Position numbers and translations under genes: made by a program | Part shown: positions 1 to 35,211 of the stretch, in pieces | Numbering within the stretch: the first letter of the stretch is position 1 | How the letters are laid out: every line of letters begins with the position of its first letter | IMG/VR virus record: IMGVR_UViG_3300034066_000200 | Span: 1 to 35,211 of that record | Direction: 5' to 3' (one strand) | From: a virus | DNA: 35,211 nt | The notes under the pieces: generated by a model | What the model was told of the DNA's origin: nothing | Databases searched by the model: none | Seen by the model: the letters and a program-made list of their open reading frames with translations, nothing else

Positions 1-142
1 CAGGTATTCAGCAGGAGCGTTCGGTTCAATCGAGGAGCGCATGCCACAGAAGCTCGCAGAAGCCAAGTACCTAGTAGAGACATACCCAGAGTTGATCTCA
101 TTCAAGGAGAAGGCTGGCTGGCCATTTGGGGCACACGTTGTA
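1..142. repeat. Left copy of terminal direct repeat (circular overlap)
   Basis: These 142 bases recur at 35070-35211 with a single difference, T at 127 against C at 35196. The right copy lies inside an open reading frame that continues without a break from base 143 of the left side to a stop at 179-181. This is what a circular contig, or a circularly permuted genome cut at an arbitrary point, looks like. The mismatch is at a third codon position (Phe TTT/TTC), so it is silent and probably reflects population variation. Confidence 0.95.
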
Positions 143-181
143 TTGAGACAGCGCAACAAACCCAAGCATCTGATGAAGTAA
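2..181 (+). CDS. 3' end of TET-associated glycosyltransferase-like gene (partial, continues from the right end)
   Basis: This is the C-terminal 59 codons plus stop of the gene that begins at 34411. Positions 2-142 repeat the right-end coding sequence in the same frame, and 143-181 add 12 further residues and a TAA. Joined across the circle the protein is 279 residues. The stop overlaps the next start as TAATG, so the HNH gene is translationally coupled to it. The piece on its own has no start and is not a separate gene. See the entry at 34411 for function. Confidence 0.9.
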   Translation, partial: RYSAGAFGSIEERMPQKLAEAKYLVETYPELISFKEKAGWPFGAHVVLRQRNKPKHLMK

Positions 182-459
182 TGGGAAAGATCAAGCGTCC
201 CTGTCTAACTTGTGGCCAACTGACAGACAGCGTAACGAGGTGTCGCCACTGTGCCAAAGAGCGTGACAGTATCTACGATGCTGAGTATCACAAGCGTGCG
301 GCCATAGTAAGAGCAACTGCGACTGTGTGCTGGATATGTGGGAAGGGAGCAATAACCGGTGATCCATGGACTGCTGATCACGTTGTGCCACACTTCAAAG
401 ACTCTGAACTCAGGCCTGCCCATAGATCATGCAATTCAAGACGAGGGGATCATGCCTAA
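181..459 (+). CDS. HNH endonuclease
   Basis: A 92-residue small HNH nuclease. An N-terminal zinc-ribbon-like part has C8, C11, C21 and C24. The nuclease core has C50-x2-C53, the D66-H67 pair in ADHVVPH with H71, and HRSCN with N85, which matches the His-Asn-His metal-finger layout. HNH proteins of this size beside a terminase are common in cos-type siphoviruses, and in HK97 the HNH protein gp74 helps terminase cut DNA. Its start overlaps the stop of the glycosyltransferase gene, so it is the last gene of the DNA-modification cluster and the last before the packaging genes. Whether it serves packaging, or cuts unmodified DNA, cannot be told from sequence. Confidence 0.9.
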   Translation: MGKIKRPCLTCGQLTDSVTRCRHCAKERDSIYDAEYHKRAAIVRATATVCWICGKGAITGDPWTADHVVPHFKDSELRPAHRSCNSRRGDHA

Positions 460-547
460 GATGATCTGGCAAACCCTAAGCCAGTCAGGACTGCAAGACC
501 TGAAAAAAGCAAGCTCTCCCCTGATACGTGAATCGACTACCCCATGA
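452..547 (+). CDS. Possible 31-residue ORF downstream of HNH
   Basis: An ATG at 452 follows a purine-rich GAGGGG stretch and overlaps the end of the HNH gene by 8 bases. It reads 31 codons to a TGA at 545-547, just before a terminator. The peptide has no recognisable motif. Position and ribosome-binding-like sequence are the only support, so it may be chance. Confidence 0.2.
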   Translation: MPKMIWQTLSQSGLQDLKKASSPLIRESTTP

Positions 548-583
548 CCATGACAATAGGACTCCTGCAAACCCTTACCCCAT

Positions 584-609
584 CAGGATTTGCCGTAATC
601 CTGTTTTTT
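584..609 (+). terminator. Rho-independent terminator
   Basis: A perfect 7-bp stem, CAGGATT (584-590) and AATCCTG (597-603), with loop TGCCGT, is followed at once by six T (604-609). It sits between the HNH gene and the small terminase, so it would end transcripts that come through the modification cluster and separate early from late transcription on the circle. Confidence 0.85.
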
Positions 610-688
610 CCTGTGTGGGGTCGGGTTACGGGATCCCGCGGAGGTCAGTACGCATACAAGCGAAATAACTCATTTTTTTGGAGTGGCC
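610..688 (+). promoter_or_regulatory. Leader region upstream of terminase genes (candidate promoter and/or cos region)
   Basis: About 80 non-coding bases between the terminator and the small terminase. They contain the palindrome GGGATCCC followed by GCGG, and end in a T-run and a GGAG ribosome-binding site at 680-683. Placed after a terminator and before the first packaging gene, this is where a late promoter and the cos/pac site would be expected. I cannot pick out a convincing -35/-10 pair or cos ends, so this call rests on position. Confidence 0.35.
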
Positions 689-1165
689 ATGGGAGGTAAG
701 AACTCTGGACGCAAACCGAAACCTATCGAGCAGAAGCGCAGATTAGGAAATCCGGGAGGACGTCCTCTTCCGAAACAAAGTGCTGAAGTAATTAATCTTC
801 CTATCAGGGAAATTCCTGAACCTCACAGAACGTTGTCGGAGCGTTATGGACGCAGGATGTGGGACGCAGTCTGGCTTGCTGGCGCAAGTTGGCTTAAGCC
901 GCACATGGACGCAGAGCTTGTACTCATGGCTTGTGAAGCGATCGATGAGCGTATTCAGTTGCGTAGTCAGGTTATGCTCAACCCTGAAAGTTGGCGAGAG
1001 AGAAGAGGACTGCGTGAACTTGATAAGCAGATTGCTTCGCTATTGGGGCAGATCGGCTTCGCACCAACCGACAGAGCGAATCTCGGAATAGGGGACAGTA
1101 AGACACATGACTTCAACGACATCAGGGCAAGGATCCAAGCAAAGAGGAATGCGGCCAACGGCTAA
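689..1165 (+). CDS. terS: Terminase small subunit (P27 family-like)
   Basis: A 158-residue protein that recognises phage DNA and hands it to the large terminase. The N-terminus is short, basic and Gly/Pro-rich (KNSGRKPKP, then LGNPGGRPLP), typical of P27-type small terminases, followed by helices with the LSERYGRRMWD segment. I chose ATG at 689 because GGAG at 680-683 lies five bases upstream of it. A GTG at 683 would overlap that site. The gene overlaps the large terminase by 17 bases, the usual arrangement. Confidence 0.85.
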   Translation: MGGKNSGRKPKPIEQKRRLGNPGGRPLPKQSAEVINLPIREIPEPHRTLSERYGRRMWDAVWLAGASWLKPHMDAELVLMACEAIDERIQLRSQVMLNPESWRERRGLRELDKQIASLLGQIGFAPTDRANLGIGDSKTHDFNDIRARIQAKRNAANG

Positions 1166-2612
1166 GTGGCAACCCACTTTCTACACTCCCCGAATCTACA
1201 AAGAGACTGACGGCGATGAGATTATTGACTTTGCCGAGACACACTTCCGAGTTCTGAAAGGTTTTCGTGCCGGTGGCGATCTCGTCTTCACCGACTGGCA
1301 GAAGTGGCTTATGCGTTCCCTTTTTGAACGTAACGATGACGGAAGACTTCGCTATCGCCGCGCATTGATTGGCCTACCACGCAAGCAAGGAAAGTCCCTT
1401 ATGGGATCGACTATCGCCGTGTACTCGATGATCGCAGGAGAACCGGGAGCAGAAGTGTACGCAGTCGCAGGAGACAGACAGCAGGCACGGATCATCTTTA
1501 ACGAAGCGAAACAGCAAGTACAGAACTCTCCGATGCTTTCGCAAATCGCCAAGGTTTATCGTGACGCTATTGAAATGCCAACGTTCGGTTCTGTGTTCCG
1601 TGTGTTATCAAGCGAGTTCAAGAGTCAGGCTGGCCTCAACCCTTCCACCGTGTTATTTGACGAGTTGTGGAACCAAGGTGACGGAGAACTCTTTGACCAG
1701 ATGAGTCTCGGTTCTGGTGCGCGGCTAGAGCCAATGGTGATCTCAATTACCACGGCAGGATTTGATCTTGATTCCCTCGCCGGTAAGCAGTATCACTACG
1801 GCAAGCAATGTGCTTCGGGGGAAATTGACGATGAGGCATTTGGCTTTTGGTGGTGGGAAGCCTCTCCAGATTGCAATATTCACGATGTCAAAGAATGGCG
1901 AAAGGCGAATCCCAACGTTGCTGAAGGATTACTGTCGCAAGAAGACCTCGCTACGGCCACGAAGCAGACAAGCGAATCAGCCTTCAGGAGATGGCGTTTG
2001 AACCAGTGGGTACGGGCACAAGAATCGTGGCTTCCGATGGGAGCTTGGGAAAACCTCGTCGGCGACAATCAACTATCAGAAACACTGCCTTCTTGGGTCG
2101 GGATTGACATGGCGTTGAAGCACGACTCTGTGGCAGTAGTGATCGCACAACCCCAAGAGGACGGTATTGTCCTCCGTTCAAAGATCTGGAATCCTTCCGA
2201 AGAAGGAATAGATGTGTCTGCAGTCGAGCAATACCTCCGTGAACTGCATCTCAAATACGAGATCAAAGAGTTTGCCTACGACCCTGCTTACTTCCAAAGA
2301 AGCGCAGAAGCTCTCGTTGACGACGGCCTGCCAATGGTTGAATTCCCACAAAGTGGCAATCGCATGGTTCCAGCGTGTGGAAATGCCTACGAATTGATAG
2401 TGAATAAGAAGGTGATTCATGACGGATCGCCGACCTTTACAGATCAAGTCTTATCAGCCGCGCAACGAATCACAGAGACAGGTTGGCGATTGAGCAAGAA
2501 CAAGAGTCGCAGAAAGATAGATGCGTGTATTGCTATGGTTATTGCACTTGATCGAGCAACGAGTAGAGTGAAGTTAGAAGAAAGTCCGACGGTATTGAAC
2601 ATATGGGATTGA
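1149..2612 (+). CDS. terL: Terminase large subunit
   Basis: A 487-residue packaging ATPase and nuclease. The ATPase half shows a Walker A-like GLPRKQGKS (residues 75-83) and a Walker B with following acid in VLFDELW (D171, E172). The C-terminal RNase H-like nuclease half shows VGIDMALKHDS (first acid D320), FAYDP, and a late acid in KIDACIAM. Length and order fit the Terminase_1/YmfN-like family. The frame is open 42 bases further upstream, but that part lies inside the small terminase gene, so ATG 1149 is preferred. Its product docks on the portal encoded shortly downstream. Confidence 0.95.
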   Translation: MRPTAKWQPTFYTPRIYKETDGDEIIDFAETHFRVLKGFRAGGDLVFTDWQKWLMRSLFERNDDGRLRYRRALIGLPRKQGKSLMGSTIAVYSMIAGEPGAEVYAVAGDRQQARIIFNEAKQQVQNSPMLSQIAKVYRDAIEMPTFGSVFRVLSSEFKSQAGLNPSTVLFDELWNQGDGELFDQMSLGSGARLEPMVISITTAGFDLDSLAGKQYHYGKQCASGEIDDEAFGFWWWEASPDCNIHDVKEWRKANPNVAEGLLSQEDLATATKQTSESAFRRWRLNQWVRAQESWLPMGAWENLVGDNQLSETLPSWVGIDMALKHDSVAVVIAQPQEDGIVLRSKIWNPSEEGIDVSAVEQYLRELHLKYEIKEFAYDPAYFQRSAEALVDDGLPMVEFPQSGNRMVPACGNAYELIVNKKVIHDGSPTFTDQVLSAAQRITETGWRLSKNKSRRKIDACIAMVIALDRATSRVKLEESPTVLNIWD

Positions 2613-2620
2613 GGAAATAC

Positions 2621-2761
2621 ATGAGCCGCAAAGTATGGACAAGTTTGTGCGAGATAGTTGGCGCAACCATCGTCGTTTTGGGCGTAGCGAATTACTCGGT
2701 ACCGGTTGCTGTCATACTGTTCGGTGTCGGATTGATCGTATTGGGTGGAGTTAGCGCATGA
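2621..2761 (+). CDS. Small membrane protein between terminase and portal
   Basis: A 46-residue protein starting at ATG 2621 after a GAGGAAA ribosome-binding site and ending in an ATGA overlap with the portal gene. Residues 10-45 are almost entirely hydrophobic (VGATIVVLGVANYSV, then VAVILFGVGLIVLGG), so one long or two short membrane segments are likely. Tiny membrane genes occur at this position in many actinophages, but I know of no proven function. Coupling to the portal suggests expression with the head genes. Confidence 0.75.
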   Translation: MSRKVWTSLCEIVGATIVVLGVANYSVPVAVILFGVGLIVLGGVSA

Positions 2762-3921
2762 GCCTGTGGAAGAAGACGGAGCAACGTGCACTGCCGACAA
2801 CACTTGACCCATATCAAATAACTGCTCGACCTTTCTACGCAAACTACTCAGGCGAGATCATTAACGAGGCAAATGCCTTCGCTCACTCTGCTGTGTTGGC
2901 GGCTATCACGCTTCTCGCCGACTCTATTGCTGTAATGCCACTTGAACTTGTCAGGGAGCGAGCAGGCCGTACGGAGAAACTTCCTACGCCAAGTGTGCTT
3001 GTAAAACCAAACGAGCACCAAACGATGTTTGAGTTCATTCATCAGACTGTGATGGTTCTCGCACTCCACGGAAATGCTTACATCTATGCACCACGCAGAC
3101 CCGGTGAACTTCCTCCAGAGATGCGGAACATTCACCCCAACCAAGTTAAGGGAATCGTAAAGACTGACACGGGTGCGCTGAGTTACGAAATCGGCAAACA
3201 GGAATACTCAACATCTGAAATTCGTGCGATTCACTGGATGATCTTTCCGGGAGCGAAGCAAGGACTGTCTCCTCTTGAGATGCAACGAAACACAATTGGC
3301 ATGGGTCTTGCGATGGATCGCTTCTTGGCGCAATTCTACGGAGAGGGTGCAACGCCAAGCTCTGTCCTTGAAACGGAGCAGACCATCACGGCAGAGCAAG
3401 CCACAATTCTCCGAGACACTTGGGAAGAATCGCATTGGAAGCGCAGGCGACCAGCAGTTCTTACGGGTGGCCTGAAGTGGCGTCCGATCACTACGAGTGC
3501 TTCAGATATGCAGATGATCGAGCACCGTGAGTCAATCATTAGAGACATTGCCCGTGCTTACCGTATCCCGTTGAACCTGATTCTCGGTTCTGGCGGCGAC
3601 TCACAGACCTATCAGAACGTTGAACAAGCAGGTATCAACTTCGTTCGCTACACACTTCTACCGTGGATGCGTCGATTAGAAGATGCAATCAGCGAGATGT
3701 TGCCACTCAACCAAAAGGTGCGCTTCAACGCTGATGAGTTCATGCGAGCAGACTTGACTACCCGTGTTAACGCACAGCGCACACAGATCCTTTCGGGAAC
3801 GTTGTCGCCAAACGAAGCACGTCAACAAGAGAATCGTGAGCCTTACGAGGGAGGAGATGCCTTCGTTGCGCCGTCTTCACAGCCTTCTGCTGGTACAGAT
3901 GCGGAGCCACCACAACAATGA
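2758..3921 (+). CDS. Portal protein (HK97 family)
   Basis: A 387-residue portal subunit. It forms the dodecameric ring at one capsid vertex through which DNA passes and on which terminase and connectors assemble. Features of the HK97 portal family are visible: an N-terminal VLAAITLLADSIAVMPLEL helix-strand, a FIHQTVMVLALHGNAYIY segment, IHWMIFPG followed by GLSPLE, and the stem/crown part around the RDIARAYRIPLNLIL segment with SQTYQNVEQ. The last 25 residues are disordered (Ser, Pro, Gln). It overlaps both neighbours by 4 bases, upstream and downstream. Confidence 0.95.
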   Translation: MSLWKKTEQRALPTTLDPYQITARPFYANYSGEIINEANAFAHSAVLAAITLLADSIAVMPLELVRERAGRTEKLPTPSVLVKPNEHQTMFEFIHQTVMVLALHGNAYIYAPRRPGELPPEMRNIHPNQVKGIVKTDTGALSYEIGKQEYSTSEIRAIHWMIFPGAKQGLSPLEMQRNTIGMGLAMDRFLAQFYGEGATPSSVLETEQTITAEQATILRDTWEESHWKRRRPAVLTGGLKWRPITTSASDMQMIEHRESIIRDIARAYRIPLNLILGSGGDSQTYQNVEQAGINFVRYTLLPWMRRLEDAISEMLPLNQKVRFNADEFMRADLTTRVNAQRTQILSGTLSPNEARQQENREPYEGGDAFVAPSSQPSAGTDAEPPQQ

Positions 3922-4181
3922 AAGCCTACAAAGTTACAGTTACGGACGCAGTGACAGAACTGGTTCCGAGAGACAACTTGAACCGACCTGTGTTTGTGCA
4001 GATTGAAGGCAATCACACTGTTTACATTGGTGGTTCAAATGTGACTGCCGCGCAAGGCTTCCCAATCGTGAAACACACTGCGCCGATTGAAGGTGGATTG
4101 CCTACAGGCGATGGTCTGTGGGGAATCTGCGCTACCGGTCTAACAGAAGTTATTAGAATTCTCACGATTGATGCCGATTAA
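3918..4181 (+). CDS. Small head-region protein, unknown function
   Basis: An 87-residue protein with an ATGA overlap on the portal stop. It reads as a compact beta-rich domain: a KAYKVTVTDAVTEL strand pair, NRPVFVQIEGNHTVYIGGS, then TGDGLWGICATGLTEVIRIL. No signal peptide, membrane segment or cysteine motif is present apart from one Cys. Small proteins of this pattern occur beside portals in phages and could be a capsid decoration or portal-associated protein. That role is inferred from position only. Confidence 0.8.
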   Translation: MKAYKVTVTDAVTELVPRDNLNRPVFVQIEGNHTVYIGGSNVTAAQGFPIVKHTAPIEGGLPTGDGLWGICATGLTEVIRILTIDAD

Positions 4182-4183
4182 AT

Positions 4184-5692
4184 ATGCCTTATACAGTCTC
4201 ATCGAACGCAGAAGGTTGCTCAGGATTCGCCGTAGTCAAAGAAGGCGAGAACTCGCCGATTCTCGGAGGCTGTCACAAGACGAAAGCAGATGCGATTGCA
4301 CACATGGTCGCACTTCAGGCCGAGTACGAGGATGGAGAATCCCGCCAAGAATTGGAGATGGAAGATGAGGGAAATGACAGCGAAGAAAACTTGTTGCCAC
4401 GCCAAACAGCAATGTACGAACTGTATGAATCGATCGCAGAGAACTTTGGCCAGTGGAATCAAGGCTCTGGTGCGGATGGTGCTCACTACGCAGAAGTTTC
4501 TCCGTTCCAAGATGAAGGACTGATCTGCGCTAACTGTGTGTTCTACGAAGGTGGACAACGTTGCGAGATCGTTGAAGGGCAGATAAAGCCACTCGCTATT
4601 TGCAAACTCTGGATCATTGAAGAATCACTTCTTCCTGTCGCCGGCATCAAGTTTGTTGACGGAGAACCAGAGGAAGAACCAGCCGAATACAACACAAGAG
4701 CTTCTGTCAACCTCGTTGCGCCAGCGTTCATGAAGGCATCTGCTCGACGAGGCTTGGCTTTGCATGAAGAAGGATATTCAGGAGACGGACTGCGGCCTCA
4801 AACTGTTGAAGACGCACGGAAGATGGCGAACGGAGAAGCTCTTTCCCCTGAAAAGTGGCGCAAGATTTCTCCTTGGATTGCGCGGCACACGGTTGATCTT
4901 GACGCAGTTCAGGGGGACGAGATCACGGCAGGCCTCGTAGCGATGTTGCTTTGGGGAGGTGGCAGTTCTAAGGCTTCCGCTAGTCGAGCGAAGAGTTACG
5001 CAGAACGGATAGTCGCACAATTGGAAGAAAGCCGTGAACAACCGAGAGACAAGTTAGGCCGTTTCGGAAGCAGTAATAGCACTGGAGATATGTCCGAATA
5101 CGGAGATGAATACGATATTCCAGAAGAAACAATATCTACTGAAGCAATAAGTTCTAAAGAAGTCAATCGCATCGCAAGAAAAATATCTGAAAAAGAAGAT
5201 GCGTTGATCAACCAAGAGGGACTTGATTCTATGGATATTGAGTCACTTGAAGAAGGTTTGATAGCAAGAGACACACTTCGTTTAATGCGTCAAGATTATC
5301 AGCCAGCAGAAGGAGATCCGGGTTGGGATATGACCGATGCGGCTGTTGAAAGTTGGAGTAAATCAACTGTAACTACAACGTTGACCAATCAAGACGGTCA
5401 TATCGCTGGTGCAGTGAATTTTACAAGAGATCCTAATCGGGCATTAGGAGTTCCTGAACCGGTAATTGAAATGAGATTCCTCGGAACTACTGGAATTGTT
5501 GACGGAGCAGGAAGCACACTCTTCGGAAGCGTGATTAGATACGCGGCCAAAAACGGAGGAGGCCTAGCCTTGCAACCTCTAGATTCCGAAGCATTAATGT
5601 ATTGGCAAAATATGGGATTTCAAGACGCTGGATCTGGTTTGTATATGAGTTCAAACACGGTTAAAGCAATAGCAGGAAAGATTGGAAAATGA
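4184..5692 (+). CDS. Multidomain head-region protein with HiPIP-like Cys segment and C-terminal GNAT-like domain
   Basis: A 502-residue modular protein. Residues 1-48 form a small domain with YTVSSNAEGCSGFAVVK seen in phage head genes. Residues 110-145 hold C115-x2-C118-x8-C127-x12-C140 with CANC and a final CKLW, resembling high-potential iron-sulfur proteins. Residues 176-280 are a helical module (APAFMKASARRGLALHEEGY; LVAMLLWGGG) that is common in phage head proteins. A basic linker RDKLGRFGS (288-296) leads to residues 300-502, which end in a GNAT-like pattern: GHIAGAV, LGTTGIVDGAGSTLFGSVI, LALQPLDSEALMYWQNMGF. DNA from about 5085 onward is visibly more A/T-rich than its surroundings. The gene lies between portal and protease. 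The C-terminal part looks like an added effector, possibly an acetyltransferase. That function is inferred. Confidence 0.75.
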   Translation: MPYTVSSNAEGCSGFAVVKEGENSPILGGCHKTKADAIAHMVALQAEYEDGESRQELEMEDEGNDSEENLLPRQTAMYELYESIAENFGQWNQGSGADGAHYAEVSPFQDEGLICANCVFYEGGQRCEIVEGQIKPLAICKLWIIEESLLPVAGIKFVDGEPEEEPAEYNTRASVNLVAPAFMKASARRGLALHEEGYSGDGLRPQTVEDARKMANGEALSPEKWRKISPWIARHTVDLDAVQGDEITAGLVAMLLWGGGSSKASASRAKSYAERIVAQLEESREQPRDKLGRFGSSNSTGDMSEYGDEYDIPEETISTEAISSKEVNRIARKISEKEDALINQEGLDSMDIESLEEGLIARDTLRLMRQDYQPAEGDPGWDMTDAAVESWSKSTVTTTLTNQDGHIAGAVNFTRDPNRALGVPEPVIEMRFLGTTGIVDGAGSTLFGSVIRYAAKNGGGLALQPLDSEALMYWQNMGFQDAGSGLYMSSNTVKAIAGKIGK

Positions 5693-5817
5693 AGATTCCT
5701 TCACTTGATGTATTAGATAAGAAAAGATTCCAGATCACTGCACAAGAGCCGAAACAGGAACGTTCCGTTTCTGACTATGATGGCGAACCAGAGGTGAACG
5801 ATGACGATGCTCAATAA
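5689..5817 (+). CDS. Short acidic ORF before prohead protease
   Basis: A 42-residue reading frame starting in an ATGA overlap with the preceding stop and ending inside the protease gene (17-base overlap). It is highly charged with an acidic tail (EPEVNDDD) and has no recognisable domain. Translational coupling on both sides supports that it is read, possibly to carry ribosomes to the protease start. It may otherwise be only a spacer. Confidence 0.5.
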   Translation: MKIPSLDVLDKKRFQITAQEPKQERSVSDYDGEPEVNDDDAQ

Positions 5818-6397
5818 CAATTCAGGTTGGTTACCGGTTCATAACGAGAACCGTTCCGTTGCTTACAGCAATCTAGAGCTTCGGGCTAATTCAGACGGTT
5901 CAACCCTCACTGGTTATGCCGCAGTCTTTGATTCACCGTCAGAGCCTTTGCCTTGGACAGAGTTCGTTAAGCGTGGTGCTTTCACAAAGACACTCAAAGA
6001 CGGTGCCGATGTTCGACTGCTGATTGACCACGAAGGTATCCCACTGGCACGGACAAAGTCGGGAACGTTGTCACTCGTAGAAGACGAGCGTGGCCTATTC
6101 GTTGAAGCAGACCTTGATCCAAGCAACCCAGACGCGGCGAGAGTTATCTCCGCAATGCGCCGTGGCGACATGAACCAGATGTCCTTCGCCTTCCGAACCA
6201 TCAAGGACGCATGGGCAAAAGATCGATCAACCCGTGATCTAAAAGAAGTTCAACTCTACGATGTTTCCATCGTGACCTTCCCTGCCTACGAGGAGACAGT
6301 AGCCGAGTTGCGAAGTCGCAAAGAAATAGGTACTGTTGACACAGCAAGTAGTCTTTTGCTTCGCAAGAATCAGTTGGCTATTGCAAGACACAAGTAG
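5801..6397 (+). CDS. HK97-family prohead protease
   Basis: A 198-residue serine protease that matures the capsid by removing the scaffold part of the major capsid protein. The family pattern is clear: LTGYAAVFDSPS at the N-terminus, WTEFVKRGAF, the catalytic His in LLIDHEG (H77), the catalytic Ser in MNQMSFAF (S128), and LYDVSIVTFPAYEET before the end of the fold. Start ATG 5801 has GAGG six bases upstream. It is directly upstream of its substrate, the capsid gene, as in HK97. Confidence 0.95.
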   Translation: MTMLNNNSGWLPVHNENRSVAYSNLELRANSDGSTLTGYAAVFDSPSEPLPWTEFVKRGAFTKTLKDGADVRLLIDHEGIPLARTKSGTLSLVEDERGLFVEADLDPSNPDAARVISAMRRGDMNQMSFAFRTIKDAWAKDRSTRDLKEVQLYDVSIVTFPAYEETVAELRSRKEIGTVDTASSLLLRKNQLAIARHK

Positions 6398-6449
6398 CCG
6401 GGCTGACAAGACACCACTACTTTCCATCAACAACCCTATGGGAGTAGCA

Positions 6450-7739
6450 ATGAAATATTCAGAAACACTTAAGGAAAAGCGTCAGGCCGCACTTGCGTCC
6501 GCAGACGCATTGGTAGCACAAGCACAGGTAGAAACCCGTGACTTGAGCAAAGAAGAAGATGCAGAAATTGCAAAGCATCTTGACGAAGTACGTGATCTTG
6601 ACGATCAAATCTCACGCCACGAAGAGCTTGAGGCTCGTTCGGCAAAGGCTGCTGAGGTTCGTGCTGAAAACAAGATCGAGCAATCGGTTGCTGTCGTTAA
6701 GTCAGAACCACGCACCTATTCACCAAACGCAGACAACTCATTCCTTGCAGACGCATTCCGTTCGCAAGTTTTGGGCGACTTTGACGCACAGGCACGAATC
6801 ACTCGTCACATGAACGAAGAGCGTGTAGAGCGTCGTGACGTGAACAGTGGCAACTTTGCTGGACTCGTCGTTCCGCAATTCTTGACCGATCTCGTTGCAC
6901 CTTTGGCACGAGCAGGACGCCCTACTGCGGATATCGCACGTAAGCATTCCTTGCCAGCCGCAGGTTTGACGATCTCATTGAGCAAGATCACCACTGGTTC
7001 AGCAGTAGCCGCGCAGACTGAAAAGGCTGCCGTTCAGGAAACTGACATGGACGACACGAAGTTGGACATCTCAATCAACACCTATGCCGGTCAACAGAAC
7101 GTTTCCCGTCAGGCGATTGAGCGTGGTACCAACATTGATTCGTTGGTAATGGCTGACCTTCAGAATGCCTACAACACAACGTTGAACACAGCAGTAGTTG
7201 CTGAACTTCTTGCATCAGCAGGACAGTCAGTTACCTACACTGACGCTTCACCAACCGTTGCTGAGATCTATCCGAAGCTCTTGGATGCGATTCAGAAAGT
7301 TCAGACCACGTTCTACGCTGGTCCAAACGTGATCATCATGCACCCACGCCGTTTGGCTTGGTTCATGTCTGCACTTGATGGCCAGAACCGTCCATTGGTT
7401 GTACCAACACCTGTTGCCATGAACCCAATGGGTTACGGCTCAGGCGCAGTTCAGTACGGAAACAGTGGCTACTCGATCGCAGGCTTGCCTGTCGTGACCG
7501 ACGCAACCGTTTCGGTAGCGCAAGGTGCAGGCACCAACCAAGACACCATCTATGTGGGTAACGCACAGGAACTTCACCTGTGGGAAGATTCCCCAATGAT
7601 GTTGCGCTTTGAGCAACCACAGTCTCAGAAACTTGAGATCACGATGATCGTGTACGGCTACGCGGCTTTCACCGCAAACCGTTACCCAAATGCTTGGGCA
7701 CAGATCAACGGCACGGGATTGGTAACACCTACTTTCTAA
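6450..7739 (+). CDS. Major capsid protein (HK97 fold)
   Basis: A 429-residue capsid subunit. Residues 1 to about 75 are a charged helical region (KYSETLKEKRQAALASADAL, many Glu/Lys heptads), the delta/scaffold domain expected to be cut off by the upstream protease. The shell part follows: SGNFAGLVVPQFLTDLV, RPTADIARKHSLP, NVSRQAIERG, and the domain with IIMHPRRLAWFMSALD. I chose ATG 6450 because GGAGTAGCA precedes it. Upstream in-frame ATGs at 6438 and 6336 lack such a site. A hairpin terminator follows immediately, so this gene can be transcribed above the level of the genes after it. Confidence 0.95.
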   Translation: MKYSETLKEKRQAALASADALVAQAQVETRDLSKEEDAEIAKHLDEVRDLDDQISRHEELEARSAKAAEVRAENKIEQSVAVVKSEPRTYSPNADNSFLADAFRSQVLGDFDAQARITRHMNEERVERRDVNSGNFAGLVVPQFLTDLVAPLARAGRPTADIARKHSLPAAGLTISLSKITTGSAVAAQTEKAAVQETDMDDTKLDISINTYAGQQNVSRQAIERGTNIDSLVMADLQNAYNTTLNTAVVAELLASAGQSVTYTDASPTVAEIYPKLLDAIQKVQTTFYAGPNVIIMHPRRLAWFMSALDGQNRPLVVPTPVAMNPMGYGSGAVQYGNSGYSIAGLPVVTDATVSVAQGAGTNQDTIYVGNAQELHLWEDSPMMLRFEQPQSQKLEITMIVYGYAAFTANRYPNAWAQINGTGLVTPTF

Positions 7740-7790
7740 TTTGATCTTTTCGTGATCAACATGAAGTAGGAATCCGTTCCTATCGCTTCT

Positions 7791-7830
7791 GGGTTGCTGA
7801 TATTCTGTCGGGAGTATCAGCAACCCTTTA
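7791..7830 (+). terminator. Strong hairpin terminator/attenuator after capsid gene
   Basis: A perfect 12-bp stem: GGGTTGCTGATA (7791-7802) pairs with TATCAGCAACCC (7815-7826), with a 12-base loop, followed by TTTA. The U-run is short, so partial termination is likely. The genes that follow are on the same strand with no obvious new promoter, which suggests an attenuator that sets a high capsid-to-tail transcript ratio. Confidence 0.75.
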
Positions 7831-7848
7831 GCATTTATTGGAGAAGTT

Positions 7849-8028
7849 ATGAAAGAAATTGAATCCCTGTTAATCGAGCGTGAAGGTTATGTGCGCCGTG
7901 GCAGAAAAGACCGTGTAGCACAGGTTGATGTAGTCCTTGCTTCGCTTGGCTACGGAGTTGAATCTGCGGCTATTGAGCCAGAATCAGAACGAGCAACGGT
8001 TAAGAAGCCTAAGAAGCGAGGCGAATAA
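7849..8028 (+). CDS. Small basic protein after capsid
   Basis: A 59-residue protein, ATG 7849 preceded by GGAGAAG (7840-7846). The N-terminal helix (EIESLLIEREGYVRRGRKDRVAQVD) and the segment VVLASLGY are followed by a Glu/Lys tail KKPKKRGE. Genes of this size and pattern (ERxGYxRRG...RxxQVDxxL) often sit between capsid and connector genes in actinophages. Their function is not established. Stop and next start overlap as TAATG. Confidence 0.8.
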   Translation: MKEIESLLIEREGYVRRGRKDRVAQVDVVLASLGYGVESAAIEPESERATVKKPKKRGE

Positions 8029-8621
8029 TGGCCATAACTAACGGCTATGCCACGCTTGCTGAAGTCAAGGCCGTATTGCGCCTGACGGACTCAACTGATG
8101 ACACGCTGTTAGAGAACGCCATTGAAGGAGCTTCCCGGCGAATTGACGGCTACTGTGCCACGTTCTTTTACCAGACGGCACAAGTTGTGAATCTTTATCC
8201 TTACAACGAATATCGTGTGTCTTTCCCTGACGCCGCATCGATTACTTACATCAAGACGGACAACGACGGCGACGGCACATTTGAGACAACTTGGACTGCT
8301 GGCACGGACTACCAACTTGAGCCTCTAGATCGCACCTTGCAAGGCAGGCCGTACCGTAGAGCGACGGCTATCGGAAGCAAGACATTCCCGATCTTTGGAT
8401 TGCCGAACCCTCCAAGCGTACAAATATCTGCCACTTGGGGCTGGCCTAGCGTTCCTGACGATGTGCGAGAAGCCTGTGTCCTGCTGTCCATTCGTGGCTT
8501 CGCACGGTATAACGCGGCTCTCGGCGTAATCGGATTCAACGACATGGCGATACAAGTTCGTGCAGTAGATCCAGACGTTCGTGACCTTCTTTCCCCATAT
8601 CGGAAGCTCGGAGTTGCTTGA
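8028..8621 (+). CDS. Head-tail connector (gp6-like)
   Basis: A 197-residue adaptor that binds under the portal. The N-terminal helices match the HK97 gp6/SPP1 gp15 type: GYATLAEVKAVLRLTDSTDD, LENAIEGASRRIDGYC. A middle beta part (NEYRVSFPDAASITYIKTDN, TWTAGTDYQLEP) and the WGWPSVPDDVREACVLLSIR helix complete it. Its place, first after the capsid genes, is the usual one for this connector. It overlaps both neighbours. Confidence 0.88.
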   Translation: MAITNGYATLAEVKAVLRLTDSTDDTLLENAIEGASRRIDGYCATFFYQTAQVVNLYPYNEYRVSFPDAASITYIKTDNDGDGTFETTWTAGTDYQLEPLDRTLQGRPYRRATAIGSKTFPIFGLPNPPSVQISATWGWPSVPDDVREACVLLSIRGFARYNAALGVIGFNDMAIQVRAVDPDVRDLLSPYRKLGVA

Positions 8622-9028
8622 TGCCGGCGACAGTTTCTCAAGTCGCTGACGGAATCAAGACGAGGCTTCAAACGATCAGCGGATTGCGTGTATTCAACTA
8701 TCAGCCAGAACAACTCAACCCACCAGTCGCATACCCTTCGCTGAATAGTATTAACTATCATCGAGCATTCAACGGAGGCAACGTTGAAATGGATTGGTCA
8801 ATCCTTGTGGTTGTCGGCAGGTACCTTGACCGTGTCGCTCATCAGCAACTAGACGGTTACCTCTCCTTCTCAGGTGCTACAAGCATTCGTGCGGCGATTG
8901 AAGGCGACACAAGCCTCGGTGGCGTAGCGCAAACTTTGATACTCTCCGACAGTACGGATATTTCAAGTCTTTCATCTAACGATGCAGAGTTCTTGCAAAT
9001 TGAACTATCATTGACCGTGTACGCATAG
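8621..9028 (+). CDS. Head-tail joining / tail terminator-like protein
   Basis: A 135-residue protein starting at ATG 8621, overlapping the connector stop by one base. The pattern SQVADGIKTRLQTISGLRVF, then QLNPPVAYPSL, a central WSILVVVGRYLDRVAHQQLD and a C-terminal EFLQIELSLTVYA strand resembles tail-terminator or tail-completion proteins (lambda gpU/HK97 gp10-adjacent class) that cap the tail tube. Position between connector and tail tube genes agrees. The exact family is not certain. Confidence 0.75.
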   Translation: MPATVSQVADGIKTRLQTISGLRVFNYQPEQLNPPVAYPSLNSINYHRAFNGGNVEMDWSILVVVGRYLDRVAHQQLDGYLSFSGATSIRAAIEGDTSLGGVAQTLILSDSTDISSLSSNDAEFLQIELSLTVYA

Positions 9029-9036
9029 GAGACAAC

Positions 9037-9204
9037 ATGGCTGAATACAAGATCTTGACCAACATGATTGCTGATCACCAAGAGGGTGATGTCGTTAGCG
9101 AATCAGAGTTCGCTGGTGCTAATATCGGTGCACTCGTAGAGGCTGGGCACATAACGCTCGTAGCCAAATCGACTAAGTCCGCAGATTCAAAGAAAGACGA
9201 ATGA
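9037..9204 (+). CDS. Small protein before tail tube, unknown
   Basis: A 55-residue protein, ATG 9037 after TAGGAGA. It is acidic in the middle (HQEGDVVSESEF) with AGHITLVAK and a Lys/Asp tail, a pattern like small phage proteins annotated only as hypothetical between neck and tail genes. It ends one base before the first tail-tube gene. Confidence 0.75.
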   Translation: MAEYKILTNMIADHQEGDVVSESEFAGANIGALVEAGHITLVAKSTKSADSKKDE

Positions 9205-9205
9205 C

Positions 9206-9610
9206 ATGCCAACAGTAGTCCTCACAAACGCTCTCATCACAGTAGGTGGAAATGATCTTTCATCACTGGCAAACACCGTGACATTGAACTACGAAATTGA
9301 TTCAGTAGAAGCAACCGGCTTTTCACAGAACCACAACTTCGTAGGTGGTCTTCAGAACAACTCAGTTGAGGTGACTCTGATGCAAGACTTCGCGGCCACA
9401 AAGACGGAACCAGTTGTTTATCCACTTGTGGGAACGCAAACAACCGTCACGATCAAGGCCGTTAATACGACTACATCGACAACTAACCCTCTATACACAC
9501 TCTCCAGCACATATCTTGGAGCGCATACCCCAGTCTCTGCTGGAGTTGGTGAACTCGCTACGACTTCATTGACTTTTAACGGTGGAACCCTCGTCAAAAC
9601 AACTTCTTAA
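9206..9610 (+). CDS. Tail tube protein, copy 1
   Basis: A 134-residue beta-rich protein read as a major tail tube subunit that polymerises around the tape measure. It shares its whole layout with the next gene: N-terminal LTNALIT, VTLNYEIDSVEATGF, the block FVGGLQNNS-E-TLMQDFA, VYPLVGTQTTVT, and the C-terminal block HTPVSAGVGELATTSLTF. These match small actinophage-type tail tube proteins. The tail-assembly chaperone and tape measure lie downstream, as expected. Which copy forms the tube is not shown by sequence. Confidence 0.82.
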   Translation: MPTVVLTNALITVGGNDLSSLANTVTLNYEIDSVEATGFSQNHNFVGGLQNNSVEVTLMQDFAATKTEPVVYPLVGTQTTVTIKAVNTTTSTTNPLYTLSSTYLGAHTPVSAGVGELATTSLTFNGGTLVKTTS

Positions 9611-9625
9611 TTAAGGAAACTCATC

Positions 9626-10033
9626 ATGGCTGTACTCGCACTCACTAATGCTCATATCACGATCAACTCAGTCGTACTTAGCGACCACGCAAACAACGTT
9701 ACTTTCAACTACGAAGTTGATTCCGTTGAAGTAACCGCATTTGGAGATAGCGGACACAAGTTCGTCGGTGGATTGCAGAATAACTCCTGCGAAATTACCT
9801 TGATGCAAGACTTCGCAACTTCCAACGTTGAAGCAACGATCTACCCATTGGTAGGTACCACTACCACGATCATTGTTCGTCCGAACGGTGCAACTACTGG
9901 CGCAACCAACCCTTCCTACACCTTGACAGGAACCTTCCTCGCTTCGCATACTCCAGTATCTGCAGGTGTTGGAGAACTGGCTACAACCTCGCTAACCTTT
10001 ACCGGTGGAACGATCGCCAAAGCAGTCGCTTAA
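9626..10033 (+). CDS. Tail tube protein, copy 2 (paralogue of copy 1)
   Basis: A 135-residue paralogue of the upstream gene, with the same length and the same conserved blocks (FVGGLQNNSCEITLMQDFA; HTPVSAGVGELATTSLTF). The first third and the loops differ (SVVLSDHANN; FGDSGHKF; RPNGATTGATNP). ATG 9626 follows TAAGGAAAC. An old tandem duplication is the simple explanation. One copy may form the tube and the other a cap, decoration or alternate subunit. Both reading frames are intact, so both are probably kept by selection. Confidence 0.82.
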   Translation: MAVLALTNAHITINSVVLSDHANNVTFNYEVDSVEVTAFGDSGHKFVGGLQNNSCEITLMQDFATSNVEATIYPLVGTTTTIIVRPNGATTGATNPSYTLTGTFLASHTPVSAGVGELATTSLTFTGGTIAKAVA

Positions 10034-10062
10034 TACAAACCTCTGACTAAGAAGGAGTCAAT

Positions 10063-10347
10063 ATGAAATTAGCAATGACCGTTCAGTACCAAGACGGAAC
10101 CACAGAGAACGTTGAAGCAAAGTTTGCGGACTTCGTTTCTTTTGAGCGCACATGGCAACGCTCCGTTACCCGTTTTGAAACAGAACTGCGGCTGACCGAT
10201 CTCGCTTGGTTGGCTTGGTCTGCCCTTACTCGACTGAAGAAGACGAACCTCAAATTTGATCCTGACTGGATTGTCACGGTTGACAACGTTGAGATGGGCG
10301 AATCCGAGGCTGATTCCCCTTTGGTGACGACTCCGCAAGTTGGCTAA
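10063..10347 (+). CDS. Tail assembly chaperone, short (G-like) product
   Basis: A 94-residue protein made without frameshifting, ATG 10063 after AAGGAG. Pattern MTVQYQDGTTENVEAKF, FERTWQR, LTDLAWLAWSALTR and a C-terminal acidic, disordered tail fits gpG-type chaperones, which bind the tape measure protein and guide tail tube assembly. It ends 12 codons after the slip site at 10317-10323. The tape measure gene is two genes downstream rather than next, because a gp10-like gene is inserted between them. Confidence 0.85.
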   Translation: MKLAMTVQYQDGTTENVEAKFADFVSFERTWQRSVTRFETELRLTDLAWLAWSALTRLKKTNLKFDPDWIVTVDNVEMGESEADSPLVTTPQVG

Positions 10348-10460
10348 TTGCCTCTCTCGCTTGCGAGACGGGTATTGCGCCTAGCGCACTTCTAGCGGAG
10401 GGTAATGAAATGATCTATACAATGATCGCTTATCTACGCTCTAAGTCACGCAGGAGATAA
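10063..10460 (+). CDS. Tail assembly chaperone, -1 frameshifted (GT-like) product
   Basis: A ribosomal slip of -1 on C-CCT-TTG (10317-10323) joins the first 87 codons to a second frame that starts with GGT at 10323 and is open to TAA at 10458-10460, giving 132 residues. The second part (45 residues) contains ASLACETGIAPSALLAEG and MIAYLRSKSRRR, the hallmark T-domain pattern of tail chaperones (GIxPsaLL...yL). In that frame the nearest upstream stop is TGA at 10311-10313, so the shift can occur only after it. The slip site is the only X-XXY-YYZ heptamer in the permitted window. Confidence 0.85.
10317..10323 (+). other. Programmed -1 frameshift site CCCTTTG
   Basis: The heptamer reads C CCT TTG in the zero frame, so both tRNAs can re-pair one base back (CCC, TTT). 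It is four bases after the last stop in the -1 frame and before the zero-frame stop at 10345. Downstream, CTCGCTTGCGAG (10356-10367) can form a small hairpin and might help. Confidence 0.8.
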
Positions 10461-10462
10461 CT

Positions 10463-11113
10463 ATGCAATCCCAAATAAAGATTGAAGGAGCCGCGGAGTT
10501 TGAGCGTGAGATCAAGAAGCTCTTGCCAGACAAAACAGGCGCAGAATTGCTGAAGAAAGCCAATGAAGATGTGGCTAACTTCATCGTGAAAAAGGCTATT
10601 GCCACTGCATCTACGCCAATGGAGAAGAAGGCTTCACGGACTATGACAGCCGCAAAGACCAGTGCTGGCGTGTATGTACTCGGTGGTTCAAGAGATATCC
10701 CGTACTTCGGAGGTGCGAACTTCGGTGCTAATCACGACCTCTTGCGTCTGATCAAGGCACGGAAGGTTCGTGGCGCCAATAAAGGTCGCCGTAGTCGAGC
10801 AACGACAATCCGAAAAGAAGAAGAATGGAAACTGGACAAGATCGTACGGAAGATTGAGTCTCAATATGTCGGCCGTAGCGGTAAGACGATCAGCAAGTAC
10901 GAAGCCGGCAAGGACGCAAAAAAGTATCAGGTCAAACTTCAACGGACAAAGTCAGGCGCAGTTCGTTCAATCCGAGGTTGGAATCAATTCAAGCCGTGGA
11001 CGAAAGGCAAGGATTACTTCTTGTACGCATCGATTAAGAGCAACTTTGACGCTATTGTTGACTTCTACTCAGAGCGAATGGCTCAAGTCTCTAAAGACGC
11101 ATTCCCAGACTAA
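10463..11113 (+). CDS. HK97 gp10-like neck/minor capsid protein
   Basis: A 216-residue basic protein. The N-terminal GAAEFEREIKKLLPDKTGAE with LLKKANEDVANFIVKKA matches the HK97-gp10 type (tail completion/neck) family, and the C-terminus is a KGKDYFLYASIKSNFDAIVDFY helix with the RMAQVSKDAF end. The central part is very Lys/Arg-rich. ATG 10463 has AGGAG six bases upstream, lying within the chaperone T-frame. In HK97-like genomes this gene is usually before the tail tube gene. Here it lies between chaperone and tape measure, an unusual order. Confidence 0.75.
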   Translation: MQSQIKIEGAAEFEREIKKLLPDKTGAELLKKANEDVANFIVKKAIATASTPMEKKASRTMTAAKTSAGVYVLGGSRDIPYFGGANFGANHDLLRLIKARKVRGANKGRRSRATTIRKEEEWKLDKIVRKIESQYVGRSGKTISKYEAGKDAKKYQVKLQRTKSGAVRSIRGWNQFKPWTKGKDYFLYASIKSNFDAIVDFYSERMAQVSKDAFPD

Positions 11114-11124
11114 GATCGGCAACT

Positions 11125-13461
11125 ATGGCAGGCTCACGGACACTCAAACTTAAGGTTCTTGGCGATGCTAAGGGAGCAACAGAAGCCTTAGCCGAAGTTA
11201 AGTTCGGAATGAGCAGTATCACTAAGGGAGTGCTCGCTGCAGGAGCCGCATTAACGGGAGCCGCAACTGCCGTCGGAACGTTCGCATATAAGGCAATTCA
11301 GCAAGCATCAGATCTTCAAGAAACGCAATCCAAAGTCAATGTGATCTTCGGAGACTCTGGAGATGCCATTAAGAAGTTTGCCAGTACTGCGGCAGGCAGT
11401 CTCGGACAGAGCAAACAAACAGCACTTGACGCTGCGGCTACATTCGGCATCTTCGGTAAGTCAGCAGGTCTCGCCGGTATGGAGTTGGCAAACTTCTCTA
11501 CGGACTTCGTTAAGTTGTCCGCAGACCTAGCTTCGTTCAATAACACCACACCACAAGAAGCGATTCAGGCAATCGGAGCCGCATTGAGAGGAGAATCCGA
11601 GCCTCTCCGTAAATACGGCGTATTGCTGAACGATGCGGCCATGCGCCAGAAGGCAATGGAATTAGGTATTTATAGCGGTAACGGTGCACTCACTAGCCAA
11701 CAGAAGATCCTCGCCGCGCAAGCTCTGATCTACGAACAAACTGCGGATGCTCAGGGAGACTTTGAGCGCACAAGCGACGGATTAGCCAACCAGCAACGAA
11801 TCCTCCGTGCATCAATTGAGAACCTCACCACAACGCTAGGAACGCTTCTCCTGCCGTATTTCCAGAAGGTGATCAATGCTCTCAACAAATACCTCACGCC
11901 AGCCGTAGAAGCCTTCTCAATGAGCCTAGATAGCGGTGGTTCGTTCGGTCAGGCAATCAACTTCGCTATTGCTTCAATGGGAGACTTCGGCAAAACGGTT
12001 CTTGATGTATTCCAGAACGTTGCGATGGGAACTCTTGAGTTCATGCACAGTTTCGCAAAGATGGGTCAAACCATAGCAACAGTGATCGGTGTGATCGCAG
12101 GTCTTTCTGGAAACGCTGGACTAGCGATGAAGGCTGCGGCATCGGCAGTTGCGTTAGGAGTTATCCGTAATCAGACGAGTGAGGCATTGAAGACGCTACC
12201 CGGTCAGTTTGATAAATGGCGTAATTCGATTGACAATGCCCGTGAATCGCTTCATGCTCTAAAGAATGAAAGCAAGTACTTTGAGAAACTCGGTGTCTTG
12301 AACGAAACCCTCGGCGAGAAGGTCAAGGTTCAGAAGAAGTCAAACCTCACGGACGAAGAATCAGTAACAAGCACTAGTGGCGCGGCTAAGGCCGTAGAAA
12401 CAGCGCAAGAGAAACTTAAGAAATATGTCGGTGCGCTTAAGGACACAGAACGCTCAACTAAGTCTTATACGGATTCCCAAAAGGAAGTTAAAAAGGCTAA
12501 CGAAGAACTAACTGATTCAACCAAGAAACTCGGCGACGCACAGGCCTACTTTGATCAAGTTCGCCGTGGGTATGGCGCAGGAAGCAAGCAGGCAACCGTC
12601 CGTGACCGTGAACGAGCCAAGGCTCAGCGTGATTTAGAGAGTGCTGGCTACAACGTTGAGCAATCTATTTTCGCAGTGAAGGAAGCAGAGCGTGATCTTG
12701 CTGAAGTTCGTCTTGATCCCGAATCGACTCCAGACACAATCCGTGAAGCAGAGATCAAACTCGCCGAAGCAAAACTTCGTGTAGCCGATTCAACCGATTC
12801 CCAGCGTGAAGCGACGGAGAAGCTCGCAGAAGCAGAAAGGCTCTTACAAGAAGCCGTATATGGCGCAACCGAAGATTCCGATACATACACAAATGCCCTT
12901 GACAAATTGAACCAAGCCAAACTGAACGAAATTGACGCCAGCGAACGGGTGGAAACGGCTCTATACAACGAGAGAGAAGCCACTCGGTCGCTTGAAGAAT
13001 CAAAGCGTTCCCTCTGGGACTTAATGAAGGAAATGACCGGCAACATCATTAGTCGGGCAGAAGAACAGGTTGGATTCAAGACGCCGAAACAAAACGCTTA
13101 CGGATCTTTCTTAGAGGCTGTTCAGGCCTTGCATCCGAACGCTAAGTCTTTAGACTCTACGACCCCGTTGATATCTGCGAAGAAGCAGTTCCCTAACCTT
13201 TTCACCAAGTGGAAGAACGGAGAGCTTGTACCTTTGGCAGAAGGAGGGATAGTCACGCGGCCAACTATGAGCCTCATCGGAGAGGCTGGCGCAGAAGCAG
13301 TAATTCCTCTCGGCAAGTTAGAAAGCATGGGATCGACGAATGTTTATGTCACGGTTAATGCTGGCATGGGAACTGACCCTGCACAGGTCGGAGATGAAAT
13401 CGTGAACATTCTTCAGCGTTACAACAGACGGAACGGTGCACTTCCCCTTAAGGTGGCGTAA
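11125..13461 (+). CDS. Tape measure protein
   Basis: A 778-residue protein that sets tail length and is ejected into the cell at infection. The N-terminus has a Gly/Ala-rich hydrophobic stretch (ITKGVLAAGAALTGAATAVG) and the tape measure core: DLQETQSKVNVIFGDSGD, LRGESEPLRKYGVLLNDAAM, DGLANQQRILRASIENL. Hydrophobic segments lie at about 310-345. Residues 420-640 are a long Glu/Lys/Ala coiled-coil. The C-terminal EGGIVTRPTMSLIGEAGAEA box is typical of actinophage and Gram-positive phage tape measures. Its length predicts a fairly short tail, near 110-120 nm if about 1.5 angstrom per residue holds. Confidence 0.95.
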   Translation: MAGSRTLKLKVLGDAKGATEALAEVKFGMSSITKGVLAAGAALTGAATAVGTFAYKAIQQASDLQETQSKVNVIFGDSGDAIKKFASTAAGSLGQSKQTALDAAATFGIFGKSAGLAGMELANFSTDFVKLSADLASFNNTTPQEAIQAIGAALRGESEPLRKYGVLLNDAAMRQKAMELGIYSGNGALTSQQKILAAQALIYEQTADAQGDFERTSDGLANQQRILRASIENLTTTLGTLLLPYFQKVINALNKYLTPAVEAFSMSLDSGGSFGQAINFAIASMGDFGKTVLDVFQNVAMGTLEFMHSFAKMGQTIATVIGVIAGLSGNAGLAMKAAASAVALGVIRNQTSEALKTLPGQFDKWRNSIDNARESLHALKNESKYFEKLGVLNETLGEKVKVQKKSNLTDEESVTSTSGAAKAVETAQEKLKKYVGALKDTERSTKSYTDSQKEVKKANEELTDSTKKLGDAQAYFDQVRRGYGAGSKQATVRDRERAKAQRDLESAGYNVEQSIFAVKEAERDLAEVRLDPESTPDTIREAEIKLAEAKLRVADSTDSQREATEKLAEAERLLQEAVYGATEDSDTYTNALDKLNQAKLNEIDASERVETALYNEREATRSLEESKRSLWDLMKEMTGNIISRAEEQVGFKTPKQNAYGSFLEAVQALHPNAKSLDSTTPLISAKKQFPNLFTKWKNGELVPLAEGGIVTRPTMSLIGEAGAEAVIPLGKLESMGSTNVYVTVNAGMGTDPAQVGDEIVNILQRYNRRNGALPLKVA

Positions 13462-15950
13462 TGGCTACAACAATGAAGTGGGGCGAGACGATTACCGTCC
13501 TGATGGAACTCGGATTTGAGACTCAATTTTTCACTCTTGACAATGCAACGCTCGGACAACTTGACACTGGTGGATATCTTGACGGAACACTCCTCGGAGA
13601 CGATGTATCGGCTTACTGCCAGAACATCTCAATCAACCGTGGCAGGCCTGACCAGTTGCAGAACTTTAACGCTGGAACTTGCTCAATCACATTAAATAAT
13701 AATGATCGACGATTCGATCCGATAAACGAAAGTTCCCCGTACTGGAATGCAACGCTCGGAAGGTCTGGAGTGACCCCAAGAAGGAAAGTGACTGTCCTTT
13801 CCAACGGTGTTCCGATCTTCACCGGGCGAATCACTGACGTGAATGTCGATTATCAGCCAACTCGTCCGTCTGCAACTGTTGATAACTCTACGGTTCAAAT
13901 CACCGCGGCTGATGACTTCGTAATCCTCGCAAATACTGCGATCCAAACAGAGATTACGCCAACGGAAGAACTGTCTGGAACAAGGTTAAATGCAATCCTT
14001 GATCTCCCAGAAGTTGGTTATTCAGCCACCAGCAGGAACATCAGTGCAGGAACCGTTGCTCTCGGAGGTGGCGCAACTTATGTCATATCTCCAAATACCA
14101 ACGTTCTGACTTATCTCCAAGCGATCGGAGCGTCCGAGCAAGGCTCTTTGTTTATCTCTGCTGACGGCAAGGTGACATTCACAGATCGAGTAACGACGGC
14201 ATTTGCCAGCATTTCGGCGACCTTCTCCGACACAGGAGCCAATATTCCCTATCAGAAACTCGCCGTTCTTTACGGCCAAGAGCTTCTTTACAACAAGGTC
14301 ATTTGCACCGTGATTAACGGGATTGACCAAGTTGCCAATGATACGACATCGCAAACAGAGTTCGGGGTTTCAACATTCAGCCTTTCCAACCTCCTCTTGT
14401 CAGAAGATTCCGCGGCTTTGACCTTGGCAGAATCGTTGCTTGCTCGATACAAACAACCGAAGTACAGGTTTGACAAGATTCAATCTATTTACAACGGACT
14501 CAGCACTCCGAACCAGAATGCTCTGACTGGCCTAGAACTGGCTGATACCGTAAGGATTACGAGGACTTACCCGACCGGCACTCCGTTGACCGTCACTAAG
14601 GAGTACTCCGTAGAGGCTGTGAGACACTCCATCACCCTCAACGAGCATATTGTTGAATACAGCCTTGCTGTCGCAGAAATTGTTTACCCGTTTATTTTGG
14701 CTGGTTATCCACCTACTACACGCATCAACCTTATGCCGAATCCAAGCGCAGAAGGTGCGTTCACTGGATGGTCATCTTCAGGTGGAACGCTAACGCAATC
14801 ATCAACATACGCTTACGCTGGAACTTATTCTGCACGAACTCAAACGGTTACTGATGGGACTGTAGATGTGAACACGGGAACATTTTCTATGGTGGCAGGG
14901 CAAACATACACAGGTTCGGCTTATGTTCGTTCATCTGTTTCTAGGCAGTGTCGTGTTTATATTGGCTGGTATAACGGTGGAACATTTTTGAGCAATTCTG
15001 TTGGCTCATATTCAACATCTACAACAGGTGGTTGGACACGCTGCACAGTTACGGGAACTGCACCTGCTACTGCAACTATTGGTTATTTGGTAACTCAAGT
15101 TGCTTCTACTGTTATTGGTGATTTGCATTATTGGGATGCGTTCTTGATTGAACAAGCCTCGTCAGCACTCCCATATTTTGATGGTACTTATGCTGACACC
15201 TACACGGGTTATGCGTTGGACACTAAAGCGTGGACCGGTACAGCGAACGCTTCTACTTCTTACGGTTACTGGTATCAGGGTGCAACACGCACAAACCTGC
15301 TAGCAAACCCAAACATTGAAGTAAGTGCAGCACAGTGGACAAATATCGGTGCGCTATCAACTGTGACTCGTAGTGCTACTGATGGTGCGGTGTCAGGTAC
15401 TGCATCTCTCAAAGTCGTGCGAGCTACCAACTCAGGCACAGCAGTGAACACTGGTGCATGGGCAGGTCTGAGCACTGTCAATTATGCACCTATCACGCCA
15501 TCTACTACATACACAATCTCGGTCTATGTGCGAAAGATCAGTGGCACAGACCCAACCATGTTCTGCTCGATAGCGTGGTACACAGCAGCCGGCGCATACA
15601 TCAGCGAAACCACACCAGTGACGACTCTCATCACTAGCACTACTAACTGGGTGCGTCTGAGTGCCACTGGCACAGCACCTGCAAACGCTGCTTTTGCGAA
15701 CCCACTCGTGCGAGAAAATGCTGTGAACGGACAACTTGCATCAACATGGCAGGCTGACGCATTCCTGCTGGAACTAGGTGCTGTAGTGCTTCCTTACTTT
15801 GATGGTGCTGGCACTGCGCCATATACGGGCTACACGCTGACATCGATCGGCTGGAATGGAACAGCGAACGCTTCAACTAGCACAGCCAGTTGGGGATTGG
15901 ATACTGCCTATGTTGGTACACCAATGGATTCGGATTACGCTCTTTCATAG
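13461..15950 (+). CDS. Minor tail protein with two C-terminal carbohydrate-binding-like modules
   Basis: An 829-residue tail-tip protein, TAATG-coupled to the tape measure. Residues 1 to about 415 are a beta-rich tail-tip part (CQNISINRGRPDQLQNFNAG, ITLNNNDRRFDP, VFTGRITDV), as in distal tail/minor tail proteins. Residues about 418-605 and 609-813 are two related beta-sandwich modules, each opening with RxNLxxNPxxE and closing with LPYFDG, YTGY and GTANAST. They resemble CBM4/9-type carbohydrate-binding modules and probably bind host surface sugars. The two modules differ in codon use: the first is T-rich at third positions, the second C/A-rich, which suggests separate acquisition. Confidence 0.85.
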   Translation: MATTMKWGETITVLMELGFETQFFTLDNATLGQLDTGGYLDGTLLGDDVSAYCQNISINRGRPDQLQNFNAGTCSITLNNNDRRFDPINESSPYWNATLGRSGVTPRRKVTVLSNGVPIFTGRITDVNVDYQPTRPSATVDNSTVQITAADDFVILANTAIQTEITPTEELSGTRLNAILDLPEVGYSATSRNISAGTVALGGGATYVISPNTNVLTYLQAIGASEQGSLFISADGKVTFTDRVTTAFASISATFSDTGANIPYQKLAVLYGQELLYNKVICTVINGIDQVANDTTSQTEFGVSTFSLSNLLLSEDSAALTLAESLLARYKQPKYRFDKIQSIYNGLSTPNQNALTGLELADTVRITRTYPTGTPLTVTKEYSVEAVRHSITLNEHIVEYSLAVAEIVYPFILAGYPPTTRINLMPNPSAEGAFTGWSSSGGTLTQSSTYAYAGTYSARTQTVTDGTVDVNTGTFSMVAGQTYTGSAYVRSSVSRQCRVYIGWYNGGTFLSNSVGSYSTSTTGGWTRCTVTGTAPATATIGYLVTQVASTVIGDLHYWDAFLIEQASSALPYFDGTYADTYTGYALDTKAWTGTANASTSYGYWYQGATRTNLLANPNIEVSAAQWTNIGALSTVTRSATDGAVSGTASLKVVRATNSGTAVNTGAWAGLSTVNYAPITPSTTYTISVYVRKISGTDPTMFCSIAWYTAAGAYISETTPVTTLITSTTNWVRLSATGTAPANAAFANPLVRENAVNGQLASTWQADAFLLELGAVVLPYFDGAGTAPYTGYTLTSIGWNGTANASTSTASWGLDTAYVGTPMDSDYALS

Positions 15951-15971
15951 AGTGTTACACTAGGAGGCACT

Positions 15972-16241
15972 ATGGCAGGCGCAGGCGCAAAACTCTTTGT
16001 TAGTGGGGCTGTATTAACCGCGGCTCAAGTGAACACATTCCTGATGGATCAAAGCATTATGCGTTTCGCCGATGCGGCCACCCGTGATGCGGCCTTTGGC
16101 GGTGCCGGTGAACCTGTACTTGCGGAAGGAATGGTTTGCTACCTGCTTGACAGCAACTCATTGTTCTATTATTCAGGAACATCTTGGTCAGCGTTAAGTG
16201 AAGACGATCAAATGGTTTTGGCTAATCAAATATTCGGATAA
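15972..16241 (+). CDS. Small tail-region protein
   Basis: An 89-residue protein with a strong AGGAGG at 15962-15967. The pattern FVSGAVLTAAQVNTFLMDQS, then MRFADAATRDAAFGGAGEPV and GMVCYLLDSNSLFYYSG is widespread in actinophage tail-tip modules, where it is usually only called hypothetical or minor tail protein. A short palindrome AGTGTTACACT (15951-15961) precedes it. Position suggests a virion tail-tip or fibre-associated part. Confidence 0.8.
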   Translation: MAGAGAKLFVSGAVLTAAQVNTFLMDQSIMRFADAATRDAAFGGAGEPVLAEGMVCYLLDSNSLFYYSGTSWSALSEDDQMVLANQIFG

Positions 16242-16253
16242 AGGACAAGCATC

Positions 16254-16862
16254 ATGGCAGTATTTAGCAAATTATCACTCGGGAGTTCAACGGACGGCAG
16301 ATCGATCAAGGTCGCACAAACTGCTTCTCCGGGAACATTGATCCACACAGGATCTACAACAACATCGGTATTTGATGAAGTCTGGCTTTACGCACAGTTG
16401 AACAACCCTTTTTCAGCCGCGCTCACGGTAAGCAATAAGGCTCTTACTTCAAACGTTGCGACGATAACTACCTCTGCGGCTCACGGATTATTCGTCGGAG
16501 ACACAGTAAAGATCACAGGTGTTGATACGACTTTTAATGGAACTTGGACTATTACCACTGTCCCATCGACTACTACTTTCACCTACGCAAGAACTGCTGC
16601 GAACGTTACTTCGGGAGCTTCTTCTGGGTCTGTTTATCCTGCAGCGACTGCGGCCTCACAGAACGTGAGATTGACGATTCAATGGGGTGGCACAACTGCC
16701 GTTGACGATGACATCACTTACACAATGACCAACCAGAACGGTCTGTATCTGATAGTTCCGGGACTCGTTTTGAAGGGAAATGCCACGGCATTGACTGTTC
16801 GTGCCTTCGCTGATGTCGCCAACGTTGTGACGATTAGCGGATACGTCAACCGAATCTCGTAA
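16254..16862 (+). CDS. Tail protein with inserted E1/FCCH-like beta domain
   Basis: A 202-residue virion protein. The two ends form one domain (LSLGSSTDGRSIKVAQTASP and IQWGGTTAVDDDITYTM with YLIVPGLVLKGNATALTVRA). Into it is set a repeat-like beta unit at about residues 57-122: LTSNVATITTSAAHGLFVGD, VKITGVDTTFNGTWTITTV, TFTYARTAANV. That unit is a common phage tail-fibre building block. This looks like an insertion of a mobile binding module. It is probably part of the tail tip. Confidence 0.75.
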   Translation: MAVFSKLSLGSSTDGRSIKVAQTASPGTLIHTGSTTTSVFDEVWLYAQLNNPFSAALTVSNKALTSNVATITTSAAHGLFVGDTVKITGVDTTFNGTWTITTVPSTTTFTYARTAANVTSGASSGSVYPAATAASQNVRLTIQWGGTTAVDDDITYTMTNQNGLYLIVPGLVLKGNATALTVRAFADVANVVTISGYVNRIS

Positions 16863-16865
16863 GTC

Positions 16866-17639
16866 ATGCCAACCTTCAACAACATCCTTAAGGGTGGGCG
16901 TTCTGTTTCTGGCAATGCTGAAGCACCTAGAAGTCGCAGAGGAAATCAAACTGCACAAGTAGATCAATATTGGTCTGGTCTTGCTGGCGGTGTTTCTGCA
17001 TATTCTGTTGAGTTTTTCGCTGTCGGCGGTGGCGGTGGTGGTGGTGCAGGTTTCAACAACGGTATTACTCAAGCAAACGGCGGTACGGGCGGTGGCGGTG
17101 GCGGTAGTCAAACTGGTTTGTTGAGCCGTGTTGCTGGAACATACACAATCACTGTTGGTGGTGCTGGAACTGCTGGAAACTACCCATCACCTAACGGCGG
17201 TGTAGGCGGTACTGGTTCTGTAGTTGATCCTGCGAACAACACTATTTGCAGTGCTGCAGGTGGTGGCGGTGGTCAATCAAACGCTAACCCTGCCACAAAC
17301 GGTGCAGGTGGAGTTGGAACAACTTGGACTGGCGGAACAGGCGCACCATCAGTTGGCGGTACAACGAATAGTTGGACTGGAACTGCAGTGACTTATTCAA
17401 CTAGCGGTGCTGTTCATCCATCAGGTGCGCCGACCGGTAACGAAGGTATCGGTGGTACTGCAGGTGGCGGTAACCCAAACCCTGGCACTGTCGGTGCTGC
17501 AGGTTCTACTTTCTTGCGTATTCCTTCAACATTTGCAGCGAAGGTTCTCACAACTACAGGTTCACCAACAACATTTTCTGCGAACGGTTACACCTATTAC
17601 AAGTGGACTACTTCAGGAACGGTGACATTACTGCCATGA
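16866..17639 (+). CDS. Glycine-rich tail fibre/receptor-binding protein
   Basis: A 257-residue protein with low-complexity Gly-rich stretches (a run of seven Gly in FFAVGGGGGGGAG, then GGTGGGGGGSQ, AAGGGGGQ, GGTAGGGNP) between short beta strands (YTITVGGAGTAG). Gly-rich domains with polyglycine-II-type packing are known from phage adhesins and tail fibre tips. Codons are T-rich (GGT, GTT), unlike the head genes. The end overlaps the next start (ATGA). Confidence 0.75.
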   Translation: MPTFNNILKGGRSVSGNAEAPRSRRGNQTAQVDQYWSGLAGGVSAYSVEFFAVGGGGGGGAGFNNGITQANGGTGGGGGGSQTGLLSRVAGTYTITVGGAGTAGNYPSPNGGVGGTGSVVDPANNTICSAAGGGGGQSNANPATNGAGGVGTTWTGGTGAPSVGGTTNSWTGTAVTYSTSGAVHPSGAPTGNEGIGGTAGGGNPNPGTVGAAGSTFLRIPSTFAAKVLTTTGSPTTFSANGYTYYKWTTSGTVTLLP

Positions 17640-17854
17640 GTGATTACGCAGAGTTAGAAAACGATATTGTTGTGAATGTTGTTGTTGCTGAATCCGATTG
17701 GGTTGGCTTGACTTTTGGTGTTTGGGTTGCGTACGACAATGATGTGAACCCTGCAATGATTGGTTCAACATATAACTCGGAAACAAATATGTTTGAATGG
17801 TTTGATGAAGGCACACAAACTTGGATTGTGCTATGTCCTCCAGTAAGTGGCTGA
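17636..17854 (+). CDS. Small tail-fibre-associated protein
   Basis: A 72-residue acidic protein, start ATG 17636 overlapping the upstream TGA. DYAELENDIVVNVVVAESDW, WVAYDNDVNPAMIGSTYN and NMFEWFDEGTQTWI follow a pattern common in phages directly after fibre genes, where such proteins are taken for fibre chaperones or base proteins. An upstream in-frame ATG at 17603 is inside the preceding gene and less likely. Function inferred from position. Confidence 0.72.
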   Translation: MSDYAELENDIVVNVVVAESDWVGLTFGVWVAYDNDVNPAMIGSTYNSETNMFEWFDEGTQTWIVLCPPVSG

Positions 17855-19197
17855 TCTTTCTCCCTGTTGCAATCTTTGCTTGGTTTTCTCCCAACGTTGC
17901 TAAGGCTGAACAAGTTGGATTAATTGCAGTTGGTTACTCGATCACGGAGATCCCTCCGACGAAGTCCGACGCGGCCTATACGGAATGTGGCCGTGATGTT
18001 GTTCCGTTCATCAATGTCACTTTCGACTATGAGCAGAACTTATTCGGAACTTGCGGGTGGGATTCCTTCATGATCCATTACACCGGTTATATCCAGATTC
18101 CCGAACATCAAACAATTGAGTTCTGGGTTGCGTCAGATGATGGTGGCACCGTAAAGATCGGTACGGAAGAGTTTGGCGTTTGGCAAGATCAAGGTTGCTC
18201 TGCTACGGAGACAGGCCTGATGGACATTTCACCCGGCACGAAGCTCTTTGACGGTTGGTTTTACGAGAACGGTGGAGGAACTTGTTTCATGCTGGCTTGG
18301 AACGTTGACAACACGGGCTGGACGATTGTGCCTCCAGAGGCTTTTACTTCTCAGCCTTCCGCGGCCACAACAACCACAGTATTAAGTACCACGACAACGG
18401 AGATCCCAGCAAGCACCACCACAGCATCGGCTACCAGTACTTCCTTATTCCAAATATCAACGACAGAATTAACAACGACCACGACACAACTACCAACCAC
18501 GACGACATCGACTAATCCTCCTCAGCCCGTATTGCCCGTTGAAACTGCGCCAAGCACCACAGAGACAACAGTAACGGACACCACCACAACGGAGACGCTT
18601 CCAGAAGAAACAACAGTGCCAGTTGAGCCATTCCCTGACCCTACCGACAATGCGCCCATAAGCCCACCAGACACGCCAGAAAGCGATTTGAGCGTTGTTA
18701 TCCCAGAAACGACAGAATCCCCTACGACTACGGCAGATGTCCCCGTAGAGGTGGTTTCCGAGCAGGAAATTACGGATGAAGTTTTCAGTCAGGCATTAGA
18801 GAACCTCGCAGATGCTTCGGAATCGGAAGTACAAGCAATCGTTGAGGAGCTTCTCACCGGTGACTTATCCACAGAGCAAGCCACAGAACTCGTTACGGAC
18901 GTTGCATTATTAAGCGCAGTGACGCCTGAGCAGGCGCAAGCGATCTTTGAGGAGATTCAACCTGCACAACTTTCTGAAGCCATGGCAGAAGTTATCGCCG
19001 AAGCACTGAACGATCCGAGTGTGCCAACGGAAGTGAAGGAAGCCTTTGAGGAAGCAATAAACATCTTCGGAAATGACGGCTTTTCCGATTATGTGCCAGT
19101 CGATTCAGTGGTGAGCGTGGCAGTCCGCAGAACGGTGATTGCTACCACGGCTATCCTTGTAGCGATTCCAGCACCAGCAGTTAGGCGTAACCCATGA
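17833..19197 (+). CDS. Secreted PA14-domain surface protein with Thr-rich stalk
   Basis: A 454-residue predicted exported protein. Residues 1-25 are a signal peptide (hydrophobic WLIFLPVAIFAWF, likely cut after AKA). Residues 30-165 match a PA14 domain: YTGYIQIPEHQTIEFWVASD, DDGGTVKIG, GLMDISPGTKLFDGWFYENG. Residues about 178-300 are a Thr/Pro-rich stalk. Residues about 310-420 are an acidic helical region, and a hydrophobic segment near 425-447 ends in RRNP, consistent with a membrane anchor. PA14 domains bind glycans. The gene is between tail fibre and lysis genes and overlaps both neighbours. A surface protein altering the infected cell envelope, or a virion adhesin, are both possible. Confidence 0.75.
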   Translation: MSSSKWLIFLPVAIFAWFSPNVAKAEQVGLIAVGYSITEIPPTKSDAAYTECGRDVVPFINVTFDYEQNLFGTCGWDSFMIHYTGYIQIPEHQTIEFWVASDDGGTVKIGTEEFGVWQDQGCSATETGLMDISPGTKLFDGWFYENGGGTCFMLAWNVDNTGWTIVPPEAFTSQPSAATTTTVLSTTTTEIPASTTTASATSTSLFQISTTELTTTTTQLPTTTTSTNPPQPVLPVETAPSTTETTVTDTTTTETLPEETTVPVEPFPDPTDNAPISPPDTPESDLSVVIPETTESPTTTADVPVEVVSEQEITDEVFSQALENLADASESEVQAIVEELLTGDLSTEQATELVTDVALLSAVTPEQAQAIFEEIQPAQLSEAMAEVIAEALNDPSVPTEVKEAFEEAINIFGNDGFSDYVPVDSVVSVAVRRTVIATTAILVAIPAPAVRRNP

Positions 19198-19373
19198 ACA
19201 AACTTGTTGAATATTTGAGGGATAACGCTTGGGTTTGGGCTGGGACAGGCCTCGTTTTGCTAACGCTCAGCGGAACTACTCTCCGTCAAGCCTTGTGGAT
19301 TACTTGCCTCACAACTTTGATACATTTCTTGGCAACGTTCTTAAAACAAGGAGATTCAGATGGACAAAGTTAA
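19194..19373 (+). CDS. Putative holin-like membrane protein 1
   Basis: A 59-residue protein starting in an ATGA overlap with the PA14 gene. It has two hydrophobic segments, AWVWAGTGLVLLTLSG and ALWITCLTTLIHFLATFL, with a polar C-terminal tail. Size, two membrane spans and position just upstream of the endolysin are what a small holin or antiholin would have. It overlaps the next membrane-protein gene by 14 bases. Confidence 0.7.
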   Translation: MNKLVEYLRDNAWVWAGTGLVLLTLSGTTLRQALWITCLTTLIHFLATFLKQGDSDGQS

Positions 19374-19608
19374 AGATATTTCGGGAAGAATAATTGCGCT
19401 CTTTATGTCCTCCGCACTCGGAATTATCACGGGTTCAGCGATAATCGGTGGAATCCCTGTTTGGAAGTCAGCCGCGCTCGCAGGATTCACGGCAGTCGCT
19501 GGAGTAGCAGAGAAACTTGCTAAGGCCTCAGTCGATGGCAACCTCACGAAACAGGAAATATCTGATGCCTTCGGTGGGAACGGCAAGACGGTTAAGGGCA
19601 GGAAGTGA
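19360..19608 (+). CDS. Putative holin 2
   Basis: An 82-residue protein; AAGGAG at 19348-19353 is six bases before ATG 19360. It has a hydrophobic region LFMSSALGIITGSAIIGGI followed by AALAGFTAVAGVAEKLAKA, then SVDGNLTKQEISDAF, a pattern repeated in actinophage holins and lysis-cassette membrane proteins. The stop overlaps the endolysin GTG start. Two adjacent membrane proteins suggest a holin/antiholin pair. Which is the pore former is unknown. Confidence 0.75.
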   Translation: MDKVKDISGRIIALFMSSALGIITGSAIIGGIPVWKSAALAGFTAVAGVAEKLAKASVDGNLTKQEISDAFGGNGKTVKGRK

Positions 19609-20147
19609 ATCTTCCTGTTAAGCCAATACTGCTTCCTGCTGACCTGAAGAATGTAGTTCCGGGAGAGCTTCCTCCAGGATTGTTAGTTCCGATTCGTCCT
19701 TACGGGCAGTTGCATCGTTTAGCCGCGGATGCTTACCACGCACTGCGAGCCAAGGCTCTTGCTGAAGGCATCAGGCCATTCAAGCCAACTAGCGCAGGAG
19801 ACACTTACCGTACTTTGGCACTCCAGAAAAAAGGATTCATTGCTCGATACCAGCAGGAACCAATTGCTGGAGCAAGCACACGGACTTGGGAAGGAAAGAA
19901 GTGGTATCTGAAGGCTGGCAACGCTCCTATGGCCGCACCCGGCACCAGTAATCACAATCTCGGATTAGCCGTAGATATCAGCGAAGCAAGCAAAGAACGT
20001 CTGGCATGGATGCTGAAGAATTGTGCCGACTTCGGATTCTCGTGGGAAGTTCAATCGGAGCCTTGGCATATCCGTTATGTCGCAGGCGATCGAGTACCAC
20101 CTGCAGTTCAAGCGTGGATCAATAGCCACCAGAAGCCTGCTGAATAG
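19605..20147 (+). CDS. Endolysin, peptidase M15 (VanY/D-Ala-D-Ala carboxypeptidase type)
   Basis: A 180-residue zinc peptidase that cuts the peptidoglycan stem peptide or cross-bridge at the end of infection. The M15 motifs are clear: SNHNLGLAVD gives zinc ligands H117 and D124, and SEPWHIRY gives the catalytic acid E152 and third ligand H155. There is no signal peptide and no separate cell-wall binding domain, so it would depend on the holins to reach the wall. The start is GTG 19605 in a GTGA overlap; AGG and GGAAG precede it. Confidence 0.9.
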   Translation: MNLPVKPILLPADLKNVVPGELPPGLLVPIRPYGQLHRLAADAYHALRAKALAEGIRPFKPTSAGDTYRTLALQKKGFIARYQQEPIAGASTRTWEGKKWYLKAGNAPMAAPGTSNHNLGLAVDISEASKERLAWMLKNCADFGFSWEVQSEPWHIRYVAGDRVPPAVQAWINSHQKPAE

Positions 20148-20149
20148 TC

Positions 20150-20386
20150 ATGGATAACGGATTAGCCATGATCGCAGTTGCGGCCGTTACGACTGTCGGG
20201 GGAATCATCGTTGCCGTTATCCAAATGTTCAAGAAGGAAAACCGTGAAGATCACGCTATGGTCATGGATGCGTTACGATCTGTTCACAAGGTAATCGGTA
20301 GGGTTGAAGACAAAGTTGACAGGCACCTCGTCTGGCATGCGGAAGGGAAAGATGGGAACGTTCCTAGAGGAAGTAAAAGGGTATAA
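20150..20386 (+). CDS. Single-span membrane protein (DUF2746-like)
   Basis: A 78-residue protein with one N-terminal membrane segment (MIAVAAVTTVGGIIVAVIQM) and a charged helical tail (KKENREDHAMVMDALRSVHK, VEDKVDRHLVWH). This form is typical of small proteins in actinophage lysis cassettes, assigned to DUF2746 or called holin-associated. It would sit in the inner membrane with its tail in the cytoplasm. It may tune lysis timing. Its end overlaps the next gene by 35 bases. Confidence 0.7.
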   Translation: MDNGLAMIAVAAVTTVGGIIVAVIQMFKKENREDHAMVMDALRSVHKVIGRVEDKVDRHLVWHAEGKDGNVPRGSKRV

Positions 20387-20582
20387 CCCGAAGTCACAAC
20401 ATTTGCTTGATCGATTCATCTCGCAGATGACGGAAGAAGACGCAAAAGAATTGCGTGAAGCCTTGCTTGACGAGAACATCAAGTTAGTTGCAATCAGGAA
20501 AGCACTTGCTAACCGGGGATTCAATATTTCGCAAGGACATCTCAGCAATTACAGATCGGAAGTTCGCAATGGGGTTCGCTGA
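20352..20582 (+). CDS. Small helical DNA-binding-like protein
   Basis: A 76-residue protein; ATG 20352 follows GGAAGGGA (20341-20348). It is predicted all-helical, with SQMTEEDAKELREALLDENI and KLVAIRKALANRGFNISQGH, then LSNYRSEVRNG. The last part resembles a helix-turn-helix with S/T-x-x-x-LSNYR recognition helix. It is coupled to the phosphoesterase gene by a 14-base overlap. Function unknown. Confidence 0.65.
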   Translation: MGTFLEEVKGYNPKSQHLLDRFISQMTEEDAKELREALLDENIKLVAIRKALANRGFNISQGHLSNYRSEVRNGVR

Positions 20583-21618
20583 CGAAGTAGCACAGAACGC
20601 TGACACTTCAAATGTGAAGTTGAAACGGGAGAGAGATTCAGCAGTCAAAGAGCTTCTGAATACGAAGGTTTTGCTTGAGCAAGCGAACCGAGCACTTTCT
20701 GTCGTTGAAGCCACGGAGAACGCCAGCCTTGAACCTCCCGTTTGGCTCTCTCCAGCCGTCCCGAAACAGAAAGCGGCGACCCTCGTTGTCATGCTGTCGG
20801 ACACGCACTTTGACGAAGTAGTGCTTCCAGAAGAAGTTGAAGGCCTGAATGCCTACAACCGAGAGATCGCAGTAATGCGACTTGAAAGATGGGCAACGAA
20901 TGTTGTGAAGATGGCTAGGCATTACCTCGCCGGCATGAAGTACGACGGATGCGTGCTGATTCTCGGAGGAGACATCTTTAGCGGAGATATTCACGAAGAA
21001 CTTGCACAAACGAACGAGGATTCGATGATCGGCTCTTTGCTGTTTTGGTCTGAGCAAATTGCTTCAGCGATCAACCTGTTGGCAACGGAGTTCGGGAAGG
21101 TTCATGTTGCCAGCGTTGTCGGCAATCATGGCCGCACGACACGGAAGCCACGGGCAAAGATGCGAGCAAAGACTAACTTTGACTGGCTTCTTGCAAAGAT
21201 GCTCGAAAGGCATTTCGGGAAAGACAAGCGTGTAACTTTTACAATTCCAGAAGGTTCCGATGCCTTCGTTCAGATCTACGGCCACGGGCAACTCATAACC
21301 CACGGAGATCAAACAAACGGAGGTGGAGGTATCGGAGGCATCTATCCACCGATCATGCGACTTAGGGCTAGGAAGGCACAAAGATTCCTCGCTACCGGTC
21401 AGAACTTCTCAACGTTGTGGATGGGTCACTGGCACCAGTACTTGCCTTCGCCGAGTCTTGTCGTTAACGGATCAATGAAGGGAGTTGATGAATATGCCTT
21501 CATCAGCAACTTTGGATACGAAGTCCCACAGCAAGCTCTTGCTATCGTTACGCCTGAACACGGAATAACACTCCAAGCACCGATATTTTGCCGAGACAGA
21601 AAGCGAGAAGGCTGGTGA
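20569..21618 (+). CDS. Metallophosphoesterase (calcineurin-like)
   Basis: A 349-residue protein. After a 60-residue charged coiled-coil, the catalytic domain shows all metallophosphoesterase motifs in order: SDTH (D78, H80), GGDIFSGD (D135), GNHGR (N186, H187), THGDQ (H245) and GHWHQY (H287, H289). These bind two metal ions. The substrate could be DNA ends, a nucleotide or a phosphate ester. Related proteins occur in many actinophages, often after the lysis cassette, with no assigned role. The N-terminal coiled-coil suggests oligomers. The start is ATG 20569. Upstream frame extension lies inside the preceding gene. Confidence 0.88.
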   Translation: MGFADEVAQNADTSNVKLKRERDSAVKELLNTKVLLEQANRALSVVEATENASLEPPVWLSPAVPKQKAATLVVMLSDTHFDEVVLPEEVEGLNAYNREIAVMRLERWATNVVKMARHYLAGMKYDGCVLILGGDIFSGDIHEELAQTNEDSMIGSLLFWSEQIASAINLLATEFGKVHVASVVGNHGRTTRKPRAKMRAKTNFDWLLAKMLERHFGKDKRVTFTIPEGSDAFVQIYGHGQLITHGDQTNGGGGIGGIYPPIMRLRARKAQRFLATGQNFSTLWMGHWHQYLPSPSLVVNGSMKGVDEYAFISNFGYEVPQQALAIVTPEHGITLQAPIFCRDRKREGW

Positions 21619-21887
21619 GTTACGACTTAGTTGAGGTGATCTGGCACGATGCCTTCGCCTATAAAGATTCTTGGATCAGCGCGGCTGACATCGATGAAGA
21701 ACCAATGGTTGTGCACTCAGTCGGATATTTGCTGGCGAACGCTAAGCCAGACCATGTGGTCATTACGCAGTCCGTTAACGCAGAAGACATATATGACGGT
21801 GTGCTATCCATACCTTGTGCGATGGTACGCATACTTCGTGTAGTTTCTTCTACGGATAGGGTTCCCTTCTCCCCTACCTCGGCTTGA
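21615..21887 (+). CDS. Conserved small phage protein, unknown
   Basis: A 90-residue protein starting with GTG 21615 in a GTGA overlap with the phosphoesterase stop. VEVIWHDAFAYKDSWISAAD, VHSVGYLLANAKPDHVVITQ and GVLSIPCAMVRILRVV follow a pattern seen often in phage genomes. The protein appears to be a small mixed alpha/beta domain. It is the last gene of the late run. Non-coding DNA follows. Confidence 0.75.
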   Translation: MSYDLVEVIWHDAFAYKDSWISAADIDEEPMVVHSVGYLLANAKPDHVVITQSVNAEDIYDGVLSIPCAMVRILRVVSSTDRVPFSPTSA

Positions 21888-22030
21888 GCGCAGTCTGTCC
21901 GACATCGTTGTTCCCCGATAGCGACGGACAGGCTGTGTTCGCTGAGACAAGTTAAGGAAAGACGCAACTTCACAACACCCATGAGCCATGCTTGACTCAG
22001 CGACATTCGTCGCACTTAACGAGGAGAAGC
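21888..22030 (+). promoter_or_regulatory. Late/early intergenic control region with hairpins
   Basis: This gap of 143 bases holds three inverted repeats: CTGTCCG (21895-21901) with CGGACAG (21925-21931), which also encloses ATCG/CGAT; TCGCTGAG (21940-21947) with CTCAGCGA (21995-22002); and GCGAC-ATTC-GTCGC (22000-22013). The first has no U-run, so it is a weak terminator at best. TTGACT at 21993 is a possible -35, but no good -10 follows. The start of the recombination genes after GAGGAG makes an early promoter or operator here likely by position. Confidence 0.4.
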
Positions 22031-22972
22031 ATGAAACTAATCACGAAACCTGAACACGGTTCTCTTGCTTGGTTGGAACGCCGATGGAAAGATGACGAGG
22101 GGAAGTGCACTTTTGGTGCTTCCGAAGCTCCGATCCTTGCTGGCGTTTCACCTTACGCAACGATTGCCGATCTATTCATCATCAAGAAATTGAATCCAGT
22201 TCCTTCCGAGAACAAAATGGCATTCCGTAGAGGAAACTTGTTGGAGCCAGTCCTCCTTGAAGAAGCAGGACGGATGCTTAACCTTCCGATTACGACACCT
22301 GAATACATGTATCAGAACGGGAGATTCACTGTCAGTCTTGACGGAGTTGACAACGCCGAAGATCCGAAACTCATTGTTGAGGCGAAGACAACGGCTCGTT
22401 ATCGAGTGCAGTCTTCCGAGGATCTTCCGAGGGAATGGCTCTGGCAAGGATGGGCACAGCAGTTCGTAACCGGCGCTGAAGTCAAGTTCATGGTTCTTGA
22501 CTCAGATCAGAGCTTGTCACTTCTTGATCTTCCTGCCAATAATCAGGCCGCGGATTTCCTAGCGGATTACTCCGAGCGTTTGGGTCAGTTGATTGACAGC
22601 AATGAAGAACCGAACGCTGAACTCTTTGAGCAGTTCACGGCTGAACAAGTGTCTTCAATCTTCAAGCCAGAGGCAACCTCAATTGAATTGGGCGAAGAAG
22701 GACTTGAGTGGATAGAGATGTATCAGGAAGCCAAGCAAACTTACGAAGATGCGGAGATCATGGTGAATCTTGCGAAGGACGCAATCGCTCGGTTACTCCG
22801 AGAGAATGAGATCGGTCTTGTGAACGGAGTTAAGGCTGTGACTTGGAAAGAACAGGCAGGCCGTAAGTCGTTTGACTCAAAAGCGTTCAAGGAAGACAAT
22901 CCAACGTTGTTTGAGAACTACTCAAAGGTAGGCGCACCGTTCAGGACAATGCGCTTCAGCAAGGGGAAATGA
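22031..22972 (+). CDS. YqaJ/lambda-type exonuclease
   Basis: A 313-residue 5'-3' double-strand exonuclease that makes 3' single-stranded tails for annealing recombination and replication. The PD-(D/E)xK core is visible: FGASEAPILAGVSPYAT, RRGNLLEP (E72), VSLDG (D104), VEAKT (E117, K119) and WLWQGWAQQF. ATG 22031 follows GAGGAGAAGC. The C-terminal 100 residues are helical. It pairs with the annealing-type protein at 23642, the usual two-component phage recombination set. Confidence 0.92.
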   Translation: MKLITKPEHGSLAWLERRWKDDEGKCTFGASEAPILAGVSPYATIADLFIIKKLNPVPSENKMAFRRGNLLEPVLLEEAGRMLNLPITTPEYMYQNGRFTVSLDGVDNAEDPKLIVEAKTTARYRVQSSEDLPREWLWQGWAQQFVTGAEVKFMVLDSDQSLSLLDLPANNQAADFLADYSERLGQLIDSNEEPNAELFEQFTAEQVSSIFKPEATSIELGEEGLEWIEMYQEAKQTYEDAEIMVNLAKDAIARLLRENEIGLVNGVKAVTWKEQAGRKSFDSKAFKEDNPTLFENYSKVGAPFRTMRFSKGK

Positions 22973-23187
22973 AGATGGACAAGTACGAGATTCGTGCCAC
23001 CCGACAGGGCAAAGTTTCGGCAGTCATCTTTGAAGATGTCAATGATTCAGAAGCAACCTACTCGGCGATCTTCCGAATCCTAGATAAAGCAAATAAGGAA
23101 CAGAACGGTTTGTGGGCGAGGGGAGAGGTAACTCTCACCAACCTCACTACCGGTGAACTACTCAAAACAATGAAGGAGAAGAAATAG
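22969..23187 (+). CDS. Small protein, unknown
   Basis: A 72-residue basic protein with an ATGA overlap on the exonuclease stop. KYEIRATRQGKVSAVIFEDV, then a helix ATYSAIFRILDKANKEQN and GEVTLTNLTTGELLKTM suggest a small alpha/beta fold. A second ATG at 22975 is possible. It lies within the recombination genes and might assist exonuclease or annealing protein. No motif shows this. Confidence 0.65.
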   Translation: MKMDKYEIRATRQGKVSAVIFEDVNDSEATYSAIFRILDKANKEQNGLWARGEVTLTNLTTGELLKTMKEKK

Positions 23188-23189
23188 AG

Positions 23190-23639
23190 ATGGGATATTA
23201 CATTCAAACAAAGGGGCAGAACTTTCTTCTGCCTCAACGGAAACTGAAAGACGCTCACGCGGCGATGGTTGCATTAGACACAACTCATCACTCCGAGAAG
23301 CGTGGTGGCAGTTGGTCAAACGGAGAACAGCAGGAACGCTGGTTCTCTTGGATGCCGATCGACTACGCCGTGACCTGCGAAACGGCTGAAGCAATCTTGA
23401 CAGAGCTTGGCTTTGAAATTCAGCATGATGTTGACGGAAGCATCATCGGCTTGGAATATGACAACAAGATCGGCCAAGAGAGTTTGTTCTTGCAAGCGAT
23501 TGCGCCGTTCGTAGAAAAGGGTTCATACATCAACTGGATCGGCGAAGACGGTGCCCTTTGGCAGTACTTCTTTGACGGAAAGAAGATGGTTGAACTTGAA
23601 GCAAAGATCACATACACAACAACAACAGAGGAGGAATAA
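23190..23639 (+). CDS. Conserved phage protein next to recombination genes, unknown
   Basis: A 149-residue protein. Its pattern is quite distinctive: GYYIQTKGQNFLLPQRKLKD, helix AHAAMVALD, RWFSWMPIDYA, LTELGFEIQHDVDGSIIGLE, KIGQESLFLQAIAPFVEKGS and a final YINWIGEDGALWQYFFDGK. I recognise the layout from phage genomes but not a function. AAGGAG at 23173-23178 is rather far (11 bases) from the ATG. It lies between exonuclease and annealing protein, so a role in DNA handling is possible. Confidence 0.7.
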   Translation: MGYYIQTKGQNFLLPQRKLKDAHAAMVALDTTHHSEKRGGSWSNGEQQERWFSWMPIDYAVTCETAEAILTELGFEIQHDVDGSIIGLEYDNKIGQESLFLQAIAPFVEKGSYINWIGEDGALWQYFFDGKKMVELEAKITYTTTTEEE

Positions 23640-23641
23640 AC

Positions 23642-24376
23642 ATGGCGTTCAATATGGACGGTTATGTCGATGTTGCGGAAAGAATCCGCATCTTCAAACA
23701 GTTACACCCACAAGGTTCTTTGCAACCTGCGAACTTAGGCGAGCCATTCAGGATCGTTGAAATAGGAGACAAGGTATTCGTGGTTTATGTCGCTGCGGCC
23801 TACCGTACTCCTGATGATCCTCGTCCAGGAATCGGAATGGCAATGGAGCCATTTCCGGGGAAGACGAACTACACCCGTGACAGCGAGTTAATGAACGCTG
23901 AAACGAGTGCTTGGGGTCGGGCAATTGTCGCCGCACTTGCCTCTGATACGCAGAAGATTGCTTCGGCAGAAGAGGTACGGAACCGTCAAGTAGATCACCC
24001 GTCTGCTCATCAAGATCCAGTCCTGCCACCAATTCCGAAGCGTGAGCCTGCATCGATCACTCCTTTGAAAGTTGTGGATAACTCGCAACGTTCCCGTGAG
24101 CAAATGATCGCTGACGCAAACGCCAAGAGCGAGGCGATGGTTAAGGCCAATGAGGAATCTAAGCAAACCGGTGAGAAGCCTGAGATGCCTAATTCAACCC
24201 TCATCAGCGAGAAGCAAGTGAAGTTGCTTTGCAAGCTCTTGCGTGACGGAGGAATCAAGGACTTCAGTGCGTGGGCATCTACGCGGCTGAACCGTCCTCT
24301 AGAAGAACTTACGGAAATTACCAAGCGTGAAGCAACAGCAATCATCGGTGACCTCATGAATAACGGGGTCAACTGA
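23642..24376 (+). CDS. Probable single-strand annealing / ssDNA-binding recombination protein
   Basis: A 244-residue protein. The N-terminal domain has DGYVDVAERIRIFKQLHPQG, FVVYVAAAYRTPDDPRPGIG and TRDSELMNAETSAWGRAIVA followed by ASAEEVRNRQ. The MN-x-ET-S-x-WGRA-x-VA signature is shared with Erf/Sak-like phage annealing proteins. A linker follows, and a C-terminal helical domain ISEKQVKLLCKLLRDGGIKD with ATAIIGDLM. It would coat the tails made by the YqaJ exonuclease and anneal them. The exact annealing superfamily cannot be fixed by eye. Confidence 0.75.
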   Translation: MAFNMDGYVDVAERIRIFKQLHPQGSLQPANLGEPFRIVEIGDKVFVVYVAAAYRTPDDPRPGIGMAMEPFPGKTNYTRDSELMNAETSAWGRAIVAALASDTQKIASAEEVRNRQVDHPSAHQDPVLPPIPKREPASITPLKVVDNSQRSREQMIADANAKSEAMVKANEESKQTGEKPEMPNSTLISEKQVKLLCKLLRDGGIKDFSAWASTRLNRPLEELTEITKREATAIIGDLMNNGVN

Positions 24377-24642
24377 TGATCGTGACATTCAGCGAGTTCC
24401 CGACTAAGTGGTTCAAGAGGCAGGTGAAGCCGAGTGGTGATATCGGAGTGCTCGCCGACGCAGTTGCTACGGCGTGGGAGAAAAGAAACAAGCCGAAGGG
24501 AGATGCGCTTGAATGCCAATGGGCGAGCCTGTGCATCGATGCCGTGTTCATCGTCCGTGACAAAGGTATTCACTGCGAATATCAGATCTTTTCGGAAGAC
24601 GAGAGTGGCCTCGGAGCCTTTGAGGTAGGTCAGTTCTCATGA
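24376..24642 (+). CDS. Small protein, unknown
   Basis: An 88-residue protein, TGATG-coupled to the annealing gene and overlapping the next gene by 4 bases. FSEFPTKWFKRQVKPSGDIG, then a helix VLADAVATAWEKRN and a beta part CIDAVFIVRDKGIHCEYQIF. It contains three Cys without a metal-site spacing. No function is recognised. Confidence 0.65.
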   Translation: MIVTFSEFPTKWFKRQVKPSGDIGVLADAVATAWEKRNKPKGDALECQWASLCIDAVFIVRDKGIHCEYQIFSEDESGLGAFEVGQFS

Positions 24643-25154
24643 GCCTGCCATACAACGGAACCGAGGGTTATGTTGATTCCCCGGCGAGCAAGGAGAGAGC
24701 AGTCAGAGAGGCTAAAGACGGTAGTGCCGTCAGCCGTCAGCAACTAATTCTCCACCTCGTTGAAGTCGCTGGGATTCACGGCCGCACTTGGAAAGAGTTG
24801 CAAGGAGTACTCCCTGATCTTCATCACGGACAGATCTCCGCAAGCCTTTCGGTGTTGCATAAGTCTGGTGATCTCTTCCAGTTAAAGCCGAAACGAGGAA
24901 AGTCGCATCCATACGTTCATCACAGTTTCCACTACCAATGGCACGAAAGCCTCCGAATAGACGCTCCAGCCCGTATCAAGCGGAACGTTGACAGGGATCG
25001 GGTAGCCAAGGCTCGGGAGGAAGCTCTTGATCTACAGGAGATGCTTCTGTTGCTTGAGGATGGCGTATTCAAGCCGAGCACACTGTTCTTCCAGAATCTT
25101 CACGGTACAATCAGCACTCTCATTGAACTGCTGGAGGAGAAGGATGCGGAATGA
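24639..25154 (+). CDS. Winged-helix DNA-binding protein
   Basis: A 171-residue protein with a winged helix-turn-helix at about residues 30-95: QQLILHLVEVAGIHGRTWKE, LQGVLPDLHHGQISASLSVL, HKSGDLFQLKPKRGKSHPYV (helix, recognition helix, wing). The C-terminal 70 residues are charged helices (DRDRVAKAREEALDLQEMLL; GTISTLIELLEEK), suited to dimerising. Such proteins occur before replication and WhiB genes in actinophages. It is probably a regulator or replication accessory. The end overlaps the WhiB start by 11 bases. Confidence 0.75.
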   Translation: MSLPYNGTEGYVDSPASKERAVREAKDGSAVSRQQLILHLVEVAGIHGRTWKELQGVLPDLHHGQISASLSVLHKSGDLFQLKPKRGKSHPYVHHSFHYQWHESLRIDAPARIKRNVDRDRVAKAREEALDLQEMLLLLEDGVFKPSTLFFQNLHGTISTLIELLEEKDAE

Positions 25155-25416
25155 ACAATGGAGACTGCTAGCCGCGTGTCGAGGATTGCCTACAGCGATC
25201 TTCTTTCCTGAACACGGAAGCGAGCTTCCCGATCCATACGATGATGCGAGAAAGATATGCGCTAATTGCACGGTGAGGGAACAGTGTTTGGAGTTGTCAG
25301 AATCATTCGCTACCAGTGGTGATCGGAACGGAATGTTCGGTGGCCTCAGCCCTGCGGAGCGAAAGACTTTCAGGCGACACGCACGGTCATCACTGAAATT
25401 GCGTAAGTCATGCTGA
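25144..25416 (+). CDS. whiB: WhiB-like Fe-S transcription regulator
   Basis: A 90-residue WhiB family protein. The four cluster ligands are C12 (LLAACRG), C39 and C42 (ICANC) and C48 (EQC), the standard C-xn-C-x2-C-x5-C spacing. The GMFGGLSPAER motif (63-73) matches the G[IV]WGG-like turn of the family, and a basic tail follows. WhiB proteins occur in Actinobacteria and their phages, where they bind the sigma factor and change host transcription, as shown for mycobacteriophage TM4 WhiBTM4. ATG 25144 is set by the GGAGAAGG just upstream. The gene overlaps the methyltransferase start, so both are expressed together. Confidence 0.93.
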   Translation: MRNEQWRLLAACRGLPTAIFFPEHGSELPDPYDDARKICANCTVREQCLELSESFATSGDRNGMFGGLSPAERKTFRRHARSSLKLRKSC

Positions 25417-26693
25417 ACGTTCTGTCTCTCTTTTCAGGCGTAGGAGGATTTGACTACGGACTTGAAAATGCGGGGATGAAGACGGTGTTTCAATGCGAGA
25501 TAGATAAGCATTGTCAACAAATTCTGCACCGGCATTGGCCAGATGTCCCGAAGTGGGACGACATTCAAACACTCACAGGGAAGCACATTCTTGAAAACGC
25601 TGGCGTAGTCGATGTGGTTGCATGGGGATCTCCTTGTCAAGACCTCTCGCTCGCTGGCAAAAGAGCAGGCCTCGCTGGCGAAAGCAGTGGGTTGTTTCAC
25701 GAAGGAATACGGATAATTAAAGAGTTGAGAAAGGAAAGTAATGGACAATATCCAAGAGTCTCTATTTGGGAAAATGTCATGGGGAGTCTCTCGTCCAACG
25801 GTGGTTCTGACTTCGGGAGGGTCATCGATGAAATGGCCGAGGCAGGGGCATTGGTCATTGAATGGCGCAGTCTGGACTCAAGATTCTTCGGAGTCGCACA
25901 ACGGAGAAGAAGAGTGTTCGTCGTCGCTGTCTTTGATCCTGCAGTCGCCCGAGACTGTCCCGACCCGATATTACCTGTCACCCGTGGCGTGTACTGGCAT
26001 TCTAAGACGAGCGCGGCGAAGAGGGAAAGTACTTCCAGAAAGATTGGAAACGGCATTGAATCAAATAGCGCAATCATCGGATCAGAAATAGTCGGGACTC
26101 TAAGTGCGTCAGATGCCAAGCAAATTAGCAATCAATATGTAAATGAAAACAAGTGCGTAGTAGAACCGTTATTGGTTGACGGAACGAGGAATGACGATCT
26201 GAGATTGTACGAAGACGGCATAGTGCGAACCATGAGGGCGAGGATGGGAACGGGAGGAGGGAATACCCCTACGGTTCTCGTGCCAACACTTTCCTTTGAT
26301 ACGCAATTCGGAAGCAATGCCGGTGTATTTGAAGATCAATCTCCAACGTTGAAGTCCAGTCAACAATCCCCTTCCGTTCTTCAGGAACCACTGACATATG
26401 ACGGATACAACCAAACGCTTTCCGATGATGGGATACATCGATCGCTTTGGATAGGAAGGGATTCCTCAGACTTCATAGCGCAGGAGGAGAACAAATCTGA
26501 AGAAGTTTCTCCGCAGTTCGCAATTCGTAGATTGACGCCGCTTGAATGTGAGCGTCTCATGGGTTGGCCTGATAATTGGACGGAAGGACAGAGCGATTCG
26601 CACCGTTACAAGCAATGCGGAAATGGAGTTGCCTCTCCCGTGGCAGAGTGGATCGGAGAGCAAGTCCTAAAGATATGGAGCAAGCATGAATGA
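25410..26693 (+). CDS. DNA cytosine-C5 methyltransferase
   Basis: A 427-residue C5-methyltransferase transferring methyl from S-adenosylmethionine to cytosine in DNA. Motif I FSGVGGFDYGLE (8-19), motif IV GSPCQDLS with catalytic C76, motif VI WENV (E121), motif VIII QRRRRVF (164-170), then a long target-recognition stretch (about 180-370), motif IX RRLTPLECERLMGWPDNW (from 373) and motif X GNGVASP (403-409). All catalytic elements are intact. It overlaps WhiB by 7 bases and the next gene by 8. No restriction partner is near. With TET and glycosyltransferase genes in the same genome, it is the likely first step of DNA hypermodification. The target sequence is unknown. Confidence 0.95.
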   Translation: MLNVLSLFSGVGGFDYGLENAGMKTVFQCEIDKHCQQILHRHWPDVPKWDDIQTLTGKHILENAGVVDVVAWGSPCQDLSLAGKRAGLAGESSGLFHEGIRIIKELRKESNGQYPRVSIWENVMGSLSSNGGSDFGRVIDEMAEAGALVIEWRSLDSRFFGVAQRRRRVFVVAVFDPAVARDCPDPILPVTRGVYWHSKTSAAKRESTSRKIGNGIESNSAIIGSEIVGTLSASDAKQISNQYVNENKCVVEPLLVDGTRNDDLRLYEDGIVRTMRARMGTGGGNTPTVLVPTLSFDTQFGSNAGVFEDQSPTLKSSQQSPSVLQEPLTYDGYNQTLSDDGIHRSLWIGRDSSDFIAQEENKSEEVSPQFAIRRLTPLECERLMGWPDNWTEGQSDSHRYKQCGNGVASPVAEWIGEQVLKIWSKHE

Positions 26694-27156
26694 GATCCAC
26701 GACTACAACGTTGACCTAGAACGGAAGGGAGAGTGTCAGGGCAATCGTGAGAAGTGCAATAATGCCAAGTGTCCGATCTACGGAACTCTCGGAAGACCGG
26801 GGAGGGACGGTAAGCGACGCATTCGTGGTTGTGGAGATCCACAGGCAAGAGGCAAGCGTAATCGAGCCAAAGGTGACGGCAAGGCAAGACGGGCTCGCAA
26901 AGTACTTGGCATAACGGGTGCTAACACACGGCATGAGGAACACTGGGGAGGGAGCTTGCGAGTGGAAGTGAAGGCAGGCGCACAGATCTCTCCGATCGCA
27001 ACGAGGTTTCACGCGGCTGAACGGCAAAGCGCACAGGCAAAGTCAATCGGCGATCACAGGCCTTTCGTCATGGTTGCGATGCCTGACGATGAGAAGGACG
27101 GAATAGTACTAATGCGACTCAGCGAGTTCGCAACGTTGATTGGGGTGATTATGTGA
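26686..27156 (+). CDS. Conserved phage protein with Cys cluster and possible nuclease-like core
   Basis: A 156-residue basic protein. The N-terminus has C17, C24, C29 and C49 (GECQGNREKC, NAKCPIYG, RGCGDP), possibly a zinc site. Residues 55-110 are rich in Arg/Lys: KGDGKARRARKVLGI, TRHEEHWGGSLRVEVKAGAQ. The EHWGG-x-LRVEVKAG stretch has an E-x-K element as in PD-(D/E)xK nucleases or resolvases. The C-terminal part PFVMVAMPDDEKDGIVLMRL looks like a beta-alpha end. A Holliday-junction or restriction-like nuclease is possible but unproven. It is coupled to methyltransferase and initiator genes. Confidence 0.6.
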   Translation: MNEIHDYNVDLERKGECQGNREKCNNAKCPIYGTLGRPGRDGKRRIRGCGDPQARGKRNRAKGDGKARRARKVLGITGANTRHEEHWGGSLRVEVKAGAQISPIATRFHAAERQSAQAKSIGDHRPFVMVAMPDDEKDGIVLMRLSEFATLIGVIM

Positions 27157-27902
27157 GTATTCGATGGATGGCTCAAATATGGGCTAAGTCTCCATACCGG
27201 GGAGAGCGACTGTTATTGCATTTGGCTCTCGGAGATTACGCCAATGACGAAGGGATTTGCTGGCCGTCACAACGGACGCTCGCACAAAAGGCTCGTTGCT
27301 CGGAGAACTTCGTCAGACTCACCCTGCGACAAATGGTTAACGACGGATTAGTTGAACTACATAAGTCCTCAAATGGAAGAGGGAACACTGCCGTCTATCA
27401 ACTGAAACCCCATCCAGCAAATGGGGAACCAGCGAATCCCCATTCGCCAAGACGAGAAACCCCAATCCCGGACACTTCTGACACCTATATATTGAACCAT
27501 CAAGAACCATCAATACTCGATGAACAATTTGAGCGATTCTGGAAGGCATACCCACGGAGAGTGGCGAAGACGACTGCCAAGAAAGCGTTCATGCGGATCA
27601 TGAAAGCAAAAGAAGCTCCAGATCTAGAAGAACTGTTTGAGGCCGTACTTAATTACGCCGCAGGAGTGAAGGACATTCAGTATTGCGCTCATCCTGCAAC
27701 TTGGCTTAATCAGCAACGTTGGCTTGACGATAAGACCTCGGAACCGACTAAGATACAAGTACCCCAGAACATCAGTGACGCACAATCCCTCGGTGCTTCC
27801 CACCGTCTCGCCGGTATGAGCCGAAGCGATCTTGAGGACGCAATCAGTCACCTAACTCCTGAAGCGCAGAGCGCAGCCATATCCGCATACGAAAGGAAAT
27901 AG
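27153..27902 (+). CDS. Replication initiator-like protein with N-terminal HTH
   Basis: A 249-residue protein starting at GTG 27153 (GTGA overlap). Residues 10-85 are a winged helix of the replication-protein type: LLLHLALGDYANDEGICWPS, QRTLAQKARCSENFVRLTLR, QMVNDGLVELHKSS. After a Pro-rich linker, residues 125-200 match the C-terminal domain common in phage lambda O/DnaD-like initiators: FERFWKAYPRRVAKTTAKKA, then HPATWLNQQRWLD. It would bind an origin and recruit host helicase. With no polymerase or helicase in the genome, this is the main replication gene. The non-coding stretch at 28370-28649 is a candidate origin region. Confidence 0.82.
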   Translation: MSIRWMAQIWAKSPYRGERLLLHLALGDYANDEGICWPSQRTLAQKARCSENFVRLTLRQMVNDGLVELHKSSNGRGNTAVYQLKPHPANGEPANPHSPRRETPIPDTSDTYILNHQEPSILDEQFERFWKAYPRRVAKTTAKKAFMRIMKAKEAPDLEELFEAVLNYAAGVKDIQYCAHPATWLNQQRWLDDKTSEPTKIQVPQNISDAQSLGASHRLAGMSRSDLEDAISHLTPEAQSAAISAYERK

Positions 27903-27904
27903 CA

Positions 27905-28369
27905 ATGAAGCGTTTATCACTACTAATAGCCATACTCATAGCGGTCACTCCCTCGATCGCAGAAGCCAAATATTCACCAATTAAGCAAGAGAAGAAGATT
28001 AAGTATCGTCACGGAGACTGCTCATGGGTTCCCGAAGTAGCGATCTCAGCAGGATGGGAGCAGAAGCAAATTCCGCGGCTGATTCACATAATTAAGCGAG
28101 AGTCAGGTTGCTGTCCTAACCGTGCAGGAGGAGACATTGTTGACAAGGATTGCAACATAACCGGGGTAGCGAGATGGAATCACAGAAGCGACAGCGGACT
28201 GCTCCAGATCAACGGAGTTCATTGGAAGCAAGATCATCCTCAATATCACGGACTCGTATGCAAGGAAATGAAAGTTTGCACGCAGAAGCCATTAATGGAT
28301 CCAGAAACAAACCTCCGTGCTGGGAAGCTCTTATTCGATGTCGCTGGCTGGAAGCCATGGGGATTCTAG
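27905..28369 (+). CDS. Secreted lysozyme/transglycosylase-like protein
   Basis: A 154-residue protein with a signal peptide (KRLSLLIAILIAVTPSIAEA, cut near residue 21). The mature part is a goose-lysozyme/SLT-like fold: helix IPRLIHIIKRESGCCPN with the probable catalytic E66, and WNHRSDSGLLQINGVHW (91-107). Six Cys (39, 69, 70, 83 and two near 119-125) could form disulfides outside the cell. It is expressed from the early, not the lysis, region. Possible roles are local cell-wall remodelling, a superinfection-related function or a virion-linked hydrolase. None can be chosen from sequence. Confidence 0.78.
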   Translation: MKRLSLLIAILIAVTPSIAEAKYSPIKQEKKIKYRHGDCSWVPEVAISAGWEQKQIPRLIHIIKRESGCCPNRAGGDIVDKDCNITGVARWNHRSDSGLLQINGVHWKQDHPQYHGLVCKEMKVCTQKPLMDPETNLRAGKLLFDVAGWKPWGF

Positions 28370-28586
28370 AACTGCATCAGCCGTTACCTCGTCACACCTG
28401 AGGCCTCAAAACGGCATTAACCAGCCCATGCCCCGAATCGGGCATTCAGGCTTTGAAATGGCTCCCTACGTGGGGTTATTTTCACCCTTCAATTGAGGTC
28501 AGACGCCGAAAGCGTCCAAAGCCTTATTTTGCAACGTTCCGCGGCGAAAGAGCTTGCACGGAATTTTCCCGAAAGTCCCAACTGCG
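28370..28586 (+). other. Intergenic region with several hairpins (possible origin/terminators)
   Basis: About 220 bases without a supported gene. Features seen: palindrome GAGGCCTC (28400-28407); nested repeat AGCC...GGCT (28423-28426/28449-28452) enclosing ATGCCC/GGGCAT (28428-28433/28440-28445); CCC-TACGT-GGGG before TTATTTT (near 28463-28482), a weak terminator; GACGC-CGAAA-GCGTC (28502-28516) followed shortly by TTATTTT. Clustered hairpins next to the initiator gene could mark an origin or a transcription boundary. Confidence 0.45.
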
Positions 28587-28649
28587 CCGTACCGGTGAGG
28601 CAGGCTTGAGGTGACGGCTGGAACGGCCAGCCGAGGAAAGGGTACGGAG
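28587..28649 (+). promoter_or_regulatory. Structured 5' leader with base-paired ribosome-binding region
   Basis: Outer stem CCGTACC (28587-28593) pairs perfectly with GGTACGG (28641-28647). Inside it is a second perfect hairpin, CGGCTGG (28615-28621) and CCAGCCG (28627-28633), with loop AACGG. The outer 3' strand ends two bases before ATG 28650 and would cover the start region and the GGAG there. This has the architecture of an RNA that controls translation. I do not recognise it as a known riboswitch class. DNA-level function (operator, origin) is the alternative. Confidence 0.5.
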
Positions 28650-28955
28650 ATGGGAAATTGGGATTCAATCCAACATGCTGTTGTGGATCAATTCACGCTC
28701 GGCACGGGTATCAGTTGTGCACACCTCAATACGGGTGGTGGTTGCACTGCGATTCATATTCCGATAGAGGGCAAAGGTTATCTACTTGTGACAGACGGTC
28801 AGGCAGAGATTCCTTTGCCAGACGAGTTTGAGACTATTGCTGTGACCAAGTACAACTCTTCAGATGTGGAGTGGGACACTCAATATTTTGAGAACTACAC
28901 AGATGCAATCAATTACTGCCGATACATGTACGACCTGTTCACTGGACGCATCTAA
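28650..28955 (+). CDS. Small early protein, unknown
   Basis: A 101-residue acidic protein. ATG 28650 is preferred to an upstream in-frame ACG/ATG extension because the AAAGG at 28637-28641 is correctly spaced and the upstream part lies in the hairpin region. GNWDSIQHAVVDQFTLGTGI, HLNTGGGCTAIHIPIEGKGY, LLVTDGQAEIPLPD and NYTDAINYCRYMYDLFTG indicate a small alpha/beta fold. Similar proteins in phages have no assigned function. It is first in the run of small genes and is controlled by the structured leader. Confidence 0.75.
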   Translation: MGNWDSIQHAVVDQFTLGTGISCAHLNTGGGCTAIHIPIEGKGYLLVTDGQAEIPLPDEFETIAVTKYNSSDVEWDTQYFENYTDAINYCRYMYDLFTGRI

Positions 28956-29170
28956 TGGCTAAGTACACCTGTATGGCTTGTTACGAGACATTCAATTCGA
29001 GTACGGATCACATGATCCATTACACCACTGCTCATCATGTCGGACGGGTTAAACGTTCCGATCTGATGAAGCGAGAGATTTCCTGTCGGAGTTGCGCCAA
29101 GCGACTTCGTTCAGGGATAACCGTCTGCGATTGCGGATGGGAACTTAACCCAATAGGAGAAGGGAAATAG
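28955..29170 (+). CDS. Double zinc-finger small protein
   Basis: A 71-residue protein in a TAATG overlap. The first half is C2H2-like: YTCMACYETFNSSTDHMIHY then TAHH. The second half has REISCRSC and ITVCDCGWEL, a four-Cys ribbon. Two zinc sites in one small basic protein suggest nucleic acid or protein binding. It belongs to a group of small Cys-rich genes between here and 32220. Confidence 0.75.
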   Translation: MAKYTCMACYETFNSSTDHMIHYTTAHHVGRVKRSDLMKREISCRSCAKRLRSGITVCDCGWELNPIGEGK

Positions 29171-29172
29171 CA

Positions 29173-29367
29173 ATGAAGACAGCACAGAAGAAGGCACTCT
29201 TGGACATTAACCAAGATGTGCGAGGAACCTGTCAGTTAATTAGGGAGAAGATCTACGCAGGAGACCTCGGCGAAGTTGAGTTGTACGCCGAAGCTCTGAT
29301 CTCACTCTCTCATCGAATAACCAATGAAGTAGCAAATATCCGACAAGCAAATCAGGAAGGAAAGTAA
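29173..29367 (+). CDS. Small helical protein
   Basis: A 64-residue protein, ATG 29173 after GGAAATAGCA. It is entirely helical in appearance (KKALLDINQDVRGTCQLIRE; ELYAEALISLSHRITNEVAN), with alternating charge and leucine spacing, so a helical hairpin or dimer is likely. No function recognised. It is two bases after the previous gene. Confidence 0.65.
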   Translation: MKTAQKKALLDINQDVRGTCQLIREKIYAGDLGEVELYAEALISLSHRITNEVANIRQANQEGK

Positions 29368-29369
29368 CA

Positions 29370-29795
29370 ATGGACAAGGCAAAGGCAAAGGCGATCACGG
29401 ATCGCTTCGCAGAAGCAATTCTTGCAGTTGAGCAGGAGTTCGGGGTGAAGTTGGCGAAGAGCCGCGGAACTTACGACTCATCAATGTTCAAGCAGACATT
29501 TGAGTTCCACGAAGTAAGCATCGGCAGTAGCGGAGTGAACGAATCCTCGCCACAAGCACTGGATTACCACCGTTTCACAAAGACATTCGGCCTCAACGTT
29601 GGAATGTTAGGCAAACCGGTAAAAGTGAAATCAGGAACTTACCTGTTCGCAGGCCTCAACATCAGCCGTCCGAAGTACATGGTTGCACTCGCTGACGAGC
29701 GAGGCAAGGACGCAGGTGCGACAACCCTCAAGGCTTTGCCAAGAGAGTTCTTCGTTGACGAGTTGGCGTTCATTGAATCACGGAAGGGAGCCTAG
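29370..29795 (+). CDS. Early protein, unknown
   Basis: A 141-residue protein, ATG 29370. Begins with a basic helix (KAKAKAITDRFAEAILAVEQ) followed by EFGVKLAKSRGTYDSSMFKQ and a beta-rich middle (TFEFHEVSIGSSG; VKSGTYLFAGLNISRPKYMV). Proteins of this form occur among phage early genes without known function. It ends two bases before the next start. Confidence 0.68.
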   Translation: MDKAKAKAITDRFAEAILAVEQEFGVKLAKSRGTYDSSMFKQTFEFHEVSIGSSGVNESSPQALDYHRFTKTFGLNVGMLGKPVKVKSGTYLFAGLNISRPKYMVALADERGKDAGATTLKALPREFFVDELAFIESRKGA

Positions 29796-29797
29796 TC

Positions 29798-30043
29798 ATG
29801 GCGCAAGGTTGGACAGACGAGAACCGAGTTGCTCGATCACAGTATTTGAAAGATCTTCGCAGTCTCACGGATGCGTTATACAACTTCACTCACGCATGGG
29901 AGAGATTGTCTGAAGAAGATCAAGACCTGTGCAACAAGCACAAGTGGGAGGGGATCTCACTTAGTTTCTGCGAGCTTCCTTACGAGTTTGAAAATGCTCT
30001 TGAAGTGATTCAGGTTGCATTTGAGATGGGAAAGGTGGAGTGA
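29798..30043 (+). CDS. Small early protein, unknown
   Basis: An 81-residue protein with a helical pattern rich in aromatic and acidic residues: GWTDENRVARSQYLKDLRSL, TDALYNFTHAWERLSEED, LSFCELPYEFENALEVIQVA. No motif known to me. Stop overlaps the next start (TGATG). Confidence 0.65.
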   Translation: MAQGWTDENRVARSQYLKDLRSLTDALYNFTHAWERLSEEDQDLCNKHKWEGISLSFCELPYEFENALEVIQVAFEMGKVE

Positions 30044-30213
30044 TGGCTAACTCATATGGCGACTGCGTGATCTGCGCCGAGGAATACATCATGCCAATAA
30101 TCAACGTTGACGGGTCATGCAGTTCTTGCAATGGCTCACCCCGAGATTGTGATTGTGGCGATGTCTGCCCAAAATGCGGCGAGGACTTGAAAATCATGGG
30201 AGAGGACGAGTGA
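30043..30213 (+). CDS. Zinc-ribbon small protein
   Basis: A 56-residue protein missed by a 60-residue cut-off. It has CVICAEEY, then CSSCNG, CDCG and CPKCGED: four Cys pairs, C8/C11, C26/C29, C35/C37 and C41/C44, enough for one or two zinc sites. The spacing resembles bacterial zinc-ribbon proteins. It overlaps both neighbours by one base, so it is read within the operon. Confidence 0.7.
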   Translation: MANSYGDCVICAEEYIMPIINVDGSCSSCNGSPRDCDCGDVCPKCGEDLKIMGEDE

Positions 30214-30443
30214 TGGACAAGTTCTACCGAATCCAGATCGTGCTCTCCATACCTGATTACCAGTTGTGTGACGAGCATCAGGGAGTCCAGATCACCGGTT
30301 TGGATTACATCACGATTGGCGACGACTGCCAAATTCACGAGATCTCCGAGAGCGAAATGCTTCTCGTTGAAAAAGAATCAGCAATATTCCAACAGGAAGT
30401 GCTGAGGTCAATAAACCAACTACCCCAAGAGGAGGGGAAATGA
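30213..30443 (+). CDS. Small acidic protein, unknown
   Basis: A 76-residue protein; ATG 30213 overlaps the previous TGA. An upstream in-frame ATG at 30153 lies inside the zinc-ribbon gene and is not preferred. Residues FYRIQIVLSIPDYQLC, GVQITGLDYITIGDDCQIHE and a final helix ESAIFQQEVLRSINQLPQEE. No recognised function. It overlaps the HTH gene by 4 bases. Confidence 0.62.
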   Translation: MDKFYRIQIVLSIPDYQLCDEHQGVQITGLDYITIGDDCQIHEISESEMLLVEKESAIFQQEVLRSINQLPQEEGK

Positions 30444-30670
30444 AAAAGATAGAAATGCAAGTCAGGGTTCAGCGCAGACGGCTGGCCAAAACGATCAGGG
30501 AAGAAAGGACTCTCCGCGGCTTAAGTCAAGGAGATCTAGCAATTAAGGCAGGCATCGATCGCAAGACTGTGAATCGGATAGAGAATCAACACTTCAGCCC
30601 ACAGTTAGACACAATTGTACGCCTAGCAAGTGCTCTCGGTTACCGACCCGAAGAATTGATCGGAGCTTGA
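30440..30670 (+). CDS. XRE-type helix-turn-helix regulator
   Basis: A 76-residue Cro/C1-type DNA-binding protein. The HTH spans residues 16-70: KTIREERTLRGLSQGDLAIK, AGIDRKTVNRIENQHFSPQL, then IVRLASALGYRPEELIG. It is only the DNA-binding domain with no oligomerisation or cleavage domain, so it acts like a Cro-type repressor or early regulator, not a lambda CI. No integrase is present, so it does not by itself indicate lysogeny. Operators were not identified. Confidence 0.9.
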   Translation: MKKIEMQVRVQRRRLAKTIREERTLRGLSQGDLAIKAGIDRKTVNRIENQHFSPQLDTIVRLASALGYRPEELIGA

Positions 30671-30675
30671 GCGAG

Positions 30676-31122
30676 ATGTCAACTTCATTGAAGCAACGAA
30701 CGGAAGAAATGGCCGACCTAATCTGCCTGACGGCACCAGATCCATTCAATCAGTCAATGGCGAGACTCTTCGGACTCACGGCAGAGGACTTAGTGATTGA
30801 CTGTCTTTCGGCAGTAGACGTTTACGATCTCCTTGAATCATCTGATTCAACGAAGCTCGCCGCGGAATCTGATTACTTAGTCCTCAGCACTTGTGGTTGG
30901 GCGAAGCCGATTCGTGACGGGGAAGATGAGGAAGGCATCGCTCCTTCTGTTCACCCCGATCGACGACGGGTATTCATGCTTGTCGGATTCAATAGCAGAG
31001 AGAATTGGGCAGTAGTTCGGTTCGCTGACGAGACAGAGAACGTTGTGTCCGAGAATGGCCGTGGTCCTCTTTCGGTAGCCGTTGCCGATCTGATGAATCG
31101 TGCTAACGCAGGAAGCAACTAA
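30676..31122 (+). CDS. Early protein, unknown
   Basis: A 148-residue acidic protein (151 if TTG 30667 in a TTGA overlap is used). I prefer ATG 30676 with GGAG at 30662. Helices at the start (KQRTEEMADLICLTAPDP; LFGLTAEDLVIDCLSAVDVY), then beta strands YLVLSTCGWAKPI, RRRVFMLVGFNSRENWAVVR and ENGRGPLSVAVADLM. No known motif. The beta part may be a small ligand-binding or protein-binding fold. Confidence 0.7.
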   Translation: MSTSLKQRTEEMADLICLTAPDPFNQSMARLFGLTAEDLVIDCLSAVDVYDLLESSDSTKLAAESDYLVLSTCGWAKPIRDGEDEEGIAPSVHPDRRRVFMLVGFNSRENWAVVRFADETENVVSENGRGPLSVAVADLMNRANAGSN

Positions 31123-31232
31123 TGGAGTCTCAGTCAATGAGCCAATGCCTAGAGTGTGGCCGAGTCTTTGATCTCACGAACGAGCGAGATGCCGGTGAAT
31201 ATTATTACGGACATGATTGCGAGGAGGGATAA
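31122..31232 (+). CDS. Very small zinc-finger-like protein
   Basis: A 36-residue protein read in a TAATG overlap. It has CLECGRVFDL and a final GHDCEEG, giving a C-x2-C-xn-H-x-C zinc site. GAGGAGGGATAA at its end is also the ribosome-binding site for the next gene. Too short for most gene callers, but the Cys pattern and coupling support it. Confidence 0.6.
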   Translation: MESQSMSQCLECGRVFDLTNERDAGEYYYGHDCEEG

Positions 31233-31439
31233 ATGCTGAAAGTTCATAACTGGCAGAAGTGGCAGAAAGCAAAGGTTCTCGCCGCAGGATTCTGCGTCCT
31301 GCTTGCAATCAGTTGCGCTGGAGGTCTAGAGGCTACAGGTACGGAGGAAATGCCGTGGGGTCAGGGAGCGTTATTCTTCTCTGGCCTCGCATTCCTGCTC
31401 GTCTGGAGCTTCTTTAAGCACGACGGACAGCACGACTAA
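31233..31439 (+). CDS. Two-span small membrane protein
   Basis: A 68-residue protein with two hydrophobic segments, KVLAAGFCVLLAISCAGG and GALFFSGLAFLLVWSFF, and a short polar loop (LEATGTEEMPWGQ). The strong GAGGAGGG site lies before ATG 31233. An early-expressed membrane protein could act on the host envelope or on superinfecting phages. No family is recognised. Confidence 0.72.
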   Translation: MLKVHNWQKWQKAKVLAAGFCVLLAISCAGGLEATGTEEMPWGQGALFFSGLAFLLVWSFFKHDGQHD

Positions 31440-31606
31440 TGGGCTACCCGAACCTTCGCTGTTGTTGGTTCTGTCAGGGATTGGCAGAGCCACAATACGG
31501 CCGTGATGTTGAATACATCGGTCAGGACAGCAAGAGTTCAAAGCAACACTCGATCACTAGATATGTTTGCTACAAATGTCTTCCGAAGGAGGGGAAGGAC
31601 AAGTAG
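31439..31606 (+). CDS. Zinc-ribbon small protein
   Basis: A 55-residue protein in a TAATG overlap. RCCWFCQGL (C8, C9, C12) and VCYKCLPKEG (C45, C48) bracket a charged middle, giving a C-x2-C...C-x2-C ribbon. It ends the first block of small genes. A 95-base gap follows. Confidence 0.68.
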   Translation: MGYPNLRCCWFCQGLAEPQYGRDVEYIGQDSKSSKQHSITRYVCYKCLPKEGKDK

Positions 31607-31629
31607 CAATACCGGTCACGACAAGTAGT

Positions 31630-31657
31630 CTCCCTTTTCAATTCCCCCTGAAGGGAG
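31630..31657 (+). promoter_or_regulatory. Hairpin in small intergenic gap
   Basis: CTCCCTT (31630-31636) pairs with AAGGGAG (31651-31657), loop 14 bases. An alternative fold uses TTCA/TGAA inside it. No U-run follows, so this is not a classic terminator. It lies 45 bases before the next start and could be an attenuator, a processing site or a promoter-proximal operator. Confidence 0.4.
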
Positions 31658-31701
31658 CCATCTGCAACGGTGGCGTGATCACCAAAGAGAGAGAGGAAAC
31701 C

Positions 31702-31848
31702 ATGAAAATATCGGATTTGCAAAACGCTGTAGCATTTTTACGGAGGCTAAGTGTCGGACAAATGGAAGCAGATTTGCTCATACACACCGTTGAGCAATTA
31801 GAGAAAGAAATAGAGAAGAGGAGGAAACATGGACGGAATCAGGGCTGA
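31702..31848 (+). CDS. Small helical protein
   Basis: A 48-residue protein; ATG 31702 after GAGAGGAAACC. An open frame runs further upstream, but that part crosses the hairpin gap and lacks a start site of its own. Residues KISDLQNAVAFLRRLSVGQM, LLIHTVEQLEKEIEKRRKHG form one or two amphipathic helices with a basic tail. It overlaps the next gene by 20 bases. Confidence 0.6.
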   Translation: MKISDLQNAVAFLRRLSVGQMEADLLIHTVEQLEKEIEKRRKHGRNQG

Positions 31849-32062
31849 ACTAATTGAATGGCAGGCTCGCTGTGCTGACCTGAGCAATTCATTGGAAAGA
31901 ATGCGTGAGGAGCGTGACGCGGCGAGAGCTTCTGTAGATCTCTTATGGGGAGACCTCGTCAAGTTAGAGGACTTGTATCAAATGATGAAGGAATCGACTA
32001 GGCAAGCACTAGCAGAGAACGGATACCTCAAGATTAAACTTCAGGAGGGCATTGAGTTGTGA
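31829..32062 (+). CDS. Coiled-coil small protein
   Basis: A 77-residue protein, ATG 31829 after GAGGAAAC. Nearly all helix with heptad-like Leu spacing: RAELIEWQARCADLSNSLER, MREERDAARASVDLLWGDLV, LEDLYQMMKESTRQALAENG, so a coiled-coil dimer is likely. No known function. Overlaps the next gene (GTGA). Confidence 0.65.
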   Translation: MDGIRAELIEWQARCADLSNSLERMREERDAARASVDLLWGDLVKLEDLYQMMKESTRQALAENGYLKIKLQEGIEL

Positions 32063-32220
32063 GCAGGCCGTCAGTGAAGGAACGTTGGATCTGTCCTCGT
32101 TGTGAAAACAAGTTGGCATTGAATGTCAAGACGAGCGAACCTCCATATTGCAAGAATCCTGTCGCTCACAGTGCAGTAAGAGTTCAAATGACCCGGCAAG
32201 AACCTCCGTATCAGGATTAG
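32059..32220 (+). CDS. Zinc-ribbon small protein
   Basis: A 53-residue basic protein starting at GTG 32059. WICPRCENK with two Cys (C12, C15) and YCKNP then HSA give a possible C-x2-C-xn-C-x6-H zinc site. The last gene of the small-gene run; the modification-linked genes begin seven bases after it. Confidence 0.6.
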   Translation: MSRPSVKERWICPRCENKLALNVKTSEPPYCKNPVAHSAVRVQMTRQEPPYQD

Positions 32221-32226
32221 TCGGAC

Positions 32227-32964
32227 ATGGCACTTTTCACGCAAAATAGCGAACTTAAGCCACATGGAATCTTTAACTGGACAATTCCTGCTTGGTATGT
32301 TCGCCGCGCCGATGGTTCAATATTCAAAACCTGTCCGAACGCTGGAGCGTGTGCGAAAGTTTGTTACGCAAGAAATGGCACATACAGATTTAGCAACGTT
32401 GTTTCGGCACACACTCGGAATCTTGACCTAGTACTCGATGATCCTTCAACTTGGGAGGAAGAGGTCTGCCAAGAGCTTCGGAAGCGCAAATATCGCCCAA
32501 CAGGGAGTGTCAGGGAGTTACCAGACGGGATAAAACTGCACGACCTAGACCCGTGGCTAGTCGAATGGGTTCAGCACGGTGGTAAGGCCGTGAGGATTCA
32601 CGATGCAGGCGACTTCTTCGCAGACTGGTATTTAGAGGCATGGCTGAGAATTTGTCGGGAGAACCTAGACATTTTGTTTTACGCATACACCAAGGAGGTG
32701 TCGATGTTCCGAAGGGTCAAGCAATTTCCCGTTAACTTCAGATATCTCTTTTCAACTGGTGGGCTGGAAGATCATTTGATCGGAGAAGATCGTCACGCAG
32801 ACGTATTCCCGACTGAGGAGGCGATTATTGCGGCTGGTTACATCTCGCAAGACGCAAGCGACCTCTTGGCCGTACTTCTTCCTACGAACAAAATAGGCAT
32901 ACCTGCCAATAACATTCCTGCCTTCAACAAGAAACTCGCCGGTAGAAGATTCTCGGAGATTTAG
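32227..32964 (+). CDS. GP88-like phage protein with three-Cys motif
   Basis: A 245-residue protein resembling the actinophage 'Gene product 88' family. The N-terminal FTQNSELKPHGIFNWTIPAW is followed by FKTCPNAGACAKVCYARNGT, with C36, C42 and C46, then RFSNVVSAHTRNLDL. Later VRIHDAGDFFADWYLEAWLR, ILFYAYTKEVSMFRR, LFSTGGLEDHLIG and LPTNKIGIP are barrel-like strand/helix pairs. The Cys trio and the layout recall Fe-S or radical-SAM-like proteins, but the spacing C-x5-C-x3-C is not the radical-SAM C-x3-C-x2-C. Function is unknown. It lies upstream of ParB, TET and glycosyltransferase genes, which hints at a link to DNA modification. Confidence 0.75.
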   Translation: MALFTQNSELKPHGIFNWTIPAWYVRRADGSIFKTCPNAGACAKVCYARNGTYRFSNVVSAHTRNLDLVLDDPSTWEEEVCQELRKRKYRPTGSVRELPDGIKLHDLDPWLVEWVQHGGKAVRIHDAGDFFADWYLEAWLRICRENLDILFYAYTKEVSMFRRVKQFPVNFRYLFSTGGLEDHLIGEDRHADVFPTEEAIIAAGYISQDASDLLAVLLPTNKIGIPANNIPAFNKKLAGRRFSEI

Positions 32965-32992
32965 GCTACGCTGATCTACGAAGGAGAGAAGA

Positions 32993-33622
32993 ATGAACAT
33001 TAGAGAAGAACTCAAACAACTGGCTCATCCGATCACAGAATTCAAGACGCATCCAAGAAACGTGCGTCAGGGAGATGTCGGAGCGATCACAGAATCACTT
33101 AATGCCCACGGGCAATACCGTGCCATTGTGGTTCAGAAGTCAACAGGCTATGTATTGGCAGGCAACCACACGCTCATGGCCGCAAGAGCACTCGGCTGGA
33201 AAGAAGTAGCCGCGACCTTCGTTGATTGCGATGACGAGCAAGCTCTTCGCATCTTGTTAGTGGATAATCGAGCGAATGATCTCGCTATGTACGATGACCG
33301 TGCACTTGCAGATGTACTGAAAGAACTCGCTTCAACGGAACTCGGCCTTGACGGTTCGTTATTCAACGGAGATGACCTTGACGACTTGATCTATCGGCTT
33401 GAAGGCACAACAGGAAACGCCACGGAAGGAAAGTCGCTCACTGAAGAATCAGACAAGTACGCAGAGAACGACACCAGAACGTTGATGCTCCCTTATCGAG
33501 TGTCCGAGTACACCGATCTCGTCACCAAGCTCTCGGCTATCCGCAGTTCATTCGGAGATGAAAGCAACTCTGCAGTCTTTAAGCGAATCGTTGATCAAGC
33601 GTATGAAGACCTACAATCTTGA
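32993..33622 (+). CDS. ParB/Srx-fold protein
   Basis: A 209-residue protein, ATG 32993 after AAGGAGAGAAG. The ParB N-terminal domain is clear at residues 13-100: ITEFKTHPRNVRQGDVGAIT, ESLNAHGQYRAIVVQ, YVLAGNHTLMAARALGWKEV, LRILLVDNRANDLAMYDD. A helical extension follows (DDRALADVLKELAST), and a C-terminal domain with LMLPYRVSEYTDLVTKLSAI. There is no partition ParA gene, so this is the phage ParB-like nuclease/NTPase type. In phages such proteins repeatedly neighbour DNA base-modification genes. It overlaps the TET gene by 20 bases, so joint expression is clear. It may guide or couple the modification enzymes to DNA. Confidence 0.88.
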   Translation: MNIREELKQLAHPITEFKTHPRNVRQGDVGAITESLNAHGQYRAIVVQKSTGYVLAGNHTLMAARALGWKEVAATFVDCDDEQALRILLVDNRANDLAMYDDRALADVLKELASTELGLDGSLFNGDDLDDLIYRLEGTTGNATEGKSLTEESDKYAENDTRTLMLPYRVSEYTDLVTKLSAIRSSFGDESNSAVFKRIVDQAYEDLQS

Positions 33623-34427
33623 GTTCAGGGAATGGGAGCCGATAGTTCGGCGTCAACAAGCACCTTTGCTGGAAGGCAACGATGAGGATCTGATCGGATA
33701 CGACAACGGAGTGCCGGTGCTGTATCAATCGACTAACTGGGAAGCAGATCAAGACCTCCTCACGGAACTAACCAGAACGTTGCGCTTCGGTATTAAATAC
33801 CAGAACCCAACTGCTGCGGCGAGACTCTCTGGAATCAAAGCCAGCAACGAATACTTCGGGACAGTCCCTCCACAACCAACACGGAGAAGGTACGCATGCC
33901 GAGAAGCGCGGCTATACACCTCCCTCCCACATCTCAAGGGAATAATTGATCAACTGACTAAGCAGATGTTTGAGAACTTTCAGTTGTACTTCCCAGACGA
34001 ATGTGCCCGGCATACGGAGTTAGTGGAGCAATCAATACTCCCTGACTGGTGGATCGCTGACACTCCTTTCACTTCGGGAATCATCAACGACAAGAGCGCA
34101 CTTCCCTACCACAAGGATTCAGGCAACCTTCAGGGAACTTGGTCAATGATGCTCTGCCTACGCAACGGCACGGCTGGTGGTGGCCTGCATATACCTGAAT
34201 ACGACATCAACCTCGGCATCCCTGATCGATCACTCACTATCTTTGAGGGACAACGTCTGTGGCACGGAGTCAACCCTCTCGTCTATCGCAAGAATGACCC
34301 TTACCGATTCACGCTGGTCTGGTATGTGAAAGAGCAGATCCGCAATTGTTCCTGCATCAAAGACGAGCCATTAAGAGCCGCAAAGAAGGCAACAGAAGTA
34401 CAGGAGGGTTATGTCAACAACGATTGA
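33603..34427 (+). CDS. TET/JBP-family Fe(II)/2-oxoglutarate dioxygenase (5-methylcytosine hydroxylase)
   Basis: A 274-residue enzyme predicted to oxidise 5-methylcytosine in DNA to 5-hydroxymethylcytosine using O2 and 2-oxoglutarate. The double-stranded beta-helix ligands are visible: iron ligands H170 and D172 in LPYHKDSGN and H221 in RLWHGVNPL, and the 2-oxoglutarate-binding R235 in PYRFTLVWY. GGGLHIPEY (192-200) and RSLTIFEG (209-216) are the conserved strands between them. The N-terminal 150 residues include a Cys/Arg-rich part (RRRYACREARLY) and PDWWIADTPFTSGIIN. Size fits phage TET proteins. ATG 33603 was chosen. An upstream ATG (33558) lies deep in ParB. The next gene overlaps by 17 bases and encodes the expected glycosyltransferase. 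Confidence 0.88.
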   Translation: MKTYNLEFREWEPIVRRQQAPLLEGNDEDLIGYDNGVPVLYQSTNWEADQDLLTELTRTLRFGIKYQNPTAAARLSGIKASNEYFGTVPPQPTRRRYACREARLYTSLPHLKGIIDQLTKQMFENFQLYFPDECARHTELVEQSILPDWWIADTPFTSGIINDKSALPYHKDSGNLQGTWSMMLCLRNGTAGGGLHIPEYDINLGIPDRSLTIFEGQRLWHGVNPLVYRKNDPYRFTLVWYVKEQIRNCSCIKDEPLRAAKKATEVQEGYVNND

Positions 34428-35211
34428 CAAAGGGCTCAAGGTATTCGTCTTTGGATACAACCGGTACGACTCAATGAGCACTTCGATCATGCTGGAGCAA
34501 GAGGGCATTGACCACTATGTGCTCTGCCACACTCAAGAAGCGTCTGATCTATTCGTAGAGAACGGCACTGCCAAGAAGGAACGCCTGATCGTCACTAACT
34601 GCCCAAGAGGACTGGCATATCAGCGCAACTTTGCACTTGAGATGATGAAAGAAGGGGAATGGGCACTGTTCCTAGTCGATGACCTCAAGAGTGTCAGCGA
34701 ACTGCGTAACTACGACAGGACGAAGGAGGCCAAGCTCCCGATCACTACTGACAATCAGAACCACTATGGCAAGAGGTTTGAGAACCCGATAACCATGACA
34801 CAGTTCATGAAGCGCACACATGAATTGATTGCAGAGTGCGAGAAGTATGGCGCCAATCTCGGAGGCTTCGCCGGCATCAACAATCCCTTATACAGAGCCA
34901 AGCATTGGTCATACAATGTGTTGGCTGATGGCCGCGCATGGGCAGTACGCAAGACACACCTGCGCTTTGATGAGAACGTTCAACTGATAGACGACCTGTG
35001 CTGGACAGCCTTGAACATCAAGCACTTCGGCCTAGTAGTCGTGAATCAGTGGGTACTGCCAGACTGTCGCAGGTATTCAGCAGGAGCGTTCGGTTCAATC
35101 GAGGAGCGCATGCCACAGAAGCTCGCAGAAGCCAAGTACCTAGTAGAGACATACCCAGAGTTGATCTCATTCAAGGAGAAGGCTGGCTGGCCATTCGGGG
35201 CACACGTTGTA
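34411..35211 (+). CDS. TET-associated glycosyltransferase-like protein (TAGT), runs off the right end
   Basis: The first 267 codons of a gene that finishes at 181 across the circle (279 residues in all). ATG 34411 follows AGGAGGG. It resembles a GT-A glycosyltransferase: KVFVFGYNRYDS nucleotide-sugar loop, PRGLAYQRNFALEMM, the acidic pair in LFLVDDLKS (D90-D91, DxD-like), LGGFAGINNPLYRAKHW, then LADGRAWAVRK, RFDENVQLIDDLCWTALNIK and the C-terminal FGSIEERMPQKLAEAKYLVE. Such proteins are fused or adjacent to TET dioxygenases in phages and are predicted to glycosylate 5-hydroxymethylcytosine. The overlap with TET and with HNH marks one transcription unit. The sugar donor cannot be told. Confidence 0.8.
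   Translation, partial: MSTTIDKGLKVFVFGYNRYDSMSTSIMLEQEGIDHYVLCHTQEASDLFVENGTAKKERLIVTNCPRGLAYQRNFALEMMKEGEWALFLVDDLKSVSELRNYDRTKEAKLPITTDNQNHYGKRFENPITMTQFMKRTHELIAECEKYGANLGGFAGINNPLYRAKHWSYNVLADGRAWAVRKTHLRFDENVQLIDDLCWTALNIKHFGLVVVNQWVLPDCRRYSAGAFGSIEERMPQKLAEAKYLVETYPELISFKEKAGWPFGAHVV
35070..35211. repeat. Right copy of terminal direct repeat (circular overlap)
   Basis: Matches positions 1-142 over its full length except C at 35196 for T at 127. It lies within the glycosyltransferase gene. It marks where the assembled sequence runs over its own start, so the unique sequence is 35,069 bp. Confidence 0.95.

Follow-up and report, generated by a model that had tools for sequence, protein, structure and literature searches.

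Gene order of the cassette

Does a phage operon for a TET/JBP-like dioxygenase and a glycosyltransferase also include the two genes in front of it, one encoding a GP88-like protein and the other a ParB-fold protein? The initial annotation of the window, by which we mean the whole stretch of DNA analyzed, a virus record of 35,211 bases, proposed that both genes are wired into the operon. Our analysis upholds this for ParB, which tracks the modification module, but not for GP88, which does not.

The genes of the cassette are all located on the plus strand. The first encodes a GP88-like protein of 245 amino acids (32227–32964; PF17338, Pfam E = 3.5e-43, 148.5 bits against a curated cut-off of 24.4), for which AlphaFold2 predicted a radical-SAM-like fold. 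Its open reading frame ends 28 bases before that of a ParB/Srx-fold protein of 209 amino acids (32993–33622), which matched the PHROG ParB profile with E = 1.5e-38 and Pfam ParB_N with E = 2.9e-5, the latter being under the Pfam cut-off. The TET/JBP-like dioxygenase follows (33558–34427; Tet_JBP E = 2.3e-5, phrog_6059 E = 2.1e-37), scoring 24.1 bits against PF12851 and thus under the cut-off of 34.9. Residues H185, D187, H236 and R250, which represent the HxD...H metal site and the distal arginine, were invariant in 7/7 aligned relatives. The ParB and TET frames overlap by 65 nt as counted from the longest ATG (33558); with the ATG at 33603, the likely start since it aligns with the starts of the relatives, the overlap is 20 nt. 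Another overlap, of 17 nt, connects TET to the gene for a TAGT-like glycosyltransferase (34411–35211; TAGT E = 5.1e-4, phrog_842 E = 3.5e-8). The score of this protein against PF20691 was 20.5 bits, under the cut-off of 27.5, the gene being split by the contig end; its relative in locus L031 reached 36.3 bits.

Bases 1–142 of the window repeat bases 35070–35211 with 99% identity, and the ends of the record therefore join. The glycosyltransferase frame resumes across this terminal repeat at 143–181, placing the 3' end of the gene at 1–181 and the stop codon at 179–181. The stop codon has one base in common with the ATG of the gene for a small zinc-ribbon HNH protein (181–459; phrog_338 E = 5.6e-7, a weak Pfam match of 0.031, and alignment), an order that is visible only because the repeat joins the window ends, with the HNH gene at the opposite end. 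The HNH gene closes the cassette, and the small (683–1165) and large (1107–2612) terminase genes, identified with Pfam and PHROG, form its downstream border (683–2612). The order GP88-like, ParB, TET, glycosyltransferase and HNH was thereby confirmed, as were the overlaps among the last four genes and the 28-base gap.

The cassette shares with the phage TET/TAGT cytosine hypermodification operons (PF12851, PF20691) the order of a TET gene followed by a TAGT-like glycosyltransferase gene and the conserved HxD...H...R residues. It differs from them in that the Pfam scores of both proteins are under the cut-off, in that ParB and GP88 are located in front, and in that the slot is common to unrelated chemistries. 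Elsewhere in the window, positions 9206–10034 contain two tandem related genes (9206–9610 and 9626–10033), with DNA repeats of 70–81% identity located 420–423 nt apart.

Exchange of the modification module

The neighbors of GP88 were compared in 13 loci and in the best 80 of at least 561 relatives, with 15 duplicate rows of one contig dropped. Like the other samples of relatives (the best 80 of 296 and the best 80 of 552), this sample leans to close relatives because the best 80 of longer lists were kept. In the group closest to the window, the order was GP88, a small gene in some of the loci, ParB, module, HNH and terminase. The gene order is common to the relatives, and the middle enzyme is exchangeable.

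The module consists of TET and a TAGT-like glycosyltransferase in the window and L032, and of TET and TAGT in L031. TET is combined with ADDT, GNAT, an FAD oxidoreductase and a P-loop kinase in L002, with ADDT, a PLP enzyme and, from the same cluster, a P-loop kinase-like gene in L028, and with nucleotidyl- and phosphotransferase-like genes in L019. TAGT is present without TET in L009, L029 and L036. The slot is occupied by Mom in L007, by a ParB fused to an N6/N4-methyltransferase in L008, by an ABC-ATPase with a GNAT acetyltransferase in L025 and by a C5-methyltransferase in L030. Next to GP88 in L285 (4448–8056), it contains a 7-deazaguanine-type module of a ParB-DUF6610 fusion, QueF and QueC, and in the HNH-anchored locus L302 (5113–7471) a ParB, a PAPS-reductase/DUF3440 protein and a second ParB. 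The module genes were assigned by Pfam matches to Mom (4.5e-54), TAGT (to 1e-36), C5-methyltransferase (6.6e-64), ADDT (4e-19), Ploopntkinase3 (1.6e-17), QueC (9e-63) and QueF (7e-20); the N6_N4 methyltransferase was also matched.

Five of these loci (L025, L029, L030, L031 and L032) form a natural swap set. They have the small gene in common, and their GP88 proteins are 88–96% identical, the HNH proteins 82–92% and the ParB N-domains 77–86%. These loci nevertheless contain four module classes, namely TET with glycosyltransferase, glycosyltransferase alone, C5-methyltransferase, and ATPase with acetyltransferase, and their ParB tails are just 25–48% alike.

We consider it fairly probable that the locus serves as a slot, directly upstream of the terminase, into which DNA-modification genes plug; ParB and the enzymes would constitute the plug, and GP88 would be a separate radical-SAM-like enzyme and not a step of the TET chemistry. 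What had been a vague operon association can thereby be put as rules open to testing: the slot is exchangeable, one domain of ParB is conserved, and the ParB tail is specific to the enzyme. It also suggests that one type of adaptor may recruit very different enzymes to phage DNA, including TET, Mom, methyltransferases and those of deazaguanine and thymidine hypermodification.

Neighborhoods of TET genes

A scan of viral contigs with a single TET sequence gave no matches. A TET profile matched 111 relatives in viral contigs, of which the best 80 were kept, leaving 71 once nine duplicates of one contig were dropped. In 53 of the 59 loci with enough sequence, a ParB gene preceded TET at a distance of up to 1.6 kb, and the longest frames of the two genes overlapped in 48 of 57 pairs. 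GP88 was found beside TET in 14 of the 71 loci and was absent from 57 as far as these are sequenced; where at least 2 kb was available on each side, it was within 5 kb of TET in 10 of 45 loci. It was upstream of ParB in ten of the 14 loci and between TET and TAGT in L119. In L135 and L145 it immediately follows TET, and in L162 the distance is 5.8 kb. Phage TET-like genes, such as gene 2 of NC_051582.1, are often annotated as queuine tRNA-ribosyltransferase or DpdA-like transglycosylase; these names, which PHROG 6059 also has, are apparently the result of annotation transfer.

GP88 and TET may co-occur since both favor the terminase region. ParB cassettes were sampled via the terminase or HNH gene, which is neutral in that it favors neither GP88 nor TET; contigs with less than 1 kb visible upstream of ParB were dropped unless GP88 was seen. 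GP88 was present in 9 of these 36 cassettes, comprising 3 of the 6 with TET and 6 of the 30 without TET (odds ratio 4, Fisher P = 0.15, n small). In 28 arbitrary viral loci (223 kb), no match to GP88, ParB or modification genes was obtained. Since GP88 is far more common by TET cassettes than in arbitrary DNA and the odds ratio is 4, albeit not significant, a preference for TET is possible. The expectation that both families are enriched beside TET genes thus held for ParB and, relative to arbitrary viral DNA, for GP88, but GP88 was not significantly linked to TET in the neutral cassettes.

Two explanations of the adjacency of GP88 and TET were rejected: pure chance, based on the 0/28 arbitrary loci, and a TET-specific partnership, based on the low frequency of GP88 in TET loci, the same GP88 occurring across modules, its lack of module tracking (see below) and the P value of the neutral set.

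The annotation had also suggested that GP88 performs further chemistry on the modified base. A radical or Fe-S enzyme adding a step to the TET/glycosyltransferase base would agree with the short distance to ParB, the three conserved cysteines, the radical-SAM-like predicted fold and the gene positions in L119, L135 and L145. However, GP88 remains 88–96% identical while the module is swapped, it accompanies Mom, C5-methyltransferase, N6-methyltransferase, TAGT-only and ATPase/GNAT modules, and it is mostly found without TET. Together with its absence from most TET loci as far as sequenced, these results speak against the suggestion, and we regard such a step as very unlikely.

The ParB tail and the module

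The module-matched part of ParB is its C-terminal tail (33329–33619), delimited from the tail/module tracking and the swap among close relatives. In 79 of 85 non-redundant ParBs, the best match of the tail had the same module, as compared to 57 of 85 for the N-domain. Shuffling of the tail labels gave a mean of 35 and a maximum of 50 in 2000 runs. When N-domain relatives of at least 65% identity were removed, the numbers were 73/85 for the tail and 35/85 for the N-domain. The tails of the N6-methyltransferase class in this test include the methyltransferase itself (4/85). For GP88, the best match had the same module in 7 of 23 cases (shuffle mean 5.8, P = 0.37). We therefore assign the tail of ParB, but not GP88, to the module. 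The conclusion that ParB belongs to the modification module is thus supported, although the tail and the module could co-travel merely as DNA neighbors, and linkage alone is no proof of contact. The ParBs next to TAGT without TET (L009, L010, L029 and the tail at 6767–7543 of L036) displayed a long tail with the motifs KVPQYEIVGE...FNYxKIAEFYPH..., and Pfam gave no match in the long tail of L036.

The AlphaFold2 model of ParB (pLDDT 89) matched KorB with Z = 11.9 (133 residues, 3.3 Å) and ParB of M. xanthus with Z = 11.2 (87 residues, 1.7 Å). The N-domains of ParB, KorB and Noc scored from 11.9 to 8.2, mostly over residues 8–96, and sulfiredoxin and a serine kinase were weaker. Matches to known structures were confined to the N-domain. 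The model thus confirms that the predicted N-domain (approximately residues 8–96) has a real ParB/Srx fold. With regard to an HTH domain, Pfam gave ParB_N only, and the KorB row aligned residues 5–144, past the N-domain. The GERR motif is characteristic of the CTP-binding (clamp) ParB partition proteins. It is absent from the ParB of the window, which has G57-N58-H59-T60 where GERR is expected; G57 is invariant, and N58 and H59 are nearly so. In relatives, the same N-domain is fused to an N6/N4-methyltransferase or to DUF6610.

The presence of ParB in the TET loci, the matching of its tail to the module and its fold support the suggestion of the annotation that ParB takes part in modification, and it may reasonably be supposed to act in targeting. 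PMC12839542 describes DpdB as a ParB-like ATPase that enables the insertion of dPreQ0 into DNA. DpdA-DpdB resembles the cassette in having a ParB-fold protein adjoining a DNA base-modifying enzyme, and some relatives of the slot carry QueC/QueF with a ParB-DUF6610 fusion; here, however, the enzyme is TET. A similar arrangement is described in PMC12783734 for CmoX, a phage cytosine-modifying enzyme (carboxymethylcytosine), next to ParBc genes whose role is called unknown there. TET is absent from the main text of that paper, and GP88 from the paper as a whole.

By analogy with DpdB and DpdA, ParB would probably load or hold the enzyme on phage DNA. In such a mechanism, ParB would serve as the DNA/ATP partner of the module, with a conserved ParB/Srx N-domain that holds DNA or nucleotide and a tail, specific to the adjacent enzyme, that contacts its own enzyme, thereby bringing TET and the glycosyltransferase to phage DNA. 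As judged from the chemistry of their families, TET would oxidize a C5-methyl pyrimidine of the DNA, and the product would be glycosylated by the TAGT-like enzyme. Alternatively, ParB could be a nuclease or a regulator, like Osa or DndB, instead of a targeting or loading partner. The replacement of GERR by G-N-H-T in a ParB/Srx N-domain is consistent with this, as are the ATP-regulated nicking by ParB/Srx proteins and the roles in ATP pools described for the superfamily in PMC12839542. The enzyme-matched tail and the N-domain fusions fit a physical partner better, and we consider a nuclease or regulator quite unlikely.

Predicted fold and cysteine motif of GP88

The AlphaFold2 model of GP88 had a pLDDT of 95.5 and a pTM of 0.92. 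In a VIA-align run on the chains ranked highest by Foldseek, the top 12 rows were all radical-SAM enzymes (Z 6.7–5.0), comprising viperins (6.7–5.0), TYW1 (5.4), SuiB (5.3) and sactipeptide enzymes (5.2 and 5.0), and the first unrelated row had a Z of 4.8. The best viperin row aligned 152 residues at 4.2 Å; matches with Z below 8 are not safe alone. Foldseek against the PDB gave nothing at E < 0.001 for the model (best 0.18). No sequence relatives with solved structures were found for GP88 (one chance row, E = 0.25) or for DUF5131 (E = 0.74 or worse), and no NCBIfam model matched GP88.

The three-cysteine motif C36-x5-C42-x3-C46, followed by YA, is present at 32332–32364 as the annotation had it. 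C36 and C46 were conserved in 69/69 aligned relatives and C42 in 67/69, the two exceptions having the cysteine shifted to C-x6-C-x2-C; in a more diverse set, the three cysteines aligned in 20/20. The spacing varies within the family, with CX5CX3C here, CX6CX3C in D29, CX6CX2C in two paralogs and a long insert in S-SRM01. Canonical radical SAM enzymes have a partial TIM barrel core and the motif CX3CX2C, to which ThiC, PhnJ and HmdA are exceptions, and this motif was not found in the GP88 of the window. The invariant G128-D129 may be, judging from the alignment, the counterpart of a GGE-type SAM-binding motif.

These results agree with the description of GP88 as Fe-S-like yet not canonical radical SAM, and the structure prediction, with radical-SAM enzymes as the best fold-level matches, did not indicate a fold without a metal site. 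Although these enzymes (viperin, TYW1, SuiB) were the best solved-structure matches of the model, the Z scores below 8, the lack of a significant Foldseek match and the varying, non-canonical cysteine spacing led us to call GP88 radical-SAM-like and not a member. The most likely reading is that of an independent, radical-SAM-like enzyme carried by mobile elements.

The PF07505 profile (DUF5131, phage Gp37-Gp68) had no match in the window. In profile comparisons with hhalign, GP88 aligned with DUF5131 at E = 7.5e-5, or 3.8e-5 with the more diverse GP88 set, as compared to 0.083–0.36 for unrelated controls. The alignment spans the cysteine motif, the conserved strand/loop RIHDAGDFF (32593–32619), which aligns with FVNSMSDLF of DUF5131, and the YTK/LTK motif. 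Thus, the C...CxxCYA, SD.F and LTK motifs of DUF5131 have counterparts in GP88, and the two profiles are remotely related, although the DUF5131 spacing of C-x6-C-x2-C differs from that of the GP88 in the window. A second, divergent GP88 gene with the DUF5131 spacing is located on the minus strand in L062 (1958–2878) and L075 (2510–3430).

Distribution and possible roles of GP88

Of 80 GP88 loci, not counting the four phage records L015–L018, 17 had ParB at a distance of up to 2.5 kb; at up to 6 kb, 30 had a modification match and 37 a terminase or portal gene. ParB and modification matches were both missing from 48. Among annotated phages, GP88 was identified in 83 of 50,697 records, mostly from mycobacteriophages (e.g. 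D29) in addition to Streptomyces phages and cyanophages, and TET in 89 records; no phage was present in both lists among the matches listed (60 each).

Among the best 80 of 137 chromosomal relatives, GP88 occurred in conjugation clusters of actinomycetes with a VirB4/TraC-like and a TraG/TraD-like coupling ATPase in 46 of 66 loci, counted from HMM hits in loci with 4 kb of flanking sequence in each direction; the gene caller placed GP88 in just 51 of the 80. In many of the loci L364–L440, GP88 is located between the two ATPases. ParBs flank GP88 on both sides in the Streptomyces loci L364, L368 and L372, with QueE and FolE nearby, and this adjacency along with 7-deazaguanine genes favors a functional tie between GP88 and ParB. 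The analysis thus gives the orphan GP88 family a probable class of fold and places it, unexpectedly, in conjugative elements.

GP88 could be a general partner of ParB-type modification systems of any chemistry, for example one that activates or repairs the complex of ParB and its enzyme, or that modifies DNA in parallel. Independent neighborhoods of GP88 and ParB in the phage group of the window, in L028, L131, L132 and L151 with another terminase type, in L040 with QueD/QueE/FolE and in the Streptomyces elements are consistent with such a role. So is the frequency of modification genes near GP88 as compared to arbitrary loci, a figure that is biased towards this reading because the module HMMs were seeded from GP88 loci. 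The 48 loci with neither match and the presence of GP88 in just 9 of the 36 neutral cassettes argue against it, and we consider it unlikely. It is somewhat unlikely that GP88 is a passenger, a phage backbone gene that borders the slot by chance and has a role in host takeover or in tRNA or peptide modification: its sequence tracks the backbone and not the module, and its neighbors elsewhere are very different, but it is repeatedly located, in different arrangements, near modification genes in unrelated elements.

As the separate enzyme that we favor, GP88 would perform radical chemistry of its own, apart from the TET pathway, and mobile elements would often keep it close to genes for DNA modification or to machines that translocate DNA (terminase, portal and conjugation ATPases). 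As its substrate we would, with low confidence, prefer the DNA of the element, a nucleotide or one of the element's tRNAs to the TET product. A more specific idea, which we hold to be decidedly improbable, is that GP88 is a stand-alone radical-SAM-type enzyme marking the DNA of the element at or before translocation. It would act in anti-restriction both in phages, by the terminase and portal, and in conjugative elements of actinomycetes, where its gene lies between those of the VirB4-like and the coupling ATPase, and would sometimes be stacked on a ParB-guided module.

Literature searches for GP88/PF17338, DUF5131, Gp37/Gp68 and radical SAM with phage DNA modification gave no account of GP88 in DNA modification; the family name led to a single paper, on long non-coding RNAs, and DUF5131/TcmP, among the matches listed, to papers that were off-topic or dealt with prophages. 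The main text of the MetaGPA study (PMC8670742) contains neither GP88 nor ParB. In seven other loci (L061, L070, L073, L077, L078, L079 and L081), GP88 was located between histone-deacetylase-like and proteasome-like genes.

Follow-up and report, generated by a model that had tools for sequence, protein, structure and literature searches.

A ParB-TET-TAGT cassette in a complete phage genome is predicted to make glycosylated 5hmU

ParB-TET-TAGT cassettes are already known from the phages Altadena and Acadian, and the locus described here is a further member of this kind. In the Arthrobacter phages Altadena and Lilmac1015 and the Mycobacterium phage Acadian, the genes for ParB, TET, and the TAGT glycosyltransferase stand in the same order as in the window, the whole 35,211-nt stretch analysed here. 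Their TETs are 26-31% identical to the window TET over the full alignment, and TAGT was recognised in Altadena at 4.8e-18 and in Acadian at 1.3e-39. The three phages have no C5-methyltransferase, whereas the window has one; they also carry a PIG-L deacetylase, and none was found in the window. The window is distinguished by a divergent TAGT and by the addition of a GP88-family gene and the methyltransferase. The base J system of kinetoplastids (JBP1/2 and JGT) would share the proposed logic, in which T is converted to 5hmU by TET/JBP and is then the substrate of a glycosyltransferase; the window differs in being of phage origin, in showing no J-binding domain, and in having a glycosyltransferase of the TAGT group. 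Other phage TETs reportedly act in a 5mC pathway, as described by Burke et al. 2021 (PNAS). Such 5mC-TET systems, including the lineage of Methylophilales phage Melnitz, share the TET/JBP fold class with the window, but the Melnitz TET directly follows an HhaI-like C5-methyltransferase and belongs to a separate branch. Cassettes of the Tonitrus kind (ParB-TET-ADDT/aGPT-Pplase2-kinase) have TET and ParB of the same families as the window and likewise lie next to the terminase; in the window, ADDT (amino acid:DNA transferase) and the kinase are replaced by the glycosyltransferase (PMC11955845).

The window comes from an IMG/VR virus record and contains the terminase and portal genes of a tailed phage, together with a WhiB gene and a gene for a VanY-type peptidase. 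Both the WhiB gene and the bacteria infected by the nearest named relatives suggest that the host is an actinobacterium. The features relevant to this study are as follows.

1 to 142, no strand: left copy of a terminal overlap, 99.3% identical to 35070-35211; holds the 3' part of the TAGT gene
25410 to 26693, plus strand: C5-cytosine DNA methyltransferase, intact (PF00145, E 6.6e-54; PCQ, ENV, QRRR, and GNGV motifs aligned)
32227 to 32964, plus strand: GP88-family protein, function unassigned (PF17338, E 3.5e-43; gene-order table)
32993 to 33622, plus strand: ParB-domain protein, constant partner of TET (PF02195, E 2.9e-5; PHROG 723, E 1.5e-38)
33603 to 34427, plus strand: TET/JBP-type Fe(II)/2-oxoglutarate dioxygenase, 274 aa (PF12851, structure model, Foldseek, invariant residues)
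34411 to 35211, plus strand: TAGT-type GT-A glycosyltransferase (PF20691, PHROG 842, GT-A-type fold, orthologues, reading across the junction)
35070 to 35211, no strand: right copy of the terminal overlap, 99.3% identical to 1-142

The record is classed as linear, yet the 142-bp overlap of its ends shows that the genome, of about 35.07 kb, is complete and maps as a circle. The window should therefore include every modification gene of this phage. The GP88-family gene recurs just upstream of ParB-TET in the closest relatives (loci L022, L023, L024, L028, L032, L033, and L036).

An earlier note, made from the sequence alone, had recognized a TET/JBP-type dioxygenase with H170, D172, H221, and R235 in the right order. 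These residues were found at those positions and are invariant among 58 relatives, as are N162 and N175. The gene has an alternative start at 33558. Against the Pfam Tet_JBP profile (PF12851), the window TET scored 24.3 bits (E 2.1e-5), short of the 34.9 bits required by the curated cut-off. Its family member Acadian gp2 also falls short, with 21.6 bits; therefore, the family is a divergent TET/JBP branch. The AlphaFold model of the window TET reached a pLDDT of 93.9, the structure models being built from alignments restricted to window and IMG/VR sequences. In a Foldseek search of the PDB with this model, ranks 1-26 were all TET-type structures (TET2, NgTET1, CMD1, and CcTet; E 1.5e-11 to 2e-8). 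The iron triad HxD...H and the 2OG-binding arginine are present in a double-stranded beta-helix. By profile, residues, and modelled fold, the predicted dioxygenase is confirmed as a TET/JBP protein; it stays inside this family, though under the Pfam cut-off. The difference between HxDxxN and HxDxxD was dropped as a substrate test, because the asparagine of HxDxxN is also present in TET2; HxDxxD was found in TETs both with and without methyltransferases. The residue eight positions after the 2OG arginine (K or L here, D in Melnitz, R in Cr30 and others, H in TET2 and NgTET1) was dropped as well, because it fails to split TETs with methyltransferases from those without.

The TAGT gene overlaps the TET gene by 17 nt. 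It encodes 267 aa inside the window, and following the reading frame over the terminal overlap extends this to 279 aa, with the 3' end of the gene at about nt 1-180. The prediction of an overlapping gene with the layout of a TAGT was borne out by this overlap, by PF20691 (E 5e-4, 20.5 bits; curated cut-off, 27.5), by PHROG 842 (the beta-glucosyl-HMC glucosyltransferase group; E 3.5e-8), and by a GT-A-type model, for which Foldseek matched TarP, SunS, and K4CP at E about 1e-4. The protein thus combines a GT-A fold and an acidic metal-binding DD motif with a position beside TET. D90, D91, D195, N158, and R18 are invariant across 21 sequences, and orthologues 51-80% identical to the window TAGT are present in nine related contigs. 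A tblastn search with the window TAGT found no named phage, and profiles and iteration were used thereafter. The iterated profile seeded by the window TAGT recruited the bona fide TAGT of Acadian (131.5 bits against PF20691) at E 1.6e-5. The profiles did not place the glycosyltransferase outside the TAGT group, though its Pfam score is below the cut-off.

The ParB gene, which overlaps the start of TET, had been missed by the earlier note, as had the overlap of the window ends; of the 70 distinct relatives, 69 have ParB as the gene immediately before TET. A tblastn search with the window TET placed it with actinophages (93 named records), the best being 30-36% identical. A close-relative search of IMG/VR with the single TET protein gave no match, and an alignment/profile search of the same database gave 314 TET relatives, the closest of which are 50-55% identical to the window TET. 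The hosts of the named phages span Mycobacterium, Arthrobacter, Gordonia, Microbacterium, and Rhodococcus, and some of these phages grow on A. globiformis and M. smegmatis. A genome scan for bacterial relatives gave two only, both in Actinobacteria. Downstream of ParB-TET lie a glycosyltransferase gene, or genes for ADDT and a kinase, or other sugar genes, often followed by terminase. The subclade of the window comprises 10 rows (support 100/96).

The earlier note had placed the methyltransferase first in a three-step pathway, in which it would make 5mC, TET would oxidise 5mC to 5hmC, and TAGT would glycosylate the 5hmC. The methyltransferase is intact, as the note had said, and the identities of the TET/JBP and TAGT proteins are most naturally interpreted as DNA base hydroxylation with subsequent glycosylation. 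The first step and the choice of cytosine were not supported. Were TET dependent on 5mC made by the phage, a C5-methyltransferase would be expected in its relatives. Among named phage records holding the TET family of the window, PF00145 was found in 0 of 14, and among the IMG/VR records in 5 of 50, these records being fragments except for L036 and L038, which appear complete. PF00145 was not found in L036, whose TET is 54% identical to that of the window, with the same synteny and a 127-bp exact end overlap, nor in L038 (93% end overlap). Among the 35 distinct loci that extend 3 kb to either side of TET, none had a methyltransferase within that distance; in the window, it sits 7 kb upstream of the cassette. 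The methyltransferases that do occur in the family (427, 400, 303, and 818 aa) differ in their target-recognition regions and in place. The 818-aa enzyme (L047:4293-6749) has repeated inserts in this region, and the window enzyme has the same inserts in a shorter version.

The Melnitz-like TETs served as a positive control. In this lineage, all 14 records contained PF00145, and it was adjacent to TET in 56 of the 60 loci with room upstream, which does fit C to 5mC to 5hmC; across the lineage of the window, no such linkage was found. The tree placed the window family and the Melnitz lineage in separate branches, with a program warning of long branches. PF00145 was absent too from five distant TET phages (P12024L, Cr30, DLP6, HTVC112P, and S-CBWM1). 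The cytosine pathway has in its favour that a single complete genome holds intact versions of the three enzymes, that a related methyltransferase in the close relative L020 forms a single run, MTase-ParB-TET-TAGT (with less than 3 kb of sequence downstream), and that L028 also has both the methyltransferase and the TAGT cassette. There is also a reported precedent in the other phage TETs of Burke et al. 2021, as cited in PMC12730594. Against the pathway, many genomes, including relatives with overlapping contig ends, retain this TET family but have no methyltransferase; the methyltransferases vary; and the window TET lies outside the methyltransferase-linked branch. We consider the cytosine pathway unlikely, and in the best explanation the window methyltransferase would be a separate, orphan enzyme. 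Cytosine carboxymethylation (CmoX) was considered as another cytosine route and set aside; the paper on it names neither TET nor glycosyltransferases (PMC12783734).

The genes that accompany TET in the relatives point to thymine. Within the subclade of the window, the glycosyltransferase position is occupied by ADDT, kinase, GNAT, and flavoenzyme genes of thymidine hypermodification. ADDT is carried by L033, L038, and L044; the order is ParB-TET-ADDT-GNAT-FAD enzyme-Ploopntkinase3 in L033 and ParB-TET-ADDT-Ploopntkinase3 in L044. Amino acids attached to 5hmdU are reportedly processed further by flavin enzymes and acetyltransferases (Lee et al. 2022). The gene set of L033 presumably matches that set of amino acid transfer, flavin enzyme, and acetyltransferase. 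Across the family, ADDT is accompanied by a kinase in 13 of 13 cases; the substrates of both are assigned by homology, and none of this equates Ploopntkinase3 with the characterised 5hmdU kinase. In the known pathways, a 5hmdU DNA kinase phosphorylates 5hmdU in DNA, and substitution follows (PMC6449724; PMC7653180). The cassette of Tonitrus, which carries the TET family of the window, has been read as thymidine hypermodification in its ParB-TET-aGPT-Pplase2-kinase form (PMC11955845).

The kinase and TAGT tend not to share a locus, with 2 loci having both, 23 the kinase only, 19 TAGT only, and 17 neither (p = 3e-4, a value that ignores relatedness). In L042 and L045, the TETs are 93% and the ParBs 96% identical, with TAGT in one locus and the kinase in the other. 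Near-identical TETs followed by different finishing enzymes argue that one hydroxymethyl base feeds either branch. The simplest account is a single intermediate, 5hmU made from T, that is taken by exchangeable finishing modules.

Thymine is favoured over cytosine because relatives of this TET lack the cytosine methylase and often lie beside thymine-modifying enzymes. The analysis established the gene identities, folds, gene order, completeness, and distribution; the substrate, the product, the sugar, the purpose, and the part played by ParB are our inferences, as follows. The cassette probably makes glycosylated 5hmU in the phage DNA, with the methyltransferase acting separately. TET would oxidise the methyl group of thymine in duplex DNA after replication, giving 5hmU. 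Judging from its family and position, TAGT would then attach a sugar, taken from an activated donor, to the 5hmU hydroxyl. The product would be a bulky base similar to base J that may shield the phage DNA from host nucleases, and ParB, the constant partner, might guide the enzymes to DNA. Several observations count against thymine: no 5hmdU kinase or transferase gene was found next to the window TET or in the scanned downstream part, so that the kinase plus ADDT/aGPT-Pplase set of thymidine hypermodification cassettes is missing there; the window does have a C5-methyltransferase; and the L020 methyltransferase adjoins the cassette. For the group as a whole, we lean towards the view that actinophages make a base of the base J type by means of a ParB-linked, thymine-specific TET/JBP and interchangeable modules of either glycosyltransferase or kinase plus amino-acid transferase.

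TET could also be a relaxed 5-methylpyrimidine dioxygenase that acts mainly on T and additionally on 5mC at methyltransferase sites, giving glycosylated 5hmU along with some 5hmC derivatives. Some TETs are known to use both 5mC and T as substrates; thymine oxidation has been reported for mammalian TET as well (Pfaffeneder et al. 2014, as cited in PMC7854593), and the pocket asparagine N175 may in principle pair with either base; glycosyltransferases, however, may discriminate between 5hmC and 5hmU. We regard such dual use as quite improbable. That TET acts on 5mC made by a host methyltransferase, or on another substrate (RNA or another base), in a regulatory or counter-defence role is very improbable, for although it fits the absence of a phage methyltransferase in relatives, and CcTet solved with 6mA DNA indicates that the fold accepts other bases, hosts in several genera would make dependence on host 5mC fragile, and the association with ADDT and kinase argues for a hydroxymethylated DNA base.

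If the preferred reading, glycosylated 5hmU made from thymine, is true, it would represent a second entry point to thymine hypermodification in phages, a polymer-level route in which T is hydroxylated directly in DNA, as opposed to modification of the nucleotide pool. It would also extend to phages the base J pathway, hitherto reported from kinetoplastids, with a prokaryotic counterpart of JBP, and the tools that it would offer are TETs specific for thymine and glycosyltransferases for 5hmU. A methyltransferase somewhere in the genome would then be poor ground for assigning cytosine to every phage TET.

Some loci carry further genes after TET. In L036, a second 2OG-Fe(II) oxygenase (PF13640; L036:3910-4812) lies between TET and TAGT and perhaps oxidises the base or the sugar further. 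In L022 (4498-6730) and L023 (1752-4349), TET is followed by a nucleotidyltransferase, an APH-like kinase, and a further gene that is possibly GT-like, with a small HAD-like gene in addition in L023; these genes possibly represent a phage-encoded sugar-donor pathway. Acadian gp2 (L002:813-1691) and PHROG 6059 bear the label 'queuine tRNA-ribosyltransferase' in RefSeq and PHROGs. This name was rejected for the window protein, because Acadian gp2 matches Tet_JBP only in Pfam and the window model is a TET; the label looks like a misannotation across many cluster B mycobacteriophages.
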